Positions 1 to 33,600 of a DNA stretch of 33,600 nt are shown piece after piece (within the stretch, counting starts at the first letter, position 1; every line of letters starts with the position of its first letter). The stretch comes from Chitinivibrionales bacterium. GTDB taxonomy: Bacteria > Fibrobacterota > Chitinivibrionia > Chitinivibrionales > WJKA01. Location: contig WJLZ01000069.1 in the NCBI GenBank assembly GCA_014728215.1, positions 1-33,600 on the forward strand, in the 5' to 3' direction. The position numbers and the translations under genes were made by a program. Below the pieces are notes generated by a model. The model saw only the letters and a list, made by a program, of their open reading frames with translations. It had not been told where the DNA came from and searched no databases.

Positions 1-252
1 CCAGTGCCCAAGGGCCCAGCGGTAAAAACCGGCATCAAAATGGATCTGGTTGACTCGGTAGAGAAGCGCGGGGTTGACCAGCCCCGAGGTATAATCGCCA
101 AGATCCTGGTAAAAATCGGCCTGGAAATAGGGCGCATCATATCCACCGGTTCCAACGTAGGAAAACGCAGGACCGACACCTAAAAGGCTTACAAGGGAGT
201 AACATGCTATAAAAACACCACACCGTTTTTTAGCAATACCAAGAGCTTTCAC
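1..252 (-). CDS. Exported, probably outer-membrane protein, N-terminal part only (gene runs off the window)
   Basis: Only the first 84 codons are inside the window; the frame is open to base 1. I chose a GTG start at 250-252, preceded by purine-rich AGGTGG/GAGG. The product opens with basic residues (VKALGIAKKR) and then a hydrophobic stretch ending near residue 30 (LGVGPAFS), which reads as a signal peptide. The mature part (GGYDAPYFQADFYQDLG, then SGLVNPALLY) is rich in aromatic residues. A short 'NPA' after the signal region is common in porin-like proteins such as the PorV/FadL-like type, where early residues describe 'nPAaL'. That resemblance is my inference from a short fragment. The gene lies 33 bases downstream of the OmpA-family gene on the same strand and may be co-transcribed with it. 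Confidence 0.6.
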   Translation of the reverse strand, partial: MKALGIAKKRCGVFIACYSLVSLLGVGPAFSYVGTGGYDAPYFQADFYQDLGDYTSGLVNPALLYRVNQIHFDAGFYRWALGHW

Positions 253-285
253 ACCCACCTGACCTCGTTAAAAATGATCGTAAAC

Positions 286-1779
286 TTATTTAATAGGAAT
301 TACTTCAACCCGTCTGTTTTCAGCGCGACCTTCAGCAGTCTCATTTGATGCTACAGGCTTTGTCTCGCCATATCCCCGGGCAATTATTCTATCTTCAGCA
401 ATACCTCGCATAACCAGATAATTTCTTACTGCCTTGGCTCGATCGACAGAAAGTGCCATATTGTATGAATCGCCACCTTCGGAATCGGTATGGCCGGCGA
501 TTTCTATTTTTATGTGGGGATATGCCTCGAGACTGTTATATACCGTCTCAAGAACATAATAGGATTCCTCAAGCAACTCCGCACTTGCCGTTTTAAAATT
601 CACCCCTCGAAGAATAAGCTTCTGCCTGATCTCCTGCGGCTTTTCATCAGGACAGCCATCTTCGTCCTTATATTCATTAATGGTTTCCGGATTGTTGGGA
701 CAGCCGTCGGCAACATCAGGAATACCATCCTTATCATTATCCGTATCAGGACAGCCATCCATATCCTGGAAGCCGTCACGATCTTCAGGATCATTGGGAC
801 ATTCATCCTCCGTATCGTAGATTCCATCTTTATCGTTATCATAATCGGGACATCCGTCTTCATCTTCAAACCCATCATTATCTTCGGCAACATCAGGACA
901 TTGATCGATATCATCAAGAATACCGTCACCATCCTTATCGGTACTCATAACAGCAACCATCTGTTTGGTTATCAGTCCGATATCAGAACCGTTTTCGCCT
1001 TTACCTTTACATATGCTTACAGGTTTGCAGAAATAGTTATATTGAGGGTGACCGGGAGAGATAAACAGTGGGTCCTTTGAAATATTTGTTTTATTAATGA
1101 CAGCATCAGGATTAAAGGGCCTTCGGTTTCTATATATATCATTATATGTAATACGCGTTTTAGTGGCACCGGGCCCTACATACACCGCGTACTGCCTGTT
1201 TTCGTAAAAAATGTTATTTCTTATCAAAACCTCCGACCTGTGCGCGCAAAAAACGCCGCAATAGCCGTTTTCAATAATAACATTATGATTGATCGATGTC
1301 CGCGTTCCCCGCACACTTTCGAGGAAAATACCGGTCCACTCATTTCTGTAGATAATATTGTTGTTTATATCGGGAAGCGAAATAAGGGCATGAATTCCGG
1401 TTCCTTTATTATCGACGATCAGATTTCGCTCAATAATTGGCCGGGTATTTTTGCACAAGATACCGGTAGTTCCATTACGGATGGTAAATCCGGTTATCAC
1501 CGCACCGTCAGCTCCTATGATACATGGAGCTCTTCGACTGCCGTCGATAACCGTTTTCTGCATGTCCTGCCCCATCAGCACGATATTGTCTGCGAGAGCA
1601 ATGTTTTCACGATAAACCCCTTTCTTGACATATACAGTATCCCCCTCATCGGCTTCTCCTATGGCCGCGTAGATCGTAGGGAAATCATGGGGAACGACAA
1701 TTTTTCTGCCGGCGAACACCAAGCCCGCTGTGCAGAAAAAGAGAACGGCAGCTAACCGGACGATTCTTTTTCTCACCAT
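286..1779 (-). CDS. OmpA-family protein with N-terminal beta-helix and TSP type-3 calcium-binding repeats
   Basis: The 497-residue protein has four parts. A signal peptide (MVRKRIVRLAAVLFFCTAG, cut near FA-GRK) comes first. A right-handed parallel beta-helix region of NosD/pectate-lyase type follows (about residues 25-235), with repeated short strands such as GIFLESV and GVFCAHRSEVLIRNNIF. Next are aspartate-rich thrombospondin type-3 repeats (about 275-375; DKDGDGILDDIDQCPD and three similar units ending in DGCPD), which normally bind calcium. The last part is an OmpA peptidoglycan-binding domain (about 385-497) with the hallmark GHTDSEG and the NRRVE end. The protein probably sits at the cell surface or periplasm, anchored to peptidoglycan. 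I chose ATG 1777-1779 because the signal peptide begins there; a TTG at 1852-1854 would add 25 residues that do not look like a leader. The beta-helix plus OmpA combination is unusual; OmpA/TSP3 usually follows an eight-strand barrel. Confidence 0.85.
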   Translation of the reverse strand: MVRKRIVRLAAVLFFCTAGLVFAGRKIVVPHDFPTIYAAIGEADEGDTVYVKKGVYRENIALADNIVLMGQDMQKTVIDGSRRAPCIIGADGAVITGFTIRNGTTGILCKNTRPIIERNLIVDNKGTGIHALISLPDINNNIIYRNEWTGIFLESVRGTRTSINHNVIIENGYCGVFCAHRSEVLIRNNIFYENRQYAVYVGPGATKTRITYNDIYRNRRPFNPDAVINKTNISKDPLFISPGHPQYNYFCKPVSICKGKGENGSDIGLITKQMVAVMSTDKDGDGILDDIDQCPDVAEDNDGFEDEDGCPDYDNDKDGIYDTEDECPNDPEDRDGFQDMDGCPDTDNDKDGIPDVADGCPNNPETINEYKDEDGCPDEKPQEIRQKLILRGVNFKTASAELLEESYYVLETVYNSLEAYPHIKIEIAGHTDSEGGDSYNMALSVDRAKAVRNYLVMRGIAEDRIIARGYGETKPVASNETAEGRAENRRVEVIPIK

Positions 1780-1860
1780 AGTATTACTCGTCAATTGGGA
1801 TTTGTTGCACTGAGACAATGTCAGTTGATCGTTTAAAATAGAAAATCTCCTCAACCCTTG

Positions 1861-1900
1861 GCCTCTTATATAAGATCAAAATACTTCCGTTATAAGAGGC
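1861..1900. repeat. Perfect 10-base inverted repeat overlapping the promoter
   Basis: GCCTCTTATA at 1861-1870 and TATAAGAGGC at 1891-1900 are exact reverse complements, 20 bases apart (centre to centre 30 bases, about three helical turns). One arm lies in the spacer between the candidate -35 and -10; the other lies at the predicted start of transcription. This is the geometry of an operator, although a hairpin in a longer transcript is also possible. Confidence 0.55.
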
Positions 1901-1906
1901 AGTCAA
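1878..1906 (-). promoter_or_regulatory. Candidate sigma70-type promoter for the OmpA-family gene
   Basis: Read on the minus strand, TTGACT (1906-1901) is followed after exactly 17 bases by TATTTT (1883-1878). This gives five of six matches to the -35 consensus and four of six to the -10. Transcription would begin near 1871, giving a leader of about 90 bases before the ATG at 1779. The reading is by eye and no transcript data support it. Confidence 0.45.
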
Positions 1907-2255
1907 GAGAATAAACAAGAGAAAGTCAAAGTCACACTTACTTTGTCGTATATATCTATTATAAAATTTGCAGGCGGCAGTGCAAGCATTTTTTTATTTT
2001 TTTTATACCCGCCGTATCTTCCTCTTGATCTTTTTTAACTATAATGATACTCATTTTTAATTTTTTTTATACTTCATGTAATATATAATGTTATATACAA
2101 TAAGGTATAGATCGATGAACACTTGTTGTCATATTGTATCTTACAAAAAATATTCTTGTGCGCTTAAACGAATTAATACTACATGAAAACAGGATAGATA
2201 ATTTCTGCATAAGTGTAGAAAATTTTAGTACTTACTAACAATATATAACAGGGTT

Positions 2256-5200
2256 ATGAAAAAAACAGCATTTATCTTCTCACTGGTGTTTCTTCTGTGT
2301 TCTTTGTCGTTCGGCTTTGGAAAAAACAAGGTACAATATGAAAATCTTGAGTGGCGTTATTCAACAACGCCCCATTTTCAAATTTATCATCACCAAAACC
2401 AGGGTGATATTCCAAAGATCTCTGCATACTGGATAGAAAAAGCATATGCACAATTAAGTAAAGATTTCGGGTTCAAGCATCGGAAACCGGTGCCGCTTAT
2501 CATTTACAACAGCCCGAATCGTTTTAAATCAACGAACATTATCATGGAGATCCTTCCCGAGGGCGTGGGTGGTTTTACCGAGTTGTTTAAAAACAGAATT
2601 GTGGTTCCCTTCACCGGTTCCTACGAAGATTACCGCCATGTGTTACATCACGAGCTGGTTCATGCGTTTCAATACGGCATAATATACGATCAATTCGGCA
2701 GCTCCCTGGTTCGTTCATCCAGCCTTCAGATGCCGCTCTGGTTTGCCGAAGGAACTGCGGAATATCTTTCGAGCGGCTGGAATGTGGAGTCGGATATGTT
2801 TCTGATGGACCGGGCTATCAACAGCTCGATCCCCATGCCCGGCTATCAGATGGGTGGCTACATGGCTTATAAAGGGGGACAATCCTTTTTCCATTTTCTT
2901 GAAGCAACCCGGGGCAAGGAAAATTTTTCGGGGTTTCTGAAAGCTTTTCGGGATTCCAAAAATGTCGAATTAAGTCTTGAAAACATATTTCACAAATCAA
3001 TTGAAGAACTCGGTAAAGAATGGCGCCAACAGTTACGGCGCATCTACTGGCCTGAAATCGGTCGCCGGGACAATCCTAAACATACGGCACGAGCCCTGAC
3101 ATCGACCAAAAAAACAAAAAGCAACTTCAATCTTAAACCGCGTCTCTCTCCCGATGGAACAAAAATCGCCTACTTTTCCGACAAACGAGATTACACGCGC
3201 ATTATTGTAACCGATCTCAAAGGGAAAACAATCACCGAAATCAGCCAGTATGGTTACGGCGGATACTTTGAATCGTTTCATCCCTTCCGGAGCGGAATGA
3301 GCTGGTCGCCCGAAAGCGACCGCATCGCCTTTGTCTCGGGCCGTAAAGGCAAAGACGAAATCCGCATTATAAATATCTATGACAAAAGTAACGTAAGGGT
3401 TCTCTCACCCGATTTTTCACTTATCAGTTCTCCCGACTGGTCACCTTCCGGAGAATCGATTGTTTTCATCGGCCTGCGCCAAGATCGCAGTGACCTGTTT
3501 CTCTACAACCTCGAGTCGGATTCTCTCACCCGCCTGACTTCGACAATCGCCTATGAGTCAAATCCTCGATTTTCCCCAGACGGCAAAGGGATTATCTACA
3601 GTGCTCAGGATTCAACAGGCCTTATCTATCGCAATCGTGACAGCCGGTTCAGACCGGTCCATTCGCTCTATCATTTCGATATCGCAACACAGAAAACGAG
3701 AAAGTTAACACATGCAAAATATAATGCTACCAATCCATCTTTCTCTCCCGACGGCGAGCATATACTGTATATCTCCGATAAAAACGGCATTAATAATATG
3801 TATATTGCCCCCTTTGCTACCCCCGACAGTGGCCGGCCCATCACTGACTTTATCGGCGGGTGCCTCGACCCCGACTGGGCCCGGAACGATAAGACGATTG
3901 CTTTTTGCCTGTTTCAGAAGCAGGGATGGCATATCTGGGTTATGAAAAAACCCCTGGAAAAGAGAAAAGACAGCTCACTAACACTCACCTGGTGGGCTCA
4001 GTGCCTTCAGGATACGACACTCGATTTCTTTGACCGGAGAACCGCGATCAAAGATTCCACTCACCGAGCCGACAGTATTGCGACGACAAAAGAGCTGACC
4101 GACAGCACCTCAGATAGCACCACCGCCACCACCATTCTCGCATCATCGGACATAATTGTCGAAAAAGAAACTCCTCCCGCTCCTGAGGATTCGTCGACAA
4201 CAACCGATACAACCGTTACAGGCATCGAAAACGATTCTTCGGAATCATCGGCACCAACAGAAATTGCCGAAGCCAGTGTGGAGCAGGATTCACTTACCGA
4301 CACTTCGAAAACTGCCGATTCCTCGGAAACAGAAGAACAATTTTCATTTGAAGACATGGATTCGGAACCCTATCGGTTGAAATTTTCTCCCGATATGGTG
4401 TCGGTTGGTCTTGCCGTAAATTCGGTGTATGGATACGGCGGGGCAGGCCAGATTGTTCTCAGTGATGTCATGGGAAATCATCGAATAACGCTTGCCGGTG
4501 ATGTGCAGGGGAAGATTGACGAGTATGCCCATGTTTTCGCGTCCTATCTCAACCTCGAACATCGCCTCGATTTCGGTGTTGGTGGTTTTTTCAACCGGGA
4601 TTATACATACAGTGGCATTCTTGCCCCCGAAGAAAATGATTCCGCCCAAACATCTTCCGACTCACTTGTTATCGTATCGGAGCTTTATTACCACGACACC
4701 AAAGCCGGTGGTCTTCTCCATCTTTCTTATCCCTTTTCGATGTTTTCGCGGATCAGTTTTAATTCCTATATCTCCTATATCCAGCGCCAGCGGTATCGTC
4801 TGCATAACTTTTCATTGGAGAAAGAAAGTACCAGCCCCGAATCATTTTATATTATTCTTCCTTCATTATCCGCCACGTTCGACAATATTGTCTGGGGTAT
4901 CACCGGCCCGGTAAACGGAACCCGCGCCGAGGCACGGCTCGTGACATCACCGCCTCTGGATATAGTCGACCGAACCTTTATTTCATTCGATTTTGATTTC
5001 AGGAAATACTTTCATTTTGCCAGGAAATTCGTTCTTGCCACCAAGTTTGCCGCGGGTGCATCGTTCCCGCTGGACAAAAATCGTCCTGCACGGCAGTTTT
5101 TCCTTGGCGGCAACGAGTACTGGCTGTTCTTTGATCCGCCAAACCGGGAAAACTATGAAGCCAATATCAACAACATTTTCTATTCGGAGTTCGTCGTACC

Positions 5201-5543
5201 TTTCCGTGGATGGAACTACCTTGATATTACCGGCCCCCGTTTCGCCGTTGCAAATGTAGAATTCCGCTTTCCCTTTGTGAGAGAATTTTCTCTGGCCTGG
5301 CCTCTGCCGATTGCGTTCCGGTATATAAACGGCGCAGTATTTGCCGATGTCGGAAATGCATGGAGCAAAGGAGATGAACACGATCTTTTTCCCCTGCCCC
5401 AGGATATCTACGGCGGTATCGGTTTTGGGCTGCGGGCAAATTTAGGCATGTTCATTCTCCGGTTCGACCGCGCCTGGAAAACCGACTGGCGGACATATGT
5501 CAAGAGTCCCAAATCCTACATTTCTCTTGGAGCAGAATTTTAG
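2256..5543 (+). CDS. Metalloprotease-like / TolB-type beta-propeller / Omp85-like barrel fusion protein
   Basis: This 1095-residue protein starts with a signal peptide (residues 1-22). Residues about 30-270 form a gluzincin-like peptidase MA domain: HELVH at 132-136 is the zinc motif and WFAEGTAEY (162-170) supplies the downstream glutamate. Residues about 285-560 hold TolB/PD40-type WD40-like repeats, seen as recurring LSPDGTKIAYFSD, WSPESDRIAFVSG and FSPDGKGIIYSA. A low-complexity Ser/Thr/Asp/Glu linker (about 585-695) follows. The last 400 residues look like a D15/Omp85 surface-antigen barrel (RQFFLGGNEYW, then YGGIGFGLRANLG, and a terminal ISLGAEF with the C-terminal Phe of outer-membrane proteins). 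Proteins of this shape are often annotated 'TolB-like'. I infer an outer-membrane anchored periplasmic protease or assembly factor; activity is not shown. It is transcribed alone. Confidence 0.8.
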   Translation: MKKTAFIFSLVFLLCSLSFGFGKNKVQYENLEWRYSTTPHFQIYHHQNQGDIPKISAYWIEKAYAQLSKDFGFKHRKPVPLIIYNSPNRFKSTNIIMEILPEGVGGFTELFKNRIVVPFTGSYEDYRHVLHHELVHAFQYGIIYDQFGSSLVRSSSLQMPLWFAEGTAEYLSSGWNVESDMFLMDRAINSSIPMPGYQMGGYMAYKGGQSFFHFLEATRGKENFSGFLKAFRDSKNVELSLENIFHKSIEELGKEWRQQLRRIYWPEIGRRDNPKHTARALTSTKKTKSNFNLKPRLSPDGTKIAYFSDKRDYTRIIVTDLKGKTITEISQYGYGGYFESFHPFRSGMSWSPESDRIAFVSGRKGKDEIRIINIYDKSNVRVLSPDFSLISSPDWSPSGESIVFIGLRQDRSDLFLYNLESDSLTRLTSTIAYESNPRFSPDGKGIIYSAQDSTGLIYRNRDSRFRPVHSLYHFDIATQKTRKLTHAKYNATNPSFSPDGEHILYISDKNGINNMYIAPFATPDSGRPITDFIGGCLDPDWARNDKTIAFCLFQKQGWHIWVMKKPLEKRKDSSLTLTWWAQCLQDTTLDFFDRRTAIKDSTHRADSIATTKELTDSTSDSTTATTILASSDIIVEKETPPAPEDSSTTTDTTVTGIENDSSESSAPTEIAEASVEQDSLTDTSKTADSSETEEQFSFEDMDSEPYRLKFSPDMVSVGLAVNSVYGYGGAGQIVLSDVMGNHRITLAGDVQGKIDEYAHVFASYLNLEHRLDFGVGGFFNRDYTYSGILAPEENDSAQTSSDSLVIVSELYYHDTKAGGLLHLSYPFSMFSRISFNSYISYIQRQRYRLHNFSLEKESTSPESFYIILPSLSATFDNIVWGITGPVNGTRAEARLVTSPPLDIVDRTFISFDFDFRKYFHFARKFVLATKFAAGASFPLDKNRPARQFFLGGNEYWLFFDPPNRENYEANINNIFYSEFVVPFRGWNYLDITGPRFAVANVEFRFPFVREFSLAWPLPIAFRYINGAVFADVGNAWSKGDEHDLFPLPQDIYGGIGFGLRANLGMFILRFDRAWKTDWRTYVKSPKSYISLGAEF

Positions 5544-5582
5544 GGTTTGAGTAAGTATACACCGGCGCCCCTCTTAAGTAGC

Positions 5583-5609
5583 GGAGCATGGCCCTTCAGG
5601 ACATGCTCC
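5583..5609. terminator. Hairpin between convergent genes, possible terminator
   Basis: GGAGCATG (5583-5590) pairs exactly with CATGCTCC (5602-5609) across an 11-base loop. It lies in the 102-base gap between the convergent 5543 and 5646 gene ends. No T-run follows on either strand, so it is not a classical intrinsic terminator. Confidence 0.35.
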
Positions 5610-5645
5610 ATGGATATCTTGCATCAACGGTGACTGCCGGACAGT

Positions 5646-8045
5646 TTAGAAATCAAGTTTGAATCCCCCCACCGGCATTATTCCCTGTCCCTTAAACTGC
5701 TTGATTTCACCCTCGGGAAACCTGTCTCCCAGAGAATAATATTCCGCAACAATATCTTTCTGGTTCAGCACATTCTTAATTTCGAAATATGAAGTAATGT
5801 TGCCCCACCTGAAATACCAGGTAGCATCATACCGCAAAGCAAGCTTTGTTCTCATCGGTCTCCGCTTTGAATTCCAGCCATCAGCAAAATCATAAACCGT
5901 CTCTCCACTCAGGAACGACACCTCCTGATCAATTGGTGTATAAGGCCGTCCTTCCGAAAAATCAAATCTCATCGAGAGGCGATGGTTTTTATTGAAATTG
6001 CTGCCCAGAATCAGGCTTGCACAGTTACGAAGATTTTCATCCGACACGTACCATTCATTGTTTTCATACTCCTGAAGCGAATTATAGAAGGTGTACGAAA
6101 ACTGATAATACAAATTGTCAAGCTTCTTTTTATGAATATAAAGCTCGAACCCGTAGGCTTTCTTTTCACTGTACCGGTCGGGCTTGATTACAATTTGTCG
6201 CATCCCTTTGCCGGGAGCATTTGCTGGCGATACTATCCTGTAAAGAGGCTCTTTGTCGTATAGTTTGTAATAAAATTCTGATCCCAGAACAACATAGTCG
6301 GACAGCTGCTTCTCATAACCGAATACCCCCTGCATATTTCTCTGCAGATCAACATCCCACAATTGAACATCATTGGTGAGTTGATCGGTAGTGATATGAA
6401 CCAGATATGCGGGAAACTGATAATAAAGACCACTGCTGATCGAAAAAGTGCCGACCTTTCCAAAATCGAGTGCGACGCCACCGCGTGGAGAAATTCCATG
6501 TTTTTCGGAGAGCGTAAAATAGTCATCACGAATACCACAATGGACCTTTACCGGACCGGCATACATCGTATAACCGGCATGGCCGCCGATCCGGTAATTA
6601 TTATTTTTAGCCTCAAGATCGACGTGTTGAGCGCTTGTAAACAAGACCGGAGCTCCCGCAACAGTCGTATCGATCATATGTTTATAATAGTCGTAGGATA
6701 AATCTCCCGCCGTATCGGCAAAAACAAAGTATTCTTCATTGACAACGCCGTTTTTGAATTCTTCCTTTTCGACAACAAACCCTGTGCTGAAGACATCCCT
6801 GGTGCGTATAAACAATGAATAATCATCCTTGAGCTGAAATCGGGTTCGTAAATTTTTCCATTCCCAGAGCATTATGCTGTCATGCATGGTTCCGGTCTCT
6901 TCGAATTTCTGATACTCCCCGGAAAAAAGAAGCTTGTTCTCGTAGATTCCATGCCGATTTCTCCATTCGATTCCACCAATCGCATGATATCCTTCACTGG
7001 TAATATGTTCAGCATCATCCTCTTCGGTTACCTCAATGATTTCATGACCTGCGAGAAGGTTTGTCGTTAATTTATTGTTTTTATCGACATTCCATGCTAC
7101 TTTGAGCTGGCCATTCTGGTATTGGGGAACTCCACCAAAATCCATGAAGAGCTGCATAATATCCAGAAAGCTGACCCGCATGTTGAGCATGTAGGACGAT
7201 TTTCCTTTAGCTATAGGACCTTCAAGAAATATGCCAGCCCCTGCCATATTGAGATCGAATTGATATTTCTGATGCTCCATGGAACCATCCCGGAAATGGA
7301 TATCAGTCACTGATGAAAGCTTGGGAGGATAGCGTGTCGGCACTCCCCCTGCATAGAAATCCATGGTTCGGAGAAAATCGACATGAAGTTTTGTAATGGC
7401 GCCACCCGAACCGAATGCAGTTCCCCAATGGCTGAGGTTATTCGCCTCGATGCCGTCAATAAGAAAAATGTTTTCATCATCCCTGCCCCCACGAACCAGA
7501 AACCGATTGAATCCGTAATCGGTACCCGATACGACCGAGGGAAGTGTCTGGAGGATCAGATTCGGATCCTGAGATGATCCGGGCGAAAGAAGGACCTCAT
7601 CCCGCGAAAGCTTCTGCACCGAATTAAACTGGCCTGATGACTTTGTCATGACTCGCCGCCCCCTGACGGTCACTTTATCCAGATTGACGGTCAGGTCCTC
7701 TTTCCGGATCTCAAAAACAATCCTGTCATTCTCACCGGATTTCACCGTTATACTGGGGAATATCCGCAGCTCATGCTTATCGGAATTAACCTCTATATCA
7801 CAATGCCCAACCGGTACTCCATCAAACTGAAAAGTACCCGCACTGTCGGTGGTATCAGCATATCCCATAGTTATAATTTTCACCACAGCGCCTTCAACCG
7901 GCCGGCGAGTCCGGTTATCCAGGACAACCCCCTTGAGGTTCCCCGAAACAGCAGGCAGTGATTTTTTTTCAGCCGTAACCGGAAGAATTAAAACGAATAT
8001 CAAAACTCCGATTGCCGAATAAATACCATCAATTTTTTTTATCAT
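5646..8045 (-). CDS. TonB-dependent receptor with N-terminal carboxypeptidase-regulatory-like domain
   Basis: The 799-residue protein has a signal peptide (1-25, ending PVTA). A carboxypeptidase-regulatory-like beta-sandwich follows (about 35-115; GVVLDNRTRRPVEGAVV is its usual opening). A plug domain (about 130-235) contains the typical stretch ILQTLPSVVSG, then FLVRGGRDDENIFLIDG. The remainder is a 22-strand-type barrel ending in PVGGFKLDF with a terminal Phe. The start is well supported: GGAGG lies seven bases before the ATG. The family imports siderophores, vitamin B12 or carbohydrates through the outer membrane using TonB. There is no SusD-like neighbour and no binding-protein gene nearby, so the substrate cannot be guessed. 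It is convergent with the protease/barrel gene and appears monocistronic. Confidence 0.88.
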   Translation of the reverse strand: MIKKIDGIYSAIGVLIFVLILPVTAEKKSLPAVSGNLKGVVLDNRTRRPVEGAVVKIITMGYADTTDSAGTFQFDGVPVGHCDIEVNSDKHELRIFPSITVKSGENDRIVFEIRKEDLTVNLDKVTVRGRRVMTKSSGQFNSVQKLSRDEVLLSPGSSQDPNLILQTLPSVVSGTDYGFNRFLVRGGRDDENIFLIDGIEANNLSHWGTAFGSGGAITKLHVDFLRTMDFYAGGVPTRYPPKLSSVTDIHFRDGSMEHQKYQFDLNMAGAGIFLEGPIAKGKSSYMLNMRVSFLDIMQLFMDFGGVPQYQNGQLKVAWNVDKNNKLTTNLLAGHEIIEVTEEDDAEHITSEGYHAIGGIEWRNRHGIYENKLLFSGEYQKFEETGTMHDSIMLWEWKNLRTRFQLKDDYSLFIRTRDVFSTGFVVEKEEFKNGVVNEEYFVFADTAGDLSYDYYKHMIDTTVAGAPVLFTSAQHVDLEAKNNNYRIGGHAGYTMYAGPVKVHCGIRDDYFTLSEKHGISPRGGVALDFGKVGTFSISSGLYYQFPAYLVHITTDQLTNDVQLWDVDLQRNMQGVFGYEKQLSDYVVLGSEFYYKLYDKEPLYRIVSPANAPGKGMRQIVIKPDRYSEKKAYGFELYIHKKKLDNLYYQFSYTFYNSLQEYENNEWYVSDENLRNCASLILGSNFNKNHRLSMRFDFSEGRPYTPIDQEVSFLSGETVYDFADGWNSKRRPMRTKLALRYDATWYFRWGNITSYFEIKNVLNQKDIVAEYYSLGDRFPEGEIKQFKGQGIMPVGGFKLDF

Positions 8046-8471
8046 AGCTCCGCCTCCATTAAAAAACTCCTTAATAATCTTTTAATCTTTTAATTTGTTC
8101 TCCCTAATGCAACCGATATGCCATGCAATCCAGAAACCAAATCCCTGCGAATCCGTCTATGTATGATGAAAATTTGGTTGCCGCCTGTGGTAACTTCCGC
8201 TGCATTCATATCGAATTGATATATATGGCTGATATATAATCACTAATTATTTTTAATTTAAATCCGCGTGAAGAAAAAAAATGGCGCTGGAGAAGTTTTG
8301 GAGATAATTATCTATAAATGCGGCAATTCTGTTTTGGTGGCATGAGCTTTGATTATCATTATGCCGTCACACAACCATCACGATACCTTGCACAGCATGG
8401 AACACGAAAAAATTGGTAAATAAAATACCTGCCATTATTTTAACTTGCGATATCGATCCAAGGAGTCCACA
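8046..8471. other. Divergent intergenic region upstream of the TonB receptor and the two-component operon
   Basis: This stretch of 426 bases has no convincing gene. It contains an 8-base inverted pair (AACCAAAT 8135-8142 and ATTTGGTT 8172-8179), an AT-rich block near 8220-8265 with a TATAAT at about 8235, and a sigma54-like site near 8338. A 33-codon frame around 8120-8220 has no ribosome binding site and was not called. Confidence 0.5.
8338..8353 (+). promoter_or_regulatory. Weak sigma54 (-24/-12) promoter candidate
   Basis: TGGCATGAGCTTTGAT keeps the -24 GG, the ten-base GG-to-G spacing and the TTG of the -12 element. It has GA instead of the usually invariant GC, and CAT in place of CAC. 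It lies about 120 bases before the small coiled-coil gene, in front of an operon that encodes a sigma54 activator, which makes autoregulation plausible. The mismatch in the -12 GC is a serious weakness. Confidence 0.22.
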
Positions 8472-8750
8472 ATGTTCAAGCTCACGATAACCGTTAGTGG
8501 AACATCACCAGAAAGCCCTTTTGCCCCTGCCTTGCAGGACATTAATGGAGCCATCGAGAGGGCGTCACAATCCACAGGCACGTCACCAAAGCAAAAGACC
8601 GTCTATATCAGCAAAAAAGAACAGGTAGTGTATTTGCGCACCGAAACAGAAAAACTCCGCAAAACAGCTGAAATTCTGGAGGATGCAGTCGACAGTCTGG
8701 AAGACAAAGCCGGCAGCCTGGGCCCCGCATCTGGGGACACCGAAAGATAA
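8472..8750 (+). CDS. Small hypothetical protein with predicted coiled coil
   Basis: The 92-residue product begins at ATG 8472, which has AGGAG at 8460-8464; an upstream frame extension from 8445 lacks such a site. There is no signal peptide or membrane segment. Residues about 55-80 (TETEKLRKTAEILEDAVDSL) have Leu/Ile/Val in heptad spacing and should form a helix or coiled coil. The N-terminal half is Ser/Thr/Pro-rich. I do not recognise a family. It lies 95 bases upstream of the sensor kinase on the same strand and may be the first gene of that operon, for example as an accessory or scaffold, but function is unknown. Confidence 0.6.
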   Translation: MFKLTITVSGTSPESPFAPALQDINGAIERASQSTGTSPKQKTVYISKKEQVVYLRTETEKLRKTAEILEDAVDSLEDKAGSLGPASGDTER

Positions 8751-8845
8751 CGAAGATTATCATTTTGCACGAAGAATAGAAAGACAATCGCCTGTGTTTT
8801 ACACCATGGCCAAATTATTAACACCTGTTATGTTGCCGGAGAATT

Positions 8846-10018
8846 ATGTTTAAAAAACTCGAACTCGAATGGAAAATATTTATCCTTGCCTTCGTGCTCT
8901 TTGTCGCTATCGCCTTGCCGCTCCAGCGCCTCTTTGTATCTCGTTTGACAAGCACGCTCGAGCAGAGTATCGACCATGATCTTGAGCCGCTGCTCCGTTC
9001 AGGACTTACGCATATGGAAGGAGCGGAACGAGATAGTATTGTTGCGTGCCTGGAACGACACCGCCAATGGAAAGCTCTGATTCCCATAATCATCAATGAG
9101 CAACGGCGCAGTATTTTCGGGTTTTCTGTTGCCCTGCTTTTAGGACTCTCCTTTTTTGCATTCTGGACACTGAAACGCCTGACCCGGCCCTTGAAAAATC
9201 TTGCCGGAACTGTCGAACAAATCGGTAAAGGTATGTACGCCGACGTTGTCCCCGCCTCGGGAGGTGCTTTGGGAACGGTGGAACACGCCGTCGTAACACT
9301 TCAGGAAGAACTCGGTATTCTCAGAGAAAAAGCACGAATACAGGGAATGGAGCGGGCATGGCAGGACATTGCCCGGGTAATGGCTCACGAAATCAAAAAT
9401 CCGCTCACGCCCATACGCCTGTCACTCGACCGAATTGAAGAACGGGTTGCCGAAGGGGAAAATCTGGCGCCCGAAACCATTAATAAATTCCTAACCCGGA
9501 TAAACAATCAGCTCGATGTATTGGAACGGCTGGTCAACCAGTTCAGGAGCTTTTCCCGGGAACCTGAAGTCCACTTGAAAAAAGTAGCTCTTCACGATGC
9601 AATAAGCAGTGTTTCGGGAGATTTGGCCCAAAAGATAACGACCGATTTGCAGGGAACGGCAACAATCGATGCCGACCCTTATCTTTTGAATCAAATACTT
9701 CTGAATATCTGGAAAAATTCTCTTGAAGCTGGCGCCAAAAAAATTATTGCCCATATTCACACTCAGGGCCCAAAAATACGACTCTCAATTCGTGATAACG
9801 GACCGGGAGTTAAAAATGAAGACCGGGAACGAATATGGCTTCCCTATGTGAGCCTGAAAAAAGGGGGCACCGGCCTCGGCCTGCCGGTCGTAAAAAGACT
9901 TATCGAAACAATGGGCGGCACGGTTTCCATAGAATCAGATACCACAGAAAACAATCAGCATTTAACGGTAAACATAGATTTTCCTCAGGATGTTTTTGGA
10001 GAAACACAATATGAATGA
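8846..10018 (+). CDS. Sensor histidine kinase, NtrY/NtrB-like
   Basis: The 390-residue membrane kinase has two transmembrane helices (about 9-30 and 89-110) flanking a short extracytoplasmic loop of some 58 residues. A HAMP-like linker follows (from LTRPLKNLA). The phospho-acceptor region is AHEIKNPLTPIRLS with His181. The ATPase domain shows the N box (NIWKNSLEA), DNGPG (G1) and GTGLGLPVVKRL (G2). The HEIKNPLTPI sequence is typical of NtrY-type kinases. GGAG lies five bases before the ATG. The stop codon lies inside the start of the response regulator gene, so translation is probably coupled. The sensed signal is unknown; the periplasmic loop is small. Confidence 0.92.
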   Translation: MFKKLELEWKIFILAFVLFVAIALPLQRLFVSRLTSTLEQSIDHDLEPLLRSGLTHMEGAERDSIVACLERHRQWKALIPIIINEQRRSIFGFSVALLLGLSFFAFWTLKRLTRPLKNLAGTVEQIGKGMYADVVPASGGALGTVEHAVVTLQEELGILREKARIQGMERAWQDIARVMAHEIKNPLTPIRLSLDRIEERVAEGENLAPETINKFLTRINNQLDVLERLVNQFRSFSREPEVHLKKVALHDAISSVSGDLAQKITTDLQGTATIDADPYLLNQILLNIWKNSLEAGAKKIIAHIHTQGPKIRLSIRDNGPGVKNEDRERIWLPYVSLKKGGTGLGLPVVKRLIETMGGTVSIESDTTENNQHLTVNIDFPQDVFGETQYE

Positions 10019-11375
10019 GAATAACATAATGAAAATTTTGGTTGTTGATGACGAAGAACCGATCCGTGAGAGCTTGCAGGAGATTCTGGAAGAAGAGGGA
10101 TATGAGGTATATTCCACCGAAACGATCCAGGCTGCAACAGACTGTGTAAAAAAGGGGATCGATCTTGCTATAGTCGACATAAAACTCGGTGATGAAAACG
10201 GCATCGACCTTCTGAAGCTTCTCAAAATCGAGCGGCCACAGATGCCGGTGATAATGATATCCGGTCACGGCACTGTTGCATTAACGGCGCAGGCATTCAA
10301 GCTGGGAGCTCATGAGTTCATGGAAAAACCGCTCCGGCTGATACAGGTAAAAGCATGCGTGCGCAATGCGCTTGATGCCGTACGTCTCAAACATAAAGTA
10401 TCCCAACAAAGCAGACAGCATCTTCCCCAGCCGGTATATGCCGCCCCGGCCATGAAAGAGCTGTACCGTCAGGTAGACAAGCTCGCAGGCATTGCCGAAC
10501 CGGTTGTAATAATGGGCCCCTCGGGTTCAGGAAAAGAGCTGGTTGCCCGGGCACTTCACTACGAAGGAACACGGGCAGACGGTCCTTTTGTCGCTACCAA
10601 TGCAGCATCCATGTCGGTAACGCTTGCCGAAGATGAGCTTTTTGGTCACGAAAAAGGAGCTTTCACCGGCGCGCATGCCCGACGGACAGGCTGCATCGAA
10701 CAGGCAAACGGCGGCACGCTCTTTTTAGATGAAATCGCCGACATGGATCTTCAAATACAGGCAAAGCTTCTCAGGGTATTGGAAAGTGGACAGTTTTCCC
10801 GTCTCGGAAGCACTCGTTCGGTGTTTGTGAACGTGCGCATCGTCGCAGCAACCCATAAAGATCTCGATACACTGGTCCAGCAGGGACTTTTCAGACACGA
10901 TCTCTGGTACCGCCTCTGCGCATTTATCCTCAGAACACCATCACTTGACAAAAGAAGGGATGACATCCCGCTCCTGGCCGAAGCACTGCTTAAGACTGTC
11001 TGTACCGATATGCAGCTCGACCGCTCATTTTCTGAAAGTGCTCTATCCGCTTTATCACAGAGAAAGTATACCGGCAACATCCGGGAATTAAAGCATATCG
11101 TTACCCGTGCGGCGGTTTTCTCGGAGAGTCCGGTCATTGATGAACAGGTGATAGAATCGGTGGCGGCAGTACAAAGATCATCAGCAGACAACCATTCCAA
11201 TTCACTTAAAGATTATACTTCGCTCGATTATAAAACGGCCCGTGAAAAATTCGAAAAAGATTATTTCGGTGAAGTACTTAAAAAGCACGACGGCAATATA
11301 ACCGCAACCGCGGCATCAATCGGCATGGCGCAATCTAATTTGTCCAGAAAACTGAAAGAACTGGGGTTGCGTTGA
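10011..11375 (+). CDS. NtrC-family sigma54-dependent response regulator
   Basis: The 454-residue protein has the full NtrC layout. The receiver domain has acidic pocket DD at 13-14, phospho-acceptor Asp56 (AIVDIKLGD), Ser in ISGHG, and Lys in MEKPLR. The AAA+ domain has Walker A GPSGSGKE, the sigma54-contacting loop GAFTGA in HEKGAFTGAHARR, Walker B GTLFLDEIADM and the R-finger region DLWYRL. A Fis-type helix-turn-helix sits at the C-terminus (NITATAASIGMAQSNLSRKL). I chose ATG 10011, with GGAG nine bases upstream; it overlaps the kinase stop by eight bases. Its partner is clearly the kinase just upstream. Targets are unknown; the weak sigma54-like site at 8338 may be one. Confidence 0.93.
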   Translation: MNENNIMKILVVDDEEPIRESLQEILEEEGYEVYSTETIQAATDCVKKGIDLAIVDIKLGDENGIDLLKLLKIERPQMPVIMISGHGTVALTAQAFKLGAHEFMEKPLRLIQVKACVRNALDAVRLKHKVSQQSRQHLPQPVYAAPAMKELYRQVDKLAGIAEPVVIMGPSGSGKELVARALHYEGTRADGPFVATNAASMSVTLAEDELFGHEKGAFTGAHARRTGCIEQANGGTLFLDEIADMDLQIQAKLLRVLESGQFSRLGSTRSVFVNVRIVAATHKDLDTLVQQGLFRHDLWYRLCAFILRTPSLDKRRDDIPLLAEALLKTVCTDMQLDRSFSESALSALSQRKYTGNIRELKHIVTRAAVFSESPVIDEQVIESVAAVQRSSADNHSNSLKDYTSLDYKTAREKFEKDYFGEVLKKHDGNITATAASIGMAQSNLSRKLKELGLR

Positions 11376-11473
11376 CGTGTTACCGGGTTAGTGCGTTAAA
11401 GCGTTAATGCTGCTGAGATATATGAAGCGCCTCTCAACGTTTCATTCTCTCCCTTCTCTTTGTGTGCTTTGGG

Positions 11474-11497
11474 GTGAGTTCCGTGGGAAGAACTCAC
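11474..11497. terminator. Hairpin at convergent gene ends
   Basis: GTGAGTTC (11474-11481) and GAACTCAC (11490-11497) form a perfect eight-base stem with an eight-base loop. It contains the stop codon of the minus-strand flavoprotein gene and lies about 100 bases after the NtrC-type gene. Only TTT follows on the plus strand, so a terminator role is possible but weak. Confidence 0.35.
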
Positions 11498-12039
11498 TTT
11501 GCCGGCTCAACAGCCCGGGCGGCAAGATATTTACATTTGCTTTCCAGGTTCTGCCGTCGTGCAAGCACCATATCGACAACATCGAATCCAGTGGTTAGAA
11601 GGGGTTTGATCAGTGAGGCGCCGCATTCGGGTGCGCCGCCGCCTCCGCCGCCGGCAACGCAGATTCCGATCGCTTTCTTTCCGGCGAATTTTGTTGTGCC
11701 CTTTTCATTTGTGGAGATCCGGCGCAGACGGTCGGTAAGGGCCCGGAGACTTTCACTCAGATCGCCCCAGTAAACCGGGGTGGCAAAGAGCACGAGATCC
11801 GCCTCTGCAATAGCATCAATGATCTGATGAATATCATCATCGATACAGCACCGTCCCTCAAACCGGCACGTACCCCATCCCTGGTTGTCACACTGGCGGC
11901 ACCGCTCGATTTTCATCGAGGGGAGCATAAAAATATCGACCGAGCTCGCTTCTTTCGCCGCACTTTGACAAAAGGCATTAACCGCCTGCGCGGTCCGACC
12001 CTGCGGATTCCGACTTCCCACAACGGCAACTGTTTTCAT
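11494..12039 (-). CDS. Flavodoxin-fold NAD(P)H-dependent FMN reductase-like protein with Cys cluster
   Basis: The 181-residue protein begins with a flavodoxin-like strand-loop (VAVVGSRNPQGRTAQAV), where Ser/Asn/Gly/Arg/Thr would bind FMN phosphate. It continues with ADLVLFATPVYWGDLSESL, the typical PVYW flavin-contact motif. Between them lie Cys47, Cys50, Cys58, Cys64 and Cys65 (RCRQCDNQGWGTC, then CCIDDD). This spacing resembles iron-sulfur flavoproteins, where such cysteines hold a 4Fe-4S cluster, but a structural role is also possible. A glycine run (AGGGGGGAP) near residue 132 is odd for the family. It is the last gene of a minus-strand group, 12 bases after the LemA gene. A redox role is likely; the substrate is unknown. 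Confidence 0.78.
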   Translation of the reverse strand: MKTVAVVGSRNPQGRTAQAVNAFCQSAAKEASSVDIFMLPSMKIERCRQCDNQGWGTCRFEGRCCIDDDIHQIIDAIAEADLVLFATPVYWGDLSESLRALTDRLRRISTNEKGTTKFAGKKAIGICVAGGGGGGAPECGASLIKPLLTTGFDVVDMVLARRQNLESKCKYLAARAVEPAK

Positions 12040-12051
12040 ACGTCCTCTCTT

Positions 12052-12618
12052 TTAGAACTTGACCTTAGGAGATTCCTTTGCCCCTTCATCCGCCTTGAAC
12101 AGCGCGGCGCGTTCATAGCCGGCGGCAAAAAAGGTATAAGGGATTCTCCGTATGGTGCTGTTGAATGTTCGCGCCGCTTCGTTATAGCGCCGCCGTTCCA
12201 CGCCGATCCGGTTTTCGGTTCCGGCAAGCTCATCCTGCAACGCGAGAAAATTGGTGTTTGCCTTCAGATCGGGATACCGTTCTACAACAACAAGGAGTCG
12301 TGAGAGCGCCGAGGTTAACTGGTTGTTCGCCTGAATTTTTTCTGCCGGCGTATTAGCTCCGGCTACGCTCGCCCGCGCTCTGGTAACCGCAGTCAACACT
12401 TCCTCTTCATGAGACGCATAGCCTTTGACTGTCTCCACCAGATTGGGTATGAGATCCATCCTCCTCTGGAGCTGCGTTTCCACATTGGCCCACTGGGTCT
12501 TAACATTTTCATCAAGATCCACCAGGCGGTTGTGTATACCGATATAGCCGCGAATAAGAATAAATCCCACCACGACAATAATGCCGATAATAATAAGTAA
12601 AACATTTCTTCCCTTCAT
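12052..12618 (-). CDS. lemA: LemA family protein
   Basis: The 188-residue protein has one N-terminal membrane anchor (about 6-24, VLLIIIGIIVVVGFILI). The LemA signature follows: NRLVDLDENVKTQWANVE, then RRMDLIPNLVETVKGYA, and later RYNEAARTFN. The rest is helical. LemA proteins are inner-membrane proteins of poorly defined function that are often encoded with TPM/YgcG proteins, as here. AGGAG lies nine bases before the ATG. The LemA-to-flavoprotein gap is 12 bases and the gap to the upstream nucleotidyltransferase-like gene is 17 bases, so the set is probably one operon. Confidence 0.93.
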   Translation of the reverse strand: MKGRNVLLIIIGIIVVVGFILIRGYIGIHNRLVDLDENVKTQWANVETQLQRRMDLIPNLVETVKGYASHEEEVLTAVTRARASVAGANTPAEKIQANNQLTSALSRLLVVVERYPDLKANTNFLALQDELAGTENRIGVERRRYNEAARTFNSTIRRIPYTFFAAGYERAALFKADEGAKESPKVKF

Positions 12619-12635
12619 ACTGCAATCTCCTCTAT

Positions 12636-13352
12636 TTAAAATTTTTCATCGATTATAGCCGTGAGTTGTTTAATTGCCTGTGCATACTCGGGAAACACTG
12701 CCGCCATCTTGCTTTTATCTCCCGACTGAAATGTCTGCAGGGTTTTTGTTAACGGTTCTTTTTCGAGGCTATAGGCTTTGTCAATCGCAGCGAACAGCGA
12801 CAAGCGGTCCCTGGGGACATCCTCGCCCTTTAAATGGAGCATAGCCCGGAAAGATGCAGCAAAATCGTGTATGGAAATTCCCAGAAGGTCTTTTATTTTC
12901 CCCGACTTATTCCGGACTTCCAGCCAGTCCTGCATCAAGTGGAGCTGCTTTCCTTTCAATTCTCTTTCTATTTGCAACCTGAGATCTTCGTCTTTAATTG
13001 TCAATCCAGCGAGAACATCCTCACCAAACAAAACTTCATAACACCCCCGCATATTGAGAAATTCAACAGGAAAGGAATCCAGAGAGCGGGAGATATACTC
13101 TTTATCCATAAACAATGGCCGGGTGAATCGCTTTTTCATCCATTTTTCCTGAATAGCCCCGGACTTTTCAAGTTGCTGCAATGTTGCCTTATTCAGGATA
13201 ATCAAAAGATTGATATCCGATGATTTTGGATCAAAATCACCCCCGGCAGCACTGCCGAAAAGAATAACCGAAACCAGCTTATCACGATAACAGCTTTTGT
13301 ATTCATCAGCCGCCTCACGGGCCAATGCTTTCGGATCTTTTATTTCTTTCAT
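12636..13352 (-). CDS. Nucleotidyltransferase-fold (MNT-like) protein, possibly inactive
   Basis: The 238-residue protein carries the opening of a polymerase-beta-like nucleotidyltransferase fold: VILFGSAAGGDFDPKSSDIN. The family motif is GS followed about ten residues later by DxD. Here the second acidic residue is Asn (Asp46, Ile47, Asn48), so one metal ligand is missing. The C-terminal half is helical (about residues 130-238) and may be a HEPN-like or substrate-binding region. GGGAG precedes the ATG. It is placed between the TPM and LemA genes, which are usually adjacent. It could be a degenerate nucleotidyltransferase with a binding role. The assignment to the fold is fairly sure; the activity is not. 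Confidence 0.7.
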   Translation of the reverse strand: MKEIKDPKALAREAADEYKSCYRDKLVSVILFGSAAGGDFDPKSSDINLLIILNKATLQQLEKSGAIQEKWMKKRFTRPLFMDKEYISRSLDSFPVEFLNMRGCYEVLFGEDVLAGLTIKDEDLRLQIERELKGKQLHLMQDWLEVRNKSGKIKDLLGISIHDFAASFRAMLHLKGEDVPRDRLSLFAAIDKAYSLEKEPLTKTLQTFQSGDKSKMAAVFPEYAQAIKQLTAIIDEKF

Positions 13353-13427
13353 GAAAAACTCCCGGGTTTATTAATGATACTGGTCAATGGATCCACCATC
13401 CTTATATCTTATCTTTCACTTTCGCCT

Positions 13428-14198
13428 CTAAAAACCTCTTGTCGCTCCGCCACCGCCGCTCATGCCGCCACCGAAACCGCCACCAAAACCGCCACCGCCG
13501 AATCCACCACCAAAACCGCCGTGGCTTCTTCTTCCGCCGCCCAGGAGGCCCGATAGAAGCATCCCCATCAGAATGCCCCGGCCGAAAGGAGTTCCGATAA
13601 GAAACATTCCGGCAATCAGCATCAAAATAAGCTTCCCCAGCGACAGGCCCCGCGACGATTGCGGCACCGGCCTCTGTGCAACACGATACTGTTGCGGCAT
13701 AGTGAGTGAAATATTCTTTTCTTCGGCGATAACCTGCGCCAGCGCTGCTGACACCGTTATGAATCCCTGCGAGTAATCACCCTGCTTGAACAGGGGAACC
13801 CCGTACGTATCCAGAATCCTTCCGGCCTTGGCATCGTTGATATACCCCTCGGCACCATAGCCGACTTCGATACGCACTTTGCGAGGATCAAGCGAAAGAA
13901 AAACCAATGCTCCTTCATCCTTGCCCTTCGCACCGATTCCCCAGGATTCATACAGTTTGTTTGTATAGTCTTCGATCCAAGTCTCATCCACATCGAGCGT
14001 TGGAACGGTTGCTACAACGAGAGCAAAACCGGCCTGATCCCACAGAGCCTGGGCAATAGAAGATATTTTTTGTTCGGTGCCGGCATCGATAACGTTTGCG
14101 TAATCGGCGACCGGGCCGGAAGGTTTATTGGGAAATTTCTGCGCAAAAAGAACAGAGAAAGATAATAATAGCAGTAGTATAAATTTCAAATTTTTCAT
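13428..14198 (-). CDS. TPM-domain protein, YgcG family, with Gly-rich C-terminus
   Basis: The 256-residue protein has a signal peptide (MKNLKFILLLLLSFSVLFAQ) and a TPM domain (about 30-150). The domain shows the usual start GPVADYANVIDAGTEQKI, then RKVRIEVGYGAEGYI. A hydrophobic segment (about 183-205) and a C-terminal glycine-rich tail (GGFGGGFGGGGFGGGFGGG) follow, as in many YgcG proteins. The ATG at 14196-14198 starts the leader; an upstream in-frame ATG at 14249 would place 17 extra residues before it and was rejected. TPM proteins act at the membrane or periplasm, and some homologues are phosphatase-like or photosystem repair factors. It is the first gene of the TPM / nucleotidyltransferase-like / LemA / flavoprotein group. 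Confidence 0.88.
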   Translation of the reverse strand: MKNLKFILLLLLSFSVLFAQKFPNKPSGPVADYANVIDAGTEQKISSIAQALWDQAGFALVVATVPTLDVDETWIEDYTNKLYESWGIGAKGKDEGALVFLSLDPRKVRIEVGYGAEGYINDAKAGRILDTYGVPLFKQGDYSQGFITVSAALAQVIAEEKNISLTMPQQYRVAQRPVPQSSRGLSLGKLILMLIAGMFLIGTPFGRGILMGMLLSGLLGGGRRSHGGFGGGFGGGGFGGGFGGGMSGGGGATRGF

Positions 14199-14359
14199 AT
14201 GCAATACTATTTCCAGCGCCGAATTGATACATTTGATACCAACCGGCATATAAAAAGGTCAGTTAAGTACAGTAGGCATAAAGGCATGCTTTTTTCACAT
14301 TTGTTTCAGAATCCGACTACAAAATATAATAGGGACAGAGGCAACCGGAAAAACAATAT

Positions 14360-15253
14360 CTAAAAATCCTCATTCCCCTCCGGGGTTGTCGAGATACCGT
14401 CGGGAAGGATCATGCCGGTTTGTGCCTGCGGAACCGTTACCATTCCGTTGTTCGGATCAATCTGGGTGCCCTCAGGCATACTCAAAGTCACCGAACCATC
14501 GGGCTGAATATCGATTCCCGGGCCGCAGTACGGGGCCATATCTCCCTGTGCGGGATCGATATCGATAATTCCCTGTTCGGGCATATACTCTGTTCCGGGA
14601 GGCGTATCGATTGCCATGCCACCCTCGGGAGCGATATGGTATGGCTCCGGAAGATACGAATCTGCACCTTCGGGGGTAAACTGCATGTATCCCTGATCAG
14701 GCATGAATTCCGCGCCCTCGGGCATAGGGAATTCCATACCGCCGTCAGGAGTAAAATGCATGCCGTCGGGATTAATGTGATAATCCGGGTGTACTGCCCA
14801 GTCGGTATGCTCGTTGGGAACCGACAAATGGCCATCTTCGAATTTGATGTCTTCGGGAAGGTGATAGACGACACTGCCTTCAGGGTGAATTTCAACATCG
14901 GGCGGCACGGCCCAGTTGGCCTGCTCGGGCGGCGGCGACATGTGTCCCGTTGACGGATCATACTGATGTTCGTGGGGCAGATCTATCTGCATGCTGCCGT
15001 CGCACCCCGGATGAATTTCCGGCGGTGTAAAATGATCGGCCATATGCGGCGGAACCTCCAGCGTGCCGGTCTCAGGATTAAAGGTTACATCCGGCGGAAG
15101 CGTTGTGACCAGGTTGCCGTCTGGAGTGGTATGCATCTCCGGTGGAAGAACCATATCGGTTACCGGCTGCGAGACATGAAGAACACCTGCTTCCGGATCC
15201 ATATTCATCCCTTCGGGAATTGTATAAACCAGTGAACCGTCATCCTGGATCAT
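14360..15253 (-). CDS. Unrecognised repeat protein, about seven degenerate 40-residue units, probably 5'-truncated
   Basis: The 297-residue protein is made almost entirely of a repeating unit of about 40 residues. The unit reads roughly x-P-[DE]-G-[SN]-x4-[LMI]-P-[EP]-[GD]-x3-[FYI]-x-P-x2-G-x-[LMI]-x-V-P, followed by a spacer ending PP[ED] or similar. Examples are TPDGNLVTTLPPDVTFNPET, HPEGSVVYHLPEDIKFEDG and QPDGSVTLSMPEGTQIDPNN. It is rich in Pro, Asp, Glu, Gly and Met, low in Lys, and acidic. There is no signal peptide, membrane helix or Cys pattern. The ATG at 15253 has no ribosome binding site and lies inside a repeat unit. The frame stays open upstream to a stop at 15293-15295, and the residues there (DPNV before the Met) still fit the repeat, so the true N-terminus appears to be missing. 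I know no family that matches. Confidence 0.6.
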   Translation of the reverse strand: MIQDDGSLVYTIPEGMNMDPEAGVLHVSQPVTDMVLPPEMHTTPDGNLVTTLPPDVTFNPETGTLEVPPHMADHFTPPEIHPGCDGSMQIDLPHEHQYDPSTGHMSPPPEQANWAVPPDVEIHPEGSVVYHLPEDIKFEDGHLSVPNEHTDWAVHPDYHINPDGMHFTPDGGMEFPMPEGAEFMPDQGYMQFTPEGADSYLPEPYHIAPEGGMAIDTPPGTEYMPEQGIIDIDPAQGDMAPYCGPGIDIQPDGSVTLSMPEGTQIDPNNGMVTVPQAQTGMILPDGISTTPEGNEDF

Positions 15254-15296
15254 TACATTCGGGTCGCTGTGGCTCGCCGATGAAAACCGGATTCAC
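15226..15296. other. Possible rearrangement or assembly junction
   Basis: Two unrelated coding frames on opposite strands run into each other here. The minus-strand repeat gene is open from its stop up to 15295. The plus-strand TolC-like frame is open from 15228 onward but has no ATG, GTG or TTG before 15321. Neither has a ribosome binding site. Two genes losing their 5' ends at one place is best explained by a breakpoint. Confidence 0.4.
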
Positions 15297-15320
15297 AACC
15301 CATTCGATGACCTGCGCGCC

Positions 15321-16370
15321 ATGCTTGACGGAGTGAATAAGGGTGGAAAAGATGTCTATGTTTCATCGGCAAAATCATATTTGAAATCCGGTTCCGCCGA
15401 GACGCATATCGAAGAATACCTCCGCCGGTACCGCCAGGGCTCGCTTGCCGTCTACCGTCTTTACGATGAAGAATCCGAGTTGGGGCTTTTCATGATGGAG
15501 TCGAAAAAAGAGAACCTGCTTTCCGGGCTGTCGAATATCTTTGCACAGCGCGACCTGGCCCTGGCGCGCACCGAAGAACGTCTGAGCCGACTCGGATATA
15601 AAGACAAGCTCGAAACAACAATCATGAACGGTATCACTGCATATTATCAGCTTTTAGAAGCCCAGAATCAACGAATGATCAAAAGGCACAGCCTTGAGAC
15701 TGCGAAAAAATCGCTGACTATCATGGAAAAACTGGTTGCCGGTAAATTCGAGAACGAAGAAAAGCTTTTTCACTGTAAATCGCAGGTGCTCGAAAAGGAG
15801 AATGAACTCTTTTCCATAGAGAGCGATTATATTCAAAAATCGGCAGAACTGCTCGAATTCATCAATGAAATCGAGGGCGGGAGGCATATTGCTCTGGAAA
15901 AGGCACCTATCGAGCCACGGCCGATTCTTGGTAATATCGATATCGCCGCAATCCGCACGGAAACACTTGCGAAGCGGTTCGATTATCTCAGCGCAGAGGC
16001 GTCGTTGAAAAAAGCCGAGGTCAACCTGGCAATGCAAAAAAGCAATTCACTGCCCGACCTGGATCTTAAAGGTAATTATTACATGTATGGCACCTCGCCC
16101 GATTTCAATGAGACATTTTCGAAAATGGAATTGAATTACAAACAGTACAATTCCAGCAAGGATGCTTTTAAGCTAGCGCAGCGGAATTTCGATGAAGCTA
16201 CCAAACTGTACGAAAAAGGTTTCATGCTTTTAAACAAATACCTCGACCATCAGAACAACCGGGAAATTGCCGAGTTCAGAATGCTGAAAAGCCGCATTCA
16301 GTATACAATCAATCATTATAAATTTTTAAAAGCCCGTGGGATTCTCCTGGAATCGTTCGGGCAGAAATAG
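15321..16370 (+). CDS. TolC-like outer-membrane efflux protein, probably truncated
   Basis: The 349-residue product is mostly long helix. From about residue 60 it resembles the outer-membrane efflux (TolC/OEP) family: RLSRLGYKDKLETTIMNGIT followed by AYYQLLEAQNQ, then FEN-type helices, NSLPDLDLKGNYYMYG (helix-to-strand turn) and a final helix pair ending LESFGQK. TolC relatives are usually about 430-480 residues with a signal peptide. Here there is no leader, no ribosome binding site at the ATG, and the frame is open for 31 codons upstream without a start codon. The second beta strand and its following helix also seem short between NETFSKMELNYK and SSKDAFKLAQRN, so an internal in-frame deletion is possible. 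It ends 42 bases before the PrsR-like regulator gene. I consider it likely a non-functional remnant, but a short helical protein cannot be excluded. Confidence 0.55.
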   Translation: MLDGVNKGGKDVYVSSAKSYLKSGSAETHIEEYLRRYRQGSLAVYRLYDEESELGLFMMESKKENLLSGLSNIFAQRDLALARTEERLSRLGYKDKLETTIMNGITAYYQLLEAQNQRMIKRHSLETAKKSLTIMEKLVAGKFENEEKLFHCKSQVLEKENELFSIESDYIQKSAELLEFINEIEGGRHIALEKAPIEPRPILGNIDIAAIRTETLAKRFDYLSAEASLKKAEVNLAMQKSNSLPDLDLKGNYYMYGTSPDFNETFSKMELNYKQYNSSKDAFKLAQRNFDEATKLYEKGFMLLNKYLDHQNNREIAEFRMLKSRIQYTINHYKFLKARGILLESFGQK

Positions 16371-16412
16371 CTGCTCTGGCATTTTGTATCGAACATATTA
16401 TAATTTCAGGTA

Positions 16413-17756
16413 ATGAAACTTTTACTTGTTGAAGACAATGATGGCCTCCGGGAGCAGATGAAATGGGCGCTCAATGATGAATACGACATCCTTGAAGCGG
16501 ATTCATCATCTGCCTGCATGGAGGTTTTCAATTCCCATTCTCCCCGAATAGTCTGTCTGGACCTGGGGCTTGATAATATTCCCGAAAAGGGTCTTGAACT
16601 TATCGACCCTCTTCTGACCAAAGACCGCCGGGTAAAAATTATTATAATCACAGCCCACACCGGCAAAGAATTCGGTCCCCTGGCAATCAGCAAGGGAGCA
16701 TTTGATTATTTACGTAAACCGATTGATATTAATGAACTCAAGGTGTTGTTAAACCGGGCAAAACGCCATATAGAAATGGAAAACCCGGAAAAGGAAGTTT
16801 CTTCAGATGCCATGGAAACCGGTCCTGATTTTGAAATGGTTGGTGAATGTGGGGCAATGAAAAAAATATTTGCTACCATTAAGAAGCTTTCCCGCGCCGA
16901 AGTCAATGTTCTTATCACCGGAGAAAGCGGTACCGGCAAGGAATTATGTGCCCGGGCGATTCATTTTCACAGTCCCCGTAACGAACAGCCATTTGTTCCC
17001 ATCAATTGCGGCGCCATACCGGAGACTCTTCTGGAATCAGAGCTGTTCGGCTATGCGCGTGGAGCATTTACCGGTGCAAACACCGACAAAAAGGGACTTA
17101 TCGAATCGGCAAACAATGGAACGCTCTTTCTGGATGAAATCGCCGATATGGCCAAACATCTTCAGGTTAAGCTGCTTCGCTTTCTCGAAGACTATACTTT
17201 TCAGCGTCTGGGTGATACCGAATTACGGAAGAGTAATATCCGGATTATCGCTGCAACAAATAAGAAGGATTTCGGTGACAATGAAGAAGCTATGCGGAGT
17301 GATCTTTACTACCGGCTGAGTGAATTCGAGATTAATCTTCCACCGTTGAATAAACGGGGTCACGACGTTATCATTCTTGCCCGCCGGGCAATAGAAAAAT
17401 ACCGAGTCAAATTCGAGCTTCCGAAGCTCAGAATCAGTAAACGGGCGGAAAAAATACTGGCGAACTACAACTGGCCGGGCAATGTGCGGGAGCTTGATAA
17501 TAAACTCAGTCGCGCGGCCCTTACATGTGTTAATCAGACAATTGAACCCGAAGATCTTCAATTGCCGGTCGAATCAATCAACAATCTCACATTAAAAGAG
17601 GCCAGGAACTTTTTTGAAAAAGATTTCATTCTCAATGCGCTTCGCAAAACAAGCTATAACATTGCTGTCGCTGCTAAAAATCTCGGCATCAGCCGGCCAA
17701 CATTATATGATCTGATAAAAAAACACGAGATAGCAATCAAGGGACAAGAATTATGA
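16413..17756 (+). CDS. Sigma54-dependent response regulator, PrsR-like (polysaccharide-locus type)
   Basis: The 447-residue protein has a receiver domain (phospho-acceptor Asp50 in RIVCLDLGLDN, Thr in IIITAHTG, Lys102 in YLRKPID). The AAA+ domain carries Walker A TGESGTGKE, the GAFTGA loop in YARGAFTGANTDK and Walker B GTLFLDEIADM. The C-terminal Fis-type helix-turn-helix ends with LGISRPTLYDLIKK. The start MKLLLVEDNDGLREQMKWAL, the LDLGL motif, the DYLRKPID segment and the SRPTLYDL end are typical of the PrsR regulators of exopolysaccharide/exosortase gene clusters. No PrsK-type kinase gene is present in the window, and the kinase at 8846 belongs to another regulator. It is convergent with the polysaccharide operon that begins at 23805, which it probably activates; I found no clear sigma54 promoter upstream of those genes. 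Confidence 0.9.
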   Translation: MKLLLVEDNDGLREQMKWALNDEYDILEADSSSACMEVFNSHSPRIVCLDLGLDNIPEKGLELIDPLLTKDRRVKIIIITAHTGKEFGPLAISKGAFDYLRKPIDINELKVLLNRAKRHIEMENPEKEVSSDAMETGPDFEMVGECGAMKKIFATIKKLSRAEVNVLITGESGTGKELCARAIHFHSPRNEQPFVPINCGAIPETLLESELFGYARGAFTGANTDKKGLIESANNGTLFLDEIADMAKHLQVKLLRFLEDYTFQRLGDTELRKSNIRIIAATNKKDFGDNEEAMRSDLYYRLSEFEINLPPLNKRGHDVIILARRAIEKYRVKFELPKLRISKRAEKILANYNWPGNVRELDNKLSRAALTCVNQTIEPEDLQLPVESINNLTLKEARNFFEKDFILNALRKTSYNIAVAAKNLGISRPTLYDLIKKHEIAIKGQEL

Positions 17757-17838
17757 AAGAATCGAAACAGCGCGCTTGCCGGTTTAGAAGAAGAAATCAG
17801 TCCCTTTCCGGCACCAGGTTTATGGCAATACGCATAAT

Positions 17839-18570
17839 TCAATATTTATAATTCGAATATTTGTAATACTGTATCTTTCTGTCGACCAAAGCCTGATTAA
17901 GAACAATACCGATTATTTTTTGCTTGATCACCGGGAATTCATCAATTTTTTTGTTAAGATCGATAATGTTGGTTTCCCCGGCTTTGGCAATAATTACATA
18001 TTTTGAAAAAAGCTCATGCATCACTACAGCATCGGTAACCGCGCCCAGAGGTGGCGAATCGAAAATGATAACATCAAAATGCTCCGACAATAATCGCTTG
18101 AGTTCTCTGAATCTTTTCGAGGTCAGTAATTCGGATGGATTGGGTACATTTTGTCCCGATGAAATTACTGTAAGATTAGGCACATGCGTTTTTTGAAACA
18201 ACACTGCCATAGTTTCCTTATTAACGGAAACATCGGATGAAAGATAATCCGACAATCCCATGCTTTTATTCAATACGAATAAATTATGCAGAACGCCTCT
18301 TCGTATATCACCATCGATAAGGACTGTCTTCAAATCCTGCTGTGCTATAGTAATCGCCACATTGGATGATAACGTGGATTTCCCAACTTCCATATCCAGA
18401 CTGGTGAATATCACACTCTTGTCTTCACATTCATGAAGAGCGAGTGTAATCTTAGTCCGGAGGGAACGGAATATTTCATTAATATAATCGGGAGTATAGC
18501 TTGCCGTGATGAGGTTACTATCGATCTCCCGCTTTCTTTTTGCTGACGTAGATATGAGTTTATTTTTCAT
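17839..18570 (-). CDS. BY-kinase (CpsD/CapB-type tyrosine autokinase)
   Basis: The 243-residue cytoplasmic protein shows the bacterial tyrosine kinase set. A Walker A-like loop lies at 58-66 (LDMEVGKST), Walker A' at 83-90 (VLIDGDIR) and Walker B at 167-171 (VIIFD, followed by SPPLG). A C-terminal tyrosine cluster has five Tyr among the last nine residues (QYYKYSNYKY). The usual loop reads PGEGKS; here MEVGKS replaces the Pro-Gly-Glu part, while the lysine and Ser/Thr that bind phosphate remain. The kinase normally pairs with the cytoplasmic end of a co-polymerase and cycles between phosphorylated and free states to control chain export. Its gene starts six bases after the co-polymerase stop, as last gene of the minus-strand operon. 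Confidence 0.9.
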   Translation of the reverse strand: MKNKLISTSAKRKREIDSNLITASYTPDYINEIFRSLRTKITLALHECEDKSVIFTSLDMEVGKSTLSSNVAITIAQQDLKTVLIDGDIRRGVLHNLFVLNKSMGLSDYLSSDVSVNKETMAVLFQKTHVPNLTVISSGQNVPNPSELLTSKRFRELKRLLSEHFDVIIFDSPPLGAVTDAVVMHELFSKYVIIAKAGETNIIDLNKKIDEFPVIKQKIIGIVLNQALVDRKIQYYKYSNYKY

Positions 18571-18576
18571 AATATA

Positions 18577-20241
18577 TCACGCTTTTTGATGAGGGTGTTT
18601 TTCAGGTTCAATTACCGGAATACATTCCAGCACTGTCATATCGGTCATCTTTTTCAACTCGAATTCAGTTCGTGCCGTTTTGTCGACCATGTCGACCAGA
18701 ATAGCAGGACCGAATGCAACTGCGCATCCAACACCCAGCCCTATGCCGATAAATTTGAGGACCATCAATAGTTTGCCCGGAGGAATTGGTGGAACGGCAT
18801 AGTCCATGACAAAAACATCGGCGACTTCAGCAGCATCGGCTACTTTGGCTTCATTATACCGCGTGAGAATTTCTGAATACAGTTCAGAATCGATAGATTG
18901 CTTGCTTTGCAGCTCGGCCAGTTGTCGTTCTTTTCCCGGAAGGCTTTGAAGGCGTCCTGAGAGGTGGCGGGCATTCTGTCTTTTTCTCTGTATTTCACTT
19001 TGAACATCACTGATATACTTATTGAGCGCCTGAAATGCCTGCTCTCCAATGCCGGCGATTTGCTGTCGTTTTTCCTGCAACACCGGATGAGTCCGTGCAT
19101 AATTCTGCGTTAATTCTTCCCGTTCCGCCTGCAACTGACTCAATTTTGAGCGGAGAACTGTTGCCTGAGTGTTATTCCGTGTTGAGAGAAAAAGAAGTAT
19201 TTCATTAACTGCCTGGAGCCTGCCATCACCTGTCGATCCGGTATAATATGACTGAAGCCGCTGGGCTTCTCTTAAATCCATATTACCGGCGGCATTATTT
19301 GCTTCGAGTTCCATAAGCTCGGCAACAGTCTGCTGCGCCCCCATATCAAGCCCGACCCGTGGATTGGTGGACAAGTACTCCCTCACTTTGCCTTCGGAAA
19401 CTGCAAGCTGTTCGCTCGCACGAGCCAACTGTTTCTTTAAAACCCGCAAAGCCTCCTTGGTCCGGCGCTTCCTGATACTGAGATTCTGTTCCACATAAAT
19501 ATTTGCAATTGTGTTGACAATTGTGGTAATCAATGTATAATCATGACCCTCGAGAGTTATAGAAATATGATCCCGTCCTCTCCGCGGATCAGGCCCCTCC
19601 ACCTCCATCATGCCAAGGACATAATCCACTGTTCTTCGTGTTGAGGAGACAAAAAATTCGAGATTGCCGGGCTCTTTCAGGAATTCCTGGGAAAAACGGA
19701 TGTACATGCCCGGAAGTTTCACTTCCTTCAATGCAGCAAGCGGACCGCTCTGGATCGCTTTGTCCTTTATACCCAGTTTCTCGTTTGTATAAAAAATACG
19801 GAACTTTTCATCACCATCATCAGTGTTGATCCAGAGACGATACTTCCCCATAGCGGCAGTTGTATCGGCATAACAGGAATCGAAAACTTCCGACCGTTCC
19901 TCATCTTTCACCCGAAGGCGGAGTGAAAGCTTATCGACCACGAGCCGCAGAAAACTCCGGCTACTGAGCAATTCTACTTTGCTGCTGTTCATTTCATAAA
20001 ATTCTTCAACCGGACTGTAGGCAGCAGGATTATCCATTCCGATAAGAACAGTAACCGGCAGTTCGGGTTTTAAGGGAAGAAATGCAAAAACGGCTATTGT
20101 AGCGACGAGCGCAACGGGCGGTCCTACAGAAACGATATACCATTTCCACCGCCATAACAGGTCGAGGTAGTGCCTGACATAATAGCCGACATCAAGTTCT
20201 TTCAACGACGTTTGCTGGGGTCTTCGTATTGGTTGTTGCAT
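18577..20241 (-). CDS. GumC/Wzz-type polysaccharide co-polymerase
   Basis: The 554-residue inner-membrane protein has a first transmembrane helix near 33-56 (WKWYIVSVGPPVALVAT) and a second near 490-512 (LLMVLKFIGIGLGVGCAVAF). The second is preceded by the Pro-rich motif PPIPPGK typical of Wzz/GumC. A long coiled-coil periplasmic region (about 240-470) lies between them. The cytoplasmic tail is short and carries no kinase domain; the kinase is the separate next gene. GAAGGTG lies just before the ATG. The protein should set chain length and link synthesis to the outer-membrane exporter encoded just upstream, 23 bases away. Confidence 0.9.
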   Translation of the reverse strand: MQQPIRRPQQTSLKELDVGYYVRHYLDLLWRWKWYIVSVGPPVALVATIAVFAFLPLKPELPVTVLIGMDNPAAYSPVEEFYEMNSSKVELLSSRSFLRLVVDKLSLRLRVKDEERSEVFDSCYADTTAAMGKYRLWINTDDGDEKFRIFYTNEKLGIKDKAIQSGPLAALKEVKLPGMYIRFSQEFLKEPGNLEFFVSSTRRTVDYVLGMMEVEGPDPRRGRDHISITLEGHDYTLITTIVNTIANIYVEQNLSIRKRRTKEALRVLKKQLARASEQLAVSEGKVREYLSTNPRVGLDMGAQQTVAELMELEANNAAGNMDLREAQRLQSYYTGSTGDGRLQAVNEILLFLSTRNNTQATVLRSKLSQLQAEREELTQNYARTHPVLQEKRQQIAGIGEQAFQALNKYISDVQSEIQRKRQNARHLSGRLQSLPGKERQLAELQSKQSIDSELYSEILTRYNEAKVADAAEVADVFVMDYAVPPIPPGKLLMVLKFIGIGLGVGCAVAFGPAILVDMVDKTARTEFELKKMTDMTVLECIPVIEPEKHPHQKA

Positions 20242-20264
20242 AATTCACCTTCTTTTTTAGCCTA

Positions 20265-20996
20265 CTAACTACCATTATCATATTCTCTATAGAGAAGTAT
20301 GGTTGTAATTGTCGCTGTACTTGCCGTTATTGCAAAGCTCAATACAGGAAGAATATCACGCACGAAAATGTCCCATCCACGAGTAACCGGCCGGGGTGTT
20401 ACGCTAATCTGGTCTCCCGACTTGAAACCGATATCGCGAAGTGATTCTCCCGATTGATAATAGGGTATAACATTCTCCTTGTAAACTTTACCGTCCCGTT
20501 CCCATCTCGACTTCTCGATACCGTCCTCCCGTAACGTTCCGCCGCCCATATGGAAGAGATTCCACATGCTTGCGCGGGGGTCGACATAATAAAGACCGGG
20601 AGTATGAAACCCTCCCAGAACGCTCGCGCGAATCAGCGGCCTCACCTGAATGTTGGGATAGCGAAGATAATCGATATAGGCATCTTCGAGCATCTTCTGT
20701 ACCTGAATTTCTGCTTTCCCCGTAATATCCATCAATCCTATAACCGGTAAATCGACACACCCATTGCCGTCAATAACATAGGTACCATTGATAAACAATC
20801 CGGTATCAGGATATACCAAAACCTGAATTGCATCACCGGGCTGAAAAAGGGGATAGTGCCTGCACCGGCCGGATACTCCCTGTTGAGCCGTTCCGGCGGT
20901 GGTATCAGGATTCTGGGAGAATACACTGAAACATATGCACAAAACAAAACAGATCGTTGGTACAGTACGCTTTCCGTAAAGATTGTCTGCTTTCAT
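20265..20996 (-). CDS. Wza-family polysaccharide export protein
   Basis: The 243-residue protein has a signal peptide (about 1-28, VPTICFVLCICFSVFSQ) but no clear lipobox, unlike Wza itself. The poly-export (PES) domain begins YPLFQPGDAIQVLVYPDTGL, followed by a SLBB-like region (IRASVLGGFHTPGLYYV). A C-terminal hydrophobic segment (VLSFAITASTATITTILL) may span the outer membrane. ATG 20994-20996 was chosen because AGGAG lies seven bases upstream; a start at 21017 lacks this. It is adjacent to the co-polymerase and kinase genes, so it should form the outer-membrane exit of the same polysaccharide system. It is short compared with E. coli Wza (about 380 residues), which suggests one SLBB domain. 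Confidence 0.88.
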   Translation of the reverse strand: MKADNLYGKRTVPTICFVLCICFSVFSQNPDTTAGTAQQGVSGRCRHYPLFQPGDAIQVLVYPDTGLFINGTYVIDGNGCVDLPVIGLMDITGKAEIQVQKMLEDAYIDYLRYPNIQVRPLIRASVLGGFHTPGLYYVDPRASMWNLFHMGGGTLREDGIEKSRWERDGKVYKENVIPYYQSGESLRDIGFKSGDQISVTPRPVTRGWDIFVRDILPVLSFAITASTATITTILLYREYDNGS

Positions 20997-21077
20997 AACA
21001 ACACTCCTCAGTTCCATTGGTGAACAGGTATTCGATACGTGAATAAAAGCCCGGATAATCCGGTAAAGAACCTTGTC

Positions 21078-22049
21078 TTAACATGACCGGTAAAATCGTT
21101 TTTGCCGGTCTAACGAATGCAGATTCATTTCACGAAGTAAAAAATATAATTTAATCAATCCGATTTTACATCCTCCATACTGTTTTGTCATCAGCAGCTT
21201 TCGCACCTCGCCTGTTTTCATGGGGCCGTTATCGGCAATAATCCTTTTGCACCGTTCGTAAATCGACATATCCGCCGGATCATCCTGAGAACCTACATTG
21301 ACAGATGCACCCGGGGCCGATTGGACATGCTTTGCCTGCTTCTGTTTTACAAAACGAAGGCTTTCCGCTACAGTAGTATGTGCCGGAAGGATCTTATCAA
21401 ACTGGAGCAACTTGAAAGTGGAGGCGACATCGCCTTTCATTGCGCACAAAACCAGCAGCCCTCCCCCTGCAGTTTCAAGACGCTTATTTTCCGCTGCGAT
21501 AATGCCCCATCCGGCACTGCTGAGATATTCGAGCCTACTCATGTCGAGTATTATCGACAAATATCCTTTAGTATAGAGCGATTCAAAGGCTTTTTTCAGA
21601 TGTCTCGAGTTACTCTGATCGATATGCCCTCCCAAACGGACCGAACAGACCGGTATCTCCTGATCGACAACCCAGAAGACAGCGGCCATCTCATTGGTCG
21701 ATACAAGCAAATCGCCTCCGGGAGAAGAAACTGCCTCTGCCGGCCCTCCGGTACCTTTCTGCGAAGCGGTAACGGCGGTAGCTCCAACCGGCTGCAATTT
21801 CGGCTTTACTGTCGCTTGCCCCTTTGAGGGATTGGCTATTTCAGCACTTCCAAACTCGCCCGAGGTATCCTCTGTCAAAGCCTCTTCAAGCGTTACCCAC
21901 TTTCCCTTAATCAGCACTCGGCCCTGTTCGACATGATCGGCAACAAGCGTCCTTTTCTGCACAAGGTCCTTATGAAAAACCCATTGCCCCTTTTCATTCA
22001 GAACCATGCCTCGAAGGACTTTTTTGTGTATTTCGGCAAGCTTATTCAT
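21078..22049 (-). CDS. STAS-domain protein with shared C-terminal domain
   Basis: The 323-residue cytoplasmic protein has an N-terminal part with two short similar units (VLNEKGQWVF and VLIKGKWVTL), a low-complexity linker (60-115) and a STAS domain (about 120-235). A 63-residue C-terminal domain (261-323) aligns without gaps to the end of the FHA-STAS protein at 24240, with 17 identities. The STAS loop EYLSSAGWGI carries Ser178 at the position phosphorylated in SpoIIAA-type anti-anti-sigma proteins. The gene lies 82 bases upstream of the Wza-type gene on the same strand. An antagonist or scaffold role in regulating polysaccharide export is my inference; no anti-sigma kinase (SpoIIAB-like) gene is present in the window. 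Confidence 0.82.
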   Translation of the reverse strand: MNKLAEIHKKVLRGMVLNEKGQWVFHKDLVQKRTLVADHVEQGRVLIKGKWVTLEEALTEDTSGEFGSAEIANPSKGQATVKPKLQPVGATAVTASQKGTGGPAEAVSSPGGDLLVSTNEMAAVFWVVDQEIPVCSVRLGGHIDQSNSRHLKKAFESLYTKGYLSIILDMSRLEYLSSAGWGIIAAENKRLETAGGGLLVLCAMKGDVASTFKLLQFDKILPAHTTVAESLRFVKQKQAKHVQSAPGASVNVGSQDDPADMSIYERCKRIIADNGPMKTGEVRKLLMTKQYGGCKIGLIKLYFLLREMNLHSLDRQKRFYRSC

Positions 22050-22124
22050 AACCAGTATTTTCGAGTTTGCATCGTCTTGATTAATTAAATTGAATTTCCA
22101 GTCCCGATTATTCCCACTGTAGAG

Positions 22125-22529
22125 TTATTTTTTCTCTACCATCAACGTGTCGAATCGCTGAGCCATATTCCATCGCATCTCAAGCGTTTCATTCGACAAT
22201 TTACGTATTGCCTGCGAGCTTCTGCTAAGCTTGGCGTCAACCTGGCGGATTTTGTAATATCCCAATGCGCTCGCCGCCCCCAGGGCGAGTAAATTAAGAA
22301 TCAACAAAATATAGACAAGCGCACCAGCTCCACCGGTTTTAACCTTCAGTTTCTTTGCCACTTCCGATGCCCCGATTTTCTCAAGCTGTATTGCTGCATA
22401 TGCACATTCATTGGAATCGGGGAAATTATTGACAATATCTTTGTATATAATACAGGCTTCTCCAACTCTATTCTGCTCATAATGCAAACTATAAGCTTTT
22501 GAGTATAGTTCGAGAGGTGATTCAGCCAT
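22125..22529 (-). CDS. Small TPR-like membrane protein, function unknown
   Basis: The 134-residue protein begins with a TPR-like helix pair (ELYSKAYSLHYEQNRVGEAC, then IIYKDIVNNFPDS). It has one transmembrane helix near 68-91 (GALVYILLILNLLALGAAS) and a C-terminal helical tail of about 40 residues. It has no signal peptide, so the N-terminus is probably cytoplasmic. Its ATG overlaps the stop of the upstream gene (ATGGCTGA), so translation is coupled. It lies between the Thr-tailed 427-residue protein and the STAS protein and may be a membrane anchor for them; that is inference. Confidence 0.7.
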   Translation of the reverse strand: MAESPLELYSKAYSLHYEQNRVGEACIIYKDIVNNFPDSNECAYAAIQLEKIGASEVAKKLKVKTGGAGALVYILLILNLLALGAASALGYYKIRQVDAKLSRSSQAIRKLSNETLEMRWNMAQRFDTLMVEKK

Positions 22530-23805
22530 TGTCTTTCTTTTCTCCTTTCTCCAAATTCTTCTTGGAGAGAAACACTGTAGATGCTATATCATTTTTTGTC
22601 TGCGCTTTTTTAGATCGCCCCGGAGGAGAGGCCGACAAATTAATAATTATATCGTCGGATGCCTTGATGATCACCGGTTTATCTTCATCGGATTTTTCTT
22701 TATCCCTGTTCTTGTCACCGCGAGCGCGGTCAAGATCGCTCTGGGGTATGTATGAGGTGACCTCCGTATCCTTCGGTGGTTGTAGTGAACCCTTCAATTC
22801 AACGGTATCGGAAATTGAACGGATAATCTGCGTTTGAGTAGGATCGTCTTTTTCGGAATTGACAATAATTTCATTTGAATCTTGAGCTTTTTGGGATTCT
22901 TTATGTTTCCTGAGTTCCTTTTGCCGGATAAAATCGGTTCTTGTCAAATCCTCTACGGGTACGCCTCGTGTCTGTTCCGGGGCACCCTCTCCAGACACCG
23001 GCGAATTGATAACAACCTCATCATCTTCTCCAACCGCGATCGATTGCTCTTTATGGATGGCGGTCGTTCTTGCCTCCCCCCGCGCAAAAGATACGGATTC
23101 AGATGATGCATACGGCCCATTTTTAATATGGTTCTGAAGGATATCAGCAATTTTGCCTGCTTCATCAAGAGATTTTCGATATTCCTCGATACGAGCGAAC
23201 ATTCCCGTATACAGGTTTTTCATTTCGCAATTCATACAATTCCAGGCATCTTCAAAGGCATTTTTCACCTGTACCAGAGCGACCGTCCGTTTCCGGGTGT
23301 GACCGCAGAAGACGGGATAATTGACACTTCGACACGCACCTCTCTGTGTGGTATATCTTTCTTTCGCAACTAGTTCGTCTAATATACCACCATCTTTTGC
23401 CGGACCCAATTCTACCCAGGGAGTTTCTTTAAGGTCCCACGCATCCTTGATAAATGCATTAATTTGAAGTAATTCCCGTTCATTAAGATAAAGTACCTTA
23501 ACAACAATAATATCCCGACACTCAATAAGATAATTAGATTCGGTAATTTCTTTATCAGGATTATTCATTTTCGATTGAATAATCGAGGCAATCAGGTCGC
23601 CGGGAAGAGATACGCTATAATTCAGAGCATATATCTCTTTCACCGAATGAAAGATTTCGACCATCTCCTTTGCATACATTTCGAATCGGGATTTCAGCGA
23701 TGAATAATTGTTTTCAATTGAATTCAGCGTTTCGATAGCAAGCCCCAGAGAGTCCAGCTGCTTAGGGCTAACGCCGTATTTGTCGAAAACTGCCCTTTCA
23801 TTCAT
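22522..23805 (-). CDS. Unknown 427-residue protein with Cys cluster and Thr-rich disordered tail
   Basis: No family is recognised. Residues 1-230 look folded and helical, with Cys96, Cys158, Cys167, Cys190 and Cys193; the last four (ACRS, FCGHT, NCMNC) could bind a metal. Residues 231-427 are polar and look disordered. In this tail a short hydrophobic motif recurs three times in acidic surroundings: DDEVVINS (261-268), NEIIVNS (311-317) and DDIIINLS (384-391). Eight of the 12 Thr in the tail have Ile, Leu or Asp three residues later (Thr247, 288, 290, 325, 334, 350, 403, 410), the spacing preferred by FHA domains for phosphothreonine. The gene is first in the six-gene polysaccharide operon and divergent from an FHA-STAS gene. 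I infer it is a phospho-regulated adaptor. No Ser/Thr kinase gene is in the window. Confidence 0.75.
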   Translation of the reverse strand: MNERAVFDKYGVSPKQLDSLGLAIETLNSIENNYSSLKSRFEMYAKEMVEIFHSVKEIYALNYSVSLPGDLIASIIQSKMNNPDKEITESNYLIECRDIIVVKVLYLNERELLQINAFIKDAWDLKETPWVELGPAKDGGILDELVAKERYTTQRGACRSVNYPVFCGHTRKRTVALVQVKNAFEDAWNCMNCEMKNLYTGMFARIEEYRKSLDEAGKIADILQNHIKNGPYASSESVSFARGEARTTAIHKEQSIAVGEDDEVVINSPVSGEGAPEQTRGVPVEDLTRTDFIRQKELRKHKESQKAQDSNEIIVNSEKDDPTQTQIIRSISDTVELKGSLQPPKDTEVTSYIPQSDLDRARGDKNRDKEKSDEDKPVIIKASDDIIINLSASPPGRSKKAQTKNDIASTVFLSKKNLEKGEKKDNG

Positions 23806-23957
23806 ATATTCACTCCTTTTGCCGTTTTACGTAGTGCCGATTTTTATGCCGAACAGCAAATATCACGGCATGTGATAGGATGCCGGTTGCTTTCATATAC
23901 AATTAGTATACAATATGCATCGTTCAATATACAGCAGGGATGATCAAAATATGTATA

Positions 23958-23986
23958 GTATTATACCAGATATTATTGTATAATAC
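23958..23986. repeat. Nine-base inverted repeat in the divergent control region
   Basis: GTATTATAC (23958-23966) and GTATAATAC (23978-23986) are exact reverse complements with 11 bases between; the arm centres are 20 bases apart, about two helical turns. Each arm contains a TATAAT-like hexamer, on opposite strands. This fits an operator that could silence both directions, but no good -35 partner is visible for either hexamer. Confidence 0.5.
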
Positions 23987-24133
23987 TTACACTCCTTCAG
24001 CATTGAAAAAAGTTGCAAAATCCATGCCATGCTGTTCGAGGCATAATTGTTGCATAATCAATTTTACTCGACAGGAAAAATCTGTACAGAATTCATCCTG
24101 ATTAAAGGTATGAGAAAAAATTTTTATTTCCAT
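23987..24133 (-). CDS. Possible small protein (48 residues)
   Basis: An open frame from ATG 24133-24131 to TAA 23989-23987 would encode a 48-residue peptide (begins MEIKIFSHTFNQDEFCTDFS, ends FFNAEGV). Its composition looks protein-like rather than random, with three Cys, but there is no convincing ribosome binding site. It lies 181 bases upstream of the 427-residue protein on the same strand. Called only as a candidate. Confidence 0.25.
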   Translation of the reverse strand: MEIKIFSHTFNQDEFCTDFSCRVKLIMQQLCLEQHGMDFATFFNAEGV

Positions 24134-24144
24134 ATCTTATTTTA

Positions 24145-24174
24145 TTGCGGGCGAGTATGACAATCCTTTATAAA
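24145..24174 (+). promoter_or_regulatory. Weak promoter candidate for the FHA-STAS gene
   Basis: TTGCGG at 24145-24150 and TATAAA at 24169-24174 are 18 bases apart, about 65 bases before the ATG at 24240. The -10 matches in five of six positions, the -35 in only three. Confidence 0.28.
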
Positions 24175-24239
24175 TAGCTTGCTTATCGGGCCAACCCATA
24201 ACATAATTTTATTTAAAAGAGCCCAGAGAGAGTGATTGA

Positions 24240-25481
24240 ATGGCGATTCTGATATTACAACGCGATAATAAAAAAGTTGGCGCCTATGTTATGGACAAGA
24301 CCATAGTTACCATCGGCCGCGGCCATGATAATACTATTTCCATTGCAAATGAAAGCGTATCACGCCACCATTGCAGGATTGAAAAAACTGATGAAGGATA
24401 CGCGATTACCGATCTTGGCTCACTTAATGGAACATATGTCAATGATAAGCAGATTAAACGTTCTCCCCTTACCTTTGGTGACAAAATCCAGATCAGTACC
24501 TACTCGCTTGTTTTTAAAAAGGATGAAGAAAATGAGCAGGAAGGAACTGCTGAAGAAAAATCCCCGGAAAATGATTCACCAGCCCTCCGGGAGCGGGAAG
24601 CTTCGGGTTCCAGCAAATCTGTCGCGGATCCGCTTGAGCATGTCAAATCGTTTTCCGGTTCTCCCGAAGAAGCACCTTTCCATCACGGAGGAGATAACGA
24701 TTTCTCGATTAAAAGCGAACTTCTCAGCTCAGAGCTGCTTCTGGTAAACATAAGCATCCAGGGATCTGTCGACCAGGAAAATACCAAAGAACTAAAACGG
24801 GTTTTTGAAGGTCTTTTCAGAGACGGAACGTTCAATGTTCTTATCGATTTGAGCAGAGTGACCTCAATCGGCAGCACAGGATGGGGTATCCTGGTAAATC
24901 AACTGAAAAAGGCTAAAGACGACCGCCGGATAATTGTTCTGGCTGATATGTCCCCGAAAATCGAAGAGCAATTTGAGCTTTTGGCACTCGATAATCTTTT
25001 TGATTGTTACCCCAGTGTGAATGAAGCCCTGACAGACCTTCATCAAAAACTCTTTGCCGCTGCCCCACGGGAGAAACCAACCCTCATGGCACCTCCCAAA
25101 ACTGAAACAATAGGGGAAGCAGCTTTTGTATCGCCTCTTGCTGAAGAGCCCCACTCGATTGAAGAGGAAGCGCAAAAAGAATCTACTGAAGAACCTGACC
25201 GGGAACCGACAGATGATCTTCAGTCTCAGTCGGTATCGCCGCAACAATCCGTCGAAACCGCACCGAAAGAAGAGATCGATAAGCAAAACCTTCCGGTGCA
25301 TGATAAAATTAAAATGATTATCCTCGAAAACCCCTTTTTCGAAGACAAAGAGATCAGATTACGTCTTGCTTCGCCTGAGTATGGGAAAGTAAAAATCGGC
25401 AGGTTAAAATTCAGATCAATGCTCAAGACCATGAACCTGGAAACACGGGAAAAGCGATACCAGTATTTCAAAATGATGTAA
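24240..25481 (+). CDS. FHA-STAS fusion protein with shared C-terminal domain
   Basis: The 413-residue cytoplasmic protein starts with an FHA domain (about 5-95). The phosphothreonine-binding residues are in place: Gly-Arg of IGRG (25-28), Ser-Arg-His of VSRHH (40-44) and Asn-Gly of LNGT (62-65). An acidic linker (95-155) leads to a STAS domain (about 160-275) with SIGSTGWGI and Ser212 at the classic phospho-acceptor position. A second Pro/Glu/Gln-rich linker is followed by the 63-residue C-terminal domain (351-413; key motif YGKVKIGRLK, then MNL). The last domain matches that of the STAS protein at 21078. The gene is divergent from the polysaccharide operon. I infer that FHA reads phosphothreonine on a partner, possibly the 427-residue protein. 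Confidence 0.87.
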   Translation: MAILILQRDNKKVGAYVMDKTIVTIGRGHDNTISIANESVSRHHCRIEKTDEGYAITDLGSLNGTYVNDKQIKRSPLTFGDKIQISTYSLVFKKDEENEQEGTAEEKSPENDSPALREREASGSSKSVADPLEHVKSFSGSPEEAPFHHGGDNDFSIKSELLSSELLLVNISIQGSVDQENTKELKRVFEGLFRDGTFNVLIDLSRVTSIGSTGWGILVNQLKKAKDDRRIIVLADMSPKIEEQFELLALDNLFDCYPSVNEALTDLHQKLFAAAPREKPTLMAPPKTETIGEAAFVSPLAEEPHSIEEEAQKESTEEPDREPTDDLQSQSVSPQQSVETAPKEEIDKQNLPVHDKIKMIILENPFFEDKEIRLRLASPEYGKVKIGRLKFRSMLKTMNLETREKRYQYFKMM

Positions 25482-25546
25482 AGCAGGTTATTCAGCCTTT
25501 TCTCCCCTTACTGGTATACTCTCTTTCAAAAAACTATTTTAAATCG

Positions 25547-25942
25547 ATGAAAAGCAAGAATGACAATCAGACTTCACCATGCACACGCTGCGAAGCCCGT
25601 TGTTGCAAACACATAGCGCTTCAAATAGAAACACCCTCCTGCAAACGGGATTATGACAATATCCGGTGGTTCCTTCTCCATAAAAATGTAAAAGTATTTA
25701 AAGACCACGACAATGAATGGCTGATTGAATTCAGTACAGAGTGCGAAAACCTCTTAAATAATCATCGCTGCGGCGATTATGAGAATCGCCCGAAAGTCTG
25801 CCGCGATTATCCCGGGAACGAAGAGACATGTGAATCCGACGATGATTGCTCTCCCTACAAACTCCTGTTTAGCTCCGCCCGGCAATTTGAAGAATATCTG
25901 GATAAAAAGAAAATCAACTGGCGATGGAAAAATCAGCAATAA
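25547..25942 (+). CDS. YkgJ/UPF0153-type cysteine-cluster protein
   Basis: The 131-residue protein opens with the family signature PCTRCEARCCKH (Cys12, Cys15, Cys19, Cys20) and has further cysteines downstream (Cys32, then TEC, RCGDY, KVCRDYP). The family is thought to bind iron-sulfur or zinc. The segment CGDYENRPKVCRDYPG is typical. It begins 65 bases after the FHA-STAS gene, on the same strand, without a strong ribosome binding site. The role is unknown; family members are often found beside unrelated genes. Confidence 0.85.
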   Translation: MKSKNDNQTSPCTRCEARCCKHIALQIETPSCKRDYDNIRWFLLHKNVKVFKDHDNEWLIEFSTECENLLNNHRCGDYENRPKVCRDYPGNEETCESDDDCSPYKLLFSSARQFEEYLDKKKINWRWKNQQ

Positions 25943-25944
25943 GA

Positions 25945-25962
25945 CCCGAACTGAAGTTCGGG
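25945..25962. terminator. Strong tetraloop hairpin after the YkgJ gene
   Basis: CCCGAAC (25945-25951) and GTTCGGG (25956-25962) form a perfect seven-base, GC-rich stem around TGAA, two bases after the stop codon. No T-run follows. It sits between convergent genes, so a terminator or mRNA 3' end role is reasonable. Confidence 0.4.
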
Positions 25963-26008
25963 GCACACAGAGACGATCGGTAACACCCGAACTTAAGGCA
26001 GGGGCAGA
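25945..26008. repeat. Imperfect 23-base direct repeat between convergent genes
   Basis: The hairpin sequence starting CCCGAACTGAAG (25945) has a degenerate second copy starting CCCGAACTTAAG at 25986, with both followed by GGGGCA and a purine-rich stretch. The second copy has lost the pairing arm. It may be a small duplicated intergenic element. Confidence 0.4.
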
Positions 26009-26029
26009 TAGGGAGGTTTCAAAACCGGA

Positions 26030-26812
26030 CTATAGAAAATTGACGATATTTCCGAATGCGAGGTAGTCGAGAATGGTACTTCGGTGAAGATGGAAATATT
26101 CTTCCTGCTTTTTGTATTCCAATGGATTTTTCACTAACAGTGATTCGCCGTCACCGCCGTCGTCACCATTGTTCAAGAGAAACAATTCATTATAACCAAA
26201 GGCTTTGCGAAAAAGATGGAATATGAACAGAATAATCTTTGCATTGGCGCCTAGATTTTTCTTCCAGATATGACGGATTTCTCTGTCGGTGACACCCATT
26301 TCGATCGCCCATTCGGTCACATAATTCGGTGATTTCTCAAAAAGTACCTCTGTTGAGGTTGAGAGCGATTTCCTGCGGTCGTTTGAATGCAGAGGATTGA
26401 TTATATTCAACAGAGCATTATGATTCACTGTTTTAACAAGTTCTTCCAGATCTATCTTACCCGATTTTTCTAAAAGATCCATGGCGCCGTATTTTCCCAC
26501 CAGAAAACCCTTTTTTGATGACGCCGTACCGGTGAGGACAATAAAAGAGGTATGTTTGTAAAAATTCTTAATCAGATAAAATTCATCGTTATTGATATCG
26601 CCGAGTCCCAGATCAAAAATGCACACATGAAAACGATCGGGGGAATTAAGAAGAGCCGACGCCTGCCGCGTTGATGAGGCGGTATTGATATTAAATATTC
26701 TGAGCATATCGAAGGTTTCACGAAGTACCTCAATTACACCGGGGTCATCATCAACCAGAAGCACATTGACTGTTTTATCTAAAAAGTAGTATGGAGACAA
26801 CGCTTGCGGCAT
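26030..26812 (-). CDS. Orphan response regulator with C-terminal helix-turn-helix-like domain
   Basis: The 260-residue protein has a receiver domain (about 14-130) with Asp21-23 (LLVDDD), phospho-acceptor Asp67 (VCIFDLGLGD), Thr94 (VLTGT) and Lys116 (LLEKSGK). The C-terminal part (about 155-260) includes NYVTEWAIEMGVTDREIRHI followed by WKKNLGAN, which resembles the helix-turn-helix of AraC-type regulators ('...LAEKLGMSRSYLSRLFKKETG'). A glycine/aspartate-rich loop (NNGDDGGDGE) follows. AAGGT precedes the ATG. No kinase gene is adjacent. It is divergent from the first TPR/glycosyltransferase gene across 114 bases that hold a perfect palindrome, so it may control that gene. Confidence 0.85.
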   Translation of the reverse strand: MPQALSPYYFLDKTVNVLLVDDDPGVIEVLRETFDMLRIFNINTASSTRQASALLNSPDRFHVCIFDLGLGDINNDEFYLIKNFYKHTSFIVLTGTASSKKGFLVGKYGAMDLLEKSGKIDLEELVKTVNHNALLNIINPLHSNDRRKSLSTSTEVLFEKSPNYVTEWAIEMGVTDREIRHIWKKNLGANAKIILFIFHLFRKAFGYNELFLLNNGDDGGDGESLLVKNPLEYKKQEEYFHLHRSTILDYLAFGNIVNFL

Positions 26813-26900
26813 GTGTTTACCTTTTAAGTGCCTGAAACAAAATCCTTCACCAATGTGGCGACTACCGGACTTTCATTATTATAGCATTATGTATTTTAAT

Positions 26901-26914
26901 TTTGCAATTGCAAA
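26901..26914. promoter_or_regulatory. Perfect 14-base palindrome upstream of the OGT-like gene
   Basis: TTTGCAATTGCAAA is an exact palindrome ending 12 bases before the ATG of the gene at 26927 and directly before its GGAG ribosome binding site. This is a likely operator for a dimeric regulator; the divergently encoded response regulator is the obvious candidate. No second copy was seen. Confidence 0.5.
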
Positions 26915-26926
26915 CGATGGAGAAGT

Positions 26927-28921
26927 ATGAAAAGAGAGACTAATAAAGCCGAGGAATTTTTCAATACCGGCAATGAATGGCGTAAAACAGGTAACTATGA
27001 GAAGGCGATAGAAAACTACAAAGCTGCACTTGATATTCAACCCGATTTCTTTGCAGCCCACGCCAACTGTGGCGCAGCGCTCAGTGAACTTGGGTATTTT
27101 TCCAAAGCACTGCACCATTTCACCGAAGCGGTGCGGATCAAACCCGATCTTCCCGAAGCTCATAACAATTTAGGCCTGACCCTCCTCCGTACCGGTTCCA
27201 TCGATAAAGCGATCGATCATTTTCGCAAGGCGATTGCACATCGCCCCCATTCTGCAGCAATATACACCAATCTCGGAAAAGCGCTTGAACAAAAAGGGCG
27301 TTATAAAGAAGCAGAAGCACAATTTAACCGTGCGATTCATTATGATGGGAACTTTGTTCCTGCCTATATCGGCCTCGGAAACACCTTTGCCTGTCAACGA
27401 GTGTTCACCAGAGCAAAAGAAGCGTTCTACCGCGCTCTTAAACTAAAACCATCCAGCGCCGATGCCTGGTACGGGTTGGGAACCTTGATGAGAGAGCAGC
27501 ACCATCTCGATGAATCTGTTATGTGTTATAAAAAAGCGATCGGATACAATCCTCGGTCAGTCATGGCGTTGAACAACTGTGGCGAGGCCCTTCAGGAATC
27601 AGGGTGTATCGATGAGGCCGAATCATTGTACGACAAAGCATTGCAAATCGATCCTCATTGCGAGATTGCATACGGTAATAAAATTTATTGTATGAATTAT
27701 AATCCCCGATATTCCCCCCAGCAGATTTTTGAAGCCCACCAACGGTGGGGAGAAATTTTCGGGACCGCTGCCCCTCTGGTTACCTGTCATCAAAACGACC
27801 GGTCTCCAGAAAAAAAGCTTCGGGTCGGGTATGTTTCTCCGGATTTCTGCCGCCACCCGGCATCATATTTTTTCGAGCCCCTCTTTACATGCCGTAGCAA
27901 AGAACAGTATGAGATCTACGGTTATTCTCAAACAACCCGTGTCGACACACGCACCGAATACTTTCAATCTCTTGCGGACCACTGGCTCGATATTACAGAA
28001 ATGTCCGATCAGCACCTGGCATGCAAAATTCTGGAAGACCGTATCGATATTCTGGTCGACCTCGCCGGCCATACTGCCGGCAACCGCCTGCGTGTCTTTG
28101 CACCAAAACCTGCACCAATTCAGATATCTTTTCTCGGATATCCAAATACGTCGGGAGTTCCGGCTGTCGACGTCCGGTTTACAGACGACATTGCCGACCC
28201 GGAAGGCAGTGATAATTTATATACCGAATCGCTCGTGCGCCTGAAATCGGGGTTCTGCTGCTATGCCCCACCGGATTTTGCTCCTCCGGTTTCTCCTCTG
28301 CCCGCAGTGGAAAATGACTTTGTCACCTTCGGTTCCACCCACAGTCTTTCACGGCTTAATTTTGAGGTCCTTAATTTATGGGGAGAAATACTTCGTGCCG
28401 TGCCGCATTCAAAGCTTTTAATTCTCAGAAACACGCTAAGTGAAAATATTCAACAACGATACAAAGCTACATTCAAACAACTGGGTATCCCATTAGAGCG
28501 GATCATTCTGCAGAAGAAAATTCCGGGCGCGGGTCATCTGGCCGCATACCACCATATCGATATCGCGCTGGATACATACCCCTGGAGCGGGCATACCACC
28601 GCATGCGAAGCCCTTTGGATGGGTGTTCCGGTTGTGACCTTACTCGGGAACCGTCATGCAGGCCGGATGGTGGCCAGTGTCGTGACCAGGGCCGGATTTC
28701 CTCAACTGGTTGCCCGGTCTCGTGAGGATTATCTGCAGAAAGCCCGGGAACTGTCGCAGGACATACCCGCACTTTCATCACTCCGTTCAAAGGCCCGGGA
28801 AACCATGAGCAAATCCACCCTGTGCAATGGACCGCAATTTACTCAAGCGGTCGAAAATGAATACCGGGTTATGTGGCGGAAGTGGTGTTCAGACCGGGAG
28901 GAGTCCCCAGAAGCGGAATAA
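26927..28921 (+). CDS. SPINDLY/O-GlcNAc-transferase-like protein with TPR repeats (GT41)
   Basis: The 664-residue protein has about seven tandem TPR units (residues 7-244; for example ENYKAALDIQPDFFAAHANC). These are followed by the GT41 catalytic domain (about 295-655). Conserved pieces are RVGYVSPDFCRHP (299 on), DLAGHTAGNRL, APIQISFLGYPNTSG, and WSGHTTACEALWMGVPVVT (about 552 on). NRHAGRMVASV follows. Family members transfer GlcNAc or other sugars to Ser/Thr of proteins. Here the TPR would choose the protein. GGAG lies six bases before the ATG. It is 114 bases from a divergent response regulator. The target proteins are unknown; nearby candidates with Ser/Thr-rich regions are inference only. 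Confidence 0.9.
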   Translation: MKRETNKAEEFFNTGNEWRKTGNYEKAIENYKAALDIQPDFFAAHANCGAALSELGYFSKALHHFTEAVRIKPDLPEAHNNLGLTLLRTGSIDKAIDHFRKAIAHRPHSAAIYTNLGKALEQKGRYKEAEAQFNRAIHYDGNFVPAYIGLGNTFACQRVFTRAKEAFYRALKLKPSSADAWYGLGTLMREQHHLDESVMCYKKAIGYNPRSVMALNNCGEALQESGCIDEAESLYDKALQIDPHCEIAYGNKIYCMNYNPRYSPQQIFEAHQRWGEIFGTAAPLVTCHQNDRSPEKKLRVGYVSPDFCRHPASYFFEPLFTCRSKEQYEIYGYSQTTRVDTRTEYFQSLADHWLDITEMSDQHLACKILEDRIDILVDLAGHTAGNRLRVFAPKPAPIQISFLGYPNTSGVPAVDVRFTDDIADPEGSDNLYTESLVRLKSGFCCYAPPDFAPPVSPLPAVENDFVTFGSTHSLSRLNFEVLNLWGEILRAVPHSKLLILRNTLSENIQQRYKATFKQLGIPLERIILQKKIPGAGHLAAYHHIDIALDTYPWSGHTTACEALWMGVPVVTLLGNRHAGRMVASVVTRAGFPQLVARSREDYLQKARELSQDIPALSSLRSKARETMSKSTLCNGPQFTQAVENEYRVMWRKWCSDREESPEAE

Positions 28922-29180
28922 ATTCGTACTCGATAACATCGGCCAGCGCAACCCAGTCATCCTGCTTTTGAAGCACATACATTGTTTCGAGGGAATATAA
29001 TATCTTTTTAATGCCCTGTTCCGGGAATATCCCTGAGCGCAGATAGTCCTGTACCATCCGGTATCCGGTATTCAGCAGTGATGCAGCGTCGGCATAATCC
29101 CCGATCCGGGCCCGATAGGCGGCGTCGGCAAGATGATTCCGTACCTCGGAAAAAGATTTTTGTGAAGATTTAATTCTCAT
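28869..29180 (-). CDS. Small helical protein, overlapping the 3' end of the OGT-like gene
   Basis: The 103-residue protein looks all-helical (KSFSEVRNHLADAAYRARIG, then LLNTGYRMVQDYL and VALADVIEYEFIPLL). It has no signal peptide or membrane segment. AGAG lies before the ATG. Its last 53 bases overlap the end of the plus-strand glycosyltransferase gene, tail to tail. The pattern 'DWVALADVIEYEFIPLL' recalls small proteins found beside flagellar or TPR genes in other bacteria, but this is only a memory of similar sequences. Function unknown. Confidence 0.6.
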   Translation of the reverse strand: MRIKSSQKSFSEVRNHLADAAYRARIGDYADAASLLNTGYRMVQDYLRSGIFPEQGIKKILYSLETMYVLQKQDDWVALADVIEYEFIPLLGTPPGLNTTSAT

Positions 29181-29320
29181 GAGTTTTGCTCTCTTTCATA
29201 TATTAAATATATTATTCGTAGTGATGATGGGGTTAATTCGGATGATCTCAACAGAACATGAATGATAGAGAGGTCGGTTGAAACGGGCCTTTAGTGGTCC
29301 ATTTCCTGCAAGGCAGTTGC

Positions 29321-31294
29321 GTGAAATCATTAAAAGAAATTCTCAAAGAAGCATTGAGCTATCACCAGCAAGGCAATTTCGACAAAGCAGAGGCAGCCTA
29401 TCGCTGCATTCTTAACGAACAGCCGGACAACGCCGACGCGCTTCATCTTTTAGGATTAATTGAATATCAACGGGGTAATGATAATTCTGCAATCGGCCTG
29501 ATCGCCCGTGCCGTTTTTTTCTCTCCTGAACGACCGGTATATCACTTCAATCTTGCAAATATCTATGCTGCCGGAAATAAGGCTTCCGAAGCGCTGTCGC
29601 ATTACCGCACAGTAGTAGAACTGGATCCGCGCAATGCCGATGCCTTCTTCCGGATGGGGAATATGTATCGAAAGAAAGGCCTGTTCAGCAATGCGCTCTC
29701 CTGCTATAGATCGGCAGTAGCAATCAGACCCGATTTCATCGAGGCGATTAATAATATCGGCGCCGCTCATAAAATACTGGGGATGTACCCTCAAGCAGTT
29801 TCGTGGTTTAAAAAAGCTGCGGAACTTCAGCCTCACAATGCAGAATGCAGAAACAATCTGGGAATGGCGTTCGTGGACTGCGGACGAACCGAAGAGGCGA
29901 TAACATGTTTTCGTACGGCATTACATTTAAAACCAACGCTCGTTCCTGCATATGTAAACCTCGGTAAAGAGTTGATGCTGCAGGGTAATCTTGACGATGC
30001 GCTGGAATGCTTTAATCGGGCCGTCAAATACAACCCCGATCATTATATTGCTCACGACAACCTTCTTATCTGTAAAAATTACATGCCTTCCCATTCTCCC
30101 CCGGAACTCTATTCCGAACACCTTCTATGGACCCATTCACATGCAGTAAAAATACGCGGGGAATTTAAAGCCAAACAAAAGCCCGCTTCATCCAGACGAC
30201 TCAGGATCGGATATATTTCCCCGGATTTCTATCATCACCCTGTTGCTAATTTTATGATCCCCGTTCTGCGCAACCATAACCATGTGCAGTTTGAAGTTTT
30301 CTGTTATTCGGACGTGAAAATCCAGGACCGTATCACGCACAATCTGAAAGGATACGCCGACACCTGGAGAGATACCATATCCCTCTCCGATCAGGAACTG
30401 ACCTCGCTGATAACTGATGACGGTATCCATATCCTTATCGATTTAACCGGCCATCTTGCAAACAACCGACTTTTGACCTTTGCCCGCAAACCCGCTCCGC
30501 TTCAGATCTCATACCTTGGTTATCCCTGCACCACCGGTCTTTCCGAAATCGATTACTACCTTACCGATGAAATTGCCGATCCCGCGGGTCAGGAGGAGAA
30601 CTACACCGAAGACCTGGTACGGCTCGAGAATTGTTTCTGCTGTTATGAACCGTCGGTTGAAGCTCCCGGGATTGGTCCCCTGCCCGCAAAAAATGCGGGA
30701 TTCGTAACATTCGGTTCTTTGCATAATCTGGCGCGTTTAAACAGCGACATACTCGAGTTGTGGAGCCGGGTGCTTCATGAAACACCATCTTCCCGTCTTT
30801 TGATTTTCAGAACAAACATGACCTCCGCTACAGCAAAGAGACTTCAGGCCTTTTTTACACGCAGGGGTATTGAAAACAACCGGATCCGGCCGGTCGATTC
30901 CTGTGACGGCAATTACCTTTCGATGTACAATAAAATCGATATCGCCCTGGACACCTTTCCCTGGAGCGGCCACACTACCGCTTGTGAAGCGCTCTGGATG
31001 GGCGTTCCCGTGATCACACTCACAGGGGACCGTCACGCAGGAAGAATGGTGTCGAGTGTCGTATCTTCGCTGGGCATGTCCTTTTTAGCGGCCGAATCAA
31101 AAGATCAGTATGTCGCAAAGGCAAAACAGTTGAGTGAGAATATCGGAAACCTGGAAGAAATCAGACGCTCATTGCGGGAAAGAATGTCGAAATCTCTTCT
31201 CTGTGATGGGATACAATTTACAGGAAACTTTGAAAAAACACTTCTTTCATTGTGGGGAAAGCAGCAATCAGATTACCGGACAGGCTTACGATAG
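29321..31294 (+). CDS. Second SPINDLY/O-GlcNAc-transferase-like protein with TPR repeats (GT41)
   Basis: The 657-residue protein is a clear paralogue of the one at 26927. It has seven TPR units (about 5-245; for example HYRTVVELDPRNADAFFRMG) and a GT41 domain. Matching pieces are RIGYISPDFYHHP (about 294 on), DLTGHLANNRL, APLQISYLGYPCTTG, WSGHTTACEALWMGVPVIT (about 548 on) and DRHAGRMVSSV. I chose GTG 29321 because AAGG lies about eight bases upstream; another GTG at 29294 in frame would add nine residues. It lies 101 bases before the second FHA-STAS gene on the same strand. Enzyme activity is expected from the family but not shown. Confidence 0.9.
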   Translation: MKSLKEILKEALSYHQQGNFDKAEAAYRCILNEQPDNADALHLLGLIEYQRGNDNSAIGLIARAVFFSPERPVYHFNLANIYAAGNKASEALSHYRTVVELDPRNADAFFRMGNMYRKKGLFSNALSCYRSAVAIRPDFIEAINNIGAAHKILGMYPQAVSWFKKAAELQPHNAECRNNLGMAFVDCGRTEEAITCFRTALHLKPTLVPAYVNLGKELMLQGNLDDALECFNRAVKYNPDHYIAHDNLLICKNYMPSHSPPELYSEHLLWTHSHAVKIRGEFKAKQKPASSRRLRIGYISPDFYHHPVANFMIPVLRNHNHVQFEVFCYSDVKIQDRITHNLKGYADTWRDTISLSDQELTSLITDDGIHILIDLTGHLANNRLLTFARKPAPLQISYLGYPCTTGLSEIDYYLTDEIADPAGQEENYTEDLVRLENCFCCYEPSVEAPGIGPLPAKNAGFVTFGSLHNLARLNSDILELWSRVLHETPSSRLLIFRTNMTSATAKRLQAFFTRRGIENNRIRPVDSCDGNYLSMYNKIDIALDTFPWSGHTTACEALWMGVPVITLTGDRHAGRMVSSVVSSLGMSFLAAESKDQYVAKAKQLSENIGNLEEIRRSLRERMSKSLLCDGIQFTGNFEKTLLSLWGKQQSDYRTGLR

Positions 31295-31394
31295 AGTAGC
31301 TGTCATAATCATTACATCACCATTACATTTTTCAGTTTTGGATGCCAATATAATATTTTTCTATAAAATTCTCTTTAATGGAGTCATCTGCACC

Positions 31395-32273
31395 ATGGCG
31401 ACCTTTACTCTCTATCGTGACGGCCGGGATTTAGGATCATACATAATCAACAGGGACGAAATCAGCATCGGGCGGTCCCGCAAAAACACCATATCCATTG
31501 CAAACAATGCCATATCACGACATCACGTACGTATCGTGCGAGAAAATGGGCAATATATCCTCTCCGATCTCGGTTCGCTGAACGGCACCTACGTTAACGG
31601 CAAAAGGGTCGATTCGGTGGAACTCTCAAATAGCGACAAAATCTCGATCTGCACCTATGATATACTCTATAAAACCGTTAATGACCGTACTGAAGCGGTT
31701 GCGGTTCAACAACCCGGAAGCAGTAAAATCGATAATGCTCATGCGATTTATGATGAATCCTCCGAAACCGGGGCATTCCATGAAACCCGCATTTTTGTGG
31801 AACATGATTATCAGCCCGATGAAAAAGCTTTGCAGTCTCAGACCGAAAGCCCCTTAACCAGAACCACAGCAGTGCCTACCTTTTCTCCGTCCAATGCAAA
31901 GCTTGGTCTTTCCCATGATGTCGCCCTTGAGACGGACACAACGTATCTCGACGAGCTTGATCTGGTTATAATCAACTTTAAAGGCACCATCGATTATGCC
32001 AACGTAAAAACGATTTCCGAACAGTTCGACAAACTTTTTGCCATTGGAACCCATAATCTTCTGATCAATCTCGAAAAACTCACTCTGATCAATACCACCG
32101 CCTGGGGAGTTCTGGTCAAATTGCTCCGTCTCCTTAAAGCCAGAAACCAGACAATCAAGCTGGCCAATATGCAAAGCGTCGTTTCCCAGCCCTTCAAGCT
32201 TCTCTCACTCGACAAGGTATTCGAAAATTACGACTCGGTTGAGGATGCGGTTGAGGCGTTCAGGAAAGGATGA
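31395..32273 (+). CDS. Second FHA-STAS fusion protein
   Basis: The 292-residue protein has an FHA domain (about 4-93) with intact binding residues (IGRS, ISRHH, LNGT), a Ser/Thr-rich linker (95-180) and a STAS domain (about 185-290). The STAS loop reads LINTTAWGV, so Thr234 takes the place of the usual phospho-Ser. It ends right after STAS and lacks the 63-residue domain of the protein at 24240. Its FHA is very similar to that of the first, including NTISIAN and LGSLNGTYVN. ATG 31395 was chosen: it begins the FHA domain exactly and GGAG lies upstream, although the frame is open for 87 codons more. It follows the second OGT-like gene. Confidence 0.86.
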   Translation: MATFTLYRDGRDLGSYIINRDEISIGRSRKNTISIANNAISRHHVRIVRENGQYILSDLGSLNGTYVNGKRVDSVELSNSDKISICTYDILYKTVNDRTEAVAVQQPGSSKIDNAHAIYDESSETGAFHETRIFVEHDYQPDEKALQSQTESPLTRTTAVPTFSPSNAKLGLSHDVALETDTTYLDELDLVIINFKGTIDYANVKTISEQFDKLFAIGTHNLLINLEKLTLINTTAWGVLVKLLRLLKARNQTIKLANMQSVVSQPFKLLSLDKVFENYDSVEDAVEAFRKG

Positions 32274-32300
32274 GATGAGACACATTCAACGTTTCCATTT

Positions 32301-32702
32301 TTATCTGAAATGCGTCGAGGTAACCGCTGCACCGATTTCATAGGTTGCGGTTGTATCGTATTGATCGAGTACCGTGTCCACCTCAATATCCAGATTATAA
32401 ATCGAAACATATTCAATACTATAGATCGTATTCTGGTTATAAAAAGTCAAGCTGCCGGACAGGCCGTCTTTTTGATTTACCTTTTCCGGTCCGGGGGGAA
32501 CCGCTACAACAGTGCTGTATTCGAAAGTCCCATTGGGAATATCCGTAATCGGAAACTGAGCGCCTGCCGCTACCGGGTAGCGTTCACCTCTGAAATGAAA
32601 TGTTATGCCACCATCGGCATTATTATGAATCGATATCTCATTCTCCCCCGAACACCCCAGCAGAATAAATCCCGCCATTATTCCAATGATAATTCGTTTC
32701 AT
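32301..32702 (-). CDS. Small lipoprotein, function unknown
   Basis: The 133-residue product has a lipoprotein signal peptide (MKRIIIGIMAGFILLGC, lipobox ILLGC with Cys17). The mature part begins CSGENEISIHNN and looks like a beta-rich domain. GGGAA lies before the ATG. It lies 61 bases upstream of the secretin gene's end on the same strand and 27 bases after the FHA-STAS gene of the opposite strand. I do not recognise a family. It could be a partner of the secretin, because secretins often need a lipoprotein pilotin, but nothing in the sequence proves this. Confidence 0.75.
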   Translation of the reverse strand: MKRIIIGIMAGFILLGCSGENEISIHNNADGGITFHFRGERYPVAAGAQFPITDIPNGTFEYSTVVAVPPGPEKVNQKDGLSGSLTFYNQNTIYSIEYVSIYNLDIEVDTVLDQYDTTATYEIGAAVTSTHFR

Positions 32703-32763
32703 AGTGCTTCCCTTCGATTTTTATTCCGTGACATCCCGTATAACTCCCGGGGGTTATTCTTAT

Positions 32764-33600
32764 CTACCGCCGTTTCTTTATTCCCAGTTTCTTCAATATT
32801 TCACCGGCATCTTTTTCAATAAATTTCCTGGCTTCATCGGAACTGATTGCAGAATCTTTGGCGTCGAAAATGATTCTCGGCGTAATTTCTATGATAAGAT
32901 TTGTTTTAATAACATTTTCTTTTCTGTGTTGAAACAGCAAACCAAGACCGGGAATATGCCCTAAAAGGGGCAGCCGTCTGATTTCGGTGGTGTGGTCTTC
33001 CCGAAAGAGCCCGGCAATGAAAACTGTCTGACCATCCTCGATCCGGATGGTGGTGTTTGTTTTTCTGGTCCGGATATGGGGGATATCCGAACTGGGGCCC
33101 TTGAACCCGATAACCGATGATACTTCCGGCTCGACGGTTAAGGTCACCTGTGAATTCTCGTTGACATGAGGGGTCATGGTCAGCTTGACCCCCACCTCCT
33201 CTTTCTGAATCTGCAGGTTGGCGCCGCCGGCAGAACTGAGATTATAGGACTGTATGGCATAGGGTATTATTTCACCGATATGCAGCGACGCGGTCCTGTT
33301 ATTAGTTGTTGTCAGTCTCGAGTCCATCAGCATTTTGCCGTCGCCGTCCGCTACAAGCAAATCGAGAATGGTACTGAACCTAATATCGCTCTTTAAGAAA
33401 CGGTCCGGCTGAATACCGTCGAGAAGCCGGTCACCGAGATAGGTGATTTCGCCGCCGATATGCGAGAGAGCCTGCCAGTCGATCCCGTACTTATTGAGCT
33501 TATCGTTGGAAACTTCGATAATCCGTGTCTTGAGCATTACGAGGATATGGGGATGGTCGATTGATTTGACCACCTGCTCGACTTCATTGATTATCCGGGG
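32764..33600 (-). CDS. Secretin (type II/IV pilus-type GspD/PilQ family), C-terminal part
   Basis: The frame stays open to the end of the window, so 278 residues of the C-terminal part are visible. The start of the visible part (VEQVVKSIDHPHILVMLKTR, then IIEVS) is the end of an N-domain, as in 'VEELIKQLDRPPRQVLIEAKIVEV'. The secretin core follows: the segment SDIPHIRTRKTNTTIRIEDG, then QTVFIAGLFRED, LPLLGHIPGLGLLFQHR and EITPRII. Secretins form ring channels in the outer membrane for type II secretion or type IV pili; which system cannot be told from this piece. A GTG inside the frame at 33571-33573 is not the start. Confidence 0.9.
   Translation of the reverse strand, partial: PRIINEVEQVVKSIDHPHILVMLKTRIIEVSNDKLNKYGIDWQALSHIGGEITYLGDRLLDGIQPDRFLKSDIRFSTILDLLVADGDGKMLMDSRLTTTNNRTASLHIGEIIPYAIQSYNLSSAGGANLQIQKEEVGVKLTMTPHVNENSQVTLTVEPEVSSVIGFKGPSSDIPHIRTRKTNTTIRIEDGQTVFIAGLFREDHTTEIRRLPLLGHIPGLGLLFQHRKENVIKTNLIIEITPRIIFDAKDSAISSDEARKFIEKDAGEILKKLGIKKRR

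Follow-up and report, generated by a model that had tools for sequence, protein, structure and literature searches.

A new C-terminal domain on STAS and FHA proteins beside a polysaccharide export operon in Fibrobacterota: a possible phosphothreonine-read control cassette

Wza/Wzc/BY-kinase systems are built from a standard set consisting of an outer-membrane exporter, a chain-length protein and a tyrosine autokinase. The same set is encoded in the window (the whole 33,600-nucleotide stretch of Chitinivibrionales DNA analysed here); by comparison with these systems, its kinase is separate from Wzc and three regulatory-looking genes precede the export genes. This raises the question as to whether these three genes, together with a divergently transcribed neighbour, form a control unit for exopolysaccharide export, and what part is played in it by a short tail found at the end of two of the proteins. 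The operon lies on the minus strand in the order 22522, 22125, 21078, wza, chain-length protein and BY-kinase (genes are referred to by the first of their coordinates). Its head (22522..23805) overlaps by 8 bp with the gene for a small TPR-like protein with a transmembrane segment (TPR-TM protein, 22125..22529; 134 aa); the third gene, for the STAS-tail protein (21078..22049; 323 aa), lies directly 5' of wza. The Wza-type polysaccharide export protein (20265..21017) matches Pfam Poly_export (PF02563; 39.8 bits, cut-off 28), while the Wzc-type chain-length/co-polymerase protein (18577..20241) scores just below the cut-off with GNVR (26.6 bits) and below the equivalog cut-off with TIGR03007 (99.9 bits). 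The BY-kinase (17839..18570) matches TIGR01007 (162.8 bits, cut-off 108) and harbors the Walker A, A' and B motifs (VGKST, IDGDIRRG and VIIFDSPP) as well as a C-terminal tyrosine cluster, YYKYSNYKY. On the plus strand, the gene for the FHA-STAS-tail protein (24240..25481; 413 aa) faces away from 22522 across a 434-bp gap (23806..24239), the presumed site of the promoters of both transcripts; the operon and its divergent neighbour are thus as the earlier note had read them. The STAS-tail gene and wza are separated by 60 bp, within which lies a small terminator-like hairpin, CCGGATTATCCGG (21051-21063, minus strand), T-rich after its end, which could tune the expression of the genes downstream. 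The arrangement of the cassette is new, although its parts are of familiar types, with the exception of one domain that is itself new.

This domain is the tail. Residues 261-323 of the STAS-tail protein (S type, 21081..21269, minus strand; terminal RFYRSC) and residues 351-413 of the FHA-STAS-tail protein (F type, 25290..25478, plus strand; terminal KRYQYFKMM) align without gaps, end flush at the C-terminus and are identical at 17 of 63 positions, all of which confirms their first description; the pair has a BLOSUM62 local score of 93, whereas 5000 shuffles average 23 (sd 4.4) and reach 47 at most. As the STAS domains of the two proteins are related too, the tail was searched separately, and this tail-only search retrieved a third copy in the source genome (G000), on another FHA-STAS protein elsewhere; a search of contigs with the full-length proteins yielded little apart from FHA domains. 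Profiles built from three (A1), 19 (A3) and 22 tails (A4) retrieve 22 strong copies. These come from 11 of the 168 Fibrobacterota genomes, each of the 11 belonging to the order of the window, and are distributed over seven genera and four families. The tail was not found in 392 and 379 genomes sampled from the phyla of a Planctomycetota and a Myxococcales record, two samples that include no internal positive control. It sits at the C-terminus, or within a few residues of it, in all 22 proteins. In 18 of them the profiles find STAS and/or FHA attached (11 STAS-tail, five FHA-STAS-tail and two FHA-tail proteins); the other four carry neither domain, and three of these represent a diverged third type with a terminal KRF.AY..G. 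In the 68-column alignment, Leu50 and Leu55 are invariant across the 22 copies. The latter is the Leu of Met-Asn-Leu, one of the residues that the earlier note had taken as fixed; the others that it named, Tyr-Gly, Lys-Ile-Gly and a later Lys, turn out to be strong preferences only (Tyr/Phe-Gly, [Ile/Val]-[Gly/Asn] and Lys60-Arg61).

The tail has no match above a curated cut-off in Pfam or NCBIfam and no family match in the PDB, in keeping with the proposal that the domain is new. Its identity with a known domain was rejected, the only matches being isolated, weak and below cut-offs (DnaB_bind, E 0.005; CUE, E 0.011; HTH_21, E 0.048). Homology to IS3/HTH_21 was not accepted either, the IS3 match (E 0.003) occurring in one of 19 members and the HTH_21 stretch being limited to residues 9-33; weak A4 matches at model positions 19-47 in open reading frames of about 900 aa from other families were discounted as incomplete. 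With the tail, a new domain family has been recognised that is specific to its lineage, all copies found so far being from a single order of Fibrobacterota.

What the tail does may be approached through its predicted fold. AlphaFold gives a confident model for the A3 family (pLDDT 93) with four helices (residues 8-18, 24-31, 43-52 and 58-67), a compact basic fold that is loosely helix-turn-helix-like; its net charge reaches +10, and K60, R61, R63 and R66 are conserved in the last helix. Searches of PDB and viral structures with this model gave nothing significant (best E 2.8, no Foldseek E <= 0.001), although helix-turn-helix or winged-helix regulators account for 10 of the 16 weak matches in the PDB and the alignment with a viral HTH-integrase model has a TM of 0.57. 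Winged-helix/HTH regulators, such as LmrR, the Lrp-type NMB0573 and HTH_21, thus resemble the tail weakly in fold and sequence, whereas the match is non-significant and a fourth helix takes the place of the wing, which led to the rejection of a classic winged helix, the first guess. The weak HTH matches and the basic, conserved last helix make DNA binding a lead only, and we think that binding of DNA by the tail at the divergent or export promoters is somewhat likelier than pairing between tails. No conserved palindrome was found in the divergent promoter, and two intergenic regions align poorly, with no obvious common site. Were the tail a pairing domain instead, F and S tails would bind each other and thereby tether the STAS protein of the export operon to the FHA-STAS sensor, without contacting DNA. 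Both types co-occur in five genomes (G000, G001, G002, G004 and G012), a third-type and an S-type tail are two genes apart in three more (G027, G031 and G039, in which the third-type gene is upstream of a TPR gene), and in a tree the F tails, with the third type, are broadly separate from the S copies; paralogy, however, accounts for the same co-occurrence, and G010 has one F tail only while G026 and G037 have only S tails. Pairing is an alternative worth keeping in mind, though a rather doubtful one.

How closely the tail is tied to export can be judged from its neighbourhood in other genomes. Among 40 genomes of the order surveyed, 23 contain 28 wza loci. A STAS gene is located directly upstream of wza in five of these loci (G000, G001, G002, G012 and G037), and in all five it bears the tail; at the other wza loci, some of which are cut by contig ends, no STAS lies within about 1.5 kb upstream. 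The gene order TPR-TM, STAS-tail, wza, wzc recurs, the wza-adjacent order being kept in three families, and homologues of the 22125 TPR-TM protein are found near tail genes in seven further loci. Likewise, the FHA-STAS-tail gene is divergent from a homologue of 22522 in G000, G001, G002 and G012. Wzc and the BY-kinase, split in the window, are fused in G012 and G037. In G012, the cassette is seemingly split over two contig ends (the end of L064 and the start of L073), a candidate join: C358 ends with the N-terminus of a STAS protein, and C856 opens with a start-less STAS-tail gene followed by wza and the fused Wzc-BY-kinase. Other tails lie away from wza (G010, G026, G027, G031 and G039), the third copy of G000 has no identified export gene alongside, and two more tails adjoin FemAB/GNAT genes, one of them also near relatives of a sugar aminotransferase and of an exosortase-type ligase. 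Because several copies are found away from wza, the link to export cannot be generalised, although it is genuine for part of the tail family and holds in about half of the genomes with tails. The earlier proposal of a link to export is upheld for the STAS-tail gene in the conserved wza operon of five genomes; specific to export the tail is not, given the five genomes with tails elsewhere and the third G000 copy.

The two proteins that carry the tails in the window are candidate switches. The FHA domain of the 24240 protein (residues 1-94; 24240..24521, plus strand; Pfam FHA 69.8 bits) has intact phosphothreonine-reader residues, GR, SRHH (SxxH) and NGT, and its closest solved relatives are GarA/OdhI. 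Its STAS domain (residues 163-268; 24726..25043, plus strand; 46.5 bits; GSTGWG) and that of the 21078 protein (residues 129-234; 21348..21665, minus strand; 53.1 bits; SSAGWG loop) both exceed the PF01740 cut-off, also match TM1442 and TIGR00377, and align with SpoIIAA, with a Ser retained at the phosphoacceptor position (DSSG-like loop). An FHA-STAS copy at L076 is without the STAS Ser and without one FHA residue. The FHA-STAS and STAS-tail proteins might be relatives of anti-sigma-factor antagonists acting in a general partner switch, for which the export operon would be one of several sites and the tail a lineage-specific accessory. The matches to SpoIIAA/TM1442 and TIGR00377, the tails away from export genes in five genomes and the presence of a tail-less FHA-STAS protein in the window are consistent with this, but the conservation of the wza-adjacent order in three families and the count of tail-less STAS genes upstream of wza (none in 28 loci) argue against it, as does the absence of a partner anti-sigma kinase among the Pfam-scanned cassette genes; we regard a general partner switch as distinctly unlikely.

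The operon head provides the candidate partner of the FHA domain. Pfam gives no confident match for its product (RelA_SpoT only at E 0.11); RelA_SpoT is weakly matched in two of four homologues, and a genome-wide RelA_SpoT search returns the same two places. Residues 1-239 (23089..23805, minus strand), modelled by AF2 at a pLDDT of 73, have RelP as best Foldseek match (E 2.5e-4, prob 1.00, with a TM of only about 0.4 on a model of this pLDDT), and nearly all of the top 45 PDB matches are alarmone synthetases. By hhalign, the 22522 family aligns with the small synthetases of relatives (E 2.6e-5; score 40.6, whereas 60 column shuffles reach at most 22), while nothing is found with the long RSH proteins. 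Small alarmone synthetases encoded by relatives (L167, L168 and L169; open frames of 412-560 aa) look intact in their motifs and have TPR-like repeat C-termini. Catalytic residues of RSH enzymes are those of RxK, the Tyr of GYxxxH and the Glu of ExQ. In the profile alignment, the 22522 product has SxS, Cys and Leu in their place, so that catalysis by it is unlikely, and we call it a pseudo-synthetase, with a predicted degenerate (p)ppGpp-synthetase (RelA/SpoT/SAS) fold. By comparison with RelP and RelQ, with which its N-terminal domain has the predicted fold in common, it is devoid of the catalytic residues and extended by a long, disordered-looking C-terminus with threonine motifs. These read T-[VI]-[FYLIVE]-[MLVIF]; the last one, within the candidate FHA ligand DIASTVFLSKK (residues 406-416; 22558..22590, minus strand), has a Thr (Thr410) that is invariant in four homologues. 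The enrichment of the motif (16 against 0.8 expected) is partly circular, as it was defined after viewing the sequences, and the motif is missing from L067 and L069. The earlier note did not recognise the degenerate synthetase fold of the operon head; this fold and the C-terminal T-[VI]-[FY] motif are additions of the present analysis, as are the GarA likeness of the FHA domain and the kinase gene in one relative's operon. That the head has retained the synthesis or binding of (p)ppGpp, or of a nucleotide related to it, the cassette then coupling export to starvation and not to phosphothreonine, is very improbable given the replaced catalytic positions, even though its top structural matches are alarmone synthetases, most homologues keep the Mg-site Asp and L064 keeps R-x-K.

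Taken together, the locus may be read, tentatively and at somewhat less than even chances, as a phosphothreonine-read control cassette for exopolysaccharide export. A Hanks-type Ser/Thr kinase would phosphorylate the pseudo-synthetase at the T-[VI]-[FY] motifs of its disordered C-terminus, and the FHA-STAS-tail protein would dock on that phosphothreonine through its GarA-like FHA domain, near the membrane by way of the TPR-TM protein. Both STAS domains, as their retained Ser suggests, would act as serine-phosphorylated on/off switches in the manner of SypA or SpoIIAA, the common tail would be an output or addressing module, and polysaccharide passing through Wza/Wzc with the BY-kinase would be raised or lowered. 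A phosphorylation-reading unit at the locus is plausible in view of the intact FHA residues, the candidate motifs and the kinase in the operon of one relative: in G012, and in this genome only, a Pkinase (Ser/Thr kinase) gene lies between the homologues of 22522 and 22125. In G000, Pkinase is matched 24 times, with two of the matches falling in the same frame. The fullest version, in which a dead alarmone synthetase is the phosphothreonine scaffold read by FHA-STAS and a paired or DNA-binding tail ties the STAS and FHA switches together and gates polysaccharide export in this lineage specifically, is unlikely to hold as a whole.

Of the known systems, PknG-GarA/OdhI, the closest solved kind of FHA to that of the 24240 protein, offers a likeness in its working parts, namely a Hanks kinase, TPRs and a TTSVF phosphosite (PMC8546545). 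The phosphosite peptide of GarA is SDEVTVETTSVFRADFL, in which the site reads TTSVF, and its kinase, PknG, has a TPR domain that helps in phosphorylating the FHA substrate (PMC8546545). In GarA, however, the phosphosite is on the FHA protein itself, and metabolic enzymes are the targets (PMC8546545), whereas the candidate ligand is here on another protein and the FHA domain is fused to STAS and tail. In Vibrio fischeri, a polysaccharide locus encodes SypA, which consists of a single STAS domain with a regulatory Ser in its loop and controls biofilm; SypE is its Ser kinase/phosphatase partner (PMC4517449, PMC10120452). The STAS gene of the window, upstream of wza in five genomes, is alike in genetic position and domain, and the cassette differs from SypA by its tails, FHA fusion and pseudo-synthetase. 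Since the mechanism of SypA was given as unknown (PMC4517449), a STAS protein with an output-like domain in an export operon provides a testable hint as to how STAS reaches polysaccharide production. A literature search did not find FHA and STAS together with polysaccharide, biofilm or BY-kinase, a weak negative given that few subscription papers were covered. If true, the proposed cassette would connect two kinds of signalling, phosphothreonine/FHA and STAS switching, with an export machine linked to a tyrosine kinase, all within one operon of a poorly studied phylum, and the pseudo-synthetase would constitute an unusual reuse of the alarmone-synthetase fold as a scaffold.

Several further features of these proteins and their surroundings deserve mention. 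The N-terminal motif of the STAS-tail protein, about 50 residues long (21870-22028, minus strand), consists of two G.V...G.W units without Pfam match, and the same motif occurs in proteins of L061, L063, L064 (9773-10177), L066, L067 and L069. Downstream (3') of the FHA-STAS gene lies a gene for a CxxCxxCC zinc/iron-chelating-type protein (25547-25942, plus strand), a neighbour kept in G001 (72% identity). The tail-less FHA-STAS protein of the window (31134-32273, plus strand; Pfam FHA 69.3 and STAS 59.1 bits) is encoded just after two TPR and glycosyltransferase-41 (OGT-like) genes (26927-28921 and 29294-31294); since the listed start falls inside the preceding gene, the real one is probably further on. 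Finally, an 838-aa STAS-tail protein of L074 (7057-9573) contains repeated [FL]EKT[IVL]L segments, which may represent a series of phosphothreonine sites.
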